The notes under the pieces are model-generated. The model did no database searches, had not been told where the DNA came from, and saw only the letters and a program-made list of their open reading frames with translations. From Dysgonomonadaceae bacterium zrk40 (lineage in GTDB: Bacteria > Bacteroidota > Bacteroidia > Bacteroidales > Dysgonomonadaceae), in NCBI GenBank assembly GCA_016916535.1, contig CP070276.1:434001-498000 (forward strand): 64,000 nucleotides of DNA, read 5' to 3'. Position 1 is the stretch's first letter. Each line of letters opens with the position of its first letter. Below are positions 1-64,000 of the stretch, one piece after another. A program made the translations under genes and the position numbers.

Positions 1-1
1 A

Positions 2-376
2 GCTGCACTCTCTCCTGCAATCAGGCCGGAGAACAATGCCAACACCCTCTGTGAAGAGTACCTCGCACCCAAGCTATACCTGGCACTGGTAGAGGGGATG
101 AGCGAAGCCATCGGGATGACCAACCGCTACTCCGGAGGCCATACCGCCGTGATTGTCACCATCAACCGGGAGAGAGCCGATCTGTTCATGCAGGAGGCGG
201 ACTGTGCAGCGGTCTACCACAATGCCTCCTCCCGTTTCACCGACGGCGGTCAGTTTGGCGTGGGCGGTGAGATAGCCATCAGCACGCAAAAGCTCCACTT
301 CCGCGGTCCCCTGGGGGCACAGGAGCTGGTCACCAACAAATGGTTCATCTACGGGGAGGGCCAGACAAGAGAATAA
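2..376 (+). CDS. proA: Glutamate-5-semialdehyde dehydrogenase (gamma-glutamyl phosphate reductase), C-terminal part
   Basis: The frame is open to the left edge, so the true start lies outside the window; 124 C-terminal residues are visible. ProA reduces gamma-glutamyl phosphate to glutamate-5-semialdehyde with NADPH, the second step of proline synthesis in the cytoplasm. The visible part carries the typical ProA tail: NRYSGGHTAVIVT, then HNASSRFTDGGQFGVGGEIAIST and a closing RGPLGAQELVTNKW segment. The catalytic cysteine region is upstream of the window. proB begins 44 bp downstream and proC follows, so the three proline genes form one transcription unit here, in the order proA-proB-proC. Confidence 0.93.
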   Translation, partial: AALSPAIRPENNANTLCEEYLAPKLYLALVEGMSEAIGMTNRYSGGHTAVIVTINRERADLFMQEADCAAVYHNASSRFTDGGQFGVGGEIAISTQKLHFRGPLGAQELVTNKWFIYGEGQTRE

Positions 377-420
377 CAGAAACAACAGAAACCATACAGA
401 TTTAACGGGTTATCAAACAG

Positions 421-1197
421 ATGAAAAAGAAACTGATCATCAAGATTGGCACATCCACCCTGACAGCCGGCACCAACCGCATCTCCTTCGCGGTGATCGA
501 AAGCCTGGCAAGGCAGATATTGGTACTCAGGGAAAGCTACGAGGTGGTGATAGTCTCCTCGGGTGCCATCGCCACCGCCCGCCAGTTCGTGGAGATCAAC
601 GGCTACCAGCGGAACGTCGATTCGAAGCAGGCGATGGCCGCCATCGGACAGACCAAACTGATGGAACTATACGACACCATCTTCTCCACCTTCGGCCTCA
701 ACATCGCACAGATCCTGCTCACCTACCGTGACTTCGAAAACCCGGTGGCCAATGAGAACACCCGCAACACCATCAAACGGCTCTGGCAGGCAGGCTACAT
801 TCCCATCGTGAACGAGAACGACACCGTCTCCATCGAGGAGATCCTGCTGGGGGACAACGACAAACTCTCGGCACTGGTGGCAGTGATTACGGGTGCCGAC
901 CTGCTGCTGCTGGTCTCCGACATTGACGGCATCTTCGACCGCAACCCTCACCTGCATGCCGATGCACGGCTCATCAGCGAGGTGACGGATCTGGAGAGCA
1001 TCCGCAGCTATATCGAAGAGAAAGAGTCCACCCTCGGCACTGGGGGTATGTCCTCCAAAGTGCATGCCGCAGAGATCTGCATGGAAAAGGGAGTGGAGAT
1101 GTGGATCGTGAACGGACAGCGGGCCAACTACATCATCAGGGCCATGAATGGAGAGATACCTTGCACGCGATTCAGGAGAGAAGCTGGGAAGAGCTGA
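421..1197 (+). CDS. proB: Glutamate 5-kinase, short form without PUA domain
   Basis: Phosphorylates L-glutamate with ATP to gamma-glutamyl phosphate, the first and usually feedback-controlled step of proline synthesis. The 258-residue protein is one amino-acid-kinase fold: lysine-rich phosphate-binding N-terminus (KIGTST near residue 8), SSGAIA near 42, NENDTVS and GDNDKLSA around 138-155 for substrate and metal binding, and GTGGMSSKVHAA near 206. It ends where the kinase domain ends; the RNA-binding-like PUA domain of the roughly 367-residue enterobacterial enzyme is missing. It sits between proA and proC with short gaps (44 and 39 bp). Confidence 0.95.
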   Translation: MKKKLIIKIGTSTLTAGTNRISFAVIESLARQILVLRESYEVVIVSSGAIATARQFVEINGYQRNVDSKQAMAAIGQTKLMELYDTIFSTFGLNIAQILLTYRDFENPVANENTRNTIKRLWQAGYIPIVNENDTVSIEEILLGDNDKLSALVAVITGADLLLLVSDIDGIFDRNPHLHADARLISEVTDLESIRSYIEEKESTLGTGGMSSKVHAAEICMEKGVEMWIVNGQRANYIIRAMNGEIPCTRFRREAGKS

Positions 1198-1236
1198 CCG
1201 GCAACAGAGCTGTCGCAACATCAAAAAAGATCAACG

Positions 1237-2019
1237 ATGAAACATGGATTTATCGGCTTCGGCAACCTTGCTCGGGCCATTTACGAAGGATTGAAAGAGG
1301 AGGAGGGGATGACATTCGCCTATTTTGCACGCAGCGACAAAGAGATGTCCATTCCTTTCCATGAGAAGCTGGAACAACTGGTTGATCGTTCAGATGTGCT
1401 TTGGCTGGCAGTAAAGCCGCAGGACCTGGCGGGAATCCTTCAGCAACTGAAGGAGTGTGACCTCACAGGCAAGACCATCGTTTCACCGGTGGCAGGCAAA
1501 AGCATTGCCTGGATTGAACGGCACCTGGGAGGGGAACAGCTCATCGTGCGCATCATGCCCAACCTGGCCATGGCCTACCGCATGTCGGTGACCGCCTTCT
1601 GCACCAACAGGCCCGACGATGAGAAAGCAACCGTTATCTTCACCCTGCTGGGCAAGCTGGGCAAGGCGGTGGAACTGGAGGAGGTGGGCTTCGACCTCTT
1701 CACCTCCGTCTTCGGCAGCGGGCCCGCTTTTATTCTCTCGTTCATTCAAATCTTTAAGCAGAAGATGCAGGAGCTCAGCCTGCCGGGAGCGTTGCTCGAC
1801 GAGCTGTTGCTCGAACTCACACGGGGTACCACACGCTATTTCACCGAGAACCAGAAGGCACATAGCATTGAGGAGCTGATCCGCAACATCACCAGCAAGG
1901 GGGGCACCACTCAGGCAGGACTGGAATACTTCAAGACCCATGAAATCGGGAAACATTTTGAAGGAGTGCTCGATGCCGCCCGGAATCGGTCGGTAGAGAT
2001 GAGCCGCAACGGCAACTAA
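1237..2019 (+). CDS. proC: Pyrroline-5-carboxylate reductase
   Basis: Last step of proline synthesis: NAD(P)H-dependent reduction of 1-pyrroline-5-carboxylate. The 260-residue protein opens with a Rossmann nucleotide-binding motif (GFIGFGNLARAI) and has the WLAVKPQD segment near residue 52, the P-loop-like IMPNLAMAY near 105, and the family signature around GGTTQAGLEYF near 224 that helps form the dimer and active site. Length is normal for ProC (about 260-280). Third gene of the proA-proB-proC run. It ends 7 bp from the convergent sufE gene, with no clear terminator hairpin between them. Confidence 0.95.
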   Translation: MKHGFIGFGNLARAIYEGLKEEEGMTFAYFARSDKEMSIPFHEKLEQLVDRSDVLWLAVKPQDLAGILQQLKECDLTGKTIVSPVAGKSIAWIERHLGGEQLIVRIMPNLAMAYRMSVTAFCTNRPDDEKATVIFTLLGKLGKAVELEEVGFDLFTSVFGSGPAFILSFIQIFKQKMQELSLPGALLDELLLELTRGTTRYFTENQKAHSIEELIRNITSKGGTTQAGLEYFKTHEIGKHFEGVLDAARNRSVEMSRNGN

Positions 2020-2026
2020 GGTCAAT

Positions 2027-2467
2027 TCAACCCTGCTGTTGCTGTTCAGCCTTCGCCTTGTAGGCGATGGCATAGAAGCGGATCTGCTTGATCACGGCGA
2101 GCAGTCCGTTTGAACGGGTGGGTGACAGATGTTCGGTGAGCCCGATCTCTTTCAGGAAGCGCAGCTCGCTGCCGATAATCTCATCGGGGGTGCGGCCGTT
2201 GAAGACACGCAGCACCAGGGCCAGCAGCCCTTTCACGATGATGGCGTCGCTCTCCGCCTGAAACCAGAGTCTCCCGTCACGGTAGTCGCTCTGCAACCAT
2301 ACACGGCTCTGGCACCCCTCAATGATGTTGGAGGGTGTTTTATACTGCTCATCCAGCGGTGCCAGTGCATTTCCCTGCTCGATGATCACCGCATATTTGT
2401 CCATCCAGTCATCATAAATGCTGAACTCGTCAATAATCTCCTGTTCTGTCTTATCTATTGTCTGCAT
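2027..2467 (-). CDS. sufE: SufE-family Fe-S cluster assembly protein
   Basis: SufE accepts persulfide sulfur from the cysteine desulfurase SufS and passes it to the SufBCD scaffold. The 146-residue protein is a complete SufE domain: helical N-terminus with the DWMDKYAVIIEQG segment, then IIEGCQSRVWLQ holding the sulfur-accepting cysteine at about residue 52, and the ALVLRVFNGRTPDEI and GLTEHLSPTRSNGL segments. No other suf genes are nearby, as is common for this gene in Bacteroidales. It is the last gene of the minus-strand run that begins with gyrB, 44 bp after the M28 peptidase. Confidence 0.92.
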   Translation of the reverse strand: MQTIDKTEQEIIDEFSIYDDWMDKYAVIIEQGNALAPLDEQYKTPSNIIEGCQSRVWLQSDYRDGRLWFQAESDAIIVKGLLALVLRVFNGRTPDEIIGSELRFLKEIGLTEHLSPTRSNGLLAVIKQIRFYAIAYKAKAEQQQQG

Positions 2468-2511
2468 AATCTAAAATTTTTCTTACCCACTCTACCACCG
2501 GGAAATCCATT

Positions 2512-3516
2512 TTACTTTTCGGTGTAGAGCAGTTCAAGCACCGTCTGACCGACAGCCTTCAGCGTGTTGCGGTCGATGTTGCGCATGTCGTCGTTCAGTG
2601 TATGCCAGTGAGGTCCGAAGCCGGTGCGGGTCTCTCTTTTCAGGTTGATGATGTTGATGCTGGGAGCCCTTTTCATCTCATTCACCGGCACATGATCGTC
2701 GGTGATGTACCCTCCCTGTTGCAGGGGGAAGAAGCTGCCGTACCCCATCTTGCGGGCGGTGCTCCAAACACGCTCCACCATTGCGGGCGCATGCAGCAGT
2801 GAATAGCCCTCCTTCAGGAATGTGGCACCGGCCGATCCCACCATGTCGAGCAGGATGCCATACTCGGCACTGTAATCCTCCACATGCGGTTGCTCTGCCC
2901 AGTAGCGTGAACCCATGCACCACCAGTCACCGGTCACCTGTTGTTGTTCAAACGACGGTTGTCCCCAGTCCTCCAGGTCGAAGAAGATGATATCGACACC
3001 CCGCTCCAGTGGTTGCTGTTGCAGCTGACGGGCAATCTCGAGCAGCACCCCCACCCCGCTGGCACCATCGTCGGCACCGGCAATGGGTTGTTGCCTGCGC
3101 ATCGGGTCGCTCTCCTCATCGGCAAAGGGGCGTGAGTCCCAGTGTGCAAAAAGCAATACCCTCTTCTCCTTCTCCGGTGCATAGCTGCCAATGATGTTCC
3201 GGATGGGAAGCTCTTTCCCGTCGTAGTGGGTCACCATTGTACGTTGCTCAGTCACCACTGCCCCGAATGATGCCAGCTTCCCGGCAAGATAGTCGCCACA
3301 TGCTTCATGTGCCGCCGTACCGGGTACACGGGGACCGAAGGCCACCTGAGCTTCCACATAACCATAGGCGCTGTCGGCAATGAACGCCGGTGACTGAGGT
3401 TGGTAAACCTCAGTCACGACGCTTTTCTTCCCGGACTGACAGGAGTTGCATGACACCGTAAGCAGCATGGCTGCCGTCAACGCTACAACGATTGAAAATA
3501 TGCCTACTCTTTTCAT
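2512..3516 (-). CDS. M28-family zinc peptidase / glutaminyl-cyclase-like lipoprotein
   Basis: A 334-residue exported protein with a lipoprotein signal (hydrophobic stretch then LTVSC, cysteine at 23), so it is probably anchored in the periplasm or outer membrane. The mature part is an M28 fold. Visible metal ligands and catalytic residues are H125 and D127 (AHWDSRP), the GADDGASG motif at 147-154, FFDLEDWG near 178-185 and the late TDDHVPVN histidine. The same fold is used by aminopeptidases and by bacterial glutaminyl-peptide cyclotransferases; the DLEDWG spacing with a nearby tryptophan-rich segment resembles the cyclotransferase branch, so substrate is uncertain. It lies 58 bp downstream of the antiporter gene in the gyrB-led run. 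Confidence 0.85.
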   Translation of the reverse strand: MKRVGIFSIVVALTAAMLLTVSCNSCQSGKKSVVTEVYQPQSPAFIADSAYGYVEAQVAFGPRVPGTAAHEACGDYLAGKLASFGAVVTEQRTMVTHYDGKELPIRNIIGSYAPEKEKRVLLFAHWDSRPFADEESDPMRRQQPIAGADDGASGVGVLLEIARQLQQQPLERGVDIIFFDLEDWGQPSFEQQQVTGDWWCMGSRYWAEQPHVEDYSAEYGILLDMVGSAGATFLKEGYSLLHAPAMVERVWSTARKMGYGSFFPLQQGGYITDDHVPVNEMKRAPSINIINLKRETRTGFGPHWHTLNDDMRNIDRNTLKAVGQTVLELLYTEK

Positions 3517-3574
3517 CTCTGTATCTTTAATTCTTTTTTCAATACCCTGATTTCAAATTTTCTTTCACCTCCAA

Positions 3575-5089
3575 CTACCTGTTGCGTTGGTAGGAAAAAT
3601 TATTGATCCCCATATTGGTGTAGGTTTCACGCAAAGCATCCTCGTCGTCGGAGATCACCAGCAGCTTATCTCCGGCATAAAGAGCCGTTTGGCCCGTAGG
3701 AACAAAATACTGTTCATCACGTTTTACCATCACCACCAGCGTCTTGTCGGGCAATGGCATCTCAAGCAGGTTCTTCCCATACTTCAGTGTCTCTTCAGAG
3801 ATCTCGATCTCTGTCATTGCCGACTTGATCTCCTCAGAGAACTCCACGTCGAAGTCTTCAAATGCCTTGAACTTTGAAGGTTTGTCGGCCAGCTTCAGCC
3901 ACTTGGCCACCGCCGGTAGTGAGGTACCCTGCAACAGCAGGGAGACGATGGTGATCACAAAGACGATGTTGAAGATCCAGCGTGCACCCTCAATCCCTTC
4001 TGCCAGGGGCATGATGGCGAAGATGATCGGCACGGCTCCCCTGAGTCCCACCCAGGAGGTGTATAGCTTGTCCCTGAAACCGATCTTCCTGAAAGGCAGC
4101 AGCGTGAGGAAAACCGAAAGCGGACGGGCAAAAAAGATCATGAAGAGGGCGATGATCACTGCCGGCAGGAGCACCTCCAGCAGCTCTGCCGGGTTCACCA
4201 GCAGTCCGAGCGTGAGGAAGAGCAGGATCTGGCTCATCCAGGCAAATCCATCCATGAACTTCATGGAGGTACGTTTGTGTACGAACTTGGAGTTGCCAAT
4301 CACCAAGCCTGCAATGTAGATGGCCAGGTAACCGTTCCCCTTCAAGAAGTAGGTGGCGGCAAATACAAAAATACCGATCATCAGCAACAGCACCGGGTAG
4401 AGAGAGGCGTTGTCCATGCGGATGCCGTTGATGAGCCGTACGGCAAGACGTCCCAACACAAAACCGATTATCGAGCCTATTGCCAACTGCAAAAGGATGC
4501 TGCCAATCACCATAAAGAAATTGGGATCTTTACCCGACTGAATGATTCCCATGAAGAGGATCGTCAACATGTAAGCCATCGGGTCGTTGCTGCCGCTCTC
4601 CATCTCCAGGAGGGGACGGAGGTTGTTCTTCAGCACCACCCCCTTTGAGCGGAGGATACCGAAAACCGAAGCCGAGTCGGTGGATGAAACTGTAGATGCG
4701 AGCAACAACGCTGTGAGCAGACCAATGCCGAGAGAGGGAAACATCAATCCTGAAATCCACCAGGTGAACAAACCGGTGATGATCGCGGTGAGGAAGACCC
4801 CCAAGGTAGCCAGCACCACCCCCGGTATGATTACCGGCCGGATGTCTGAGAAACGGGTATCAAGACCGCCGGAGAAGAGGATGATACAGAGGCAGAGGGT
4901 GCCGATGGTATGGGCGGTCTGCACGTTCTGAAACATCAACCCGAAGCCGTCGGATCCGAAGATCATTCCCACCAGCAGGAACAACAGCAGCACCGGCACG
5001 CCAAAACGATGCCCTGCCTTGCCCACCAGCATGCTGATGAAGAACAGGACTGAGCCTGCCAGCAGCAATATCTCCGTACTTATCATCAT
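3575..5089 (-). CDS. Potassium/proton antiporter (CvrA/NhaP2 type) with TrkA-C domain
   Basis: A 504-residue inner-membrane cation/proton antiporter. About 12-13 hydrophobic helices fill residues 5-395, including the family features FRFGVPVLLLFLLVGMIFGSDG, the SSTDSASVF acidic pair in the transport core (about residue 136) and GLRGAVPIIFA (about 350). The cytoplasmic tail (about 405-500) has a TrkA-C/RCK-C-like end (YFVPTGQTALYAGDKLLVISDDED), which in relatives binds ligands and gates the transporter. This domain order fits K+(Na+)/H+ antiporters of the NhaP2 group used in pH and potassium balance. It starts 18 bp after ldcA, consistent with cotranscription. Ion preference cannot be read from sequence. 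Confidence 0.88.
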   Translation of the reverse strand: MMISTEILLLAGSVLFFISMLVGKAGHRFGVPVLLLFLLVGMIFGSDGFGLMFQNVQTAHTIGTLCLCIILFSGGLDTRFSDIRPVIIPGVVLATLGVFLTAIITGLFTWWISGLMFPSLGIGLLTALLLASTVSSTDSASVFGILRSKGVVLKNNLRPLLEMESGSNDPMAYMLTILFMGIIQSGKDPNFFMVIGSILLQLAIGSIIGFVLGRLAVRLINGIRMDNASLYPVLLLMIGIFVFAATYFLKGNGYLAIYIAGLVIGNSKFVHKRTSMKFMDGFAWMSQILLFLTLGLLVNPAELLEVLLPAVIIALFMIFFARPLSVFLTLLPFRKIGFRDKLYTSWVGLRGAVPIIFAIMPLAEGIEGARWIFNIVFVITIVSLLLQGTSLPAVAKWLKLADKPSKFKAFEDFDVEFSEEIKSAMTEIEISEETLKYGKNLLEMPLPDKTLVVMVKRDEQYFVPTGQTALYAGDKLLVISDDEDALRETYTNMGINNFSYQRNR

Positions 5090-5107
5090 AGTCTCTTCAC
5101 TCCTCTG

Positions 5108-6013
5108 TTATTGTGTAAAGGATATCCTGTCGTAACCTACAATCATTTCTGCCTGCATCCCCATGAGCAACGGATAGTTCTCCTTCACGTGTCCCACGGG
5201 GAAACTAAAACAGAGCGGGAAGTTGTAACCATTCACAGCATCCCGGATCGATTGCATCAGGGGAGCACTCATCTGATCATCCTCCTCGTAATCGGTAAAC
5301 TGACCCACAATCATACCGCCAATCCTGTCGAAAACACCTGCAAGCTGCAGCTGTCGAATCATACGGTCCACCTTGTAGGGGTGCTCACCGATCTCTTCCA
5401 GGAAGAGGATCCCCCCTTTGGGGATCTTCGCAAATTTTGTACCAAGCAGGGAGGTGAACACCGACAGGTTGCCGCCAAAGAGTCTCCCTTTGGCCTGACC
5501 GGTACGATTCAGGGACTGGTTCTCCTTCACCGGTATCTGATAGTGTAATGCTCTGTCGAAAAGTACATCGTGCAGGTGTGACACCGCCACATCCTCTTCG
5601 TCTTCTTCGGCCAGGTGCTTTGCCATGGGAGCGTGCAACGAAGCGACACCCTGCATCTGCAGGGCGGCATGCAGGGCTGTGACATCGCTGTAGCCCACCA
5701 CCCACTTGGGGTTTGCCCTGATAGCGGAGAAATCGAGTTGCGGAAGCAGGTGAACCATGCCGTAACCACCCCTGGAGCAAAGGATCAACCGCACCGAGGG
5801 GTCGTCCATCGCCTGCTGCATATCAGCCAGCCGCTCCGCCACGCTCCCGCTGTAACGACCCTGGCTGCCGAGGGCATGAGGGGCAACGATCGGTTGCAAC
5901 CCCCATCGTTTCAACAGAGCTGCCGCACCGGTCACATATAGCGCATCAATCCTGCCCGCGGGTGAGAGGATCACGGCGCTGTCATGCTCTTTCAGTGCGG
6001 GTGGTCGCTTCAT
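5108..6013 (-). CDS. LD-carboxypeptidase, peptidase family S66
   Basis: Probably a cytoplasmic muropeptide LD-carboxypeptidase that removes the terminal D-alanine from tetrapeptides during cell-wall recycling. The 301-residue protein has the S66 features: SRGGYG near residue 80, the nucleophile elbow VGYSD with Ser109, the FGGNLSVFTSLLGT segment near 180, the FLEEIGEHPYKVDRM glutamate near 205-219, and the PVGHVKENYPLLMG histidine near 273. No signal peptide is visible, in line with a cytoplasmic enzyme. It begins 20 bp after the gyrB stop codon and is followed by the antiporter after 18 bp. Confidence 0.9.
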   Translation of the reverse strand: MKRPPALKEHDSAVILSPAGRIDALYVTGAAALLKRWGLQPIVAPHALGSQGRYSGSVAERLADMQQAMDDPSVRLILCSRGGYGMVHLLPQLDFSAIRANPKWVVGYSDVTALHAALQMQGVASLHAPMAKHLAEEDEEDVAVSHLHDVLFDRALHYQIPVKENQSLNRTGQAKGRLFGGNLSVFTSLLGTKFAKIPKGGILFLEEIGEHPYKVDRMIRQLQLAGVFDRIGGMIVGQFTDYEEDDQMSAPLMQSIRDAVNGYNFPLCFSFPVGHVKENYPLLMGMQAEMIVGYDRISFTQ

Positions 6014-6033
6014 CTCGTCATGCAGGGGATTGG

Positions 6034-8016
<1,983 letters not shown>

Positions 8017-8065
8017 TTACAATTGAATGCCTTAGAGAGGCTTTCAACATTGGATTAAAAACGAA

Positions 8066-8073
8066 CAAATATA
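8066..8073 (-). promoter_or_regulatory. Promoter -7 box for gyrB
   Basis: Reads TATATTTG on the minus strand, an exact match to the Bacteroidota -7 consensus TAnnTTTG. It lies about 75 bp upstream of the gyrB start. No good -33 TTTG was found at the usual spacing. Confidence 0.65.
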
Positions 8074-8082
8074 CGAAAAAAA

Positions 8083-8110
8083 CGGCTCTCCGGCAACCGT
8101 TTTTTGTTTT
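8083..8110. terminator. Hairpin flanked by A/T runs between gyrB and the Dabb gene
   Basis: AAAACGG and CCGTTTT arms around an 11-nt loop, with A runs on one side and T runs on the other, so it could terminate transcription on either strand. On the minus strand it lies downstream of the Dabb-gene terminator and just upstream of the gyrB promoter box, and would insulate gyrB. Confidence 0.5.
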
Positions 8111-8139
8111 TTTAGTGGCAGGCATCACCGGCAGGAAAC

Positions 8140-8165
8140 AAAAAAAACGGACGCTCTGTCCGTTT
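8140..8165 (-). terminator. Rho-independent terminator of the Dabb gene
   Basis: On the minus strand AACGGAC, a 5-nt loop and GTCCGTT are followed directly by a run of eight T. It begins about 30 bp after the stop of the Dabb protein gene at 8195. Confidence 0.85.
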
Positions 8166-8194
8166 CATGCACCAACTACATCAAACCATTGATG

Positions 8195-8500
8195 TTACAC
8201 CTCATAATCTATCGCCGCTCTCGCCGCACGAACCTTCGAAACATACCCTCCCACCTTCAGGTGCTCGGGATGGATGGCGTAACGCTGCAGCTCTTCGAGC
8301 GAATCAAATTCACTCTCCAGGATGATGTCATAGTTCTCTGCAGATGCCGCCTCGTGGTTGATCTTTACCTCCATCCTGCGGATCTCGGGGATCACCCCCT
8401 GCAACGCCTCCAGCTTCTCCTTGATGATGCGTGCATTCTCAGCCTTTGAGTGGCCCTCTGCCTCTTCAGACAGTTGAAACATTACCAGATGTTTGATCAT
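8195..8500 (-). CDS. Dabb-family (stress-responsive alpha/beta barrel) protein
   Basis: A 101-residue single-domain protein of the stress-response A/B barrel (Dabb) family: N-terminal MIKHLVMFQL strand with the conserved histidine at residue 4, a charged helix (AENARIIKEKLEALQG), and the closing YAIHPEHLKVGGYV segment. These ferredoxin-like folds form dimeric barrels; their biochemical role in most bacteria is unknown. It is a one-gene unit between the rpsT terminator (8550-8577) and its own terminator (8140-8165). Confidence 0.85.
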   Translation of the reverse strand: MIKHLVMFQLSEEAEGHSKAENARIIKEKLEALQGVIPEIRRMEVKINHEAASAENYDIILESEFDSLEELQRYAIHPEHLKVGGYVSKVRAARAAIDYEV

Positions 8501-8549
8501 AACTTCAATTTTTAATTGTACAACATTGTTTTTGGTTGCAACATCATAT

Positions 8550-8577
8550 GAAAAAAGCCGAACATTTCTGTCCGGCT
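8550..8577 (-). terminator. Rho-independent terminator of rpsT
   Basis: On the minus strand AGCCGGACA, a 4-base loop and TGTTCGGCT form a 9-bp stem (one G-T pair) followed by TTTTTTC. It starts about 28 bp after the rpsT stop. Confidence 0.88.
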
Positions 8578-8604
8578 CAAATATCTTCTCATTGCGAAAG
8601 GCAA

Positions 8605-8859
8605 TCAGCTTAAGCTGTTCACGTGAGCAGCCAGCTTCGACTTCAGGTTGTTGGCCTTGTTCTGGTGAATGACATTCTTCTTCGCCAGCTTATCCAACAT
8701 GGAGCAAACCGCGGGGTACTGCTCAACAGCTTCCTCTTTCGAAGTCAGGGTACGGAACTTGCGCACCTGGCTGCGAGTGGTACGGGAAGCATACCGGTTG
8801 GTTAAACGACGTACTTTGGTCTGCCTGATTCTTTTTTCTGATGATTTGTGATTTGCCAT
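8605..8859 (-). CDS. rpsT: 30S ribosomal protein S20
   Basis: Binds 16S rRNA in the body of the small subunit. The start was set at the ATG at 8859, giving the canonical [14 protein letters not shown]-terminus and 84 residues; the frame stays open upstream to 8997, but that extension runs back through the tRNA-Glu gene and is not coding. The protein is a basic three-helix bundle ending [13 protein letters not shown]. It is probably cotranscribed with the tRNA-Glu gene just upstream, from the TATATTTG box at 9023-9030. Confidence 0.96.
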
Positions 8860-8898
8860 TTGATTGACGCGTATATTTAATTCTTTTTTTATTTCTTG

Positions 8899-8970
8899 TA
8901 GCCCATAGGGGAGTCGAACCCCTCTTTCCAGAATGAAAATCTGGCGTCCTAACCGATAGACGAATGGGCC
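8899..8970 (-). tRNA. tRNA-Glu (anticodon TTC)
   Basis: On the minus strand the 72-nt cloverleaf reads GGCCCAT acceptor, a D-arm, an anticodon stem CCAGA/TCTGG with loop TTTTCAT (anticodon TTC, reading GAA/GAG), and a T-arm AGGGG TTCGACT CCCCT. The acceptor stem is 7 bp with a G-T first pair and discriminator A. The 3' CCA is not encoded (CAA follows). The gene lies 39 bp upstream of rpsT in the same direction. Confidence 0.96.
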
Positions 8971-9022
8971 TTTTGGCGGGCGTGAACCCAGGCGCAACAG
9001 CTTGTTGTCTCAATTGCGGGTG

Positions 9023-9030
9023 CAAATATA
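9023..9030 (-). promoter_or_regulatory. Promoter -7 box for tRNA-Glu and rpsT
   Basis: TATATTTG on the minus strand, an exact TAnnTTTG match about 50 bp upstream of the tRNA 5' end. Confidence 0.65.
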
Positions 9031-9164
9031 GAGCCTTTTTCTGAAAGTGCAAAACATTTCATTCATTTTTCCCAAAAAAAATTAACTCTTCAATGGTTAC
9101 CGGTTCAAAATCAGCTAAAAATGTTTTTTATCCCTCTAAAATTGGTTTAATCAGTTTTTTTTTC

Positions 9165-9172
9165 TATTTTTG
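9165..9172 (+). promoter_or_regulatory. Promoter -7 box for rpmH
   Basis: TATTTTTG, an exact TAnnTTTG match, 42 bp upstream of the rpmH start. Confidence 0.65.
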
Positions 9173-9214
9173 CACCCCGTAAATTCAAGAGACAACACAT
9201 AAACATTGTAATAT

Positions 9215-9361
9215 ATGAAACGTACATTCCAGCCCTCAAACAGAAAGAGAAAGAACAAACACGGGTTCCGCAGCCGCATGGCTTCCAAGAACGGCAGAAA
9301 AGTGCTTGCTTCGCGCCGTGCCAAAGGACGTGCAAGATTATCGGTATCCGACGAATATTGA
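9215..9361 (+). CDS. rpmH: 50S ribosomal protein L34
   Basis: A 48-codon gene starting [19 protein letters not shown] and ending SVSDEY, the standard L34 sequence with its dense lysine/arginine content. L34 is a small basic protein of the large subunit near the exit region. The ATG at 9215 gives the conserved N-terminus. It is a single-gene unit with its own promoter box (9165-9172) and a strong terminator. It is not beside dnaA or rnpA in this window, so it does not mark the replication origin here. Confidence 0.96.
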
Positions 9362-9391
9362 GATTGAACTGTTCAATCGGGATTTAAAAAG

Positions 9392-9428
9392 AGGCCGCCT
9401 CATGATATCACATGAGGCGGCCTTTTTT
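9392..9428 (+). terminator. Rho-independent terminator of rpmH
   Basis: A perfect 13-bp stem (9392-9404 with 9411-9423, 6-nt loop) followed by a T-run. Very strong; about 30 bp after the rpmH stop. Confidence 0.93.
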
Positions 9429-9490
9429 CTGTGTAAAAATTCCATTTACGATTACCCTCTTTCGGGACGAGACAGGGACTTTCATGGGGT

Positions 9491-9631
9491 TTGGGAAGCT
9501 CTAGCCTTATTGCACCCTTATTGCACCCTTATATCCACTCCAATAATTATGGGAGTGGATATAAAGATAGAATAAGGTTAGAATATTGAATTAGCTTCCA
9601 AAAACAGGCGAAAAGTCTGCTTTTGGAAGCT
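9491..9631. repeat. Nested palindromic element in the rpmH-PASTA spacer
   Basis: This non-coding stretch is built of inverted repeats. The core is a perfect 12-bp palindrome (TATATCCACTCC at 9530-9541 with GGAGTGGATATA at 9552-9563). Around it CTAGCCTTATT (9501-9511) faces AATAAGGTTAG (9571-9581) with one mismatch, and GGGAAGCT (9493-9500) faces AGCTTCC (9593-9599). The left arm holds an 11-bp direct repeat, TTATTGCACCC twice. A second hairpin follows: AGCTTCCAAAA at 9593-9603 with TTTTGGAAGCT at 9621-9631. The right arm of one hairpin is the left arm of the next, so alternative folds are possible. No reading frame of note is present. Confidence 0.75.
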
Positions 9632-9700
9632 ATTTTGCGTGATATCACAGCTCTCTCTTCTTTTTCCCTCCTTTACCGGCACACTGCCATTATTTTTTCC

Positions 9701-9708
9701 TATTTTTG
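9701..9708 (+). promoter_or_regulatory. Promoter -7 box for the PASTA-rluD-ddl operon
   Basis: TATTTTTG, exact TAnnTTTG match 38 bp upstream of the ATG at 9747. It rules out the longer reading-frame start at 9639, which would precede the promoter. Confidence 0.7.
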
Positions 9709-9746
9709 CAGAAGAATTGACTTATCCGGCAAACAGATCGATCGTT

Positions 9747-10409
9747 ATGAGCAAAAAACAATCACCCAAAAGCCTCTTCGGGGGCCACATCATCAAAAAC
9801 CTGCTGATGATGGCAGCCGCTGCACTGCTGCTGGCACTGCTGGCACTGCTGTTTCTCAGCATATACACCCGGCATGGGCAACAAGTGGAGATCCCGCCAC
9901 TGGAAGGATTGCAGGCTGAGGAGGCCAACAGGTTGCTGCATGCCAAAGGACTGCATGCGGAGATTGTGGACTCCGTCTATTTCCGCGACGGGGTGCCGGG
10001 AGCCATCATCGATCAAACACCCAAGGCCGGCAACAAGGTGAAGGAGGGGCGTGCCATCTACATCACCATCTACTCCCGCACCCCTCAGATGGTTTCTGTA
10101 CCGGAGCTGGTCGACTTTTCCACGCGGCAGGCCACGGCGATGCTCACCTCCATGGGTTTCAACCAGATTGCAATTGAAGAGATCCCGGCAGAGTATGCCG
10201 GCCTGGTGGTAGCTGTCAAATACCTTGGCAGAACGCTGGCAGCAGAAGAGAAGATACCGGCAGCCTCACCACTCACATTGGTGGTGACGAAAGCATTCGA
10301 AAGAGACACACTGTCGATGGAGAACGATTACAACACTCCCCCAGAGCTACCAACCAACGGGCAACAAGCCCCTGGTGGCGGGGGAAGCATCGATGACACC
10401 TTTTTTTAA
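9747..10409 (+). CDS. PASTA-domain membrane protein
   Basis: A 220-residue protein: short basic cytoplasmic tail, one transmembrane helix (about 16-40, rich in alanine and leucine), then two PASTA domains outside (about 44-110 and 114-182), and a glycine/proline-rich acidic tail ending SIDDTFF. PASTA domains bind peptidoglycan stems or beta-lactams in kinases and penicillin-binding proteins; here no kinase or transpeptidase domain is attached. The gene leads a run with rluD, ddl and an acyltransferase, which is common in Bacteroidales and suggests a cell-wall link. Start chosen at 9747 because of the promoter box at 9701-9708. Confidence 0.88.
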   Translation: MSKKQSPKSLFGGHIIKNLLMMAAAALLLALLALLFLSIYTRHGQQVEIPPLEGLQAEEANRLLHAKGLHAEIVDSVYFRDGVPGAIIDQTPKAGNKVKEGRAIYITIYSRTPQMVSVPELVDFSTRQATAMLTSMGFNQIAIEEIPAEYAGLVVAVKYLGRTLAAEEKIPAASPLTLVVTKAFERDTLSMENDYNTPPELPTNGQQAPGGGGSIDDTFF

Positions 10410-10420
10410 AGTGCCGACTT

Positions 10421-11500
10421 GTGACTATCAACCAATTGGATGAAAACGAATTGCTTCCCGAGGAAGAGATCTTTGACGAAGAGAACCGGGAGGATGGACA
10501 ACGATACGAACACTTTCGATTCGTGGCCGACAAGGGACAAAGCCTGCTGCGAATCGACAAGTTCCTCTCGGTAAGGATCGAGGGGATCTCACGCAACCGC
10601 ATACAACAGGCAGCAGATGCGGAGTGCATCCTGGTGAACGATGTGCCGGTGAAGGCCAGCTACAAGGTGAAGCCGCTCGATGTGATCTCCGTCGTGATGG
10701 ATCGGCCCCGCCGCGAGCTGTCGATCCTGCCGGAAGATATCCCACTCAACATCGCCTACGAGGATGAGACCGTGATGGTGATCAACAAGCCGGCTGGCCT
10801 GGTGGTGCACCCCGGGCACGGCAACTATACCGGCACGCTGGTCAACGCGGTGGCCTTCCACCTTCACAGGGACAACATCAAGGAGTTGGATGACCCACGA
10901 CTGGGACTGGTACACCGCATCGACAAGGATACATCCGGCCTTTTGCTGGTGGCCAAGACCCCCGAGGCGAAGACACACCTCTCGGCACAGTTCTTCAACA
11001 AGGAGACCAAACGGCTCTACGTGGCGCTGGTGTGGGGTAACGTGGCGGAGGATGAAGGCACCATTGAAGGGAACATCGGCCGCGACCCGAGAGACAGGAT
11101 GGTGATGCGCGTCTTCCCGGAAGGAGAGCAGGGCAAGCCGGCGGTGACCCACTACAGGGTACTGGAACGTTTTGGCTACGTCACATTGGTGGAGTGTCGC
11201 CTGGAAACAGGCCGCACCCATCAGATAAGGGTTCACATGAAACAGATCGGACATCCTCTCTTCAACGACGAACGTTACGGGGGGAACGAGGTACTGAGAG
11301 GTACCCATTTTGCCAAGTACAAACAGTTCGTTTACAACTGCTTTGCCCTCTGCCCGCGGCAGTGCCTGCATGCCCGCACGCTGGGATTCATACACCCCGC
11401 CACGGGAGAGGAGATAAACCTGGAGAGCGCCATTCCTGACGACATGCAGCAGGTGATCGACCGCTGGCGCAGCTACACTGCATCGAGAGAGATTGAATAG
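10421..11500 (+). CDS. rluD: RluA/RluD-family 23S rRNA pseudouridine synthase
   Basis: A 359-residue pseudouridine synthase with an acidic N-terminal tail, an S4 RNA-binding domain (about 35-95: RIDKFLSVRIEGISRNRIQQ), and the catalytic domain with GLVHRIDKDTSGLLLVAKT (about 163-181), whose aspartate in HRIDKDTSG is the nucleophile. RTHQIRVHMKQIGHPLFND near 265 is the second family motif. RluD-type enzymes modify helix 69 of 23S rRNA, although RluA-family specificity is hard to assign from sequence. The start codon is GTG at 10421; the first ATG nearby is out of frame. It is 11 bp after the PASTA gene and followed by ddl. Confidence 0.88.
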   Translation: MTINQLDENELLPEEEIFDEENREDGQRYEHFRFVADKGQSLLRIDKFLSVRIEGISRNRIQQAADAECILVNDVPVKASYKVKPLDVISVVMDRPRRELSILPEDIPLNIAYEDETVMVINKPAGLVVHPGHGNYTGTLVNAVAFHLHRDNIKELDDPRLGLVHRIDKDTSGLLLVAKTPEAKTHLSAQFFNKETKRLYVALVWGNVAEDEGTIEGNIGRDPRDRMVMRVFPEGEQGKPAVTHYRVLERFGYVTLVECRLETGRTHQIRVHMKQIGHPLFNDERYGGNEVLRGTHFAKYKQFVYNCFALCPRQCLHARTLGFIHPATGEEINLESAIPDDMQQVIDRWRSYTASREIE

Positions 11501-11532
11501 GTTCAACAGATCATCACACCATATATAAGAGA

Positions 11533-12510
11533 ATGAAACGTAACATTGCCATCATCTGGGGAGGGTACTCCTCCGAAAAAGTGGTCTCCGAGAAAAGCGC
11601 TGCCGGCATATACTCCTTCATGGACAAGGAGCGGTACAACATCTGGAAGGTACGCATCGACCGTAATGAGTGGGTAGCAGAGCACCAGGGAGCGTTGCTC
11701 CCGGTAGACAGAAACGATTTCAGCATCCTCACCGGCGAGGGGAAGGTACGGTTCGACTATGCATACATCACCATTCATGGTACACCGGGAGAAGATGGCA
11801 CCCTGCAGGGATACTTCGACATGACAGGCATCCCCTACTCCAATTGTGGCGTATTGGCATCTGCCCTCACCTTCAACAAGTTCACCTGCAACCACTTCCT
11901 GAAGAACTTCGGCATCGACGTACCGGGATCCATCCTGCTGCGGCGGGAAGACCCGATCACCGCGGATCAGATTGCCGCATCGCTCGGGCTCCCCCTGTTT
12001 GTGAAACCCAATGTCGGGGGATCCAGCTTCGCCACCACCAAGGTGAAGGAAGCAACACAGCTGGAGAAGGCCATTGTTGAAGCGTTCAGCGAAGCATCGG
12101 AGGTGATCGTGGAACAGTTTGTTGCTGGCAGGGAGGTGACCTGCGGCTGTTATGCCTCACACCGGGGATTCACCATGCTGCCGCTTACCGAGGTGGTCAC
12201 CCACAATGAGTTCTTCGACTACAATGCCAAATACAACGGCGAGGTGGAGGAGATCACACCGGCGCCCCTGCCGGAAGCCACCACACGGAACGTGCAGCAA
12301 ATCACAGAGCGCATCTACCGGCTGTTGGGTGCCAGCGGAATTGTTCGTGCCGATTATATCCTGATGGATGAGCGCCCCATCCTGCTGGAGGTGAACACCA
12401 CCCCCGGCATGACACCCACCAGCTTCATTCCGCAACAGGCAGCTGCTGCCGGCATCAGCATGAGTGATCTTTTCACCGAGCTCATTGAATCAGCCTTCAG
12501 GGCACAGTGA
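11533..12510 (+). CDS. ddl: D-alanine--D-alanine ligase
   Basis: Joins two D-alanines with ATP for the peptidoglycan stem peptide, in the cytoplasm. The 325-residue protein has the N-terminal IWGGYSSEKVVSEKSA segment, HGTPGEDGTLQGYF near 79, the ATP-grasp lysine and glycine loop (FVKPNVGGSSFATTKV near 156), and the metal-binding LLEVNTTPGMTPTS near 283. The residue in the YSNCGVLASALTFNK region fits a D-Ala rather than D-Lac ligase, but that is only suggestive. It lies 32 bp after rluD in the same operon. Confidence 0.94.
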   Translation: MKRNIAIIWGGYSSEKVVSEKSAAGIYSFMDKERYNIWKVRIDRNEWVAEHQGALLPVDRNDFSILTGEGKVRFDYAYITIHGTPGEDGTLQGYFDMTGIPYSNCGVLASALTFNKFTCNHFLKNFGIDVPGSILLRREDPITADQIAASLGLPLFVKPNVGGSSFATTKVKEATQLEKAIVEAFSEASEVIVEQFVAGREVTCGCYASHRGFTMLPLTEVVTHNEFFDYNAKYNGEVEEITPAPLPEATTRNVQQITERIYRLLGASGIVRADYILMDERPILLEVNTTPGMTPTSFIPQQAAAAGISMSDLFTELIESAFRAQ

Positions 12511-12537
12511 ATTGCGACATCACAAAAACAAAAGCAC

Positions 12538-13692
12538 ATGGAAACTACCACACCCTCACAATTTGACGACATCCGCCCGCTGCTCGACAGCGAAGTGGAG
12601 GCAACCATTGCGGAGCTGATCGCCGACCCCTACTTCCGGCGGGTTGCCGAACCGTTCATCAAGCCCTTCACCTGGGAGCAGTTCACCGCTACCATGGGTG
12701 CCTGCAAGGAGAAAGAGACGTTCCAGCGATCCATCATCTACCCAGTCATGAAACAGCTGATCGGCAAGACCACCAGCGAGATGAAAGGCTTCGGATGGGA
12801 AGATGCCGACAAGAAGAACGGTATCCTCTACATCTCCAACCACCGCGACATCGTGCTCGACGCCGCCTTCCTCAATATCCTGATGTTCGACAAGGCGATG
12901 TCAACCACTGAGATTGCCATCGGTGACAACCTGCTCATCTATCCCTGGATCGAGAAACTGGTACGCCTCAACAAGAGCTTCATCGTGAAGAGAGGGGTCT
13001 CGGTACGTCAGATGCTCCAGGTCTCGAAGCACCTCTCAGACTACATCCACCATACGTTGACAGAACGTTCTCAATCGATATGGCTTGCACAACGGGAAGG
13101 GAGAGCGAAAGACTCTGACGACAAGACACAAGTCAGCCTGCTGAAGATGCTCACCCTCCACAACAGCAAAGAGCCGCTGGCAACGCTCAGGGAGCTGCGG
13201 ATCACCCCACTGGCCATCTCCTATGAGATTGACCCCTGCGATTACCTCAAGGCAAAAGAGTATCAGCTCAAGCGCGACAATCCCGACTACCGAAAGAGTG
13301 GTGCCGATGATCTGGAAAACATGGTCACCGGCATCACCGGCAACAAGGGAAGGGTTCATTTCCGTATTGGCAACAGCATCAACAAGATGCTGGAATACAT
13401 CCCTGCCGATACACCCAAGAATGAGCTGGTGGAAAAGGTAGCCACCATCATAGACCATGAGATCTACCGCAACTACAGCTTCTTTCCCTGGAACTATCTC
13501 GCCTATGACATGATGAGCGGGGAACGTCGCTTTGCCGGGGAGTACAGCAAGGAGGATCAGGAGGCATTTGAAGCCTACCTGAATGCACAGATCAGCAAGA
13601 TCGACATCCCCAATCGCGACGACGCCTTCCTTCGGGAAAAGATGGTGATGATGTACGGAAATGCGGTAAGAAACAAACTACTGATACCCTAA
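12538..13692 (+). CDS. 1-acylglycerol-3-phosphate acyltransferase-like protein
   Basis: A 384-residue acyltransferase of the PlsC/LPLAT superfamily. The catalytic HX4D motif is visible as SNHRDIVLD near residue 100, and FIVKRGVSVRQ near 147 is the usual substrate-binding block. WLAQREGRAKDSDDKTQ near 180 corresponds to the EGTRS-like block. It is longer than the typical 240-residue PlsC and lacks obvious transmembrane helices, a form seen in Bacteroidales downstream of ddl. The substrate may be a lysophosphatidate or another acyl acceptor of the envelope. It starts 27 bp after ddl. Confidence 0.8.
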   Translation: METTTPSQFDDIRPLLDSEVEATIAELIADPYFRRVAEPFIKPFTWEQFTATMGACKEKETFQRSIIYPVMKQLIGKTTSEMKGFGWEDADKKNGILYISNHRDIVLDAAFLNILMFDKAMSTTEIAIGDNLLIYPWIEKLVRLNKSFIVKRGVSVRQMLQVSKHLSDYIHHTLTERSQSIWLAQREGRAKDSDDKTQVSLLKMLTLHNSKEPLATLRELRITPLAISYEIDPCDYLKAKEYQLKRDNPDYRKSGADDLENMVTGITGNKGRVHFRIGNSINKMLEYIPADTPKNELVEKVATIIDHEIYRNYSFFPWNYLAYDMMSGERRFAGEYSKEDQEAFEAYLNAQISKIDIPNRDDAFLREKMVMMYGNAVRNKLLIP

Positions 13693-13705
13693 TATTGAGA
13701 CGGTG

Positions 13706-14323
13706 ATGAGAAGATCGATGATCCTGACAGCGGCATTGATGCTTTTCATGCTCCTCTCACGATGCAGTGAGGAGCCGGAGCGACTTGAGGATTACCTGGT
13801 CGATATAGCCACACGCGTCAAGGCAGATGAAGGGTGCCGCTACAGGCTGGATAACAATCGTCTGCTGATACCGCGAGAAGGGGAAGAATGCTCCGGCAGC
13901 GACAGGCAGAGGGTCATCCTGAACTACAGCTTCCTGAAAGGAGACACGATACGGGTAAACGCTGTCGGAGAGATCTTCACCGACAGCATCCGCAGCGTCG
14001 GTTATCCTGAAAAGCTGGGGACCGACCCGGTGAAGATCCAGAGCCTGTGGCTGGGAGGAGGATATCTGAATTTAATCGTTGAAACCGAATACCACAGCCA
14101 ACCGCACAAGGTAGCACTCTTCCGCGACAACACCACTGGAACGACAGACCTCTGGTTCAGTCACTCCCGCGACGAAGATCCACCCGGTTACCGGAAGAAG
14201 ATGTATGCCTCCTTCTCACTCGAGGCGCTACAGGGTACAAACAACGGAGATCCCATTTCTTTCCGCCTCTTCATCCAAACCGACAGCGGGATACGCACCT
14301 TTCACTTCACCCTGCCGGGATAG
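13706..14323 (+). CDS. NigD-like lipoprotein
   Basis: A 205-residue exported protein of the NigD-like family found in Bacteroidales, whose founding member is in a bacteriocin-related operon; function is unknown. The N-terminus is a signal with a cysteine at about 20 (LLSRC), so a lipoprotein is likely, although arginine just before the cysteine is unusual. Family-like segments are DYLVDIATR, QRVILNYSFLKGD, GTDPVKIQSLWLGGGYLNLIV and a C-terminal beta domain. The start is ATG at 13706; a GTG one codon earlier is the alternative. It ends the ddl operon and its last 17 bases overlap the convergent TonB_C gene. Confidence 0.75.
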   Translation: MRRSMILTAALMLFMLLSRCSEEPERLEDYLVDIATRVKADEGCRYRLDNNRLLIPREGEECSGSDRQRVILNYSFLKGDTIRVNAVGEIFTDSIRSVGYPEKLGTDPVKIQSLWLGGGYLNLIVETEYHSQPHKVALFRDNTTGTTDLWFSHSRDEDPPGYRKKMYASFSLEALQGTNNGDPISFRLFIQTDSGIRTFHFTLPG

Positions 14324-15161
14324 GCTCCTCGTCAATGGTGAAATCAATTGGCAAAAGACACTTCACGTTCACCTTCTCTCCATCGTTCTCTCCGGGAACC
14401 CAGCGCGGCATCAGTCCCAACACGCGGATAGCCTCGTTGTCGAGTTGCGGATACAACCCCTCAACCACTTCAATGTTGGAGATTGTTCCATCTTTTGCTA
14501 CAATGAAAGAACAGAGGATACGTCCCTCGATGCCCTGTTGGCGTGCCTCTTTCGGGTAGCGGATGTTATGGGCGATAAACTCAGCCAACCCCTCTTCACC
14601 ATACTCATATCGTGGCATCTGATCCACGATGGTGAGTATCTCGTTCTGTTCCATGATATCCGGATCGGTCTTGGCATAAGCACGTGCGGTGGCACTCTCG
14701 GAGGGACGCGTTCTGACGGGTGCCCTGCGGGCCTGCTTGTTCAGCTTGAAATACATCGGCACGTAACTCTCGGCACGCACGATCTCACCGTTGTGCCGTG
14801 CGGGCCGCCAGGGTGGCATCAGCTGGAGTATGCGCAGTGCCTCGGCATCGAGCGACGGATCGGCCCGGTGAATGATGTTGAAGTTGGAGAGCGACCCATC
14901 TTTCTCAACCACAAAGGTGTAAACCACCAGCCCCTGGATGTCGCGTTCGGCAGCCTCGGCAGGATAGCTCAACGTATTGGAGATAAAACGATGCATCTCG
15001 GCGGTGCCGCCGGTGTACAAAGGCAGAAAATCGGGGTCCTCTACCACATGGTTACTGGCAGATAATGGTGGCTCCTGGGCCATCAACATGGATTGCGTTC
15101 CCGTCATGCCGCCAGCCAGCAGGGCTATGGTCAGCAAAAGGGTCATCGAGGGTAACTTCAT
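14307..15161 (-). CDS. Exported protein with two TonB C-terminal domains
   Basis: A 284-residue protein with an N-terminal signal peptide (cleavage likely after SMLMAQ near 29) followed by two TonB_C-like domains, about 48-135 and 190-278. Each has the pattern YP.EA..R.IQG.V...FVV.KDGS.SN and ends in LMP.W.PA..NGE. A true TonB would have an uncleaved anchor and a proline-rich spacer; both are missing, so it is probably a free periplasmic protein. Such tandem TonB_C proteins may sense or bind TonB-box partners, but the role is unknown. Promoter box at 15203-15210. Confidence 0.82.
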   Translation of the reverse strand: MKLPSMTLLLTIALLAGGMTGTQSMLMAQEPPLSASNHVVEDPDFLPLYTGGTAEMHRFISNTLSYPAEAAERDIQGLVVYTFVVEKDGSLSNFNIIHRADPSLDAEALRILQLMPPWRPARHNGEIVRAESYVPMYFKLNKQARRAPVRTRPSESATARAYAKTDPDIMEQNEILTIVDQMPRYEYGEEGLAEFIAHNIRYPKEARQQGIEGRILCSFIVAKDGTISNIEVVEGLYPQLDNEAIRVLGLMPRWVPGENDGEKVNVKCLLPIDFTIDEEPIPAG

Positions 15162-15202
15162 TGGTTCCTATTGGTCTTTTTATGTAATTCGTTATCGCAG
15201 TG

Positions 15203-15210
15203 CAAAGATA
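15203..15210 (-). promoter_or_regulatory. Promoter -7 box for the double TonB_C gene
   Basis: TATCTTTG on the minus strand, exact TAnnTTTG match, 42 bp upstream of the start codon. Confidence 0.68.
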
Positions 15211-15326
15211 ATCAATCCGCACGTTTTACAAAAACCAAACCAAAACTGTAGCTGGATTGCACACGATTTCAATGAAATCGGACAAAGAAACAATCCGGAG
15301 CTATATAAATATCGTTTCAAATAGCG

Positions 15327-15334
15327 TATCTTTG
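15327..15334 (+). promoter_or_regulatory. Promoter -7 box for typA
   Basis: TATCTTTG, exact TAnnTTTG match, 21 bp upstream of the ATG at 15355. An upstream in-frame GTG at 15334 overlaps the box and is therefore rejected as start. Confidence 0.72.
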
Positions 15335-15354
15335 TGCCCTCAAAAGATTGTTTT

Positions 15355-17157
15355 ATGCAAAATATCCGTAATATCGCCATCATTGCCCACGTGGATCATG
15401 GCAAGACTACCCTGGTGGACAAAATGCTCATGGCCGGTCACCTCTTCCGCGACAACCAGCAACAGGAAGATCTGTTCCTCGACAACAACGACCTGGAGCG
15501 GGAGCGTGGCATCACCATCCTCTCAAAGAACGTATCCATAAGATATAACGACACCAAGATCAACATCATCGACACACCGGGACACGCCGACTTCGGCGGG
15601 GAGGTGGAGCGGGTACTCAACATGGCCGACGGCTGCCTGCTGGTGGTCGACGCCTTCGAGGGACCGATGCCCCAGACACGGTTCGTGCTGCAGAAAGCAC
15701 TCGAAATAGGGCTGAAGCCGGTGCTGGTGATCAACAAGGTGGACAAGCCAAACTGCCGCCCCGAGGAGGTGCAGGAGAAGGTGTTCGACCTGATGTTCAG
15801 TCTCGATGCCACTGAGGAACAGCTCGACTTCCCCACCATCTACGGCTCTGCGAAACAGGGGTGGATGTCGGACGACTGGAAGAAACCTTCCGACAACATC
15901 CTCCCGTTGCTCGACAGCATCATTCGTCATATCCCCGCCCCTAAGATGCGGGAGGGCACCCCCCAGCTGCTGATCACCTCACTCGACTACTCCAACTACG
16001 TAGGACGTATCGCCGTGGGACGCGTGCACCGCGGCACCCTTCTCTCCGGCAAGGATTATGCCCTCTGCAAAAGGGACGGCAGCATCAAGAAGACAAGAAT
16101 CAAGGAACTGAACCTGTTCGAGGGACTGGGCCGGGCGAAGGTGGAATCGGTGAGCTCGGGCGACATCTGTGCCCTGATCGGCATTGACGGCTTCGAGATT
16201 GGCGACAGCATCACCGACCTGGAGAAGCCGGAGCCACTCGATCCGATTGCGATCGATGAACCCACCATGTCGATGCTCTTCACCATCAACAACTCACCCT
16301 TCTACGGTCAGGATGGCAAGTTTGTCACCTCCCGTCATATCTACGACCGCCTGTTGCGGGAGCTGGACAAGAACCTGGCTCTGCGGGTAGAGGAGACCGG
16401 CAATGCCGACTCCTGGATTGTCTTTGGTCGTGGCGTGCTGCACCTCTCGGTGCTAATCGAGACCATGCGTCGCGAAGGATATGAGCTGCAGGTAGGGCAG
16501 CCACAGGTAATCATCAAGCAGATCGGCGGCGAGGATTGCGAGCCGGTGGAGCAGTTGACAGTAAACCTACCGGAAGAGTCGGCCAGTAAGGTGATCGACA
16601 TCATCACCCGCCGCAAAGGAGAGATGCTCTCGATGGAGAGCAAGGGAGAGCGCATGCACATGGAGTTCACCATCCCCTCACGCGGCATCATCGGTCTCAA
16701 CAACTACGTGCTCACCCTCTCCGCCGGAGAGGCGATCATGGCACACCGCTTCCTGGAGTACCAGCCCTGGAAGGGGAACATCGAGAAGCGGCAGAACGGC
16801 TCCATCATTGCCGGCGAGGGGGGTAACGCCTATGCCTATGCACTCGACAAGCTGCAGGACCGCGGCCGTTTCTTCATCGAGCCCCAGACCGATGTATACC
16901 AGGGACAGGTGGTGGGTGAACACAGCAAAGAGGGCGACCTGGTGGTGAACGTTACCAAGTCGAAGAAGCTGACCAACGTACGGGCATCCGGTACAGACGA
17001 CAAGGCACAGCTGGCCCCGCCTGTTGTCTTCAGCCTGGAGGAGGCTCTCGAATATATCAAGGAGGATGAATATGTGGAGGTGACCCCTCACTTCATGCGT
17101 ATCCGCAAGATATTGCTCGACGAGACCGAGCGCAAGCGTGCTTCGAAGAAAGGATAA
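15355..17157 (+). CDS. typA: Ribosome-associated translational GTPase TypA/BipA
   Basis: A 600-residue GTPase related to EF-G and LepA that binds ribosomes and supports growth under cold and other stress. G motifs: AHVDHGKTT (10-18), the RERGIT switch I near 46, [15 protein letters not shown] near 72, and NKVDKP near 129. Domain II is around 205-290, followed by the EF-G-like domain with the [20 protein letters not shown] segment near 442 and a TypA-specific C-terminal domain from about 480. Start chosen as ATG 15355, giving [14 protein letters not shown]. It is monocistronic with its own promoter and terminator. Confidence 0.95.
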
Positions 17158-17158
17158 G

Positions 17159-17203
17159 AAAAAAGAGCATGCCGCCCGCATCTGAAATCAGATGGGCGGC
17201 ATG
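17159..17203 (-). terminator. Terminator hairpin of folE
   Basis: CATGCCGCC(CG)CATCTGA (17168-17185) pairs with TCAGATGGGCGGCATG (17188-17203), a long stem with a 2-nt bulge. Read on the minus strand it is followed by a T-rich tract, so it terminates folE. It starts only about 11 bp after the typA stop. Confidence 0.8.
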
Positions 17204-17210
17204 AAAGAAC

Positions 17211-17245
17211 AAGCGTCTGTTGCCAAGTGCAACGACGCTTTTTTA
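17211..17245 (+). terminator. Terminator of typA overlapping the folE stop
   Basis: AAGCGTC..TTGC and GCAA.GACGCTT form an interrupted stem around a 5-nt loop, followed by TTTTTTATTTT on the plus strand. The T-tract runs into the folE stop codon (17243-17245), so the two genes' ends are packed together. Confidence 0.8.
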
Positions 17246-17815
17246 TTTTATCAGGTTGATAAACTCCTCGCGGGTTTTCTGTTCCCCGAAGACACCGGTG
17301 AAGTCAGATGTGGTGGTGATGGAATGTTGCTTCTCCACACCACGCATCTGCATACACATGTGCTGTGCTTCTATCACCACCATCACCCCCATTGGGTTGA
17401 GGGTTTTCTGGATGCACTCCTTGATCTGGGTGGTGAGGCGCTCCTGTACCTGCAGGCGACGGGCAAAGACATCCACCACACGGGCAATCTTGCTCAGTCC
17501 GGTAATGTATCCATTGGGAATGTAAGCCACATGAGCCTTCCCGAAAAATGGCAGCATGTGATGCTCGCACATGGAGAAGAGATCGATATCCTTCACAATC
17601 ACCATCTGCCGATAGTTCTCCCTGAAAAGGGCGGAGCGGAGGATCTCCTCCGGATCCTGCCAGTAACCCCTGGTAAGGTACTGCATTGCCTTGGCCACTC
17701 GTTGTGGCGTCTTCACCAGTCCCTCGCGATCAGTATCCTCTCCCAGCAAGGTGAGGATCTCCTGCATGTGATCCGCTATCAGGTTGCGGTTCTTTTCTAT
17801 TTCTTCTGATGACAT
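17243..17815 (-). CDS. folE: GTP cyclohydrolase I
   Basis: Converts GTP to 7,8-dihydroneopterin triphosphate, the entry to folate synthesis. The 190-residue protein has the zinc and active-site motif [23 protein letters not shown] (about 92-114), the [22 protein letters not shown] block, and a late cysteine-containing [10 protein letters not shown] segment that supplies the second zinc ligand. Length is as expected for a type I enzyme. It is the last gene of the DUF1599, DoxX, tpiA, SPOR, folE minus-strand series, 25 bp after the SPOR gene. Confidence 0.95.
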
Positions 17816-17840
17816 CTGATTTCTTTGTTGTAGGCTTTTC

Positions 17841-18368
17841 TTATTCTTCGCCCGAGGGGGTACTGTGTACCGGTATCTTAACCTCGTCCACCACGATATA
17901 CATCTCCCTTCCGAAGGAGGGAAATGCCCTGCGTATCTCCTGCATCACCTCTTCAGCCTCTCCACGCTTTTCGAAGTTCCCCACCCGCAACCTCCAGAAG
18001 GGAGTATCAAACATCACCACCGTCTCATGCTGCGGAAATGCATTGTGAATCAGTTGCTGCTTGCGTGTGGCTTCGTTGCGTGAGGTGCGTTGGTTGTTGC
18101 CTGAGAAAGCCTGTATCTTGTAACCCCGCATCTTGTAATATTGCGTCGACCCGTCGGCAGAGGTATAAACAGGTCGTGTGGGTGCCATGGAGCGTCCCAG
18201 CACACCGCTGATACGTTCATCTTCGTAGACCCTCACGTGTCCCTTGCCGGGCTGATCACTGTTTAGCTCCTGAAGAATCTGATTCTTGGGAGATGTCTGT
18301 TGACCGTAGAGTGTGGTTGTCAGGAGTGACATCAACAGAAAAGAGAGGATAATGGGCAATCGCTGCAT
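17841..18368 (-). CDS. SPOR-domain exported protein
   Basis: A 175-residue protein with a signal peptide (cleavage near LYGQQ, about residue 21) and a C-terminal SPOR domain (about 85-160: [18 protein letters not shown] and [20 protein letters not shown]), which binds denuded glycan strands at division sites in other bacteria. Start set at ATG 18368: a TACCTTTG promoter box covers 18381-18388, so an upstream start at 18383 would lie inside the promoter. It lies 25 bp before folE. Confidence 0.85.
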
Positions 18369-18380
18369 CACTTTTTTCTG

Positions 18381-18388
18381 CAAAGGTA
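18381..18388 (-). promoter_or_regulatory. Promoter -7 box for the SPOR-folE pair
   Basis: TACCTTTG on the minus strand, exact TAnnTTTG match, 12 bp upstream of the ATG at 18368. It decides the start of the SPOR gene. Confidence 0.65.
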
Positions 18389-18395
18389 AAGAATT

Positions 18396-18422
18396 ACCAC
18401 AGATTCGGTCTGAATCTGTGGT
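18396..18422 (-). terminator. Hairpin after tpiA
   Basis: A perfect 11-bp inverted repeat (ACCACAGATTC and its complement, 5-nt loop) 17 bp after the tpiA stop. On the minus strand only a weak T-rich stretch (AATTCTTTACC) follows, so termination may be partial. It separates tpiA from the SPOR promoter. Confidence 0.6.
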
Positions 18423-18439
18423 AAAAAACTGTTAACGGC

Positions 18440-19195
18440 TTAAAATGCCTCAATGATCGGCATGAACTTGTCTACACCCAGTGAGGCACCGCCAATAAGG
18501 CCGCCATCCACGTCGGGGTTCGAGAAGAGTTCCTTCGCATTGGAAGCATTGCAGCTGCCACCGTAAAGGATAGAGGTGTTATCTGCCACCTCAGCACCAT
18601 ACTTCTCGGTGAGGGTGCTGCGAATGAAGGCATGCATCTCCTGTGCCTGCGCGGCAGAGGCAGTCTTGCCGGTACCAATCGCCCATACCGGCTCATAGGC
18701 CAGCACAATCTTGCCGAAATCCTCGGCGGAGAGATCAAACAAGGAGGCTTCGATCTGTGATTTCACCACCTCAAAATGTTTTTCCGATTCTCTCTCTTCC
18801 AATACCTCACCAATGCAGAAGATGGGGGTCAGGCCGTTGGCAAGCGCCAGCAACACTTTCTCCTTGAGGATCTGCGGTGTCTCGTGGTAATAGGCGCGAC
18901 GTTCGCTGTGTCCCAGGATCACATAGTTGGCACCGGTAGATGCTATCATCTCGGCCGACACCTCACCGGTATAGGCTCCGGAGGCCTTGTCGGCACAATT
19001 CTGTGCGGCAACGCCTATAGGGCTGCCGGCAACTGTTTCCACTACTCCGGCAAGGTGAATAAATGGAGTTCCTACAACCACGTCGCAGTTCAACAACTTA
19101 CCCTTCAGGGCATCATTCAGTTCCTTGGCCAATGCCACTCCTTCCTGCAGGTTCTTGTTCATCTTCCAGTTTCCTGCCACAATGTTTTTTCTCAT
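18440..19195 (-). CDS. tpiA: Triosephosphate isomerase
   Basis: Interconverts dihydroxyacetone phosphate and glyceraldehyde 3-phosphate in glycolysis. The 251-residue protein has all active-site pieces: GNWKMN with the catalytic lysine (about 12), the ILGHSERR histidine (about 98), [12 protein letters not shown] with the catalytic glutamate and flexible lid (about 168-179), and LYGGSCNA and GLIGGASLG phosphate loops. Start at ATG 19195 gives the canonical [13 protein letters not shown]. An insertion sequence lies immediately upstream, and no clear -7 box was found between it and the gene. Confidence 0.95.
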
Positions 19196-19246
19196 ATTCT
19201 TACTTTTATCAATACTTCGGTAAATATTCAATTAACTAATTAAAAT

Positions 19247-20581
19247 TCAATGATTTACGCAACATAGTTTAACATAAAAAAGATGGTTAAGCAGCTGATT
19301 ATCAGTATCTTTATAGCTGATGAAAGCCTAATAAAGATGGATAAAACCAGCATACTTAACCAATATAGAGGTATCTGTAGTGATGTTCTTGGTGAACTAA
19401 CTGCGAAGTTAAACAAAAGTTTCAAATCATTCCTTATGGAGACGCTAATTTTGTATCTGGTCATTCCCGGCAGGATTAATTTCCTACAATTGGGGAGATA
19501 TGGCAAGTCGTGTGAACAGCGATTTCGCCAGAACTTCTCGAAGGATTTTGATTGGCTGGAGTTTAACTTGTCTTTGTCTGATAGGGTATTAACCGGAGAT
19601 CGCAAGGCAATTGCCATTGATCCCAGTTATATAACCAAATCAGGAAAGAATACCCCTTGGATTGGTTACTTCTGGTCGGGTGCAGCCGGTCAGGCGAAAA
19701 GAGGTTTGGAAATCCTGGGAGTGGGCCTTATAGACGTCGACAACAAGGATTGTATCAGTCTACAGGCCGTTCAGACTCCGGACCGTCAAACCCTGGAGAG
19801 TCGTGATGCCAACCTGATTGACTGGTACCTGCTGGTCATTAAATCGATGCGGGATAAACTCCATCGGACAAGCCGTTACGTGGTTGCCGATGCCTACTTC
19901 GCAAAGAACAACTTTGTTACGGGTCTGCAAGAGATGAAATTTGATCTGGTCAGCCGTTTCAGGGATGATGCCGCACTTTATTATCCAACACTGCAGAAAC
20001 CAACGGGCAAGAAAGGCAGGCCTAAACTCTACGACGGAAAGATTGATATGGCCAACCTGGATACAACCAGAGTGCAAAAGATCAATGTTGATAACGGTGA
20101 TCTCTACACCTTGGTAGCCTATTCCAAATCACTTAAACAGATGGTCAGGCTTGTCGTCTGGTATTCCAAAGATGGGAAAAAGCCAAAACTGTTCTTCTCT
20201 ACCAATCCTAAGATGAGTGGAAAAGATGTTATAGAATTTTACCGCACCCGTTTTCAGATCGAGTTTTGCTTCAGGGATGCAAAAGGCTTCACCGGACTGA
20301 TGCAATCGCAGGCAAGGGATGTAGCAAAGCTATCGTTCAACTTTAATGCATCTCTTACCTCAGTCAACCTGGCAAAGGTGTTGGCAAAGGAGAGAGGCAT
20401 CCCCTTTTCGATGGCATCATGTAAAACGATGATACACAACGCTTATCTGCTTGAACGATTTATTTGCGTGTCTGGCATTAAACCGAACAGAAGATTAAAT
20501 GATAAACTTGTCAAAGAACTCATTGAGTTTGCAGCAATTGCTGCGTGACTCGAAACTATATTTTTAACGAACTATTGTTTT
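19247..20581 (+). mobile_element. IS4-type insertion sequence between the DoxX-like gene and tpiA
   Basis: An element of about 1.3 kb with one intact transposase. ATTAAAAT occurs on both sides (19239-19246 and 20582-20589) and is a candidate 8-bp target-site duplication; being AT-rich, it could be chance. The inner ends show only weak inverted similarity (CAAT...ATAGTTT on each), so boundaries are tentative. It splits a gene run that is conserved in Bacteroidales. Confidence 0.65.
19283..20548 (+). CDS. IS4-superfamily DDE transposase
   Basis: An apparently intact transposase, up to 421 residues. Catalytic residues are visible: first Asp in AIAIDPSYITKS (about 111), second Asp in RYVVADAYFAKNN (about 205), and the Glu in YRTRFQIEFCFRDAK, which matches the YREK pattern of the IS4 group. 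The start is uncertain; the ATG at 19337 (MDKTSILNQYRG) is a plausible alternative to 19283. Base composition is more AT-rich than the neighbours. It is transcribed against the surrounding genes. Confidence 0.85.
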   Translation: MVKQLIISIFIADESLIKMDKTSILNQYRGICSDVLGELTAKLNKSFKSFLMETLILYLVIPGRINFLQLGRYGKSCEQRFRQNFSKDFDWLEFNLSLSDRVLTGDRKAIAIDPSYITKSGKNTPWIGYFWSGAAGQAKRGLEILGVGLIDVDNKDCISLQAVQTPDRQTLESRDANLIDWYLLVIKSMRDKLHRTSRYVVADAYFAKNNFVTGLQEMKFDLVSRFRDDAALYYPTLQKPTGKKGRPKLYDGKIDMANLDTTRVQKINVDNGDLYTLVAYSKSLKQMVRLVVWYSKDGKKPKLFFSTNPKMSGKDVIEFYRTRFQIEFCFRDAKGFTGLMQSQARDVAKLSFNFNASLTSVNLAKVLAKERGIPFSMASCKTMIHNAYLLERFICVSGIKPNRRLNDKLVKELIEFAAIAA

Positions 20582-20619
20582 ATTAAAATGTTACAAATCA
20601 CAATTCTGTTTCATATCAA

Positions 20620-21942
20620 TCACACGCTGTCCTGACTTCGTTTTCCAGCAGCAACGCTTTTTCGCTCCACTCCCTTAAGGAAGAGCAAGGGCAGCAGCAG
20701 GAGAAGTGAGATCAGCAACAGACGCATGATGTTCCTTGTTTGCATGGTGCCTTGTTGCACCATCTCAGATTCTTCCATGGAGAGACCCTTGGGCAACGGA
20801 TCTGGCAAAAGGCTGTCGTCCCACTTATTGATGACAACTCCCTCCCTTAGAAGCATCAACCCCGGATTAGAGCGCACCATCGTCTTCAGTACCTTTTCAT
20901 CACCGTTGGCAAACCGGAAACCGGTACGTTGCTGCTCCTCCCAGCTTGCGATGACCTCCGAAGGTGAAGAGGTGACCAGGTAAAAGGGATAACCCCTCTC
21001 TTCTGCAAATTGATGCAGGGCTTTAAACTGATCCAGGTGACGTTGTTCCATCTCCCCGAGCGAATAGGTGATCATCAGGAAGAGCCATTCCTTTTCCTGC
21101 AAAAGCTCCCGGGTCATGTCACCCCCGGCATTCATTGAGCCGTTCATCTCATCCCGCTGAATCAATGTCAGGACGAAGTCTTCGATGGCAGGCTTCGAGC
21201 CTTCACGCACCAAACGGTTGCGCATATCCACGTAGTGCCAGGTGCTATCATTCCAGGGGTAATTCTCTTCCGTGAACTCCTTCTCCACCCCATCCTTCTG
21301 GTAAATGAAGATCGTCTCATAGAGATCTGCCAGCTCCGGTTCCACCTCCATCTGCTCCGGGATGGAAGCGCCAATATGAAAAGGGCGGAAGTCGAACAGC
21401 GGCAACCGGTTAAGGTTGTGCAGTGTAAACAGCAATCCATACAGCACGATGAAACCGGCAGCGAGGGGTGCCATCCGTCGTCCGAAGAGCGGACCGATCT
21501 TCTTCTGATTGAAGAGGAGCAGCAGCAATGCTGCCGATAACACCAGGTTCTTCCAGAAGGTCTCCCAGTTGCTGATCTTGATGGCATCACCAAAGCAACC
21601 GCAATCCTCCACCGGATTGGCAAGTGCAATCCAGAGTGTCAACGGGGTGAAGAAGAGCAAAAAAAGGAGAATCAGTCGCAATGTTCCTTTGCGGTACAAT
21701 CCGAGCAACAGCAACATACCCAGTGTGAACTCACCCACCACCATCACCAGGGAGAGGGGTAACGAGAGCAACATCAGCTCAGACAGTCCCATCTCAATCA
21801 GGTAATCATCTATCTTGTATGCAGTACCAAGCGGGTCCACCGCTTTGACGATACCCGAGAAGGTGAAGAGTCCCCCCACGAAAAGGCGGGCAATCATTAC
21901 CAGGCTCCGATCAATCTGCTTTATGCCCCACAACAACTTCAT
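20620..21942 (-). CDS. DoxX/MauE-like membrane protein with thioredoxin-like C-terminal domain
   Basis: A 440-residue inner-membrane protein. The N-terminal part (about 1-165) has four to five helices with the DoxX/MauE pattern (ARLFVGGLFTFSGIVKAVDPLG, then NCGCF-like VEDCGCFGDAIKI). The large middle part is a periplasmic, probably thioredoxin-like domain (about 200-395: ITYSLGEMEQRHLDQF and FYLVTSSPSEVI), and a final helix lies near 405-425. The cysteine pair DCGCFGD (about 113-119) suggests redox work such as disulfide handling, as in MauE relatives. It overlaps the DUF1599 gene by 4 bp, so the two are translationally coupled. Confidence 0.78.
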   Translation of the reverse strand: MKLLWGIKQIDRSLVMIARLFVGGLFTFSGIVKAVDPLGTAYKIDDYLIEMGLSELMLLSLPLSLVMVVGEFTLGMLLLLGLYRKGTLRLILLFLLFFTPLTLWIALANPVEDCGCFGDAIKISNWETFWKNLVLSAALLLLLFNQKKIGPLFGRRMAPLAAGFIVLYGLLFTLHNLNRLPLFDFRPFHIGASIPEQMEVEPELADLYETIFIYQKDGVEKEFTEENYPWNDSTWHYVDMRNRLVREGSKPAIEDFVLTLIQRDEMNGSMNAGGDMTRELLQEKEWLFLMITYSLGEMEQRHLDQFKALHQFAEERGYPFYLVTSSPSEVIASWEEQQRTGFRFANGDEKVLKTMVRSNPGLMLLREGVVINKWDDSLLPDPLPKGLSMEESEMVQQGTMQTRNIMRLLLISLLLLLPLLFLKGVERKSVAAGKRSQDSV

Positions 21943-22493
21943 GCCCTCTCCTCTCCGAAATGCAGTTTAATCAGCCCAAAGATGGCGTAGTTGATCATAT
22001 CCATATAGTTGGCATCCACCCCTTCAGAGATGAGGGTGTGTCCCTGGTTGCTCTCAATCTCCTTGGTGCGATAGATCTTCATCAGGATCAGATCGGTGTA
22101 GGAGCTCACACGCATGCTTCTCCAGGCTTCGTCATAATCATGATTTTTGGCTCCCATCAGCTCCTTAGCCTTTCGCAGGTAATCGTCGTACAGGGCAAGC
22201 GCCCGGTCGGCCGTCACATCGATGCTGTCGGCATAGCCCAGTTGAAGCTGTATCAGTCCGATGATACCGTAGTTCACGATGCCGATGAATTCGGGGAAGA
22301 TACCCTCCTGCACGCGACTCTCCCGCTTCACCTCCAGCGATCGGATCCTGTTGGCCTTGATAAAGATCTGGTCGGTGACCGATTCCGGGCGCAGTATACG
22401 CCAGGAAGCACCATAGTCGGTGAGCTTCTTCGAGAAGATCTCACGGCAGAGCGCCGTTACTTCATCAAACTGCTGATTGGTTGCATCCATCAT
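21939..22493 (-). CDS. DUF1599-family protein
   Basis: A 184-residue protein with two copies of a DUF1599-like repeat: DYGASWRILRPESVTDQIFIKANRI...GIVNYGIIGLIQLQ (about 22-80) and DYDEAWRSMRVSSYTDLILMKIYRT...DMINYAIFGLIKLH (about 117-180). Related all-helical folds occur in MazG-like nucleotide pyrophosphohydrolases, but function is unproven. Start set at ATG 22493 (22490 also possible), since a TATCTTTG box lies at 22563-22570 and would overlap the longer start at 22565. The stop overlaps the DoxX-like gene start by 4 bp. Confidence 0.82.
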   Translation of the reverse strand: MMDATNQQFDEVTALCREIFSKKLTDYGASWRILRPESVTDQIFIKANRIRSLEVKRESRVQEGIFPEFIGIVNYGIIGLIQLQLGYADSIDVTADRALALYDDYLRKAKELMGAKNHDYDEAWRSMRVSSYTDLILMKIYRTKEIESNQGHTLISEGVDANYMDMINYAIFGLIKLHFGEERA

Positions 22494-22562
22494 CAAAGGG
22501 AATGAATCTGTGTAACGTAAAACAAATGTTGCCAACGGGAACTCATCTCCAGTTGCGTCGGA

Positions 22563-22570
22563 CAAAGATA
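22563..22570 (-). promoter_or_regulatory. Promoter -7 box for the DUF1599-DoxX operon
   Basis: TATCTTTG on the minus strand, exact TAnnTTTG match, 69 bp upstream of the chosen start. It begins directly after the M23 peptidase terminator. Confidence 0.68.
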
Positions 22571-22572
22571 GT

Positions 22573-22604
22573 TAAAAAAAAGGTACAGGAAAACATCCTG
22601 TACC
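22573..22604 (-). terminator. Terminator of the M23 peptidase gene
   Basis: On the minus strand GGTACAGGA, a 5-nt loop and TCCTGTACC form a perfect 9-bp stem followed by eight T. About 30 bp after the stop at 22635. Confidence 0.9.
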
Positions 22605-22634
22605 CTATTTCTCTTCGTTGGTGATGCTGCAACA

Positions 22635-23648
22635 TCAGGAGACGCGGAGCGACTTACCCACACGAAGCACCGTTCGCGTGGAGATGCTGTTGATCTCACA
22701 GAGTTCACTCACCGACACCCCATATTTGCGGGCGATGGCACCCAGTGTATCTCCCTGTTTGATGCGGTGGTATTTCACATCGCCGGAGACATACTTGTTG
22801 GTATTGATGGTTGCCTCTTTGTAATTCGTTGTGGATGAAACAGTAACCTTGCTGCTGCGGGTCGTCTTTTTATAACTGGAGTTGGTGACCAGATACTCAT
22901 CACGGTGAGGCACCTTGTTCTGAAAGTCGATGATGAAGTTGGGATTGATTGGTTTACCCAGGAAGCGTGTCTCAAAGTGAAGATGGGAGCCGAAAGAACG
23001 TCCCGTGTTTCCGGCCAGGCCGATGGGTTGTCCGGAACGGATAAAGTCGTTCTCATCTACCAGAAACTTGGAGAGATGCCCGTAAACAGTCTCCAGTCCG
23101 TTCACGTGGCGGATCACCAGGTAATAACCATATCCTCTTCTTTCATATTGCTTCACCCTTATTTTGCCGTCGAAAGCGGCATAAATGGTATCACCGGTCT
23201 GTGCTTTGATATCAATGCCATAATGATAACGGCGGCTGCCCCTTCTCCCGAAGTTGGAGGTCATGTGACCGCTTGCCGGCATGGTGAAGTTTTCAAGGTT
23301 GACAATGAAAGTGTCGGGCGCATTCTTCAAGCTGCCGTAAATATTGACACTGTTGTTTATCCACATTCCGCCGTAAATATCGTCGGCAGGAATCGCATTG
23401 GGATCAAACTCTTCCCGTCTCTCCTCAGCTTCCTCAAGTACAGACAAATCCAACTTCAGCTTCAACCCATCGGCAAACAAGCCTGGCTGATCGCTTAAAT
23501 TGGAACTGTGTAATTGCTTGTGGCTAACCTCCGGTCTGCTGTTTTCGGGTGACTGGGGTACTGCTTGTGAAAAAGCATTTAAGGTGAAGAACATCAAGGT
23601 TGCAGGCAACAGGATGCGTGCGTGTGCAAAAAAATGACCTTTCTCCAT
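22635..23648 (-). CDS. M23 metallopeptidase with C-terminal LysM domain
   Basis: A 337-residue exported peptidoglycan hydrolase or hydrolase activator. It has a signal peptide (about 1-29, ending NAFSQA), an M23 domain (about 125-230) with zinc ligands in HYGIDIKA and HLHFETRF plus the YGHLSKF histidine, and a LysM domain at the C-terminus (about 290-335: YHRIKQGDTLGAIARKYGVS). All M23 metal ligands appear present, so an active endopeptidase is likely. It follows ndk by 48 bp in the same direction and has a strong terminator. Confidence 0.9.
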   Translation of the reverse strand: MEKGHFFAHARILLPATLMFFTLNAFSQAVPQSPENSRPEVSHKQLHSSNLSDQPGLFADGLKLKLDLSVLEEAEERREEFDPNAIPADDIYGGMWINNSVNIYGSLKNAPDTFIVNLENFTMPASGHMTSNFGRRGSRRYHYGIDIKAQTGDTIYAAFDGKIRVKQYERRGYGYYLVIRHVNGLETVYGHLSKFLVDENDFIRSGQPIGLAGNTGRSFGSHLHFETRFLGKPINPNFIIDFQNKVPHRDEYLVTNSSYKKTTRSSKVTVSSTTNYKEATINTNKYVSGDVKYHRIKQGDTLGAIARKYGVSVSELCEINSISTRTVLRVGKSLRVS

Positions 23649-23696
23649 TATACTGACTTACTTCTTGTTTTAATTACAAATCACTTCAACCTATCC

Positions 23697-24158
23697 CTAC
23701 AGTTCATCATTCGCATATGTATAGGGAATAAGAAAATGCGGATAGTTGAAAATTTCACTCTCTGAAAAAAAACGGGCCAATTCACGGTCAGCTGTCTCGG
23801 GTGAATCAGATGCATGAACAATGTTCTCCTGAACACTGATGCTGTAATCCCCCCTGATTGTTCCCGGTTGGGCTTCTCTTCCGTTGGTGATGCCGGCAAG
23901 CTGCCGCACCACATTGACCACATCTACTCCCTTTAGCGCCATTGCCACCACCGGACTAGCCTGCATCGACTCTTTAATCCTGCCGAAAAAAGGCTTGTGT
24001 ACCAATTGAGCATAATGTTCACGAACCATCTCGTCGGTCATACAAAGCATCTTCATCCCCACGATCTGTATCCCTTTTTTCTCGAAGCGTGCAATCACTT
24101 CTCCAAGGATACCCCTTTGAACGGCTGATGGTTTGAGGAGAACTACTGTAACCTGCAT
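23697..24158 (-). CDS. ndk: Nucleoside diphosphate kinase
   Basis: Transfers the gamma phosphate between nucleoside triphosphates and diphosphates through a phosphohistidine. The 153-residue protein starts MQVTVVLLKPSAVQRG and carries the RGDYSISVQENIVHASDSPETADRE segment with the catalytic histidine (about 117). The ATG at 24158 was chosen; a TTG three codons upstream is the only alternative. Length is slightly above the usual 140, with a small insertion around VRQLAGITNGREAQPG. Confidence 0.93.
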   Translation of the reverse strand: MQVTVVLLKPSAVQRGILGEVIARFEKKGIQIVGMKMLCMTDEMVREHYAQLVHKPFFGRIKESMQASPVVAMALKGVDVVNVVRQLAGITNGREAQPGTIRGDYSISVQENIVHASDSPETADRELARFFSESEIFNYPHFLIPYTYANDEL

Positions 24159-24614
24159 GGTTGACAAACTATTACTAAATGACCTTATAAATGTAGATTT
24201 TTTTCCTTATTTGAACTCAAAGTAAACTTTTTATTGTTTCTCTTCCAAATAATGAACATTCTTTTTTACAGTCATACGGAATCCAAAAATCAAGACTGAA
24301 AGACTATACCGCTGAATATCAATTAATTTAGTCATTATATGTTATAAAACATATGAAACTGATTTTAAACACATTAGACACTTTTTAACATTCTCTTAAC
24401 AATGCAACCTATATTCGCTCCAATTTTCACAGACATCCCGCAACGAACAACGGCAAGAAGAAAGATTGAAAAAATTCAGCTATTTTAATAGAGTGACTGT
24501 AAAATGAAAGTGAAAAGATCTGAAAGAATGAACAGATTTCCTTATCTTTGCCCCAATTTAACATAATAGTGTAGAATTCAGGCATATGCCGATCATCACA
24601 AAGAGAAGAATGGA
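24159..24614. other. AT-rich intergenic region between ndk and the DUF2723 gene
   Basis: A 456-bp divergent spacer with no convincing reading frame or RNA gene. It holds a short palindrome (ATATGTT and AACATAT, 24337-24354) that could be an operator, and the TATCTTTG promoter box of the DUF2723 gene at 24543-24550. Much of it is clearly lower in GC than the flanking genes. Confidence 0.6.
24543..24550 (+). promoter_or_regulatory. Promoter -7 box for the DUF2723 gene
   Basis: TATCTTTG, exact TAnnTTTG match, 65 bp upstream of the ATG at 24615. Confidence 0.68.
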
Positions 24615-27600
24615 ATGAATAAATACAAGCTAATCAACAACATTACAGGATGGATTGTGTTTGCCGTTGCTGCCCTGGTTTACTTGCTCACCATTGAGCC
24701 CACGGCCAGTTTCTGGGACTGCGGTGAGTTCATCACCTCTGCCTATAAGCTCGAAGTGGGTCATCCCCCCGGTGCACCATTCTTCATGCTTGTAGGGAAC
24801 CTCTTCACCCAATTCGCGGGTGACCCCTCCCGTGTGGCGTTGATGATCAACAGCATGTCGGCACTGATGAGCGCTTTCACCATCCTCTTTCTTTTCTGGA
24901 CCATCACCCACCTGACACGCAAGCTGCTGCTGAGCAGCGGCAGTGCGCTACTCAGCAAAGGGCAGATCGTTGCCGTCATTGGCAGCGGACTGGTGGGATC
25001 ACTGGTCTACACCTTCTCCGACACCTTCTGGTTCTCGGCTGTAGAGGGTGAAGTCTATGCCTTCTCCTCCATGCTCACCGCACTGGTCTTCTGGCTGATC
25101 CTCAAGTGGGAAGACAATGCCGACAAGCCTCATTCCGACAAGTGGCTGGTGCTGATTGCATATATCATGGGGCTCTCTGTAGGAGTGCACCTGCTCAACC
25201 TGCTCTGTATCCCTGCCATCGTGTTGGTATACTACTACCGCAAGACTGAAACACCCACCTGGAAAGGAGGATTGCTCTCTCTGTTGCTATCCTTTGGCCT
25301 CATCGTGATCCTGATGTGGGGCATCATCCCGGGATTCACCAAGGTGGGAGGATGGTTCGAGCTCTTCTTCGTCAACAGCCTCGGCATGTCATACAACACC
25401 GGCGTCATTGCCTACCTGATCATATTGGTAGCAACCATTGCCTGGGGGCTGATCGAATCATCATCGGAGAGAAGATCTGACAAACGGGCACACCTTGCAT
25501 TGTTCGTTACGCTTGGCCTTACCGGCATCCTCTTCATCGGCGGAAAGGCCTGGTTGTGGCTTATCCTGATTGCTACCGCTGCCTATTTCATCTTCAGGTA
25601 CAAGAAGATGTCGAACCGTTTTGTCAACCTGGTGATGTCATCCATCATGGTGATCCTGGTAGGCTTCTCCGCCTATGCGCTGATCCCCATCCGCTCATCG
25701 GCCAACACCCCTCTCGATCTCAACTCACCGGAAGACATCTTCTCGCTGGGAAGATACCTGAACCGCGAACAATACGGTCAGACACCGCTGCTTCACGGCT
25801 CCACCTATGCCTCTCAAATTGCACGGAATGCCGACGGAACAGCCATCACGTCGGGTGAAAAAACATCCTATAACAGGGTGCTCAAAACATCACCCGATCA
25901 GAAAGACCAATATATAAAGAGTACATCCGGCAGTTACAAGTATACCAACAGCATGCTTTTCCCCCGTATGCACTCCAACCCCAACAACCCCTCCTTTCGC
26001 AACCATATCATCGGATACGAGCGCTGGGGAGGTGTCACCGACCGCAACAACAAACCCACCTTCGCCCAGAATATCAAGTTCCTGGTCAATTACCAGATCA
26101 ACTACATGTATTGGCGCTACTTCATGTGGAACTTCGCCGGTCGCCAAAACGATATCCAGGGCGACGGTGGCATCACCACCGGCAACTGGATCACCGGGAT
26201 CCCCTTCTTCGATGAACATGTGCTGGGATTGGGACCCCAGGACAATGTCGCTCCCGACATCGTCAACAACAAGGGACACAACAAATACTACATGCTGCCG
26301 CTGTTGCTGGGCATCATCGGCATCTTCTACCAGTTTCGCCTCAGGGAAAAGGGGCTCAGGAGTTTCTCCATCGTCTTTCTCCTCTTCTTCATGACCGGGC
26401 TGGCCATCATCCTCTACCTCAATCAGACTCCCTTCGAGCCGCGGGAACGTGACTACGCCTACTCCGGCTCCTTCTATGCCTTCTCCATCTGGGTCGGCAT
26501 GGGGGTGGCCGGCATCAGCCTCTTCCTGCGTAAATATATCAGGAACACCGCAACGGCAGCGGCTGTTGCCACCGCAGCAACTCTCTTCGTGCCACTGCTG
26601 ATGGTTTCCCAGAACTGGGACGACCATGATCGCTCGGGGCGCACGCTGGCACGCGACACCGGCATGAACTACCTCTGCGGTGTAGGGGAGAACGGCATCA
26701 TCTTCACCAACGGTGACAACGACACCTACCCACTCTGGTACGTGCAGGAGACCGAGGGATACCGCACCGACGTGCGGGTCACCAACCTCAGCTTCCTACA
26801 GACCGAGTGGTACTTGGACCAGCTGCTGCGACAGGCATATGAGTCGGAACCCCTCCCCATCAAGTGGTCACAACCGGCCTATTACGGGGAGACGGGAACA
26901 GCCGCCTTCGTGCTTACCCGCCAGGAGATCGAGAATGTGCTGCGGCAGAACAACATCCCGCAGGTCTCCTTTGGCAGCTACTACGATGTGAATGCCTTCA
27001 GCGACTCCCTCTCACTGAAACAGACGATGGAGAACCTGCGCGAGGGGAGAAACAGTAAGATCAACAATCCCTTCAGCACCGGCAACACACAGATCATCCC
27101 CGGCAAGCTGCTGAAGTTGGATGTCGACAGTGCAATGGTTGACTGGGAAGCGTTGCATGCTAAACCGGGCAACAGCATGGTGATCAACCTGGGCGATAAA
27201 TCGGCACTCTACCGCCAGGAGCTGATGATCCTGGAGATGCTCTCCAACATCAACGACGAGCAGTGGCAACGGCCCATTCACTTTGCCACCACCATCACCC
27301 CCAGCCTCTTCATGAACCTGCAGGACAGCAACTTCTCCCTCAACGGACTCACCTACCAGGTGGTGCCCGGCACTCCGCTCAGCGGGGGGGTCAACACGGC
27401 CGCCGCCTACGACAACATGATGAACAAGTTCCGCTTCGGGGGACTGGAGGAGAATCCCGACCTCTACCTCGACGAAACCAACCGGCGTATGATCTCCACC
27501 TTCCGCCTCTACTTCACACAGCTGGTCAATGCCCTGCTCGATGAGGGCGAGAACGAGAAGGCTCTGGCAGCCATCGACAAGGCAAACCGGGTGATGCCCT

Positions 27601-28085
27601 CCTCGGCAGTACCCTACGGCACCGACGGACTGCTCTTCGCACGCGCCTACTACCGCCTTGGCGAGCAGGAGAAGGCAGAGGAGATGATCAACGAAATACG
27701 GAATCGCATCAACGGCAACCTCGACTGGTTTGCACGTTTGAAACCTCTGCAGATCTCCAACACGCTCTCCGACATCATCTACAACAACATCAATCCCTCC
27801 CTGCTGATTGCAGGCATCTACCAGCAGTACGACAGGGAGATGTATCAGGTGATGGTCGACGACTTGCTGCAGCGGGCTCAGTTCTTCTACACACAGGGCA
27901 TCAGCTACGTGGGCGACATAATCCTGCGTGAGGTCACCGACAGCTCCGTGAGAGGATTCTATGCTGTGCCTTCTGGCGACACCATCACCCGCTCTCTTGA
28001 GGAAGAGACGATGCAGAAAGCACTCAACATGATGCAGCAATACAGCCCCCGTCTTCTGGAACAGTACAGCGGGAAATCGGAATAA
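24615..28085 (+). CDS. DUF2723-family giant membrane protein (glycosyltransferase-like)
   Basis: A 1156-residue protein. The N-terminal half is a polytopic membrane domain (about 13 helices up to residue 680) with the DUF2723 signature FWDCGEFITSAYKLEVGHPPGAPFF near residue 34, which places an acidic motif in the first external loop, as in PMT-type protein O-mannosyltransferases. The GENGIIFTNGDNDTYPLWYVQE block near 692 and a TPR-like helical C-terminus (about 960-1150) follow. Relatives in Bacteroidota are thought to be lipid-linked sugar transferases for protein O-glycosylation, but this is inference. Single gene with its own promoter and terminator. Confidence 0.85.
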   Translation: MNKYKLINNITGWIVFAVAALVYLLTIEPTASFWDCGEFITSAYKLEVGHPPGAPFFMLVGNLFTQFAGDPSRVALMINSMSALMSAFTILFLFWTITHLTRKLLLSSGSALLSKGQIVAVIGSGLVGSLVYTFSDTFWFSAVEGEVYAFSSMLTALVFWLILKWEDNADKPHSDKWLVLIAYIMGLSVGVHLLNLLCIPAIVLVYYYRKTETPTWKGGLLSLLLSFGLIVILMWGIIPGFTKVGGWFELFFVNSLGMSYNTGVIAYLIILVATIAWGLIESSSERRSDKRAHLALFVTLGLTGILFIGGKAWLWLILIATAAYFIFRYKKMSNRFVNLVMSSIMVILVGFSAYALIPIRSSANTPLDLNSPEDIFSLGRYLNREQYGQTPLLHGSTYASQIARNADGTAITSGEKTSYNRVLKTSPDQKDQYIKSTSGSYKYTNSMLFPRMHSNPNNPSFRNHIIGYERWGGVTDRNNKPTFAQNIKFLVNYQINYMYWRYFMWNFAGRQNDIQGDGGITTGNWITGIPFFDEHVLGLGPQDNVAPDIVNNKGHNKYYMLPLLLGIIGIFYQFRLREKGLRSFSIVFLLFFMTGLAIILYLNQTPFEPRERDYAYSGSFYAFSIWVGMGVAGISLFLRKYIRNTATAAAVATAATLFVPLLMVSQNWDDHDRSGRTLARDTGMNYLCGVGENGIIFTNGDNDTYPLWYVQETEGYRTDVRVTNLSFLQTEWYLDQLLRQAYESEPLPIKWSQPAYYGETGTAAFVLTRQEIENVLRQNNIPQVSFGSYYDVNAFSDSLSLKQTMENLREGRNSKINNPFSTGNTQIIPGKLLKLDVDSAMVDWEALHAKPGNSMVINLGDKSALYRQELMILEMLSNINDEQWQRPIHFATTITPSLFMNLQDSNFSLNGLTYQVVPGTPLSGGVNTAAAYDNMMNKFRFGGLEENPDLYLDETNRRMISTFRLYFTQLVNALLDEGENEKALAAIDKANRVMPSSAVPYGTDGLLFARAYYRLGEQEKAEEMINEIRNRINGNLDWFARLKPLQISNTLSDIIYNNINPSLLIAGIYQQYDREMYQVMVDDLLQRAQFFYTQGISYVGDIILREVTDSSVRGFYAVPSGDTITRSLEEETMQKALNMMQQYSPRLLEQYSGKSE

Positions 28086-28099
28086 AAAATCAAATAAAT

Positions 28100-28140
28100 G
28101 GGACCGGAGCGTTGCTCAATCACTCTCCGGTCCCCATTTT
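28100..28140 (+). terminator. Terminator of the DUF2723 gene
   Basis: GGGACCGGAG (28100-28109) pairs with CTCCGGTCCC (28125-28134) across a 15-nt loop, followed by CATTTTAT. Starts 14 bp after the stop codon. The loop contains a TTG that could be misread as the start of the next gene. Confidence 0.82.
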
Positions 28141-28162
28141 ATGCGTAATCATCTTAGACACT

Positions 28163-28786
28163 ATGTGGATTGAACAACCCCCCATGCTCTACAGGTCACT
28201 TTACCCCGGTTCGCTCTGGCGCATCGGAGACGAAGAGCAGCGGAAAACGATCTACCTCACCTTCGACGACGGTCCCATCCCCGAGGTGACCCCCTGGGTA
28301 CTGGAGCTACTGGACCGTTATGGCATCAAAGCGACTTTCTTCTGTGTGGGTGACAATGTTCGCAAATACCCCCATCTCTACCGGCAACTGCTGGAGAATG
28401 GGCACAAGACCGGCAACCACACCTTCAACCACGTACAGGGTTGGAAGAGCCACACCGCCTTCCTGTTGGAAAATACAGCCAAGGCAGCCGAGTTGATCGA
28501 CTCCAGACTGTTTCGTCCTCCCCATGGGCATATGCGTGTGGCACAAAACAGCGCTCTGCAGAAAGCGGGATACAGCGTTGTGATGTGGGATGTGGTGACC
28601 CGTGACTACAGCCGTTATATGTCACCCCAACAGGTACTCGACAACGTGAAGCGATACACGCGCAACGGCTCCGTCATCGTCTTCCACGACTCTCTGAAAG
28701 CTGAGAAAAGAATGAAGTATGCCCTGCCCCGTGCCATCGAATGGCTGCTGGAGGAGGGCTACAAATTCGCCCTGGTGCCGGGCTAA
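28163..28786 (+). CDS. Polysaccharide deacetylase (NodB-like, CE4)
   Basis: A 207-residue carbohydrate-esterase-4 domain. Motifs: TFDDGP (metal-binding and catalytic aspartates, about 33-38), GHKTGNHTFNH (two histidine ligands, about 83-93), RPPHGHMR (about 117-124), MWDVVTRDYS (about 139) and VIVFHDS (about 172). There is no signal peptide, so it may act on a cytoplasmic or lipid-linked substrate. The ATG at 28163 was chosen; a TTG at 28112 lies inside the preceding terminator loop. The target glycan is not known. Confidence 0.88.
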   Translation: MWIEQPPMLYRSLYPGSLWRIGDEEQRKTIYLTFDDGPIPEVTPWVLELLDRYGIKATFFCVGDNVRKYPHLYRQLLENGHKTGNHTFNHVQGWKSHTAFLLENTAKAAELIDSRLFRPPHGHMRVAQNSALQKAGYSVVMWDVVTRDYSRYMSPQQVLDNVKRYTRNGSVIVFHDSLKAEKRMKYALPRAIEWLLEEGYKFALVPG

Positions 28787-28863
28787 CACCCAGCACTGCT
28801 CATCATTAAAACCCATGCTTCTGTTCTTATAAGGAATCAAACGCGCTGATGCGCATCCTACCA

Positions 28864-31218
28864 ATGAAAACAACACTTTTTGTCCTCCTCTGCTGCATGA
28901 TCCTTCCCCTACAGGCACAGATCACAGGAACGGTGACCAACAACGAAAACCAACCTGTTGAATATGTAAACGTAGCATTGTACGCACTTCCCGACACCCT
29001 TTTTATCACGGGTGCCGTCACTGACAGCCTGGGTCGTTACCACATACCTGCCCTCAACATGGAAGAGAGCCTGCTGCGCTCTACCATGGTAGGCTACAAA
29101 AAGGCCGAAGTAGTGATCAATGCTGCAACACAACCCCTCGAACAACACTTCTTGTTGGAGCCCGATGAGCGATTGCTCCAGGAGCTGGTAGTGGAGGGTG
29201 AACGCCCTGTTCTGAAAGCCGAAGCTGGCAAACTAATCTACCATATCGCCCCTCTGGTGCACAATAAACCGGTGACCAACGCCTACGAGGCACTCAAGGA
29301 GATCCCCGGTGTGATGGAACGGGATGAGCAACTCACACTGATCGGCACCAGCGGAATGACCATCTTGCTCAATGGACAGAAGAGCTCCTTGAGCTATGAA
29401 CAGCTGATGAATCTGCTGCGCAGCATTCCTCTGTCGCGCGTGGAGGATGTGGAGATCATGTACAATGCCCCACCGCAGTATAACATTCGGGGAGCCGCCA
29501 TCAACGTGATCCTCCGACAGGAGATGGATGAAGCGACAACACCCACCTGGCAGGGAGAACTGTCGAGCGGTTATAGCCGCCGTACTCATGGCAGCGAAAA
29601 CGGACGTGCCAATATCAGCTATGCAGGTAAAGCAACCACCCTCGATGTGTTATACGGCTTTGCCCGTTACAAGATCGCCAGCAGGGAAGAGCTGCAAGCC
29701 GACCACCGGCTGCAGGAAGAGAGCTATCGCATCGACCAGCTGAGCGAGGGTGTGAGCCGTATTCGTAACCATAATCTGCGGCTGGCTGCCGACCATCGCC
29801 TTCACAATGGCGATGGTATCAGCCTCTCCTATACCGGTCAGTTCGGCGAGAACAGTTCCGACCAGCTTGCGCGCACGGTGATCTCCGGCACGCCGGTAGG
29901 TTCCGATATTGCGACGAGCGGTCCCAACACCCGGCACAACATCAAAGGCGATTACCAGTCGCACCGCGGCTTCAAGGCAGGTGTAGAACAGAGCTGGTAC
30001 CGGAGCCGGTCGCACTACACCTTCCGCAACACCGATGATGCCTCCGCCGGAAGTGACCCGTTCGACCTGCAAAGCATCGGGTCCGCCTCCTCACAATTCA
30101 TACGTCGCACTTATTTCTATGCCAACCAGACCCATTCGCTGAAAGGTGGCTGGCAGCTCAACTATGGGATGCACTACGTACTGGCACGCACCTCAAACAG
30201 TTCCGAGGCGGAGAAGAATGAAGAGGACTATGAGGAGGCTACTTTTCAGAACAAACAAAAAGAGGATATATGGAATCTGTTTGCCGGATTCACCAAATCC
30301 TTCACCCCTGCGTTATCTTTGCAGGCTTCGCTGGCAGCGGAGCATTATAAGTCGAGAGAGACTTCTGGCGGCAGAGAACAACTTCTCTGGAACAACCTGG
30401 CCTGGTTCCCAACGCTCAACCTGAGTTATACTGCATCAGCATCCCATATCCTCCAGTTTGAGCTATCCTCCGACAAAACCTACCCGCCCTATTGGAGCCT
30501 CAATCCCTCCGTGCACCACTTCGGTGCCTACGGTGTGGCCTTCGGCAATCCCCAGTTGCGCCCTATGGACAGCTACAATGCCGGCATTACCTGGATTATC
30601 CGACAGAAGTATGTGATCCGTCCTTTCTTCAGTCATGTGACGGACTACTATACCCAGCTCCCCTATCAATCGCCTGACCACCTGCGACAGGAGTTCGTGA
30701 TGCAGAACTTCGACTTCCGCCAGCAAGCCGGGTTGATGACGGTGCTCCCCTTCAACCTGGGAAAAAGGATCTCGTCGCGCCTCGTGGCCAACGGAATCTA
30801 CCTGCGGGAGAAAGATGAATCGTTCTACGACATCCCCTTCGACCGTGAAACACTCTATGGCGTGCTACAGTTGAACAGCGACCTCCGCCTCTCTGATCAA
30901 CCCAACCTGAAAATGAACATCTCCGGTTATTGGGCCACCCCGGGTGCCATTCAGGGCATCTATGACCTGGGCGGTTCAGGCGATCTCTCTGCAGGCATCA
31001 CCTGGACCTTCAACAACGACCGCGCAAGGCTGGTGCTCAAAGGTGAAGATCTTCTGAAAACACGCACACCCAATGCAACGATCAATTACATGGGACAGAA
31101 AAGCTCCCTTGATGTCACGCGCGACTCCCGCACCCTCTCCCTCACCTTTGTCTACCGTTTTGGCGGATACAAGGAGAAAGAACGGGAGGAGCCCGACACC
31201 TCACGCTTCGGCATGTAA
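28864..31218 (+). CDS. Outer-membrane beta-barrel receptor with carboxypeptidase-like N-terminal domain
   Basis: A 784-residue exported protein: signal peptide (about 1-19, ending LQAQ), a CarboxypepD_reg-like beta-sandwich (about 20-105: ITGTVTNNENQPVEYVNVALY), a plug-like domain (about 110-220: ALKEIPGVMERDEQLTLIG and YNAPPQYNIRGAAINVIL), and a large C-terminal barrel ending RTLSLTFVYRFGG. This is the 'outer membrane beta-barrel family' related to TonB-dependent receptors but not SusC; no SusD partner is next to it. A short tail (ERE..DTSRFGM) follows the last strand. Start at ATG 28864; 28849 is an alternative. Substrate unknown. Confidence 0.85.
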   Translation: MKTTLFVLLCCMILPLQAQITGTVTNNENQPVEYVNVALYALPDTLFITGAVTDSLGRYHIPALNMEESLLRSTMVGYKKAEVVINAATQPLEQHFLLEPDERLLQELVVEGERPVLKAEAGKLIYHIAPLVHNKPVTNAYEALKEIPGVMERDEQLTLIGTSGMTILLNGQKSSLSYEQLMNLLRSIPLSRVEDVEIMYNAPPQYNIRGAAINVILRQEMDEATTPTWQGELSSGYSRRTHGSENGRANISYAGKATTLDVLYGFARYKIASREELQADHRLQEESYRIDQLSEGVSRIRNHNLRLAADHRLHNGDGISLSYTGQFGENSSDQLARTVISGTPVGSDIATSGPNTRHNIKGDYQSHRGFKAGVEQSWYRSRSHYTFRNTDDASAGSDPFDLQSIGSASSQFIRRTYFYANQTHSLKGGWQLNYGMHYVLARTSNSSEAEKNEEDYEEATFQNKQKEDIWNLFAGFTKSFTPALSLQASLAAEHYKSRETSGGREQLLWNNLAWFPTLNLSYTASASHILQFELSSDKTYPPYWSLNPSVHHFGAYGVAFGNPQLRPMDSYNAGITWIIRQKYVIRPFFSHVTDYYTQLPYQSPDHLRQEFVMQNFDFRQQAGLMTVLPFNLGKRISSRLVANGIYLREKDESFYDIPFDRETLYGVLQLNSDLRLSDQPNLKMNISGYWATPGAIQGIYDLGGSGDLSAGITWTFNNDRARLVLKGEDLLKTRTPNATINYMGQKSSLDVTRDSRTLSLTFVYRFGGYKEKEREEPDTSRFGM

Positions 31219-31394
31219 GCCTCCTGCCTGCATGCCTTTATGTTTTTAAATTATATTTAACTCTTTTATAGTCTGCAATGTATCCACGAAAATGGCATCT
31301 TTGAATAGAGCCATATAATGAACAATATGGTTAATCTATGTTAATATTATATTATCAGGTAGTATTATGTATTGCATAGTACAATGTTTAGACA

Positions 31395-31402
31395 TATATT
31401 TG
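31395..31402 (+). promoter_or_regulatory. Promoter -7 box for the efflux operon
   Basis: TATATTTG, exact TAnnTTTG match, 93 bp upstream of the ATPase gene; a TTG at 31372-31374 is a possible -33 element. The surrounding 277-bp spacer (31219-31495) is AT-rich and has no gene. Confidence 0.65.
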
Positions 31403-31495
31403 CACCGTTCTTTTCATTCAACAAAGAAAAAGCGTAAATTCTGTAACGATTCCTCTCTACAACTAGTCTAAGATGAATCACAAACAATCGAGAAG

Positions 31496-32218
31496 ATGAT
31501 CGACATCCGTAAATTGCACAAATCCTACCACACCGAAGCACTTTCCCTGCATGTTCTGAAAGGCATTGATCTGAGCATCGAGGCCGGGGAGTATGTATCC
31601 ATCATGGGGGCATCCGGTTCCGGCAAATCCACCCTGCTTAACATACTGGGTATTCTTGACACCTACGATGCTGGGGACTACCACCTCAATGGATCACTGA
31701 TCAGGAACCTGAGCGAACGGCAAGCGGCACAATATCGCAACGAAATGATCGGCTTCGTATTCCAGTCGTTCAACCTGATCAACTTCAAGAATGCACTGGA
31801 GAATGTAGCGTTGCCCCTCTATTACAAGAAGGTGAGCCGTAAAAAACGCAACATCATTGCCATGGAGCATCTCGACCGCATGGGGCTGAAGGAATGGGCG
31901 CATCACCTGCCCAATGAGATGTCGGGTGGTCAGAAACAACGCGTAGCCATAGCCCGTGCCATGATCTCCAATCCCAAGGTGATCCTGGCCGATGAACCCA
32001 CCGGCGCCCTCGACAGCAAGACCACGGAAGAGGTGATGGAGGTGCTCACCAATCTCAACAATGAGGGCATCACCACCATCATCGTCACGCACGAACGTTC
32101 GGTGGCCGAAGCCACCCGGCGCATCATCCACCTCAAGGACGGGATGATTGAATTTGAGACCCGCAAGGAAAACGGCATTCACGAAACAATCCCCTCCCTC
32201 AATTACTCATCGTTATGA
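31496..32218 (+). CDS. ABC transporter ATP-binding protein (MacB/LolD type)
   Basis: A 240-residue ATPase: Walker A GASGSGKST (about 38-46), Q-loop region FVFQSFN near 84, signature MSGGQKQRVAIARA (about 141), Walker B VILADEPTGALDS (about 161) and the H-loop TIIVTHERS (about 193). The sequence matches the MacB/LolD/FtsE group that drives mechanotransmission rather than substrate import. It heads a five-gene unit with two FtsX-type permeases, a periplasmic adaptor and a TolC-type channel. Its stop overlaps the first permease start by 4 bp. Confidence 0.92.
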   Translation: MIDIRKLHKSYHTEALSLHVLKGIDLSIEAGEYVSIMGASGSGKSTLLNILGILDTYDAGDYHLNGSLIRNLSERQAAQYRNEMIGFVFQSFNLINFKNALENVALPLYYKKVSRKKRNIIAMEHLDRMGLKEWAHHLPNEMSGGQKQRVAIARAMISNPKVILADEPTGALDSKTTEEVMEVLTNLNNEGITTIIVTHERSVAEATRRIIHLKDGMIEFETRKENGIHETIPSLNYSSL

Positions 32219-33477
32219 ACGACCACATTCAGGAGATCCTCGATACGCTGAAGAAAAACAAGATGCGGACCGCCCTCACCGGGCTCTCCGTATCGTGGGG
32301 CATCTTCATCCTGATCGTGCTGCTGGGTGCCGGCAACGGATTGAAGAACGGGGTGATGCAAAACTTCAGCTCCCGTGCGGTCAACCGCATCAACCTATGG
32401 ACCGGCACCACCTCCATACCCTACCAGGGACTCAAAACGGAACGCAACCTCAGCTTCACCGAGAGCGAGGTGGAGCTGATTCGTAAGGAGGTGGAAGAGA
32501 GCCGCACCATCACCGCCCGCATCAACAGCACCCAGAACATCGCCTACGGCAAGGAGTATGGCTCTTACAGCGTACAGGGTGTGATGCCCGGTTATTACAA
32601 CATCGAGAAGCTGATCATTGGCAACGGCGAAGGTCGTTTCATCAACCAGCTCGACATGCGCGAACGGAACAAGGTGATCGTTCTCGATAAGAAGATTGCC
32701 GACCTGCTTTTCAAAGATGAATCCCCCCTGGGCAAACAGGTGAAAGTGGGGCAACTGATGTTCAAAGTGGTGGGTGTCAACAGCAAGAAGGAACAGTGGG
32801 GCGGTTCCAACGCCTACATCCCTTTCACCACGGCACAGACCGTCTTCAACCCCAACCGCAAGTTCTACCAGATCACCTTCACCGTGGAGGGGTTGCACAC
32901 AGAAGCAGAAAACGACCGGTTCAATGAATCACTCAGGGAGCTGATGGGGCGGCAACTCGATTTCGACCCCAAGGACGATCAAGCACTCTGGGTCAACAAC
33001 GCACAAAAGGAGTACGTGGAGACCATGAAGATCTTCGGCGGCATCACCTTCTTCGTCGGCATCATTGGTATCCTCACCCTGATCGCCGGCATCGTGGGGG
33101 TGAGCAACATCATGCTGGTGTCGGTCAAGGAGCGCACCCGTGAGATCGGCATCCGCAAGGCAATCGGCGCCACACCCATGGCCATCCTGAGAACCATCAT
33201 CATGGAGTCGATCTTCATCACCACCCTCTTCGGATACATCGGCATGATGCTGGGCATAGGGCTCACCGAACTGATCAACTTCGTGATGATGCAGTCGGCC
33301 AACGCTGCTGCGGCGAGCGACGAGCCTCAAATGTCGGTCTTCACCAACCCCACAGTAGACATCGGCTATGCCCTCTTCGCCACGGTGGTGCTGATCATCG
33401 CCGGTGTCGTGGCCGGATACCTGCCCGCCCGCAAGGCTGTGCGCGTGCAGCCCATCGAAGCGATGAGGCAGGAATAA
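32215..33477 (+). CDS. MacB-type ABC permease 1
   Basis: A 420-residue permease: one N-terminal helix (about 20-42), a large periplasmic MacB-PCD domain (about 45-270), then three helices in the FtsX domain (about 275-405) with the coupling motif VKERTREIGIRKAIGATP near 303. In MacB the ATPase and permease are one chain; here they are separate. It shares the operon with a similar permease (33517-34764), so the transporter may be a heterodimer. The C-terminus has the usual GYLPARKAVRVQPIEAMR. Confidence 0.9.
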   Translation: MNDHIQEILDTLKKNKMRTALTGLSVSWGIFILIVLLGAGNGLKNGVMQNFSSRAVNRINLWTGTTSIPYQGLKTERNLSFTESEVELIRKEVEESRTITARINSTQNIAYGKEYGSYSVQGVMPGYYNIEKLIIGNGEGRFINQLDMRERNKVIVLDKKIADLLFKDESPLGKQVKVGQLMFKVVGVNSKKEQWGGSNAYIPFTTAQTVFNPNRKFYQITFTVEGLHTEAENDRFNESLRELMGRQLDFDPKDDQALWVNNAQKEYVETMKIFGGITFFVGIIGILTLIAGIVGVSNIMLVSVKERTREIGIRKAIGATPMAILRTIIMESIFITTLFGYIGMMLGIGLTELINFVMMQSANAAAASDEPQMSVFTNPTVDIGYALFATVVLIIAGVVAGYLPARKAVRVQPIEAMRQE

Positions 33478-33485
33478 AAACAAAC

Positions 33486-33513
33486 AACTGATAACTGACA
33501 ACTGATAACTGAC
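33486..33513. repeat. Four-unit 7-bp repeat between the permease genes
   Basis: Exact period-7 series AACTGAT, AACTGAC, AACTGAT, AACTGAC in the short spacer just before the second permease. Similar heptamer series recur elsewhere in the window. Confidence 0.85.
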
Positions 33514-33516
33514 AAT

Positions 33517-34764
33517 ATGTTCGACATAGACAGATGGCAAGAGATATGGATCACCATTACGCACAACAAATCGCGTAGTGTGCTCACCGCCTTTGGCGTC
33601 TTCTGGGGGATGCTGATGCTGGTGCTGATGGTAGGAGCCGGCAATGCCCTGGAGAAAGGGATGACCTCCCAGATCGAAGGGTTTGCCACCAACTCCTGCT
33701 TTTTCGAATCGCAGCAGACCTCCCTGCCCTACAAAGGGTTCCGAAAGGGAAGAAGATGGAACATGACCAACAGCGACCTTCCGGTGATCCGGGAAAAGGT
33801 GCCGGAGCTGCAATACATCTCACCCGTACTCTTTGCCTGGGGTCAGGACAAAAATGTGGTGAGGGGTGAGAAGAACGGATCCTACCTGGTGAAGGGCTGC
33901 TATCCCGACTACGACATGATCGAGAAGAGCAAGATGATCTACGGCCGTTATGTCAACGACATCGACATCGCCCAGAAACGAAAAGTATGCGTCATCGGGG
34001 AGCGTGTCTACGAGGTGCTCTTCCAGGAAGGAGATGATCCCACCGGGAAGCTGATCCGCGTGAATGGCATCCATTTCCAGGTGATTGGTGTGGCCCGCAG
34101 CACCTCCGGTGTCAGCATCGGCGGACAGACGGCAGAGACGGTGGTGCTCCCCTTCTCCACCATGCAGCAGGCATTCAACCAGGGCAACATCATCCACTTC
34201 CTCGCCGCCACCGCGAAGAAGGGAATCTCGGTGAAGGTGATACAGGAGAAGATCTCGGAGGTGCTGAAACAGCAACATCAGATTGCACCGGACGACAAGG
34301 AAGCGGTATGGACGATGAACATCGAGGAGCAGTTCAAGATGTTTAACAACCTGGGCATCGGCATTGCCGCCTTGATATGGATCGTGGGACTGGGTACCCT
34401 CTTTGCCGGAGCCATCGGTGTGAGCAACATCATGCTTGTCACCGTGCGGGAACGAACCCGTGAGATCGGCATCCGCCGTGCCATGGGGGCCACCCCCCTC
34501 AACATCATCGGCCAGATCCTCAGCGAGAGCATCGTGCTCACCCTGGTGGCCGGCCTGAGCGGCATCGTGATCGGAGTGGGACTGCTGCGTGCCGTAGGCA
34601 TCGTGCTGAGCCAGGGCGACCAGTTCTTCAAGGACCCGCAGATCTCGTTCGGCATGGCAATCGCATCGCTCATCATCCTGGTGATCATAGGCACCTTTGC
34701 CGGCTATCTGCCCGCACAGCGTGCCATGCTGATCAAGCCGGTAGAGGCCATCAGCGAAGAATAA
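33517..34764 (+). CDS. MacB-type ABC permease 2
   Basis: A 415-residue paralogue of the preceding permease with the same layout: N-terminal helix (about 20-42), periplasmic domain (about 45-280), three C-terminal helices, and VRERTREIGIRRAMGATPLN near 311. It ends GYLPAQRAMLIKPVEAISEE. The pairing of two non-identical permeases with one ATPase suggests a heterodimeric export machine. A heptamer repeat precedes it and another follows it. Confidence 0.9.
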   Translation: MFDIDRWQEIWITITHNKSRSVLTAFGVFWGMLMLVLMVGAGNALEKGMTSQIEGFATNSCFFESQQTSLPYKGFRKGRRWNMTNSDLPVIREKVPELQYISPVLFAWGQDKNVVRGEKNGSYLVKGCYPDYDMIEKSKMIYGRYVNDIDIAQKRKVCVIGERVYEVLFQEGDDPTGKLIRVNGIHFQVIGVARSTSGVSIGGQTAETVVLPFSTMQQAFNQGNIIHFLAATAKKGISVKVIQEKISEVLKQQHQIAPDDKEAVWTMNIEEQFKMFNNLGIGIAALIWIVGLGTLFAGAIGVSNIMLVTVRERTREIGIRRAMGATPLNIIGQILSESIVLTLVAGLSGIVIGVGLLRAVGIVLSQGDQFFKDPQISFGMAIASLIILVIIGTFAGYLPAQRAMLIKPVEAISEE

Positions 34765-34766
34765 AT

Positions 34767-34787
34767 AACTGACAACTGATAACTAAA
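34767..34787. repeat. Three-unit 7-bp repeat before the adaptor gene
   Basis: AACTGAC, AACTGAT, AACTAAA in period 7, in the 33-bp spacer after the second permease. Same repeat family as at 33486-33513. Confidence 0.75.
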
Positions 34788-34797
34788 TAATAATTAC

Positions 34798-35898
34798 ATG
34801 AAACGAATTTTGAGAATTGCAGGTTTTGTACTGTTGGGATTGCTGGTCCTCTCCACCTTTGTCTTTCTCTGGCAGAAATCACGCCCTAAGACAGTGAACT
34901 ACAACATCGAGACCGCCGTAAAGGGCGATGTGGAGAAGCGGACGGTGGCCACCGGCAAGGTGGAGCCGCGCAACGAGATCCTCATCAAGCCCCAGATGTC
35001 GGGCATCATTGCCGAAGTGTTCAAAGAGGCTGGTGAGAAGGTGCAGGCCGGCGACATCATCGCCCGCATCCAGGTAGTACCCGACATGGTGAACCTGAGC
35101 AGCGCCGAGTCGCGTGTGCAGCGGGCACAGCTGGCTGCCGACCAGAGCAAGGCCAACTATGAGCGCGACAGGAAGCTCTACGACAACGAGGTGATCTCAC
35201 GCGAGGAGTTCGAGAAGGTAGAGCTGCAATACAAGAACGATCAGGAGGAGCTGCGCGCAGCCAACGACAACCTGAGCCTTGTCCGCACCGGTATCACCCA
35301 GAGCTCGGCCAAGACCAGCAACACGCTGGTGCGCTCCACCGTGAGCGGTACCATCCTCGACGTGCCGGTCAAGGCGGGCAACTCGGTGATCCAGTCCAAC
35401 AACTTCAACGATGGCACCACTGTGGCCTCTGTGGCCAACCTGAGCGACATGCTCTTCGTAGGTAAGATCGATGAAACCGAAGTGGGGAAACTCGTCACCG
35501 GCATGCCCATGGAGATCACCATCGGCGCCATACAGGACCTGAAGATACCCGCCACGCTCGAATATGTATCGCCCAAGGGCGTGGAGGAGAGCGGTGCCAT
35601 CCTCTTCGAAATGAAAGCCGCCCTGAAGCTGCCCGACAGCATCTTCATCCGCGCCGGCTACAGTGCCAACGCCGACATCATCCTCGACAAGCGCTCACAA
35701 GTGATCACCATCGCCGAGAGTGCCGTGGAATTCAGCGGCGACTCCACCTTCGTCCACCTGTTGACAAGCGAGAAACCTCAAGCCTTTGAGCGGAAACAGA
35801 TAGAGATCGGTCTCTCCGACGGCATCCACATCGAGGTGAAAGAGGGATTGAATGAGAACGACAAGGTGCGTGGCAGCGAGATCATCGAACAAAAATAA
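34798..35898 (+). CDS. MacA-like periplasmic adaptor (membrane fusion protein)
   Basis: A 366-residue adaptor that links the inner-membrane ABC transporter to the outer-membrane channel. It has an uncleaved N-terminal anchor (about 5-26), a lipoyl/barrel-sandwich half (KVEPRNEILIKPQMSGIIAEVF, about 53-74, completed by VRSTVSGTILDVPVKAGNSV near 178), an alpha-helical hairpin (about 100-165) and a beta-barrel (about 205-290). The layout is that of MacA/HlyD adaptors. It lies 33 bp after the second permease; the channel gene begins 10 bp downstream. Confidence 0.9.
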   Translation: MKRILRIAGFVLLGLLVLSTFVFLWQKSRPKTVNYNIETAVKGDVEKRTVATGKVEPRNEILIKPQMSGIIAEVFKEAGEKVQAGDIIARIQVVPDMVNLSSAESRVQRAQLAADQSKANYERDRKLYDNEVISREEFEKVELQYKNDQEELRAANDNLSLVRTGITQSSAKTSNTLVRSTVSGTILDVPVKAGNSVIQSNNFNDGTTVASVANLSDMLFVGKIDETEVGKLVTGMPMEITIGAIQDLKIPATLEYVSPKGVEESGAILFEMKAALKLPDSIFIRAGYSANADIILDKRSQVITIAESAVEFSGDSTFVHLLTSEKPQAFERKQIEIGLSDGIHIEVKEGLNENDKVRGSEIIEQK

Positions 35899-35908
35899 AC
35901 CAGAGATC

Positions 35909-37222
35909 ATGCAGATCAGACAAACAATCATCCTAGCCCTGCTGCTCATCGGATCCATCGCTCCCCTCGCCGCACAGAAGCGTTACACGCTGATGGAATG
36001 CATCGAGACAGCACTTGAGAACAACCGCAACATCAAACAGCAGGAGCTGAACCGCCAGCAGCGTGAGATCGCTTACAGCCAGGCGCGTGCCGACCTGTTA
36101 CCGAACCTCAATGCCTCTGCGGGACAGAACTTCGTCTTTGGCCGCTCCATCGGTCTCGACAATGTCTACCAGAACATCAATTCATCACAGACAAGCTTCA
36201 GCCTGGGTGCGAACATCACCCTCTTCGACGGGTTACGCATGAAGCACAACATCGACGCCCGTAAGGCTGAGATGTATGCCTCCGAGGCGGACCTGGAAAA
36301 GATGCAGGACGACATCGTGATGAGCGTCTCCACTGCCTTCCTGCAGGCCCTCCTCAACAAGGAGCTGCTCCGCATCGCCGAGAATCAGTTGGAGACCACA
36401 CAGGCCGACATCACCCGCCGCCAGGAGCTGGTGAACAGTGGCAAGATGGCACGGGGCGAGCTGTTGGAACAGGAAGCACAACTAGCAAGGGAGGAACTCA
36501 ACATAGTACAGGCGGCCAGCAATCTTAAACTGGCACTGCTCGATCTGGCACAGATCATGGAGCTGGAAACGTTCGATGATTTCGATGTGACAGCCCCGCC
36601 CGCCGAGTCGCTTATCAGCGAATCCACCTTGCTTGCCTCCGAAGCGGTCTATGAGAGTGCACTACAGAACCGCCCCATCATACGGAGCATGCAGTACCGT
36701 ATTGAAAGCAGCGAAAAAGAAAAGCTGATGGCCCGGTCGCAGTACTTCCCCACCCTCTCTTTTGGCGCCAACATGGGAACCGGTTATTACAACATGAGCG
36801 GACGCAACAACGATGCCTTCAGCACGCAGCTGCGCAACAACATGAGCAATTCGCTCGGCTTCAACCTGCGGATTCCCATATTCAACAAGTTTCAGGTCAG
36901 GAACAACATCCACAGTGCCGATCTGGCTATTGCCAATACACGCCTGGAGATGGACAAGACAAAGCTGGAGCTACGCAAGCAGATCGAACAGGCCTATTAC
37001 AATGCTGTGGGAGCCAAAAGCCGTTGGGATGCCGCCAAAAAATCGGTTGAGGCCAGTAACGAAGCCTATCGCTTTGCCGAAGAGAAGCATGAGAGTGGCC
37101 GTGCCAACACCTATGAGCTGACGCTGGCCAAAAACAACCAGACACAAGCCCTGGGCGAAGAGGCACAGGCCAAGTATGAGTATGCGTTCCGGTTGAAGAT
37201 CCTGGAACTGTTAAAAGATTGA
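35909..37222 (+). CDS. TolC-family outer-membrane efflux channel
   Basis: A 437-residue outer-membrane protein: signal peptide (about 1-22, ending LAAQ) and two OEP repeats with long helical hairpins (about 25-215 and 235-435), including YTLMECIETALENNRNIKQ and the heptad-rich EIAYSQARADLLPNLNASAG. The barrel strands are in FSLGANITLFDGLRM and SLGFNLRIPIFNKFQVRNN. This completes the efflux complex with the ATPase, two permeases and adaptor upstream. Start at ATG 35909; the frame is open further upstream into the adaptor gene, but the signal peptide supports this start. The cargo is unknown. Confidence 0.92.
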   Translation: MQIRQTIILALLLIGSIAPLAAQKRYTLMECIETALENNRNIKQQELNRQQREIAYSQARADLLPNLNASAGQNFVFGRSIGLDNVYQNINSSQTSFSLGANITLFDGLRMKHNIDARKAEMYASEADLEKMQDDIVMSVSTAFLQALLNKELLRIAENQLETTQADITRRQELVNSGKMARGELLEQEAQLAREELNIVQAASNLKLALLDLAQIMELETFDDFDVTAPPAESLISESTLLASEAVYESALQNRPIIRSMQYRIESSEKEKLMARSQYFPTLSFGANMGTGYYNMSGRNNDAFSTQLRNNMSNSLGFNLRIPIFNKFQVRNNIHSADLAIANTRLEMDKTKLELRKQIEQAYYNAVGAKSRWDAAKKSVEASNEAYRFAEEKHESGRANTYELTLAKNNQTQALGEEAQAKYEYAFRLKILELLKD

Positions 37223-37278
37223 TGTTACCGTAACCATTTTGGTTCAGTTACTGTCCAACAGAAAAAATTAAAAAGCAG

Positions 37279-37995
37279 ATGAAAACAACATTTCTTGCAA
37301 TCCTGACAATGTTCCTGTCAATGAACGGCACCTCCTGTGCCCAGACACGTACCGCGAAAGATGCCTTTGAGGTGAGCGACTTCACCGCGATAGAGGCCTC
37401 GGTGGTGGCCAATGTCTTCATTACCCAGTCGCCCGTGACAAATGTCACCGCCGAAGGGAACGAAGAGTTGCTTGAACGGCTGGAGATTAGAATGGAAGGC
37501 GAACGGCTCATCCTCGACATGGAGGATGAACGATTCTGGAAACGATTCGGCAAGAATGCCAGTAAGCTGACAATCCGGATCGCTACCCCCACCCTTTCGG
37601 AGATCGACTTTGAAGGGGTAGGCAACATCACCATCGAAGGGGTCTTCAATACCCCGCAACTGGTGATTAACAGCGAGGGGGTGGGCAACCTCACCGCTAA
37701 CAACCTGGAGTGTGAATTTGTGAAGATCAGCTCCGAGGGTGTGGGCAACACCATTGTAGGCGGCAAGGCCGGCAAGGTGGAGATCAACTCCCAGGGCGTG
37801 GGCAACGTAGATGCCCGGATGCTGCTAGCACCCGAGGCGGTAGTTTCCTCGCAGGGGGTGGGCAACGTGAGCTGCTACGCATCCGACTTCCTGAGCATAC
37901 GCTCGCAGGGGGTAGGCAATGTACACTACTACGGCAAGCCGTTGAAAACAGACCTCATCAAGGACGGGGTCGGCAAAATACGGCCAGGAGAGTGA
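37279..37995 (+). CDS. DUF2807 (head-GIN) exported repeat protein
   Basis: A 238-residue exported protein with a signal peptide (about 1-22). After a DFTAIEASVVANVFITQS N-terminal strand it becomes a run of imperfect repeats of 18-21 residues, each with a GVGN core (FEGVGN, SEGVGN, QGVGN and so on, seven copies), which should stack into a beta-helix or solenoid. The family is common in Bacteroidota and thought to be an envelope adhesin-like or structural domain; function is unknown. It follows the efflux operon by 56 bp and ends before a terminator, so it may be cotranscribed. Confidence 0.85.
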   Translation: MKTTFLAILTMFLSMNGTSCAQTRTAKDAFEVSDFTAIEASVVANVFITQSPVTNVTAEGNEELLERLEIRMEGERLILDMEDERFWKRFGKNASKLTIRIATPTLSEIDFEGVGNITIEGVFNTPQLVINSEGVGNLTANNLECEFVKISSEGVGNTIVGGKAGKVEINSQGVGNVDARMLLAPEAVVSSQGVGNVSCYASDFLSIRSQGVGNVHYYGKPLKTDLIKDGVGKIRPGE

Positions 37996-38048
37996 TCGCC
38001 ACACATAAAAATAAATTACTCTACTTCTAATTTACATAAATCCGAAAC

Positions 38049-38080
38049 CGGGGGCTTGCGAAAGTCTCCGTTTTTATTTT
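38049..38080 (+). terminator. Terminator after the DUF2807 gene
   Basis: CGGGGGCTT and AAGTCTCCG form a 9-bp stem (two G-T pairs) around GCGA, followed by TTTTTATTTT. The rest of 37996-38291 is AT-rich and shows nothing else, apart from a weak TATACTTG near 38252 that may belong to the next gene. Confidence 0.85.
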
Positions 38081-38291
38081 AAAATTTCCTTGATTATGTT
38101 CTGATATCATAAAATATGAAACGAATAATTCCTATTGGAATTACCCGGTTTAGTGAAAAGCCAATTGATACCCAATAGGTCTTGTCTCCCTGCTTTTTAT
38201 TTTATTCATCATAATTTATATCCAAAGGAGTTGATATTTGAAATAAAAGTGTATACTTGCATATGTTAATGTCAAAAATTATTACCTGATT

Positions 38292-39797
38292 ATGACAAAA
38301 GCTGCAATACTCTCACTGATTCTCATTCTGACTGCCTGCCAACTACAGGAAGAATCCAAAAACCCGCCAATGTTTACCGGTGTGGAATTGGATCAGGGTG
38401 AAAAAGCCATTATTACCGGTAAAATAAGCAACCTTGATGTATATCCGCACGTGAAGTGGCTGGAAATATCACTTCTCGATTTTTATGGGAACGAAACAAA
38501 ACACTCTTCATCTCTTGCCAAAGATGGAATGTTTCGCTTTGAAATTTACCCTATCACCACACGCGAAATATCATTTGTTCCGGTCGAAGATCGTATCATG
38601 ATCGCTCCGGGCGACAGCTTGTATATTGAAAAAGATTTCCGCAACATCACCAATACCGTTTTCAGAGGAACAAACGCCGGGTTGAACAGACACATCAACG
38701 CATTCATGAACCAGTACCTGGGTCGATACAATCAACCGTATGAATTATCATTTACTGATTTCAGGACAGACGCGAAAAAGCAATACGATGAAACTCTTTA
38801 TAAACTTGCCACGTTTGAACAGGAACACAACACATCGCAAACGTTTCACAAATGGGCGAAAAAACAGGTTGCTCTGGATTATTACTACTCGTTGTTCTTA
38901 TTTCCCTATCAACATACAATTCGATCAAAAGAAGAACTGACGGACTATGATCGGGAAATATATTACGATTTTGTGACTGAGTTTGAAAAAGAAGTGGATA
39001 ATACGATGTTGATGGGGAGCTATTTTAAAACGGTAAACATGTTTTCGAGATACATTGTAGAAGATTATCATCCTGAATTCTTTGGTAAAAAAGACGATGT
39101 GACAGTGTGGAATAAAATACTGGAGAAACTCAAATCAAGTTCGAAAAACAACTATCTGTCGCAATTTGCATTTGCAGATTTTTTGAATGCCATGTACCTG
39201 CAAGCCCATAAGACAGAATGGATCGACAGCAACCGGGTCATGATCAACGAAATGATAACCGACAGGTTTCTGCGCACTACGCTTAATAACCAATACAATC
39301 AGGTGAAGGCATTCAATGCCAATCCGCGTATTTATTCAGATGCCGTTTTAGGGAATAATGCCGTTGAACTGAGCGGATCCGGTTCGCAGGTAACCGATTC
39401 ATCCAACATCGTGAAACACATTCTCGACTCCAATCCTGGAAAAGTGGTCTACGTGGATATCGGGGCAACATGGTGTGGACCCTGCATGAAACAAATGCCA
39501 TACAGCAAATTGCTTCACGAGGAGCTGGCCGATAAACCGGTTACGTTTGTCTACTTGTGGCTGGACGGTGAGCAGGAACAGGCAAAAAGAAAAATAGCAA
39601 GTCTCCATCTTCCGGGTGTTCATGTAGCCCTGACCGATAAGGAATGGCAAGACATCATGAAGCGCTTTAACACAAGAAGCAGTATTCCTTATTATCTTCT
39701 ATTCGATCAAAAAGGCGTAATGGTGGATTTTGGTCTCCATCTAAGTCCGGGCAGTTCCTCCACAAAAGAATCGATTCAGAAATTATTAACTGATTGA
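38292..39797 (+). CDS. TlpA-like thioredoxin-domain lipoprotein
   Basis: A 501-residue exported lipoprotein (LILILTACQ, lipid cysteine at about 16). The long middle part (about 30-355) is a helical/beta region seen in Bacteroidota TlpA-like proteins. The C-terminal domain (about 360-500) is thioredoxin-like, with active-site WCGPC in YVDIGATWCGPCMKQMPY and the cis-proline region SSIPYYLLFD. It is probably a periplasmic thiol-disulfide oxidoreductase. Base composition is clearly more AT-rich than the flanking genes, and it sits next to an insertion sequence, so it may have been acquired. Confidence 0.85.
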   Translation: MTKAAILSLILILTACQLQEESKNPPMFTGVELDQGEKAIITGKISNLDVYPHVKWLEISLLDFYGNETKHSSSLAKDGMFRFEIYPITTREISFVPVEDRIMIAPGDSLYIEKDFRNITNTVFRGTNAGLNRHINAFMNQYLGRYNQPYELSFTDFRTDAKKQYDETLYKLATFEQEHNTSQTFHKWAKKQVALDYYYSLFLFPYQHTIRSKEELTDYDREIYYDFVTEFEKEVDNTMLMGSYFKTVNMFSRYIVEDYHPEFFGKKDDVTVWNKILEKLKSSSKNNYLSQFAFADFLNAMYLQAHKTEWIDSNRVMINEMITDRFLRTTLNNQYNQVKAFNANPRIYSDAVLGNNAVELSGSGSQVTDSSNIVKHILDSNPGKVVYVDIGATWCGPCMKQMPYSKLLHEELADKPVTFVYLWLDGEQEQAKRKIASLHLPGVHVALTDKEWQDIMKRFNTRSSIPYYLLFDQKGVMVDFGLHLSPGSSSTKESIQKLLTD

Positions 39798-39810
39798 TTT
39801 CTTTTAAAGC

Positions 39811-40689
39811 TTATTCTTTCATCATCTCGATATCGCGCAGCCAGGAGAGCACCCTGAAGGGCCACTCGTTCACTGTGTGGCCGGTGTTGCGCAACCCGTA
39901 ACCATGCCCACCGGAGGGATAGAGGTGCAGCGCGGCTGGTACGTTTGCCTCTTTGAGGGCGTAATAATAAAACAGGCTACTGTTGATATAATTCTTATCG
40001 TCCTGCGTCTGGATCAGAATGGTAGGAGGTGTATTGGCATCAACTTTCAGCTCGGGGGCGATTGAGAAATGTTCACCGGAGAGATAGGCCGGGTAGACCA
40101 AGATGGTGAAGTCGGGACGGAGACTGACCTCGTCAAAGGCATCCACTTTGGGATAGGTGCGCTCTGTATAGTTCGTGCTGGCCACGGCGGAGAGGTGTGC
40201 ACCCGCCGAAAAGCCCATTACGCCAATCCTGTTTGCATCAATCCCCCACTCCTCAGCATGTGCACGGGTGTAGGCGATGGCTCGCTGCAGGTCCTGCAAA
40301 GGAGCGGCATGTTTCTCCAACCCCTCACGACGCGGCACACGGTATTTCACCAGCACACAGTTGATGCCGAAGCTATTGAATCGTTTGCATATCTCAGACC
40401 CTTCCAGATTGTAAGCAAGAATATTGTATGCCCCACCAGGGTTCACAACAATCGTCACACCACTATTCCTGTCGGCGGGTGCCGGATAGAACGTAAGGGT
40501 TGGTTCATCCACATTGCTGATGCGCAGCACCGGACAGCCGGCAACCTTCTTGCCGCTCAGGTCGTCCAGCTGTTTCAACTTCACCGTTTCACCGGGAGCA
40601 CCATTGGGGAACAGTAACACAGGCTGTTCCTGCGATTGAACTACCAGGGTTGAAAGCAAAAAGAAAAGAAGTAAAGCAATATGTCGCAT
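39811..40689 (-). CDS. Exported alpha/beta-hydrolase (esterase/lipase)
   Basis: A 292-residue exported hydrolase with a signal peptide (about 1-19, ending VVQSQ). Features are an oxyanion-hole-like NPGGAYNIL (about 79-87), the nucleophile elbow GVMGFSAGAH (GxSxG, about 156-165), the acid region TQDDKNYINSSLFYYYALKEANVPA, and the late GGHGYGLRN histidine. This is the pattern of the BD-FAE/acetyl-xylan-esterase-like branch used on plant or host glycans. Start at ATG 40689; a -7 box at 40732-40739 excludes a longer start at 40779. No polysaccharide-degradation genes are adjacent. Confidence 0.86.
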   Translation of the reverse strand: MRHIALLLFFLLSTLVVQSQEQPVLLFPNGAPGETVKLKQLDDLSGKKVAGCPVLRISNVDEPTLTFYPAPADRNSGVTIVVNPGGAYNILAYNLEGSEICKRFNSFGINCVLVKYRVPRREGLEKHAAPLQDLQRAIAYTRAHAEEWGIDANRIGVMGFSAGAHLSAVASTNYTERTYPKVDAFDEVSLRPDFTILVYPAYLSGEHFSIAPELKVDANTPPTILIQTQDDKNYINSSLFYYYALKEANVPAALHLYPSGGHGYGLRNTGHTVNEWPFRVLSWLRDIEMMKE

Positions 40690-40731
40690 AATTTCAAAAT
40701 TTCCACCCAACGATTGAGTGAGTATCGGGTA

Positions 40732-40739
40732 CAAATATA
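40732..40739 (-). promoter_or_regulatory. Promoter -7 box for the esterase
   Basis: TATATTTG on the minus strand, exact TAnnTTTG match, 42 bp upstream of the chosen start; it decides the start. Confidence 0.68.
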
Positions 40740-40845
40740 ATACTTTTAACCATTCACGTATACATTGATGATTTGCCATCCCTTCATCTAGCTCGTAGAA
40801 GCCTCACCCTTCGTATCAAACTGACAATATGGAGTTATTACATAA

Positions 40846-42156
40846 CTGTCCGGAGAAATTTTACCATAATGAAAGTTGATCAACGTGCTCTGCCTCCGGA
40901 GCATTAACACAGAGCGTAGGTTGATTGAATATATCACGGATATTTCCTCTTTTGAAGAGGATCTGTCCGATAGAGTTTGAGATTGTATGAAGACTTGGTT
41001 CCAACATAAATCGCTTCTTTGCTATGATAAGCAAAAGATAATCACATATGGCAATCCATATCTGTGTGAAAACTGCATTCATAGAGGTACCATAGAAGAT
41101 TTTAACATGGAGGTGCTGCTTTATCCATTTGAAAAACAGTTCAATTTGCCATCTTTCCCTATACAGATCGGCGATTGTCAGTGCCTCCAGCTGGAAGTTG
41201 TTAGACAAGAATCTATATACGACACCGGTGCTGAATCTTCATATATGACGAGCCTGAGAGTGTCGGGGTACTTGCTGGAGGTCTTTACGGCCGTCAGTCG
41301 TATCGTTTGATCAGAGATCAGGCCTGCATCCGGGTCAACTTTCCTACGTCCAAGGATCTCATATACCATGTTGTCTTTTGCCCTGGTGACAAAGTAGGCA
41401 TTCTTGAGATGAAAGTGCTTGTAAAGTGCATCAAACTTCACATATCCTTTGTCCATCAGGTAGAACGCGTTAGGCTCTACGGGGATTTTGTCCATGATCT
41501 TCGAATCGTGAACCCGACCGTCAGTAAGACGGACGAATGTCGGAATAGAGCCTCTGAGATCCATCAGCGTATGCATTTTGAACGCACCTCTACCATGATG
41601 GAAAGTGGCCCATGGGCAAAGTTTGAGACACAATTCGATGGTACTGCTGTCAAAGGCATAAACCATCTCGTCAAGATCGACACGAAGCTTCTGGTTGGCA
41701 TAAAGTTTCTTTGCCTCACGTATCAAAACTTGAGCAAAGTCCTGATAAATATGCCAATTCTTCTTCTCATTAGCTTCTGCAAGCGTGGACCTGGGCATTG
41801 CCTTGAGCCCAGATCTGTAGAGGTCCTGAGTGCAGAGGTTGAGGGTTATTTCAATGTCTCTCAGGCCGGAACGGTCGGTGAACTGGGCAAAGCTCATCAC
41901 CATGAACTGATCACGGCATTTGAACTTTATAGAGTGTCTGTCGCCCTTGTAGTGGTCGACACATTTCTCAAACTCATATTCATTAACAAGAGACATAATT
42001 TGTGCAAAGATTGTTTTTCCTTTATTCATAGCCTGCAGAATGTGGCTCAAATGCCGATTCACAAAACTATGATTTCTAATCGAAAAAAAATTTTATCCTT
42101 GTAATATATTGAAATTTAAATTAATAAACCATGTCTGAGAATTTTTCTCCGGACAG
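40846..42156 (-). mobile_element. IS4-family element with frameshifted transposase
   Basis: Bounded by inverted repeats CTGTCCGGAGAAA at 40846-40858 and its complement ending at 42156, for a length near 1.3 kb. No clear target-site duplication is visible. A further GTCC/GGAC palindrome (42187-42202) lies just outside on the right and might be the true end or a remnant. It carries one transposase gene broken by a frameshift. Confidence 0.8.
40861..42062 (-). pseudogene. Frameshifted IS4-family transposase (DUF4372 plus DDE)
   Basis: Two overlapping pieces make one transposase of about 400 residues. The first (42062 to 41178, 294 residues) has the N-terminal DUF4372-like domain (IFAQIMSLVNEYEFEKCV and MSFAQFTDRSGLRDIE) and the first two catalytic aspartates (VYAFDSSTIELC, YLMDKGYVKFD). 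The second frame (to 40861) continues YRFLSNNFQLEALTIADLYRERWQIELFFKWIKQHL, with the catalytic glutamate. The frames join cleanly if one base is added near 41220-41232, so a one-base deletion is likely. Each piece lacks part of the DDE triad. Programmed frameshifting is not usual for this family. Confidence 0.82.
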
Positions 42157-42361
42157 CAATGATAAACATTATACAAGCAATTAACTTGTCCTTAACCGGA
42201 CACTAGTGATGTTAAACAATGAAAGACGTCGGGAGTTGGTCATCAAGCATGTTCATAGTTTCTATAATTTTCAGGAAACTAGACAGCATCTGTTTGTTCA
42301 TTATTTTTTAAGGGACAGAATCTGGTAGTTCGCCTGGCTATATTTCATGAACTTCAAAATT

Positions 42362-42385
42362 ATCCTTGGTGCCCCCACCAAGGAT
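42362..42385. repeat. Perfect hairpin upstream of rlmN
   Basis: ATCCTTGGTG, loop CCCC, CACCAAGGAT: a 10-bp perfect stem. No T-run follows on either strand (a GATGAAGATGATAATGATGAAGG purine-rich stretch follows), so it is not a simple terminator. Confidence 0.8.
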
Positions 42386-42423
42386 GATGAAGATGATAAT
42401 GATGAAGGTCTTCCTCGGAACAG

Positions 42424-42478
42424 GTTCTAATCTCGTTCTAATCTCGTTCTAATATGGTTCTAATATGGTTCTAATAGC
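42424..42478 (+). repeat. Five 11-bp tandem repeats upstream of rlmN
   Basis: GTTCTAATCTC twice, GTTCTAATATG twice, then GTTCTAATAGC: five exact 11-bp steps. The constant part is GTTCTAAT and only the last three bases vary. It lies in the 518-bp gene-free stretch (42157-42674) between the insertion sequence and rlmN, which otherwise holds the hairpin at 42362-42385 and the rlmN promoter box. Confidence 0.9.
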
Positions 42479-42642
42479 TTAGACCCAGATCAGAGTTATA
42501 TCAGACTCAGTTTAGGTCAAAATCAATCGGAAAAGAGGAGTTGAAGATGCTCGTGAATCCCTGAAGAATCATTGCGATTGTGATGGCAATGAAACTATTT
42601 TACTCTTTTACATTACGATGCTTCATTTTACCAAATACTCCG

Positions 42643-42650
42643 TATCTTTG
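42643..42650 (+). promoter_or_regulatory. Promoter -7 box for rlmN
   Basis: TATCTTTG, exact TAnnTTTG match, 24 bp upstream of ATG 42675. It excludes the longer start at 42618. Confidence 0.7.
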
Positions 42651-42674
42651 CACCATCAATTACAATTACAGCAA

Positions 42675-43703
42675 ATGGAGCCAAAACAGACCCTGCTCGG
42701 CATGACGCTCGCCGAAATCACCGAAAGCGTCACGGAACTGAATCTTCCCAAGTTTACCGCCAAACAGATTGCCGACTGGGTTTACCTGAAACGGGTGAAG
42801 ACCATTGACGAGATGACAAACATATCCCTGAAAAACAGGGAACTGCTGACCGAGAGGTTCGATGTGGGCCGCTCGGAGCCGCTCGACATCAAGACATCGG
42901 TCGACGGCACCCGCAAGATGTTGTTCAAAACTGCCGGTGGCAAGTTCATCGAGACGGTCACCATCCCCGAGGACGACCGCCTCACCATCTGCGTCTCCTC
43001 ACAGGTGGGCTGCCGCATGAACTGCGACTTCTGCATGACCGGCAAGCAGGGCTTCCACGACAACCTCACCGCCGGGGAGATTCTCAACCAGGTCTACTCG
43101 GTACCCGACTCGGAGCAGATCACCAACCTGGTCTTCATGGGCATGGGAGAGCCACTCGACAACTGGAAACAGGTAAAGAAGGCTTCGGAGCTGCTGATGG
43201 CCGACTATGGCCTGGCATGGAGCCCCAAGCGGATCACCCTTTCCACCATCGGCCTCACCGCCAACCTGAAACGGTTCCTCGAGGAGAGCAAGTGCCACCT
43301 GGCCGTCAGCCTCCACAACCCGATCCCGGAAGAGCGACAGGCCATCATGCCAATCGAGCGGACGGCTCCAGCCGCCTCGGTGATCAGCCTCCTGCGCGAG
43401 CACGACTGGAGCCACCAGCGCCGACTCTCGTTTGAGTACATCATGTTCGACGGGGTCAACGACACACTGCTCTACGCGCGCGAGCTGACCAAGCTGCTGG
43501 CCGGCCTCGACTGCCGCATCAATCTGATCCGCTTCCACGTGATCCCGATGAGCAACCTGAAGCCTTCCACCGAACAGAACATGATTAAGTTCCGCGATTT
43601 CCTCACCGCCAAGGGGTTCATCAGCACCATTCGTGCATCCAGGGGTGAGGACATCTTCGCCGCCTGCGGCATGCTCTCCACCGCTAAAATCGGAAAAAGC
43701 TGA
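42675..43703 (+). CDS. rlmN: Dual-specificity 23S rRNA/tRNA m2A methyltransferase RlmN
   Basis: Radical-SAM enzyme that methylates A2503 of 23S rRNA and A37 of some tRNAs. The 342-residue protein has the cluster-binding CRMNCDFCMTG (C-x3-C-x2-C, about 112-122), the FMGMGEPLDNW motif near 153, and the late GEDIFAACGML segment with the methyl-carrying cysteine. The EFxxxQ-equivalent N-terminal domain is present. Start at ATG 42675, giving MEPKQTLLGMTLAEI. It begins a series with the DUF4837 lipoprotein and pdxA, but each downstream gene has a spacer, and DUF4837 has its own promoter box. Confidence 0.95.
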   Translation: MEPKQTLLGMTLAEITESVTELNLPKFTAKQIADWVYLKRVKTIDEMTNISLKNRELLTERFDVGRSEPLDIKTSVDGTRKMLFKTAGGKFIETVTIPEDDRLTICVSSQVGCRMNCDFCMTGKQGFHDNLTAGEILNQVYSVPDSEQITNLVFMGMGEPLDNWKQVKKASELLMADYGLAWSPKRITLSTIGLTANLKRFLEESKCHLAVSLHNPIPEERQAIMPIERTAPAASVISLLREHDWSHQRRLSFEYIMFDGVNDTLLYARELTKLLAGLDCRINLIRFHVIPMSNLKPSTEQNMIKFRDFLTAKGFISTIRASRGEDIFAACGMLSTAKIGKS

Positions 43704-43734
43704 TGCTAACATTTCATTTCCACCCAAATAATTG

Positions 43735-43742
43735 TATATTTG
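43735..43742 (+). promoter_or_regulatory. Promoter -7 box for the DUF4837 gene
   Basis: TATATTTG, exact TAnnTTTG match, 44 bp upstream of the ATG at 43787. Confidence 0.68.
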
Positions 43743-43786
43743 CTTGATGAATGTGCCACCGCACGACTCCTAAAAATAGAAAACTT

Positions 43787-44785
43787 ATGAAACATGTAGT
43801 TATTGCCCTCAGTTTCATCACATCCCTGCTCCTGTCATCGTGTGACACGGCAGGCAGTTTCATGAACGCATCCGGATCGGCCAACGAGGTGCTGGTGGTG
43901 ATGGATGACACCTTGTGGGAAGGGGAGGCCGGCAGCGCGCTCTTCGACGTGCTCAACAGCAACGCGAAGGGACTGCCGCAACCGGAAGCCAACTTCAACA
44001 TCATTCAGATTGCTCCGGAGAACTTCACCCGCACCATTCGCATGGCGCGCAACGTGATCACCCCCGACATCTCCAACATCTACAGCAGCTCCAAGTTCAC
44101 GGCCGACATCGACAAGTATGCCACCGGCCAGGTGATCATGACAATCCAGTCGCCTGACACCGCCGCCTTCGCCGCCTTCGTCACCGAGAACAGCCAGAGC
44201 ATCATCGACTATTTCGTCACCAAGGAGCTGGAACGCAACGGCAAGTTTCTGAAACAGCAGATCTCCGAGCCGCTCTCGCGTGCACAACAGATGTTCGGCA
44301 TCAACATCCATCTTCCCAAGGGACTGACCAACGTGACCGAGCACCCCAACTTCTACTGGGCCACCAACAACGCGCCACAGGGCCGCAAGGATGTCGTCAT
44401 CTACCAGTTCCCCTACACCACCGAAACCGTCTTCGAGAAGGACTCGCTGATCGCCATCCGCAACCGCACGCTGGGAGAGTACATCAAGGGCTCCTTCGAC
44501 TCCAAGATGACCACCGCCGCGATCTACCCACCCGACTACCGCCGCATTGAGGTGGATGGCATCTTCCGTGCCGAGCTGCGCGGCCTCTGGGAGATGACCA
44601 CCGACATGATGGGAGGCCCCTTCGTGATGCAGGCGTTCGTGAACGACAACACCGGGATGGTGGTGGTGGTAGAGACATATGTCTATGCTCCGGAGAGCAA
44701 CAAGCGCAACCTGATGCGCAACCTGGAGGCTACCTTCTACACCATCAGCCTTCCGCAGCACGAGGGTGTGGAGATCGTCTCGTAG
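43787..44785 (+). CDS. DUF4837-family lipoprotein
   Basis: A 332-residue exported lipoprotein with a clear lipobox (LLLSSC, lipid cysteine at about 19). The mature protein starts TAGSFMNASGSANEVLVVMDD and has no recognised catalytic motif. Segments VIMTIQSPDTAAFAAFV, INIHLPKGLTN and RGLWEMTTDMMGGPFVMQAFVND are family-like. DUF4837 proteins are found in Bacteroidota beside rlmN and pdxA; function is unknown. Start at ATG 43787, where the signal peptide begins. pdxA follows after 35 bp. Confidence 0.78.
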   Translation: MKHVVIALSFITSLLLSSCDTAGSFMNASGSANEVLVVMDDTLWEGEAGSALFDVLNSNAKGLPQPEANFNIIQIAPENFTRTIRMARNVITPDISNIYSSSKFTADIDKYATGQVIMTIQSPDTAAFAAFVTENSQSIIDYFVTKELERNGKFLKQQISEPLSRAQQMFGINIHLPKGLTNVTEHPNFYWATNNAPQGRKDVVIYQFPYTTETVFEKDSLIAIRNRTLGEYIKGSFDSKMTTAAIYPPDYRRIEVDGIFRAELRGLWEMTTDMMGGPFVMQAFVNDNTGMVVVVETYVYAPESNKRNLMRNLEATFYTISLPQHEGVEIVS

Positions 44786-44820
44786 CATCATTTTTTTACA
44801 CGTAGGATAAAAAGATATAC

Positions 44821-45912
44821 ATGTCAGATAGTTTGAAAGTGGGCATCACCCATGGTGATGTCAATGGTATTGGATACGAGATCCTGTTGAAGACCTTCTC
44901 CGACGCACGGATGCTCGAACTCTGTCAGCCGGTGATCTACGGATCCTCCCGGTCGGCATCATGGCACCGCAAGGCGTTCGACGGCGAAGCGGTCAACTTC
45001 CACATCATCTCCCGTGCCGAAGAGGCTCAGGAGGGAAAGGTGAACCTGGTGAACTGCGTGAAGGAGGAGATCCGCATCGAGTTGGGCACGGCAACAGCCG
45101 AGGCGGGAGAGTCGGCCTACATCGCGCTCGACCAGGCCACACGCGACCTGGAGGAGGGTAAGATAGACCTGCTGGTCACCCTGCCCATCAACAAGGATAC
45201 CATCCAGAACGATCAGTTCCGCTTCCCCGGACATACCGAGTTCCTGGAAGAACGCTTTGCCAAAAAGGGTGAGAAGGCGATGATGATCCTGGCATCGGAG
45301 ATGATGAAGGTTGCACTGGTGACCACCCACCTCCCCCTCTCGGAGGTGCCCGGGCGTCTCACCAAGGAGGGGATCCTGGAGCAGCTGAAGGCGCTCGATC
45401 ACACCCTGAAGCGCGACTACCTCATAGAGCTGCCCCGCATCGCTGTGCTGGGCCTCAACCCCCATGCCGGTGAGAACGGGCTGCTGGGTAAAGAGGAGCT
45501 GGAGATCATCGCCCCGGCGGTGAAGGAGGCGCAGGACCAGTGGATTCTCTGTGGCGGCCCCTACCCTGCCGACGGCTTCTTCGGTTCGGGACGCTTCAAG
45601 CAGTTCGATGCCATCCTGGCGATGTACCACGACCAGGGGCTGATACCCTTCAAGACACTCGCCATGGAGGGGGGTGTCAACTTCACCGCGGGCCTCCCCA
45701 TCGTGCGCACCTCACCCGATCATGGCACCGCGTACGACATTGCCGGCAAGAACCAGGCCTCGGAGGAGTCGTTCCGCCAGGCTATCTACATGGCCATCGA
45801 CATCTATCGCAACCGTCAGTTCTACGACGAGGCGCGGAAGAACCCGCTGAAGAAGATGTTCTTCGACCGCGGTCGCGACGACGAGAAGATAGACCTGACG
45901 AAAGAGGAGTAA
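44821..45912 (+). CDS. pdxA: 4-hydroxythreonine-4-phosphate dehydrogenase
   Basis: Oxidises 4-phosphohydroxy-L-threonine in the DXP-dependent pyridoxal phosphate pathway. The 363-residue protein has the N-terminal VGITHGDVNGIGYEI, the LVTLPINKDTIQ segment, metal-binding histidines in FRFPGHTEFLEE (about 137), ATTHLPLSE-like ALVTTHLPLSEVP, and AMYHDQGLIPFK (about 265) plus VRTSPDHGTAYDIAGK near 298. It is a few tens of residues longer than the typical 330-residue enzyme, with the extra length in the C-terminal region. It is followed by a bidirectional terminator shared with ilvC. Confidence 0.94.
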   Translation: MSDSLKVGITHGDVNGIGYEILLKTFSDARMLELCQPVIYGSSRSASWHRKAFDGEAVNFHIISRAEEAQEGKVNLVNCVKEEIRIELGTATAEAGESAYIALDQATRDLEEGKIDLLVTLPINKDTIQNDQFRFPGHTEFLEERFAKKGEKAMMILASEMMKVALVTTHLPLSEVPGRLTKEGILEQLKALDHTLKRDYLIELPRIAVLGLNPHAGENGLLGKEELEIIAPAVKEAQDQWILCGGPYPADGFFGSGRFKQFDAILAMYHDQGLIPFKTLAMEGGVNFTAGLPIVRTSPDHGTAYDIAGKNQASEESFRQAIYMAIDIYRNRQFYDEARKNPLKKMFFDRGRDDEKIDLTKEE

Positions 45913-45951
45913 GGGACAATCAATTTTTTAACAGGTTCCAGTTCCGGCTAC

Positions 45952-45992
45952 AAAAAAAGAGACGAAGCGTTAAATCTTCGTCTCTTTTTTTT
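45952..45992. terminator. Bidirectional terminator between pdxA and ilvC
   Basis: AAAAAAAGAGACGAAG (45952-45967), an 8-nt loop and CTTCGTCTCTTTTTTT make a 9-bp GC-containing stem with A/T runs on both sides. It can end pdxA on the plus strand and the whole ilv-leu operon on the minus strand. Confidence 0.93.
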
Positions 45993-46011
45993 AAGATGGA
46001 ATAGGTTCGGC

Positions 46012-47058
46012 TCAGTTGTTCTCCGGCCGCAACTTACGCACCACGGCGCCGGTCTGCCACATTTCGCTCTCACGAAGAGCTTTCAATTCTTCTTCCAGCT
46101 TCACGCGATAGTCGCTCTGTGAGTTGCTGTCGATGGAGCGCTGTGCCTCATTACCACTGGCAACCTCCTTGTAGAGCTTCTCGAATACCGGTTTGGTAGC
46201 ATCATGGAAGGGACCCATCCAGTCAAGGGCACCCCGCTGTGCGGTAGTAGAGCAGTTGGCGTACATCCAGTCCATTCCCTTCTCGGCGAAGAGCGGCATG
46301 AGCGACTGTGTCAACTCCTCTACCGTTTCGTTGAACGCCTCCGAGGGGGTGTGCCCGTTGGCACGCAGCACCTCATACTGTGCCAACAGCAATCCTTGGA
46401 TGGCACCCATCAGCGTACCACGTTCACCGGTCAGGTCGGAGTAGACCTCCCGCTTGAAGGTGGTCTCGAACAGGTATCCCGATCCCACGCCGATTCCGAG
46501 TGATACCACCCGTTCGTAGGCCTTGCCGGTAGCATCCTGGAAGATGGCATAGCTGGAATTGAGGCCACGTCCCTCGAGGAACATACGGCGAAGGCTGGTG
46601 CCCGATCCCTTGGGGGCCACCAGGATCACATCCACATCGGCGGGCGGCACGATGCCGGTACGCTCCTTGTAGGTGATTCCGAAGCCGTGGGAGAAGTAAA
46701 GTGCCTTGCCGGGCGTCAGGTGCTTCTTCACCGTGGGCCAGAGCGCAATCTGTGCCGCATCAGAAAGCAGGTATTGAATCACGGTGCCCTTCTCGCAGGC
46801 CTCTTCAATATCGAAGAGCGTCTCACCGGGGACCCATCCATCGGCCACTGCCTTGTCCCACGACTTGCTGTTCTTCCGTTGCCCCACGATCACGTTGAAG
46901 CCGTTGTCACGCAGGTTGAGCGACTGCCCCGGGCCCTGCACACCGTAACCGATCACTGCGATCGTCTCATCTTTCATCACCTGCTGAGCCTTGCTCAACG
47001 GAAACTCATCGCGGGTCACTACATTCTCTTCGACTCCGCCAAAATTCATTTTTGCCAT
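46012..47058 (-). CDS. ilvC: Ketol-acid reductoisomerase
   Basis: Converts acetolactate or acetohydroxybutyrate to the dihydroxy acids for valine, leucine and isoleucine. The 348-residue protein has the Rossmann motif AVIGYGVQGPGQ (about 31-42), the cofactor loop GQRKNSKSWDKA, VAPKGSGTSLRRMFLEGRG with the active-site region, and the knotted C-terminal domain with ERGTLMGAIQGL and the metal-binding glutamates (TVEELTQSLMP). Start at ATG 47058 (MAKMNFGGVEENV); the frame is open nine codons further. It is the last gene of the ilv-leu operon; a 161-bp spacer with heptamer repeats separates it from ilvN. Confidence 0.95.
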   Translation of the reverse strand: MAKMNFGGVEENVVTRDEFPLSKAQQVMKDETIAVIGYGVQGPGQSLNLRDNGFNVIVGQRKNSKSWDKAVADGWVPGETLFDIEEACEKGTVIQYLLSDAAQIALWPTVKKHLTPGKALYFSHGFGITYKERTGIVPPADVDVILVAPKGSGTSLRRMFLEGRGLNSSYAIFQDATGKAYERVVSLGIGVGSGYLFETTFKREVYSDLTGERGTLMGAIQGLLLAQYEVLRANGHTPSEAFNETVEELTQSLMPLFAEKGMDWMYANCSTTAQRGALDWMGPFHDATKPVFEKLYKEVASGNEAQRSIDSNSQSDYRVKLEEELKALRESEMWQTGAVVRKLRPENN

Positions 47059-47132
47059 ATTATTTATCTGATCTTTGTGCCTCACCGGCCTCCTCTTACC
47101 GGGGAGTTTCCGGATTGGCGAGTTAATTTTTT

Positions 47133-47212
47133 TTATCAGTTGTCAGGGATCAGTTGTCAGTTTCATACTTGAACCATGAACCTCAAACTAAGAACCATGA
47201 ACCATGAACTAA
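47133..47212. repeat. Two 7-bp repeat series in the ilvN-ilvC spacer
   Basis: Series one at 47133-47160: TTATCAG, TTGTCAG, GGATCAG, TTGTCAG. Series two at 47171-47212: GAACCAT, GAACCTC, AAACTAA, GAACCAT, GAACCAT, GAACTAA. Both keep a strict 7-bp step. Confidence 0.85.
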
Positions 47213-47219
47213 GAACATA

Positions 47220-47783
47220 CTAACTTTTCAACTTATCCTGGTTGTCCTGTTCCCTCTTCGACAGCATATCGCTGAGCCGTTCCACCTTCGACTTGGTGAT
47301 GGCGATGCGGCCCGAGCGGACGAACTGCAGCACACCAATTGTGTCGGCCAGTTCATCAAAGAGTCCCTGCGTCTCCTCATAGTGTCCCGCCTTGAGGAAC
47401 ACCACACAATCGGTCGACACCTCAAGAATACGGACGTTGTACTTGCGCACGAGGTACTCGATGGAGCCATGCTCCAGCACCTTCTCGGTGGAGAGCTTGT
47501 AGAGCGCCAACTCCTGGTGCACCAGGTCCTCGTTGGTATTATAGTATGCTTTCAGGATGTCCACCCGCTTGTCGATCAGCGGTATCAGCTTCTTGATCAC
47601 CTCCTCGTTGTCGGAGAAGGTGGTGATGGTGAACTTGTGGATTCCCTTGATGGCCGAGGGAGAAACCGACAGTGTCTCGATGTTGAGTTGCCTCCGGGTG
47701 AAGATGGTTGTGATCTGGTTGAGCACCCCTACTGTGTTCTCCGAGAAAACGGTGATGGTATATAATGTCCTGTTTTCGCTCAT
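47220..47783 (-). CDS. ilvN: Acetolactate synthase small (regulatory) subunit
   Basis: Regulatory subunit of acetohydroxyacid synthase; its ACT domain binds valine and controls the large subunit. The 187-residue protein has an N-terminal ACT domain (LYTITVFSENTVGVLNQITTIFTRRQLNIETLSVSPS, about 5-42) and a C-terminal ACT-like domain (about 80-165: LYKLSTEKVLEHGSIEYLVRKYNVRILEVSTDCVVFLKAG). It follows ilvB with a 74-bp gap. It is closer in size to IlvH (about 160) plus a C-terminal extension of charged residues. Confidence 0.93.
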   Translation of the reverse strand: MSENRTLYTITVFSENTVGVLNQITTIFTRRQLNIETLSVSPSAIKGIHKFTITTFSDNEEVIKKLIPLIDKRVDILKAYYNTNEDLVHQELALYKLSTEKVLEHGSIEYLVRKYNVRILEVSTDCVVFLKAGHYEETQGLFDELADTIGVLQFVRSGRIAITKSKVERLSDMLSKREQDNQDKLKS

Positions 47784-47857
47784 CTTATTGTTTTATAAAA
47801 GTAATTCCAAAAACCTGTTTTTAATATCATTACTGCTGCTAGCTGGTCACTGCTCAC

Positions 47858-49609
47858 TTACAGCTTATACCCATTTCCCAGCAGGATATTGGTGACACAT
47901 CCCCCCGAGGGTATCATGGGATAGACCATTCCCTTGGTCTCCACCACCACCTCCAGCAGGTAGGCACCCTTGTGCGACAGCATCTCATCGATGGCACCGT
48001 CCAGTTCCTCACGTTCGGTCACCTTGCACCCCCTGATGTTGTAGGCATCGGCGATCTTGATGAAATCGGGGTTCTTGAGGTGCGTCTCGGAGTAGCGCTC
48101 ATCAAAGAAGAGCTCCTGCCACTGGCGCACCATGCCCAGATAGTTGTTGTTGAGCAGGATGATCTTCACATCCACACCATACTCGAGGATGGTGCCGAAC
48201 TCCTGGATGGTCATTTGCAGGCCGCCGTCGCCTACGAAAATGCAGACGGTACGGTCGGGAGCCCCATACTTGGCACCGATGCCGGCAGGCAGGCCGAAGC
48301 CCATGGTACCCAGGCCACCCGAAGTAACGAGGCTGCGCGACTGGGTGTACTTGAAGTAACGGGTGCTCATCATCTGATGCTGCCCCACGTCGGTCACACA
48401 GATGGCGCTGTTGTGGGTTGCCTCCGTTACCTTGTTCACCACCTCGCCCATCTTGATGGGTCCCGTTTCAGGATAAAGCTCATTGCTGATTACTGTCTCA
48501 AACTCCTTCTTATCGAACGGTTTGAACTCCGCCCGCCACTCCTGGTGAGAGCCCTTTTGGAGGTACTCTGTCACTTTGGGCAGGGTCTGCTTCACGTCGC
48601 CCACCACCTTCACGGTTGTTTGTACGTTCTTGTTGATCTCCGCCGGGTCGATGTCGAAGTGGATCACCTTCGCCTGTTTGGCATAGGTCTTCAGGTCGCC
48701 CGTCACACGGTCGTCGAACCGCATCCCAATTGCGATCAGCACGTCGCACTCGTTGGTCTTCAGGTTGGGTGCCACGTTGCCATGCATGCCGAGCATGCCG
48801 CAATTGAGCGGATGGTTGGTAGGTACGGCCGACAGTCCCAGAATGGTTGATGCGAAAGGCACATCGGCCTTCTCCAGGAAGGCAACCAGCTCCTTTTCGG
48901 CATGCCCGAGAATCACACCCTGACCCACCAGGGCATAGGGCTTCTTGGCATTGTTGATTAGTTCGACAGCCAGGCGTATTCTTTCTTCATCCATTTCGGG
49001 TACAGGCTGGTAGCTCCGCAGGAACGATGTCTTCTGATAGTCGAAGATGCATTTGTTCACCTGCGTATCCTTGGCGATGTCGAGCACCACCGGCCCGGGG
49101 CGACCGCTGGCCGCGATGTGGAACGCGCGCGACACCGCCCAGGCGATATCCTCCACGCGGCGGATCTGGTAGGCCCACTTGGTGATGGGCTGGGTGATGC
49201 CGATCACATCGGCCTCCTGAAAGGCATCTGATCCCAGCAGGCTAGAGATCACCTGTCCCGAGATCACCACCAGCGGGGTGCTGTCCATCATGGCATCGGT
49301 GATGCCGGTGATGGCGTTGGTGGCACCGGGGCCCGAGGTGACAAGTGCCACCCCCACCTTGTCGGAGACACGTGCGTAGCCCTGTGCTGCGTGCACCGCC
49401 CCCTGTTCGTGGCGCACCAGGATATGTTTGATTCTCTCTTTGTGGTCGTACAGTGCATCGAACACGGGCATGATCGCCCCGCCCGGATAGCCGAAGATTG
49501 TCTCCACCCCTTCCGCCAGCAACGAGCGGATCAGGATCTCACTCCCCGAGATGGGTTGTGCTTCCGCGGAGGGGGAAACAATGGCTGGTGATTGATTGAC
49601 TTTGTTCAT
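47858..49609 (-). CDS. ilvB: Acetolactate synthase large (catalytic) subunit
   Basis: ThDP- and FAD-dependent enzyme that makes acetolactate from pyruvate, or acetohydroxybutyrate from pyruvate and 2-ketobutyrate. The 583-residue protein has the catalytic glutamate in RHEQGAVHAAQGYAR (about 64-78), the FAD domain (GMLGMHGNVAPN to IGMRFDDRVTGDL, about 260-300) and the ThDP motif GDGGLQMTIQEFGT...ILLNNNYLG (about 445-475). It lies between ilvD and ilvN in the operon. Confidence 0.95.
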   Translation of the reverse strand: MNKVNQSPAIVSPSAEAQPISGSEILIRSLLAEGVETIFGYPGGAIMPVFDALYDHKERIKHILVRHEQGAVHAAQGYARVSDKVGVALVTSGPGATNAITGITDAMMDSTPLVVISGQVISSLLGSDAFQEADVIGITQPITKWAYQIRRVEDIAWAVSRAFHIAASGRPGPVVLDIAKDTQVNKCIFDYQKTSFLRSYQPVPEMDEERIRLAVELINNAKKPYALVGQGVILGHAEKELVAFLEKADVPFASTILGLSAVPTNHPLNCGMLGMHGNVAPNLKTNECDVLIAIGMRFDDRVTGDLKTYAKQAKVIHFDIDPAEINKNVQTTVKVVGDVKQTLPKVTEYLQKGSHQEWRAEFKPFDKKEFETVISNELYPETGPIKMGEVVNKVTEATHNSAICVTDVGQHQMMSTRYFKYTQSRSLVTSGGLGTMGFGLPAGIGAKYGAPDRTVCIFVGDGGLQMTIQEFGTILEYGVDVKIILLNNNYLGMVRQWQELFFDERYSETHLKNPDFIKIADAYNIRGCKVTEREELDGAIDEMLSHKGAYLLEVVVETKGMVYPMIPSGGCVTNILLGNGYKL

Positions 49610-49650
49610 AGAACCTAAACTTTATATGTTGAAACCTAAATCCTTATACT

Positions 49651-51510
49651 TTACACGATTCTGACTGCTCCCTTGTCGGCGGAGGTGACAAATGCCGCAT
49701 AGCTCCGCAGCGCCTTGGAGACGTTGCGCACACGATCGGGCCTGAAGGCTTCCGCCCCTTTGGCTTCCTCGTTGCGGCGCCGTTCGGCCAGCTCCTCATC
49801 GCTGATCATCACGTTAATGCTGCGTGCCGGGATATCAATCTCTATGAGATCGCCCTCACGTACCAGTCCGATGTTGCCGCCGGCTGCCGCCTCGGGCGAG
49901 ATATGGCCGATGGAGAGTCCCGAGGTACCGCCGGAGAAACGTCCGTCGGTGATCAGGGCACACTGTTCTCCCAGCTTTTTCGACTTGATGTAGGAGGTGG
50001 GATAAAGCATCTCCTGCATGCCGGGGCCGCCCTTGGGACCCTCGTATATGATCACCACCACGTGGCCTGCTTCTACGTCACCACGAAGAATCCCCCTCAC
50101 GGCATCATCCTGCGAGTGGAATACCTTTGCCCGGCCACTGAACTTCCAGATGCTCTCCTTCACCCCTGCGGTCTTCACCACGCAGCCGTCTGCAGCGATG
50201 TTGCCCCGCAGGATGGCCAGTCCCCCGTCCTTGGTGTAGGCATTTGCCACGGTGCGGATGCAGCCCCCCTCGCGGTCGCTGTCCAGCTCCCGGAAGCGTG
50301 CATCCTGCGAACCCATCACTAGGTTGCGACGGTTGCCCGGTGCCGAGGAGTAGATCCGCAGCGCTTCCGCATCGGGTGTTGCTTTTGTGATGTCATACTT
50401 GCTGATAGCCTCGGCTAGCGTCATGCCGTCGGCACGGCTCACATTGGTCTCCAGCAATCCCGCTTTGGCCAGCTCACCCAGGATGCCCATGATGCCGCCG
50501 GCGCGGTTCACATCCTGGATGTGGTATTTATCGGAGTTGGGGGCCACCTTGCAGATGCAGGGTACCCGCCGCGAAAGCGATTCGATGTCGTCGAGCGTGA
50601 AGTCGATCTCCCCCTCGTGGGCGATGGCCAGCGTGTGAAGGATGGTGTTTGTCGATCCCCCCATGGCGATATCGAGCGTCATGGCGTTGAGGAAGGAGTT
50701 GCGACAAGCGATGTTCCGGGGCAGCACGCTTTCGTCGCCATCGAAGTAATATTTGTAAGCGTTCTCCACGATCTGGCGGGCAGCATCCACGAAGAGCTGC
50801 TTCCGGTTCACGTGGGTGGCCAGCACCGTGCCGTTGCCCGGCAGCGCCAGGCCTATTGCCTCGTTGAGGCAGTTCATCGAGTTGGCGGTAAACATGCCGG
50901 AGCAGGAGCCACAGGTGGGACAGGCCAGCTCCTCGAGTTGTGATATCCGCTCGTCGGGGACATTCTCATCGGCCGATTCAATCATGGCGTCGATCAGGTC
51001 GATCTGCTGGTCGCCGATCTTACCAGCCTCCATCGGTCCCCCGGAGACGAAGATGGTAGGTATGTTGAGTCGCATCGCGGCCATCAGCATCCCCGGTGTG
51101 ATCTTGTCGCAGTTGCTGATGCAAACCAGCGCGTCTGCCTTGTGGGCGTTCACCATGTACTCCACCGAATCGGCAATCAGGTCGCGCGAAGGCAGCGAGT
51201 AGAGCATGCCGTCATGTCCCATGGCGATGCCGTCGTCCACGGCGATGGTGTTGAACTCGGCAGCGAAGCATCCCAGCTTCTCCACCTCCTGCTTCACCAG
51301 CTGACCGATGTCGTGCAGATGCACGTGTCCCGGTACGAACTGGGTAAAGGAGTTGGCGATGGCGATGATGGGCTTGCCCATCTGGCTACGAGTCATTCCA
51401 TTGGCATGCCAGAGCGCCCGTGCCCCGGCCATCAGTCGTCCCTGCGTGCTGGTCGCACTGCGCAGGTGGTCCTTCTTGCCCGTTGCTCCTGTATGATTGT
51501 TGTTGCTCAT
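49651..51510 (-). CDS. ilvD: Dihydroxy-acid dehydratase
   Basis: Iron-sulfur dehydratase making 2-ketoisovalerate or 2-keto-3-methylvalerate. The 619-residue protein has cluster cysteines in [12 protein letters not shown] (about 122), [18 protein letters not shown] (about 195-212) and an N-terminal [17 protein letters not shown]; the late [25 protein letters not shown] is the family signature. Length is normal. It starts 147 bp after leuB, a spacer made mostly of heptamer repeats, and ends 41 bp before ilvB. Confidence 0.95.
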
Positions 51511-51557
51511 TATACTATCCGTTGTTTGGTTGATGCGTTGGTACGTTGTTGTTTTTC

Positions 51558-51669
51558 GTTCTTGGTTTGAGGTTCTTTGTTTGACGTTCTTTGTTTGACG
51601 TTCTTTGTTTGACGTTCTTTGTTTGACGTTTGGAAACCGTGAACTGTGAACTTTGAACTATGAACCTTG
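51558..51669. repeat. Sixteen-unit 7-bp repeat in the leuB-ilvD spacer
   Basis: Ten units alternate GTTCTTT-like and GTTTGAC-like heptamers (51558-51627), one is GTTTGGA, and then five have the form AACNNTG (AACCGTG, AACTGTG, AACTTTG, AACTATG, AACCTTG; 51635-51669). The period is strictly 7 bp over 112 bp. The last units run past the leuB stop codon (51658-51660) into its final codons. Confidence 0.9.
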
Positions 51670-52731
51670 AACCAAATATTCCTTTATCCAGCTCCCTACC
51701 TCGCTGGTGCTGTATGCCTTGCCGCCGTCGGCAATATCCTCCGTGACGATGCCCGCTTCCATGCTGGCGTTTACAGCCTCGCGGATCATCGCACCTTCCT
51801 CCATCAGGGCGAAGCCATATTCGAACATCAGGGCGACCGAGAGGATCATCGCCAGGGGGTTGGCAATGTTCTTACCTGCAGCCTGCGGATAGGAGCCGTG
51901 TATCGGTTCGAAGAGCGAAGTGTGGATCCCCATTGAGGCGGAGGGGAGCAATCCCAGCGACCCGGTGATCACCGAGGCCTCGTCGGTGAGGATGTCGCCA
52001 AACAGGTTCTCGGTCACCAGCACGTCGAAGCTCTTCGGCCACTGGATGATGCGCATGGCGGCATTGTCCACGAAGAGGAAGTCGGTTTCGATGTCGGGGT
52101 ACTGAGGAGCGATCTCCTGGGCAATCTGGCGCCAGAGACGGGAGGTGGCAATCACGTTGGCCTTGTCCACCACCGTCAGCTTCTTGCGTCGTTGTCCGGC
52201 GAACTTGTAGGCCAGGTGGAGGATTCGTTCCACCTCCTCGCGGGTGTAGATGCAGGTGTCGTAGGCGGTGTTGCCATCCTCACTGCGTCCCTGCGGCTGT
52301 CCGAAGTACATGCCGCCGGTCAGCTCACGAATGCAGACGAAATCGGCACCCTCCACCAGGTCCGCCCGCAGGGGTGACTTGTGGATCAGCGAGGGAAAGG
52401 TCATCACGGGACGGATGTTGCCATAGAGGCCCAGCTGCTTGCGCATGCGGAGCAATCCCTGCTCGGGACGTACTTTCGCGTTGGGGTTGTTGTCATACTT
52501 CGGATCACCGATGGCGCCAAAGAGCACGGCATCGCTCTCCATGCAGAGGTTGTGAGTAGCCTCCGGGTAGGGATCACCTGTGGCATCGATGGCGAAGGCG
52601 CCCACGATTCCTTCCTTCAGTGAGAGTGTGTGTCCCTTCCTTGCACATACGGCTTTGGTCACCTCCAGTGCTTGCTCCATGATTTCCGGGCCTATTCCGT
52701 CGCCCGCCAGTACTGCTATCTTTAACTCCAT
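51658..52731 (-). CDS. leuB: 3-isopropylmalate dehydrogenase
   Basis: Oxidative decarboxylation of 3-isopropylmalate to 2-ketoisocaproate. The 357-residue protein has [11 protein letters not shown] (about 9-19), the [21 protein letters not shown] substrate loop, [15 protein letters not shown] (about 136), and the [46 protein letters not shown] block with metal-binding aspartates. [25 protein letters not shown] confirms the family. The same enzyme could work on 3-methylmalate in a citramalate route. The last codons (VQGS) lie in a heptamer repeat array. Confidence 0.95.
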
Positions 52732-52819
52732 ATTGTTTGTTCTATTCTCTATAATTGTTCACAAAAATAATCTATTCTCCTGCACCTGCCAGTTTTTCTC
52801 TTCCAAAACCGACAACTGA

Positions 52820-54388
52820 TCACGGCAACTGCAAATAATTCATGTTGGGTATGTTCCCGTTCTCGATCATGTTCAGCATCTTCAATGTCGCCTTGATGGC
52901 CGCCACCGTCTGGTCGATATCGAGGGCACGGGTCTTGAATACCTTGCCGTCGAACTTCCATGTGATGATTGTCTGCACGTAAGCGTTGGTCTGGCCTCCG
53001 GGTGGGATTACCACTTCGTAGTCGATCAGCTCCGGTGTCTCCTTGTTCAGTTTGCGGTAGATCTTGTACATCGCCTTTGAGAATGCGTGGTACTGGCCAT
53101 CACCGGCAGCCGTCTCCTGGTAGATCTCACCTTTGATGCTGAGCTTCACCGTGGCGGTGGGTCGCAACCCGTCGGTCAGCGTGAGCGAGTAGTTCAGCAT
53201 CTGGATATCCTTGTTTTCGAGACCGTTCTTGAGCACATCGGAGACGATGTAGGGCAGCTCGTCCAGGTTCACGATCTCTTTCTTGTCGCCCAGTTCGATG
53301 ATGCGGGCTGTCACCTTGCGGGTGGACTCGTCGTCCAGTTCGATGCCCAGGGTCTCGAGGTTCTTGATGATGTTCGACTTGCCGGCGTTCTTGCCCAGGG
53401 CATACTCGCGGAATCGGCCGAAGCGCTCCGGCATCAGGTCGTTGTAGTATAGGTTTTTCTTCTTGTCGCCATCAGCATGGACACCAGCCACCTGCGTGAA
53501 GACATTGTCGCCGATGATGGGACGGTTTTTGGGTATTCGCACGCCCGAGTAGGTCTCCACCACCTTGCTTACGTTGTAGAGGTGCGACTCATCGATGCCG
53601 GTCTCCAGTTCCAGGTGGTCATGGATCAGCGCCACCACGCTGGTGAGCGGTGCGTTACCTGCACGTTCACCCAGACCGTTCACCGTGACATGTACCCCTT
53701 TCACACCCGCCTTGAGAGCATTGTATACGTTGGCTACCGCCAGGTCGTAGTCGTTGTGTGCATGAAAGTCGAAATGTAGCGACGGGTAGCGGGCAATCAT
53801 CTCGCTGCAGAACTGGTATGCCTCATCGGGGTTGAGCACCCCCAGCGTGTCGGGTAGCATGAAGCGGGTCACCGGCTCATCCTTGAGCCCGTCCATCATC
53901 TGGAAGACATACTCCTTCGAGTCGCGCATTCCGTTGGACCAGTCCTCCAGGTAGAGATTCACCGTCATCCCTTTCTCTTTCGCCATGGCGATTGTCTTCT
54001 TCACATCGGCCAGGTGTTCCTCCACCGTTTTGCGCAACTGCCAGGTGCAGTGCTTGAGCGACCCTTTGCAGAGCAGGTTCACCACACGACAGCCAGCATT
54101 GGAGATCCACTCGAGCGAAGTACCTCCATCTACGAAGCCGAGCACCTCCAGCCTGTCCAGGTAGCCGTGGGCGGCAGCCCACTTCGCCATCTTCTGTACC
54201 GAGCGGAACTCACCTTCCGAGACACGGGCTGAGGCGATCTCCACGCGGTCTACCTTCAGCTCTTCCAGCAGAAGGCTCACAACGCTCACCTTCTCCTGAG
54301 TTGCAAAGGATACACCGGAGGTCTGCTCCCCATCGCGAAGCGTGGTATCTATGATCTCTATTCTTCTCTTCTCAGCTACCGCTTTCAT
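52820..54388 (-). CDS. LeuA-like enzyme (candidate citramalate synthase)
   Basis: A 522-residue protein of the isopropylmalate/homocitrate/citramalate synthase superfamily: HMGL-like TIM barrel (about 8-290) with [20 protein letters not shown] (about 10-29), FHAHNDYDLAVANVYNALKAGVKGVHVTVNGLGERAGNAPL (metal-binding HxH, about 213-250), GVHADGDKK, and a C-terminal regulatory-type domain. It differs from the operon's standard LeuA (56487-57971) and was placed between leuD and leuB. Bacteroidota often carry this second gene in the same position. A citramalate synthase making isoleucine precursors from pyruvate is a plausible role, but isopropylmalate or homocitrate synthase cannot be excluded. 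Confidence 0.8.
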   Translation of the reverse strand: MKAVAEKRRIEIIDTTLRDGEQTSGVSFATQEKVSVVSLLLEELKVDRVEIASARVSEGEFRSVQKMAKWAAAHGYLDRLEVLGFVDGGTSLEWISNAGCRVVNLLCKGSLKHCTWQLRKTVEEHLADVKKTIAMAKEKGMTVNLYLEDWSNGMRDSKEYVFQMMDGLKDEPVTRFMLPDTLGVLNPDEAYQFCSEMIARYPSLHFDFHAHNDYDLAVANVYNALKAGVKGVHVTVNGLGERAGNAPLTSVVALIHDHLELETGIDESHLYNVSKVVETYSGVRIPKNRPIIGDNVFTQVAGVHADGDKKKNLYYNDLMPERFGRFREYALGKNAGKSNIIKNLETLGIELDDESTRKVTARIIELGDKKEIVNLDELPYIVSDVLKNGLENKDIQMLNYSLTLTDGLRPTATVKLSIKGEIYQETAAGDGQYHAFSKAMYKIYRKLNKETPELIDYEVVIPPGGQTNAYVQTIITWKFDGKVFKTRALDIDQTVAAIKATLKMLNMIENGNIPNMNYLQLP

Positions 54389-54399
54389 CTCATTTGGGA

Positions 54400-54996
54400 T
54401 TAGTAAGCATATGGGCGTTGCTGTTCATACGCCTCTATCTTGTCTTTGTTGGATAGGAGGAAGTCGATATCGTCGAGCCCCTTGAGCAGGCATTCCTTCT
54501 TGTAGGTGTTGATCTCGAACTGCTCGCGCTCACCCGTGGCGTTGTTGGTGATGGTCTGTTCTTCCAGGTTGACTGTGACGCTGCTTTTGGGATCGGCTTT
54601 CGAGGCATTGAAAAGACCACGCAGAAATGATTCGCTCACCACTACCGGCAGGATACCGTTGTTAAGGGCGTTGTTGCGGAAGATGTCGGCGAAGAAGCTC
54701 GATACCACCACCCTGAAGCCGTAGCCTCCAATGGCCCAGGCGGCATGCTCGCGGCTGCTGCCGCTACCGAAGTTCTTACCTGCCACCAGCACCTCACCGC
54801 TGTAGGTGGGGTCGTTCAGCACGAAGTCTGCCTTGGGGTTGCCCTCCTTGTCGTAGCGCCAGTCGGCGAAGAGGTTGTCGCCGAAGCCGTCGCGTGTGGT
54901 GGCCTTCAGGAAGCGGGCCGGGATGATCTGGTCGGTGTCCACGTTCTCAATTGGAAGTGGCACATATGTAGATGTGATTGTCTGAAACTTTTCCAT
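54400..54996 (-). CDS. leuD: 3-isopropylmalate dehydratase small subunit
   Basis: Forms, with LeuC, the isomerase that converts 2- to 3-isopropylmalate. The 198-residue protein has the swivelling-domain motifs [14 protein letters not shown] (about 18-31) and [46 protein letters not shown] (about 73-117). Length is normal for LeuD. It ends 11 bp before the LeuA-like gene, indicating tight coupling; leuC is 54 bp upstream. Confidence 0.95.
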
Positions 54997-55023
54997 TTTC
55001 TTTCTTGTTACTAATATCTTTTT

Positions 55024-55044
55024 GCTGATAACTGATCACTGACC
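55024..55044. repeat. Short 7-bp repeat in the leuC-leuD spacer
   Basis: GCTGATA, ACTGATC, ACTGACC in period 7; weak but of the same family as the other heptamer series. Confidence 0.5.
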
Positions 55045-55050
55045 GCTTTC

Positions 55051-56433
55051 TTAAGGCTGTGTGATTTTGCCATTTACCGCCGCTGCGGCCGCCACCAGCG
55101 GTCCTGCCAGGATGGTGCGTGCACCGGGACCCTGTCGTCCTTCGAAGTTGCGGTTGGAGGTGGAGACGGCGTACTTGCCGGCGGGCACCTTGTCATCGTT
55201 CATGGCCAGACAGGCGGAGCAGCCCGGTTGGCGAAGTGCGAAGCCGGCCTCTTCCAGTATCTTGTCGAGACCCTCGGCCTCGATCTGCTTGCGCACCTGC
55301 CAACTTCCCGGTACCAGCCAGGCAGTCACGTTGTCCGCCTTTTTTCTGCCCTTCACGTAGTCGGCGAAGACGCGGAAGTCCTCAATGCGGCCGTTGGTGC
55401 AGCTGCCCAGGAAGACATAATCGATCTGCTTCCCTTCCAGCTTCTCTCCCGGCTCGAAGCCCATGTAGCGGAGCGACTTCTCGAAGGAGATCTGTCCCGC
55501 CTCATCTATCTCGTCGAGTGTAGGTATGGTGCCGTCGATCGGCATCCCCATACCGGGGTTGGTGCCATAGGTGATCATCGGCTTGATTTGTGATACGTCG
55601 AAGGTCACCTCCTTGTCGAATTGTGCTCCCTCATCGGTATGCAGCGTCTGCCAGTAGGCCATGGCCTCCTCCCAGCGCTCACCCTTGGGTGCAAACTCAC
55701 GACCGCGGATGTAGTTGAAGGTGGTCTCATCGGGTGCCACCAGTCCCCCGCGGGCACCCATCTCGATGCTCAAGTTACAGAGTGTCATCCTTTCCTCCAT
55801 GGTGAGGTTGCGCACTGCCTCACCTGCATACTCCACGAAGTACCCGGTGGCACCGCCGGTGGTGAGCTGTGAGATCATGTAGAGCGCCATATCCTTGGCA
55901 CTGACATGCTCGTTCAGTTTCCCCTCGAAATTGATCCGCATGGTTTTCGGTCTGGTTTGCAGGATACACTGTGATGCCAGCACCATCTCCACCTCGCTGG
56001 TGCCGATACCGAAGGCGATGGCCCCGAAGGCACCGTGCGTGGAGGTGTGGCTGTCGCCGCAGACGATGGTCATCCCCGGCTGGGTGTAACCGTTCTCGGG
56101 ACCGATTACATGGACGATGCCGTTCTTCGGGTTGTTGAGGCCATAGTAGGTGAGCTTGTAGTCACGGGCGTTCTTCGCCAGCGTGTCTACCTGAAAGCGC
56201 GAGATCTGGTCGCGGATGGGCTGATCCTGTCCCATGGTGGGGATGTTGTGGTCCGCCGTGAGCGTGGTCTGCTCCGGGCGGTAGACGCTCAATCCCCGGT
56301 TGCGGAGACCGGCGAATGCCTGTGGACTGGTAACTTCGTGACAGAGATGTCTATCAATGTATAATTGCGTGGGACCATCCTGCACGGTGGTCACCACGTG
56401 CGCATCCCAGATTTTGTCGAAAAGAGTCTTCAT
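55051..56433 (-). CDS. leuC: 3-isopropylmalate dehydratase large subunit
   Basis: Aconitase-type [4Fe-4S] subunit of isopropylmalate isomerase. The 460-residue protein has [26 protein letters not shown] (about 125-150), the first cluster cysteine in [15 protein letters not shown] (about 344) and the paired cysteines in [12 protein letters not shown] (about 402-408), plus [22 protein letters not shown]. All three cluster ligands are present. It is the second gene of the operon, 53 bp after leuA. The spacer carries an 8-bp step repeat (GTTGATTT, 56438-56461). Confidence 0.95.
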
Positions 56434-56486
56434 TTATGTTGATTTGTTGATTTGTTGATATCTGACTATTGATAACTTACTCCTAT

Positions 56487-57971
56487 TTACCCAAACTTAT
56501 TTACTGCATCGATGAATGCCTCCACCGAGGCAGCCACGATATCAGTGTTGGCGGCGAAACCGTAGTATAGGTTGCCATTGTGTTCCACCTGCATGTGCAC
56601 CTTACCGATGTCATCACTGCCGTGGTCGATGGCCTGGATCAGAAACTCCTGGATCTTTATTTTTCTTTTGATGATGTTCTTCACCGCACGGATGGCCGCA
56701 TCCACGGGACCATTGCCACTGGCAGTGGCTTCGAATCGCTCACCGGAGATGTTGAGGCAGAGGCTCGCCACATCGCGTACGCCGATGCCACAGATCACCT
56801 GCAGGTACTCCACCTTGATGCGGTGAAGGCGTGACTCCCTGCCTACCAGCATCAGGACATCGTCGTCGTTCACGTTCTTCTTCTTGTCCGCCAGCTCGAG
56901 GAACTGCTGGTACACCTTGTCCAGCTCCTCCGATTCCAGCTTCACACCCAGCAGGTTGAGGCGGTTCTTCAGGGCAGCGCGGCCGCTGCGGGCGGTCAGC
57001 ACAATGGCGTTGTCGTCGATGCCCACATCCTTGGGGTTGATGATCTCATAGGTCTCCACGTTCTTCAGTACCCCGTCCTGGTGGATACCGGAGGAGTGTG
57101 CGAAGGCGTTGCGTCCTACGATCGCCTTGTTGGGCTGTACCGGCATGTTCATCAGGCTGGATACCATGCGGCTCGTGGAGTAGATGTGCTGCGTGTTGAT
57201 GTTGGTATCGAAACCGCGGTCCTTGTGACTCTTGAGCGCCATCACCACCTCTTCGAGCGAAGTGTTACCGGCCCGTTCGCCAATGCCGTTGATGGTCACC
57301 TCCACCTGACGGGCCCCGTTGATCACACCCGAAAGGGTGTTGGCGGTGGCCATGCCCAGGTCCTGGTGGCAGTGGGTGGAGAGGATCGCATTCTTCATGT
57401 CGACGTTGTTGACAAGGTAGCTGATCTTGGCTCCATACTCATCCGGGAAGCAGTAGCCGGTGGTGTCGGGGATGTTCACCACGGTAGCACCGGCGTTCAC
57501 AACCTCCTGCACCACGCGGGCCAGGTACTCATTGTCAGTGCGTCCCGCATCCTCCGCATAGAACTCTACATCATCCACGAAACGGCGGGCATACTTCACA
57601 GCCTTCACCGCCCGCTCGATGATCTCCTCGCGGTTGGAGTTGAACTTATACTTGATATGGCTGTCGGAGGTGCCGATGCCTGTGTGGATTCTTTTCCGCT
57701 TGGCATACTTGAGCGACTCGGCAGCCACCTCGATATCCTTCTCCACGGCGCGGGTCAGCGCGCAGATGGTGGGCCAGGTCACTGCCTTGGAGATCTCCAC
57801 CACCGAGTTGAAATCACCCGGGCTCGATACCGGGAAGCCGGCTTCTATCACATCCACCCCCAGCAGCTCCAGCGCCTGTGCGATCTGGATCTTCTCAATG
57901 GTGTTCAGCTGACAGCCGGGAACCTGTTCCCCGTCTCTTAAAGTGGTGTCAAAAATAAAAATGCGTTCCAT
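56487..57971 (-). CDS. leuA: 2-isopropylmalate synthase
   Basis: Condenses 2-ketoisovalerate with acetyl-CoA, the first committed step of leucine synthesis. The 494-residue protein has [17 protein letters not shown] (about 7-23), [44 protein letters not shown] (metal-binding HxH, about 199-242), and the [12 protein letters not shown] region. A C-terminal regulatory LeuA dimer domain (about 390-490) is present, so leucine feedback is possible. It is the first structural gene of the operon and lies directly after a leader peptide and terminator (58002-58143). Confidence 0.95.
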
Positions 57972-58001
57972 TATTATTATTCTATTGATTGGTCATAACC
58001 T

Positions 58002-58034
58002 AAAAAAAAACCTTTCTCACCGGGTGAGAAAGGT
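58002..58034 (-). terminator. Attenuator terminator upstream of leuA
   Basis: On the minus strand ACCTTTCTCAC (58024-58034), loop CCG, GTGAGAAAGGT (58010-58020), followed by a T-run: a perfect 11-bp stem with no gene before it except the 20-codon leader. It would stop transcription 30 bp before leuA. Its first arm can alternatively pair with the leader stop region (58079-58086). Confidence 0.92.
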
Positions 58035-58078
58035 CATCTTATTTTTTATCTGCGTCAGTATACGATATGATATGCCAG

Positions 58079-58086
58079 TCTCACCC
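58079..58086 (-). promoter_or_regulatory. Antiterminator arm of the ilv-leu leader
   Basis: GGGTGAGA on the minus strand, spanning the leader stop codon, is perfectly complementary to TCTCACCC (58022-58029), the first arm of the terminator. The upstream CTTCTGGAAG can pair with CTTCAGAG just before it, giving the usual alternative pause hairpin. Confidence 0.75.
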
Positions 58087-58143
58087 TCTGAAGTCTTCCA
58101 GAAGTAGAATAGAAATGACTAGAATATCAATATTGCGGATCAT
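58081..58143 (-). CDS. Branched-chain amino acid leader peptide of the ilv-leu operon
   Basis: A 20-codon reading frame, ATG at 58143 to TGA at 58081-58083. Ten residues are branched-chain (five Ile, four Leu, one Val), including the run ILVISILLL at codons 7-15. Codons include CTA twice and CTT, which look uncommon beside the CTG/CTC preference of nearby genes. It is followed by the antiterminator/terminator structures and lies about 30 nt after the predicted transcription start. This is the hallmark of ribosome-mediated attenuation: stalling on Ile, Leu or Val codons lets the antiterminator form. It is too short for standard gene calling. Confidence 0.85.
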   Translation of the reverse strand: MIRNIDILVISILLLEDFRG

Positions 58144-58176
58144 ACGACAGTTTCAATTTTTCTTGTTTGATGGTTG

Positions 58177-58207
58177 CAAAGTAAAGCCAAATAAATGAAC
58201 CGGCAAA
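58177..58207 (-). promoter_or_regulatory. Promoter of the ilv-leu operon
   Basis: On the minus strand TTTG (58204-58207), 19 nt, then TTACTTTG (58177-58184), which is one mismatch from TAnnTTTG. The spacing is that reported for Bacteroidota promoters. Transcription should start near 58170, leaving the leader peptide start about 30 nt downstream. A palindrome (58205-58224) overlaps the -33 element. Confidence 0.72.
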
Positions 58208-58224
58208 ATATTTCGTAATATTTT
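58205..58224. repeat. Palindrome over the ilv-leu -33 element
   Basis: AAAATATT, TCGT, AATATTTT: a perfect 8-bp inverted repeat. Its position over the -33 box would suit an operator, but AT-rich DNA often gives such matches. The rest of 58225-58383 is AT-rich and shows nothing else. Confidence 0.45.
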
Positions 58225-58383
58225 TTGCTTTTTTGTTTACACTTCGACAACCTTAGCCCTCTTTTTCTTTTCATTTAACACAATTAACAGCTATAACACT
58301 ACACAAAATCAATCCATTAAACTTCCTCACAACATTTTAGGCAACAAAGAGGACAAAGGCGGGGAATTTCCTCAAAAATGGTT

Positions 58384-58391
58384 TATTTTTG
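58384..58391 (+). promoter_or_regulatory. Promoter -7 box for pabB
   Basis: TATTTTTG, exact TAnnTTTG match, ending 4 bp before the ATG at 58396, so the transcript would be nearly leaderless. Confidence 0.55.
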
Positions 58392-58395
58392 CACC

Positions 58396-59376
58396 ATGTT
58401 CTACAAGAGGGATGTGATCAGGCAAAAAATGAACGAAGCAGGGCGGGCAGGAAGTCCTTTTCTCTTCGGTGTGACGTTCGAGGGAGAGGAGGGATTCTTT
58501 CTCCCCCATCCACTGTCGCAGCAGGAGGTGCTGTTCGATATCGACGGGCAGGGCAACGCTCCCACCTTCCCGGATCGTATGCCCTCATTTCGCTTTGAGG
58601 CGGAGCCGGAACCGTTTACAACCTACCAAAAACGGTTTGAGACGGTGATGCATGGTCTGCGCCGCGGCGACAGCTATCTCACCAACCTCACCATCAGCAC
58701 ACCACTGCGAACGTCACTCACCCTTGAGGAAGTCTTCCTCCACAGCAAGGCCCGCTACCGCCTACTGATTCCCGGCAGCTTTGTTTGCTTTTCTCCCGAG
58801 TGCTTCGTCACCCTGAAGGAGGGACGCATCGCCACCTTCCCGATGAAGGGCACCATCGATGCCTCGCGGCCCGGTGCAGGGGAGATCATCCTGAGCGACC
58901 CCAAGGAGAGAGCGGAGCATAATACCACCGTCGACCTGCTGCGCAACGACCTGAGTTGTGTGGCCACCGAAGTCAACGTGAAACGCTTCCGCTACCTGGA
59001 TAGGGTGCAAACAAGCAAGGGTGAGATCCTACAGGTGAGCTCCGAGATTGAAGGCACCCTCCCGGATCGTTATCGGGAACAACTGGGCAGCCTCCTCTTC
59101 AAGCTGCTACCGGCCGGCTCCGTGTCGGGGGCACCCAAGGAGGCGACCCTACGACTGATTGGTGCGGCTGAAGGGGAGCCCCGCGGCTATTACTGCGGCG
59201 TGGCGGGCTACTACGACGGCGAATCACTCAACACCTTTGTGATGATACGCTTTATCGAAGAACGGGGAGTGCAACATTTCTTCCGCAGTGGCGGGGGCAT
59301 CACCGCCCAAAGCGACAGCCGGAGTGAATATGACGAAGCGATACAGAAAGTTTATTTACCCTTTCAATCCTCCTGA
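58396..59376 (+). CDS. pabB: Aminodeoxychorismate synthase component I
   Basis: Converts chorismate (with ammonia or glutamine via PabA) to 4-amino-4-deoxychorismate for folate. The 326-residue protein is the chorismate-binding domain: GDSYLTNLTISTPL (about 90-103), SPECFVTLKEGRIATFPMKGTIDA (about 128-151), AEHNTTVDLLRNDLSCVA (about 168-185), and PAGSVSGAPKEATLRLI plus GYYCGVAGYYDGESLNTFVMIR. It is much shorter than the 450-residue enterobacterial PabB, lacking most of the N-terminal portion, as in Bacteroidales. Start at ATG 58396; 58429 is possible. pabC follows after 4 bp. Confidence 0.9.
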   Translation: MFYKRDVIRQKMNEAGRAGSPFLFGVTFEGEEGFFLPHPLSQQEVLFDIDGQGNAPTFPDRMPSFRFEAEPEPFTTYQKRFETVMHGLRRGDSYLTNLTISTPLRTSLTLEEVFLHSKARYRLLIPGSFVCFSPECFVTLKEGRIATFPMKGTIDASRPGAGEIILSDPKERAEHNTTVDLLRNDLSCVATEVNVKRFRYLDRVQTSKGEILQVSSEIEGTLPDRYREQLGSLLFKLLPAGSVSGAPKEATLRLIGAAEGEPRGYYCGVAGYYDGESLNTFVMIRFIEERGVQHFFRSGGGITAQSDSRSEYDEAIQKVYLPFQSS

Positions 59377-59380
59377 CACT

Positions 59381-59968
59381 ATGTTCCTCGAATCGATCTG
59401 TATCAACGACGGCCAGCCCGAGAATCTGGAGGCACACATCGAACGGATGCGCCTCACCGCCCTGCACCACGGCTTCAGATTACCGGAGCTGCCCGGCATC
59501 TCATCAATACTGCCAAGCCACCTCACCCACGGCAAAGTGAAATGGCGCATCCTTTACCGGGAGGAGATCGAGACCATGGAGTTTCTGCCCTACCAACCCA
59601 AAAAGGTGCAATCGCTCCGCCTGGTGGAGGGAGATCCAGATTATGCATTCAAGTATGCCGACCGGTCAGCTTTAGAGGAAATGTTGAAACAGAAAGGAGA
59701 TTGTGATGATATCTTGATCGTCCGCGACGGGCTGATCACCGACACATCTTACAGCAATGTGGTGTTGCAGCAGGGAGAGCATTTTTACACGCCCAATAGT
59801 TATCTGCTCAACGGCACCCGCCGGCAGCAACTGCTTCGGAGCGGGAGAATCAAAGAAAGAGAGATTCGGGCAACCGATCTGCAGCGATACGACCGCCTCC
59901 TGCAGATCAACGCCCTGCTTGAGATTGGTGAGACACCCTCAATCGCCATCCATCACATTCACTGGTAA
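59381..59968 (+). CDS. pabC: Aminodeoxychorismate lyase-like PLP enzyme (class IV aminotransferase fold)
   Basis: Probably removes pyruvate from aminodeoxychorismate to give 4-aminobenzoate. The 195-residue protein is a short fold-type IV PLP protein: FLESICINDGQPENLEAHIERM, a KYADRSALEEML segment with the candidate PLP lysine (about 88), DILIVRDGLITDTSYSNVVLQ (about 108-128) and YLLNGTRRQQLL. It is below the 260-290 residues of typical PabC. Pairing with pabB supports the role. Start at ATG 59381, four bases after the pabB stop; an overlapping start at 59330 is less likely. Confidence 0.8.
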   Translation: MFLESICINDGQPENLEAHIERMRLTALHHGFRLPELPGISSILPSHLTHGKVKWRILYREEIETMEFLPYQPKKVQSLRLVEGDPDYAFKYADRSALEEMLKQKGDCDDILIVRDGLITDTSYSNVVLQQGEHFYTPNSYLLNGTRRQQLLRSGRIKEREIRATDLQRYDRLLQINALLEIGETPSIAIHHIHW

Positions 59969-59973
59969 TGAAA

Positions 59974-60006
59974 AAACGGTACCCCCTTTCGGGAGCACCG
60001 TTTCTT
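59974..60006. terminator. Bidirectional terminator between pabC and nqrF
   Basis: AAACGGT and ACCGTTT form the outer stem, CCC/GGG the inner, around TTTC, with T-rich sequence on the plus side and TTTTTTC on the minus side. It can end pabC and, about 80 bp past nqrF, the nqr operon. Confidence 0.8.
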
Positions 60007-60058
60007 TCTATATATTCACAGCCTTACTGCTGCACTTTTCAAACTTCCATTTCTAAAA

Positions 60059-60079
60059 ACTGATCAATGACTACTGATC
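60059..60079. repeat. Three-unit 7-bp repeat after nqrF
   Basis: ACTGATC, AATGACT, ACTGATC in period 7, just past the nqrF stop. Same family as the other heptamer series. Confidence 0.6.
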
Positions 60080-60086
60080 ACTTTCA

Positions 60087-61361
60087 TTATCCGAAATCAT
60101 CGAACATGATCATCTCAGGCGGCACGCCCAGATCGTCCAGCATACGCTGTACGGCGGCAGCCATCGGGCCGGGACCGCACATGTAGTACTCGATATCTTC
60201 TGGTGCGTCGTGATCCTTCAGGTAGGTATCGTGAATCACCTGGTGCACGAAGCCCGGGGTGTACTTCACACCGGCGGCATCGGCTGCCGGGTCGGGACGG
60301 TCTAGTGCCAGGTGGAACGAGAAGTTGGGGAACTCGCGTTCCAGTTCGTAGAAATCTTCAAGGTAGAAGGCTTCCACCAGTGCACGGGCACCGTAGAAGT
60401 AGGACATCTTCCGGTCTGTAATTTTGAGCGTCTTGGTCAGGTGCATGATCTGTGCACGGAGCGGCGCCATACCGGCACCACCACCCACCCAGAGCATCTC
60501 TCTCTTGCTGTCGAGGATGGGGTGAAATTCACCATAGGGACCCGATATCATCACCTTGTCGCCCGGCTTCAGGCTGAAGATGTAGGAGGATACGATCCCC
60601 GGGTTCACATTCATCCAGCTGCCCTTGGCACGGTCGAATGGTGGAGTGGCCACACGCACGTTAAGCATGATGACGTTCCCCTCGGCGGGATAATTGGCCA
60701 TGGAGTAGGCACGTACCGTGTCTTCCTCGTTCTTCGCCGTCAGATCCCACATCTTGAACTTATCCCAGTCGCCCTTGTACTCTTCATCGATATCGAAATC
60801 GGAATATCTGATCTGGTCATATTTGGGTACCCTGATCTGGCTGTAGGAGCCGGGCTTGAAATTGAGCTTCTCTCCTTCGGGCAGCTTCACCACAAACTCT
60901 TTGATGAACGAGGCCACGTTCTTGTTGGAGATCACCTCACACTCCCACTCCTTAATGCCGAAGACCTCTTCAGGGATAACGATGGACAGATCTTCCTTCA
61001 CCTTCACCTGACAGCTCAGGCGCCAGTTGTTCAGCTGCTCCTTGCGACTGAAATGTCCCTTCTCGGTAGGAAGGATCTCACCACCACCTTCTATTATGCG
61101 ACAGCGGCACTCGCCACAGGTGCCACCACCACCGCAGGCAGAAGAGAGATAGATGTCCTGCGACTGCAGGGTGTTGAGCAGTGTGCTGCCCATCGGCACC
61201 TCCAACTCTTTATCTTCATTCACGGTGATCTTGACATTGCCCGAGGGCATCAGCTTAGCCTTTGCTACCAGGATGATCACTACCAGGACCAGAATGACCA
61301 GCAGGAATACGATGACACTCGCCCATATGGTCAGTCCGCCCGCACTCAATAATACATTCAT
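60087..61361 (-). CDS. nqrF: Na+-translocating NADH:quinone reductase subunit F
   Basis: Entry subunit that takes electrons from NADH. The 424-residue protein has one N-terminal transmembrane helix (about 10-34), a 2Fe-2S ferredoxin domain with CGGGGTCGECRC (about 75-86) and a later SCQVK cysteine (about 116), then an FAD domain with RAYSMANYPAEG (about 219) and an NADH domain with WVGGGAGMAPLR (about 287-298) and YYMCGPGPM (about 391). Length is slightly above the usual 407. It is the last gene of the nqr operon (nqrA-F order). Confidence 0.95.
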   Translation of the reverse strand: MNVLLSAGGLTIWASVIVFLLVILVLVVIILVAKAKLMPSGNVKITVNEDKELEVPMGSTLLNTLQSQDIYLSSACGGGGTCGECRCRIIEGGGEILPTEKGHFSRKEQLNNWRLSCQVKVKEDLSIVIPEEVFGIKEWECEVISNKNVASFIKEFVVKLPEGEKLNFKPGSYSQIRVPKYDQIRYSDFDIDEEYKGDWDKFKMWDLTAKNEEDTVRAYSMANYPAEGNVIMLNVRVATPPFDRAKGSWMNVNPGIVSSYIFSLKPGDKVMISGPYGEFHPILDSKREMLWVGGGAGMAPLRAQIMHLTKTLKITDRKMSYFYGARALVEAFYLEDFYELEREFPNFSFHLALDRPDPAADAAGVKYTPGFVHQVIHDTYLKDHDAPEDIEYYMCGPGPMAAAVQRMLDDLGVPPEMIMFDDFG

Positions 61362-61410
61362 ACTTATGTATTTTATTTTATTTCTTTACTTTGTTACTGT
61401 CTGTTGTTGT

Positions 61411-62025
61411 TTAAATATTGATCCCGGAGAAGCTCATGAAGCCGATGGCCATCAGCGCCGTCACAATAAAGGTGATACCCAACCCCTTGAGCGGTTTGGG
61501 CACGTGCGAGTATTCCAGCTTCTCGCGGATGGCAGCCAGACCCACGATAGCGAGCAGCCAGCCGATACCGGAGCCGAAGCCGTAGGCGGTTGCCATGCCG
61601 ATGTTGGCAAACTCACGTTGCTGCATGAAGAGCGATCCCCCCAGGATGGCGCAGTTCACGGCGATCAGCGGCAGGAAGATGCCGAGGGAGGCGTAGAGCG
61701 CGGGGCTGAATTTCTCGATGATCATCTCCACCAGCTGTACGATAGAGGCGATGACAGCGATGAAGATAAGCAGACTGAAGACACTCAGGTCCACAGTGGC
61801 GTACTCCTCACCCAGCCATGAAAGGGCACCGGCCTTGAGCACATGGTTTTCCAGCAGGAAGTTGACAGGCACCGTGATCACCAGTACGAAGGTGACGGCG
61901 ATACCGAGTCCCAGGGCTGTCTTCACGTTCTTCGATACCGCCAGGAAGGAGCACATCCCCAGGAAGTATGCGAATACCATGTTGTCGACGAACATCGACC
62001 GGACAATCAAACTAATTGCATCCAT
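61411..62025 (-). CDS. nqrE: Na+-NQR subunit E
   Basis: A 204-residue membrane subunit with six helices, part of the Na+ channel and iron site of Na+-NQR together with NqrD. The family features [28 protein letters not shown] (about 14-41, with the conserved cysteine of the inter-subunit iron centre near 25) and [20 protein letters not shown] (about 117-136, second cysteine near 125) are clear. RnfA is a paralogue; the operon context with nqrF, D, C and B supports NqrE. Confidence 0.94.
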
Positions 62026-62050
62026 ATATATAGTTTTTTTTGTTGTTCAG

Positions 62051-62683
62051 TTAATTGGTTTCTTCCTGCAAGTCCCTGTTGCGGGCCCGGTGTACCCAGA
62101 TAATCACCGCCACCAGCATCAGCGCCATCGGTGCCAGCACCATCAGACCGTTGTTCTCGTAACCTGCGTCATACATGAGCTGGGGGATCACCTTGTATCC
62201 CAGCAGCTCACCCGAGCCGAGCAGCTCGCGGAAGAAGCCTACGGCCACCAGGATCCAGCCATAGCCGAGCCCGTTGCCGATGCCATCGAGGAAAGAGGGC
62301 CAGGGGCCGTTGCCAAGAGCAAACGCCTCGAGACGTCCCATCAGGATACAGTTGGTCACGATCAGTCCCACGAACACCGAGAGCTGCTTGTTCACATCGT
62401 AGGCGTAGGCTTTGAGCACCTCACTCACGATGGTCACCAATGAGGCAATCACCACCAGCTGCACGATGATACGGATACGGTTGGGAATGGTCTTGCGCAG
62501 TAGGGAGATGATCACATTGGCCAGTGCCATCACGATGGTCACCGCCACCGCCATCACCAGCGAGGGCTCCAGCTTGGAGGTGACCGCTAGCGCGGAACAG
62601 ATACCGAGCACCTGCACGATCACAGGGTTATTCTTATTCAAGGGACCCAGCAGGGCCGCTTTGGTTTTATTTGATAATGCCAT
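62051..62683 (-). CDS. nqrD: Na+-NQR subunit D
   Basis: A 210-residue membrane subunit with six helices. It pairs with NqrE to form the pseudo-symmetric part of the ion channel and the intramembrane iron site. Conserved segments: NNPVIVQVLGICSALAVTSKLEPSLVMA (about 18-45, cysteine near 29) and FVGLIVTNCILMGRLEAFALGNGPWPSFLDGIGNGLGYG (about 104-142, cysteine near 112). It starts 27 bp after nqrC. Confidence 0.94.
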   Translation of the reverse strand: MALSNKTKAALLGPLNKNNPVIVQVLGICSALAVTSKLEPSLVMAVAVTIVMALANVIISLLRKTIPNRIRIIVQLVVIASLVTIVSEVLKAYAYDVNKQLSVFVGLIVTNCILMGRLEAFALGNGPWPSFLDGIGNGLGYGWILVAVGFFRELLGSGELLGYKVIPQLMYDAGYENNGLMVLAPMALMLVAVIIWVHRARNRDLQEETN

Positions 62684-62710
62684 AATCTTACTCTTTTATG
62701 TCGACTGACC

Positions 62711-63439
62711 TCATTGGGCAGTGTTCAGATTCATCAAAAAGTTACTATATTGTCCCACGCTGTTGAGCAGCATCGCATCCACGCCCTTGCTGGTGATGGT
62801 CCCACCGGAGATGCCGTCCACGTAGTCACGGCCGGCAGCCGTCTGGCCCGGCTTGACCACTGCCACGGAGCGGAACTGCCCATCCTTGACCAGCTCCTTG
62901 CCGGCGAACTGCTGCCGGAAGGAGGGTGTCACAATCTCGGCACCCAGTCCCGGGGTCTCGCCCTGGTGGCCGAACTCGGCACCGTAGATGGTACTGCCGT
63001 CAGCTTCCACGGCCAGATATCCCCAGATGGGGCCCCACAATCCCGCACCATCCATCGGGATGATGTACTTCACCGAACCATCCACCTCAGCCTCATAGAC
63101 CGGCAGACCAGCAGCGCTTTTGTCGCCCAGCTCAGTGGAAAAGGCGGGGTCATCGGGGGTGGTACCCTCACTGCCCTCCACCTTCATCCCGTCGGGGGTG
63201 ATCAGGTAGGCGTTTTGTACCAGCTCATCATACTTCTGCTGTGCTTCGGCGGCAGAGGCATCAATGTTGAGCGAGCGCAGGATCTGCTGCATCTTGTCGA
63301 TGTTCACGTTGGCAGTCTGCCGGTCACTCAGGGCCTGATGTGTGAAAGCCAGCCCCAGTGCAACGATGATCACCATCACAGCTGCGTATATTATCGTGTA
63401 TCCACTGTTTTCTCTGTTCATATCGTTTGATTTATACAA
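62711..63439 (-). CDS. nqrC: Na+-NQR subunit C
   Basis: Periplasm-facing FMN subunit. The 242-residue protein has an N-terminal anchor helix (about 12-32) and an FMN-binding domain; the covalent flavin attachment site is in DGISGGTITSKGVDAML (SGGT in place of the more common SGAT, threonine near 214). Segment GLWGPIWGYLAVEADGSTIYGAEFGHQGETPGLGAEI (about 131-167) is typical. The threonine needed for the FMN bond is present. Confidence 0.94.
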   Translation of the reverse strand: MYKSNDMNRENSGYTIIYAAVMVIIVALGLAFTHQALSDRQTANVNIDKMQQILRSLNIDASAAEAQQKYDELVQNAYLITPDGMKVEGSEGTTPDDPAFSTELGDKSAAGLPVYEAEVDGSVKYIIPMDGAGLWGPIWGYLAVEADGSTIYGAEFGHQGETPGLGAEIVTPSFRQQFAGKELVKDGQFRSVAVVKPGQTAAGRDYVDGISGGTITSKGVDAMLLNSVGQYSNFLMNLNTAQ

Positions 63440-63465
63440 TCGTGATGCTTATTCTGTTTCAGTCA

Positions 63466-64000
63466 TTAACCTTTCAATGATGCTGTTGCACGCTTCACAC
63501 GCCATTTGATGTTGGCATCGATCACGTAGAAGTCGATGAGCGGTGCAAAGGCGTTGATCAGCAGGATCGCCAGCATCATCCCCTCCGGGTAGCCGGGGTT
63601 GAAGACACGGATGGCAACCGCTACCATCCCAATCAGGAATCCGTAGATCCACTTCCCTTTCTCAGTGCGGGCCGATGTCACCGGGTCGGTGGCCATGAAG
63701 ACGGCACCAAAGGCGAAGCCGCCCAGCAGGAAGTGATAGTAGAAGGGCATCTCCATCATGGCATTCTGTGCAAAAGCATTTACCAGCAGGACACTCACTG
63801 CACCGCCCACGAAGACGGAGAGCATGGTTTTCCAGCTGCCCACGCCGGTGGCGATCAGGATTAGCGCACCCAGGAGGATGGCGAAGGTGGATACCTCACC
63901 CACCGATCCGGGGATGAATCCGAAGAACATGTCACTGATGGAAAGTGGATTGCCGGTGATACCCTGGAAGGTGAACTCACCAAAGCTGCCCGCATCGGTG
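63466..64000 (-). CDS. nqrB: Na+-NQR subunit B, C-terminal part
   Basis: The frame is open to the right edge, so only the C-terminal 178 or so residues are visible. NqrB is the large membrane subunit that carries a covalent FMN and riboflavin and binds quinone. Visible pieces are FGEFTFQGITGNPLSISDMFFGFIPGSVGEVST, several helices, and MATDPVTSARTEKGKWIYGFLIGMVAVAIRVFNPGYPEGMM. The FMN-attachment site should be outside the window. It ends 26 bp before nqrC. Confidence 0.94.
   Translation of the reverse strand, partial: TDAGSFGEFTFQGITGNPLSISDMFFGFIPGSVGEVSTFAILLGALILIATGVGSWKTMLSVFVGGAVSVLLVNAFAQNAMMEMPFYYHFLLGGFAFGAVFMATDPVTSARTEKGKWIYGFLIGMVAVAIRVFNPGYPEGMMLAILLINAFAPLIDFYVIDANIKWRVKRATASLKG

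Follow-up and report, generated by a model that had tools for sequence, protein, structure and literature searches.

The window, i.e. the whole 64-kb stretch of DNA that was analyzed, carries nine same-strand genes running from leuA to ilvC (57971-46012, minus strand). Upstream of leuA lie a short Ile/Leu-rich reading frame and an intrinsic terminator. The features of the locus are:

58177-58184, minus strand: putative promoter element TTACTTTG, which departs from TAnnTTTG at one position and lies 33 nt upstream of the leader start codon (motif search)
58081-58143, minus strand: leader peptide frame MIRNIDILVISILLLEDFRG with stop codon TGA (sequence, conservation in relatives)
58117-58128, minus strand: segment 1, GATATTCTAGTC, codons 6-9, predicted partner of 58069-58080 when no ribosome is present (fold, shuffles)
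58085-58104, minus strand: small hairpin CUUCUGGA/UUCAGAGG, the third pairing of an earlier sequence-only reading (fold)
58079-58086, minus strand: segment 2, GGGTGAGA, which includes the stop codon of the leader, 5' strand of the antiterminator (complementarity, covariation)
58069-58080, minus strand: segment 2', GACTGGCATATC, 3' side of the predicted protector hairpin (fold, shuffles)
58022-58029, minus strand: segment 3, TCTCACCC, 3' strand of the antiterminator and inner 5' arm of the terminator (complementarity, covariation)
58009-58035, minus strand: intrinsic terminator stem-loop, with T-run at 58010-58002 (sequence, fold, covariation)
56487-57971, minus strand: leuA (TIGR00973 above cut-off)
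55051-56433, minus strand: leuC (profile match)
54400-54996, minus strand: leuD (profile match)
52820-54388, minus strand: LeuA/citramalate-synthase-like gene (best NCBIfam match the CimA model, 656.7 bits, below the cut-off of 950)
51658-52731, minus strand: leuB (profile match)
49651-51510, minus strand: ilvD (profile match)
47858-49609, minus strand: ilvB (profile match)
47220-47783, minus strand: ilvN (Pfam only)
46012-47085, minus strand: ilvC, listed from GTG (profile match)

LeuA of the window genome is 96% identical to LeuA of a Proteiniphilum MAG. The gap between leuB and ilvD (51511-51657, minus strand) contains several head-to-tail copies of about AACGTCAAACAAAG.

The minus-strand sequence 58143-58081 encodes MIRNIDILVISILLLEDFRG from an ATG at 58143-58141 to a TGA stop at 58083-58081. 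Its 20 codons include five for Ile, four for Leu and one for Val, so that the sequence-only reading, which had described a 20-codon frame with 10 branched-chain residues (10/20 codons I/L/V), was right in content and coordinates. At least 50% I/L/V is reached by only two of the 514 ATG frames of 15-30 amino acids in the 64-kb window, one of which is the leader. The 171-nt leader folds better than 200/200 dinucleotide shuffles (z -3.4). For comparison, the best 80 LeuA matches among the matches listed, from named genomes, were taken as relatives, which together with the window gives 81 loci. A combined score for an I/L/V-rich frame followed by a terminator was at least 37 in 60/81 of these leuA upstream regions vs 1/405 dinucleotide shuffles. 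Chance is thus ruled out as the source of a leader and terminator before leuA.

The complete element, consisting of the Ile/Leu-rich frame, the terminator and, where the frame ends, a complementary strand, is present at 69/81 leuA loci (best 80 relatives plus the window), a count that includes elements set by hand in L008 and L053 and frames set by hand in L041 and L020. Carriers include entries of Bacteroides, Phocaeicola, Parabacteroides, Prevotella, Dysgonomonas and Tannerella. The element is absent from L021, L030, L033, L044, L055, L056, L063, L066, L069, L079, L081 and L082. An operon without such a leader had been named beforehand as a case that would speak against the attenuator; it does occur, in this minority only (12/81), as expected for loss or replacement. 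By eye, ilvC apparently lies directly upstream of leuA in L021. In L056 and L063, two Salinivirgaceae MAGs, leuA is preceded by a different Leu-rich frame that ends in LLLLLSLRLRRR or LLLSLSLSLRLRRR and has the hairpin GCGCTTCTACGCGAAGTGC behind it; this is perhaps another kind of Leu leader.

Upstream of the leader frames an exact TAnnTTTG motif, which we take to be the Bacteroidota -7 consensus, was found in 60/68 leaders at a distance of 10-70 nt upstream of the ATG (3.8 expected by shuffling; median distance 25 nt). Between the terminator and leuA the exact motif occurs in 3/68.

Two mutually exclusive structures can be drawn from the leader RNA, as segment 3 is common to both. The terminator (58035-58009, T-run 58010-58002) ends 37 nt upstream of the leuA start at 57971, in agreement with its earlier description as standing directly before leuA. 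The antiterminator pairs GGGTGAGA (58086-58079) with TCTCACCC (58029-58022), and the 8/8 match previously noticed between the leader-stop region and the terminator arm is confirmed. A third pairing, CTTCTGGAAG, had been proposed as the protector hairpin. It is present in the fold of the window (58104-58097 with 58092-58085), but most of the antiterminator strand lies outside it and, judged by eye in the alignment, only some of the seven closest sequences keep it. As sole protector it was dropped in favor of the longer pairing of segment 1 with segment 2' (58128-58117 with 58080-58069), which is predicted in the window fold, beats shuffles (<=5/100) in 36/69 loci and is the better-supported candidate for the protector hairpin.

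The sequence-only reading had proposed an alignment of the leuA upstream regions of related Bacteroidales; across these relatives the Ile/Leu-rich frame is conserved and both terminator and antiterminator covary. In a first alignment, based on sequence only and comprising 66/69 elements (L028, L062 and L065 were omitted as near-copies), 85.5% of the antiterminator cells are paired and double changes occur in 8/9 pairs. The covariation score was reached by no shuffle, a control that is inflated by the relatedness of the sequences for antiterminator and terminator alike, and a slid partner gave 42-57% paired cells. A second alignment of 60/69 elements gave 90.5% paired cells and double changes in 7/9 pairs, with the slid controls across both alignments at 41-57%. 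The terminator is paired in 91.2% of cells, with double changes in 8/11 pairs. As an example of covariation, the Bacteroides form GGAAGTGAG/CTCACTTCC is replaced by GGGTGAGA/TCTCACCC in the window. Tested singly, the antiterminator duplex beats shuffles (<=3/60) in 48/69 loci, which leaves 21 loci unconvincing on their own.

The position of these segments relative to the frame was analyzed with an assumed ribosome footprint of -18 to +12/13, the downstream edge lying 12 nt from the A-site codon. On this assumption segment 2 would remain accessible during a stall at 565/594 Ile/Leu codons of the 69 loci. In 67/69 loci, the footprint of a ribosome that has reached the stop codon overlaps segment 2. 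When the RNA left free by a ribosome stalled at Leu codon 14 of the window leader is folded, the lowest-energy structure is the antiterminator (-24.0 kcal/mol), even if the terminator arm has already been synthesized. With the ribosome at the stop, the free RNA of the window forms the terminator. In the fold without a ribosome, the terminator is likewise formed, together with the pairing of 58128-58117 and 58080-58069.

The following course of events is proposed. Transcription would start near 58170, and RNA polymerase would then make the leader, whose frame is presumably translated. With sufficient Ile-tRNA and Leu-tRNA the ribosome would reach the stop at 58083-58081 and cover segment 2 (58086-58079); segment 3 would then pair with segment 4 to form the terminator, and transcription would end near 58002. 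If charged Ile- or Leu-tRNA is short, the ribosome would stall at an upstream Ile or Leu codon and leave segment 2 free, the 2:3 antiterminator would form, and read-through would allow transcription of leuA and the genes that follow. Without a ribosome, segment 1 (58128-58117) would pair with 58080-58069, again allowing the terminator to form. The element before leuA is very probably a ribosome-mediated (leader-peptide) transcription attenuator, as first read. Frame conservation, covariation of terminator and antiterminator and the stalling geometry in relatives support this reading, and together with the pairings and the conserved promoter motif they are established from sequence and comparison.

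The amino acids sensed were assessed from the codons of the leaders. Among the 1620 codons of the 69 leuA leaders 18.4% encode Ile, 18.3% Leu and 4.7% Val, and the leuA genes themselves contain more Val than the leaders (9.0%, 3087/34192). Particular codons are also favored. CTA accounts for 100/296 Leu codons in leaders vs 41/2239 in leuA genes, and ATT for 233/298 Ile codons in leaders vs 1089/3053 in leuA genes. Since Ile and Leu are common and Val is not enriched, Ile and Leu are likely to be the signals of the leuA leader, with Val marginal in the window. The earlier claim that one leader senses Ile, Leu and Val together is therefore not fully supported, Val being represented by a single codon here. 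L008, which is closely related and likewise has the leu genes followed by the ilv genes, has no Val codon in its leader, compared with one in the window.

The idea that fusion of leu and ilv genes brought Val codons to the leuA leader was set aside, finding no clear support in the Val counts. In G000 (the window genome) and G230, where ilvD lies behind leuA, the leader contains a single Val codon (GTC), and L004, L005, L006 and L008 have 1, 1, 3 and 0, their leu-then-ilv order being taken from coordinates and the same contig being presumed. This comparison covers one clade, and the GTC also lies within a pairing; the contig of L003 is too short to judge, and L007 seemingly lacks that order.

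A covariance model built from the leuA leaders (R1) matched 91/295 genomes of Bacteroidales at E 0.001, and 48/395 genomes in the phylum, mostly weakly. Positions were scored in 77 genomes, namely 75 of the 91 matched genomes together with G684 and G582; 16 genomes with weak matches only and opposite-strand echoes (by eye) were omitted. The 111 matches in these genomes comprise 48 before leuA, 51 before ilvD and 12 elsewhere. With frames picked by one rule, the leaders contain on average 0.48 Val codons before leuA (n=48) vs 4.04 before ilvD (n=51), a difference with a Mann-Whitney p of 1.6e-15, uncorrected for kinship. At least three Val codons are present in 0/48 leuA leaders and in 42/51 ilvD leaders, and two ilvD leaders have none. 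Where a genome has both leaders (n=27), the ilvD leader is richer in Val in 26 and equal in one. The antiterminator logic of the leuA elements recurs in 36/49 scored ilvD elements (49 of the 51 were scored). In clusters with ilvD before leuA, the ilvD leader has codons for Ile, Leu and Val.

Further leaders were observed beside these. Tandem leader-peptide attenuators stand before ilvD in joined ilv-leu clusters of two genomes (L184, G216:C68:23745-24066; L185, G106:C25:18269-18545), with Ile, Leu and Val codons in each. L186 (G549) has two attenuators before ilvE, of which the one read is Ile-rich; leaders with matching codons precede ilvE in G148 and G549. In the window genome a trpB leader MTNLLMNGYWWRCLQLTRS with two Trp codons was observed (L085/L223, G000:C1:1500122-1500283, minus strand), at which RF01692 (Bacteroid-trp) scores 48.4 bits, below the cut-off of 49. 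A Phe/Tyr leader frame, VNSSSFAYSFWFYFYFSR, starting from GTG and followed by a hairpin with a T-run, lies before the prephenate dehydratase gene of the same genome (L268, upstream of G000:C1:1863325, plus strand); the gene scores 200 bits to NF008865 (cut-off 219). Among the 19 of 27 pheA loci taken, each of the 18 with upstream DNA has a leader with 6-12 Phe/Tyr codons. Six Asn codons are present in the leader frames before asnB in L224 (G058), L225 (G257) and L235 (G164), e.g. MFILNNFNLLINNNPFER and MYLLNNNNLFNYNPFQW, and a terminator comes after the frame; such an Asn-codon leader occurs in 3/12 asnB loci examined (12 of 17 asnB loci were taken). To our knowledge no Asn leader attenuator has been described.

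We lean slightly towards a phylum-level attenuation regulon in Bacteroidota as the explanation of these leaders together. It would comprise homologous leaders of leuA and ilvD (and some of ilvB or ilvE), with codons retuned as operons split and join and with tandem attenuators before some joined operons, in addition to Phe/Tyr leaders of pheA, Trp leaders of trpB and, in one lineage, Asn leaders of asnB. If true, such a regulon needs tight coupling of transcription and translation. Translation start in Bacteroidota is said to be mostly without Shine-Dalgarno sequences.

The R1 search of the window genome gave only one strong match, at leuA. One leader may therefore serve the leu and ilv genes, and control would extend to all nine genes. 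However, control of the whole 12-kb operon, as claimed by the sequence-only reading, is not fully supported, as a promoter-like TATTTTTG stands before leuB. This exact TAnnTTTG motif (52769-52762, minus strand) is a possible internal promoter, from which leuB and the ilv genes might be transcribed, leaving a real attenuator to govern only leuA, leuC, leuD and the LeuA-like gene. The intergenic distances, 147 nt ahead of ilvD and 134-155 nt ahead of ilvC, are compatible with this division, as is the location of ilvD elsewhere with its own leader in many relatives. On the other hand, the motif is short and was sought in eight gaps, no minus-strand terminator was found inside the operon, and a second R1 element before ilvD was not detected in the window genome at E 1. 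We regard a separate promoter for leuB and the ilv genes as a tentative, rather unlikely alternative to nine-gene control by the leader.

The terminator could also be switched by an aptamer for a small molecule, by a protein or by a tRNA sensor of the T-box type, with the frame incidental or secondary. The terminator and antiterminator pairings alone would suit any such device, and the conserved sequence is partly non-codon. However, at Rfam gathering thresholds only a tRNA passes in the window, and no attenuator, T-box or riboswitch family does; in 8 relatives, likewise, no family reaches threshold at the leuA element. A permissive threshold returned below-threshold matches only, e.g. Phe_leader with 19.1 bits vs 55. 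The enrichment of CTA and ATT among the leader codons also argues against a switch that ignores the frame. Moreover, Val codons vary with the operon products between leuA and ilvD elements, which is explained only by a codon-reading device. A switch of this type is thus very improbable. Still less credible is a reading in which the frame encodes a functional small hydrophobic protein and the terminator acts simply as such or as an insulator. The peptides are indeed hydrophobic and of conserved length, but their sequences vary between genera with mainly Ile/Leu content in common, and a segment 2 that is located at the stop in 67/69 loci and pairs with the terminator has no reason in a protein.

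Leader-peptide attenuation before leuA, as preferred here, would provide a clear and testable rule by which gut and environmental Bacteroidales may adjust the synthesis of three essential amino acids. The leaders of leuA and ilvD, which differ mainly in Val codons, show that codon choice follows operon content, and offer a ready set of natural variants. Since an attenuator works only if the ribosome keeps pace with RNA polymerase, the leaders also lend themselves naturally to probing how transcription and translation are coupled in this phylum.

Leader-peptide systems have been described in several other contexts. The Bacteroid-trp RNA (RF01692), which Weinberg et al. 2010 (PMC2864571) list for Bacteroidetes, shares the phylum with the leuA element; the operon and codons differ, and the leuA element has no RF01692 match. 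Attenuators with ilv leaders are reported from Corynebacterium and other Actinobacteria, and a Leu-rich attenuator peptide from the ilv-leu operon of Staphylococcus aureus. These likewise place a peptide with branched-chain codons ahead of the ilv genes; they belong to other phyla and presumably have unrelated sequences. For B. thetaiotaomicron 5' UTRs, a Bacteroides transcriptome paper (PMC7366714) mentions short frames 'reminiscent of leader peptides' and names BT_4401, not leuA or ilvD. Naville and Gautheret 2010 (PMC2965389) state that, to their knowledge, no leader-peptide system had been shown outside Proteobacteria and Actinobacteria. On that statement the Bacteroidota are a real extension, unless it has already been made by later papers. 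A Bacteroidota ilv or leu attenuator was not found in the literature searched, which covers only a minority of subscription journals. By its sequence features, the element in the window is classical leader-peptide attenuation in a phylum for which neither an ilv/leu example in that literature nor an Rfam family was found.

The leu, ilvGMEDA and ilvB operons of enterobacteria are controlled by leader-peptide attenuators. The leuA element resembles these in its short frame with regulatory codons, in the intrinsic terminator before the first structural gene and in the mutually exclusive formation of antiterminator and terminator. It differs from them in lacking Rfam sequence similarity (Leu_leader is not matched) and in its architecture, as the antiterminator strand of the window is positioned at the leader stop, mostly outside the protector strand. 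In contrast to the enterobacterial systems, the window has one element that may serve the leu and ilv genes together.
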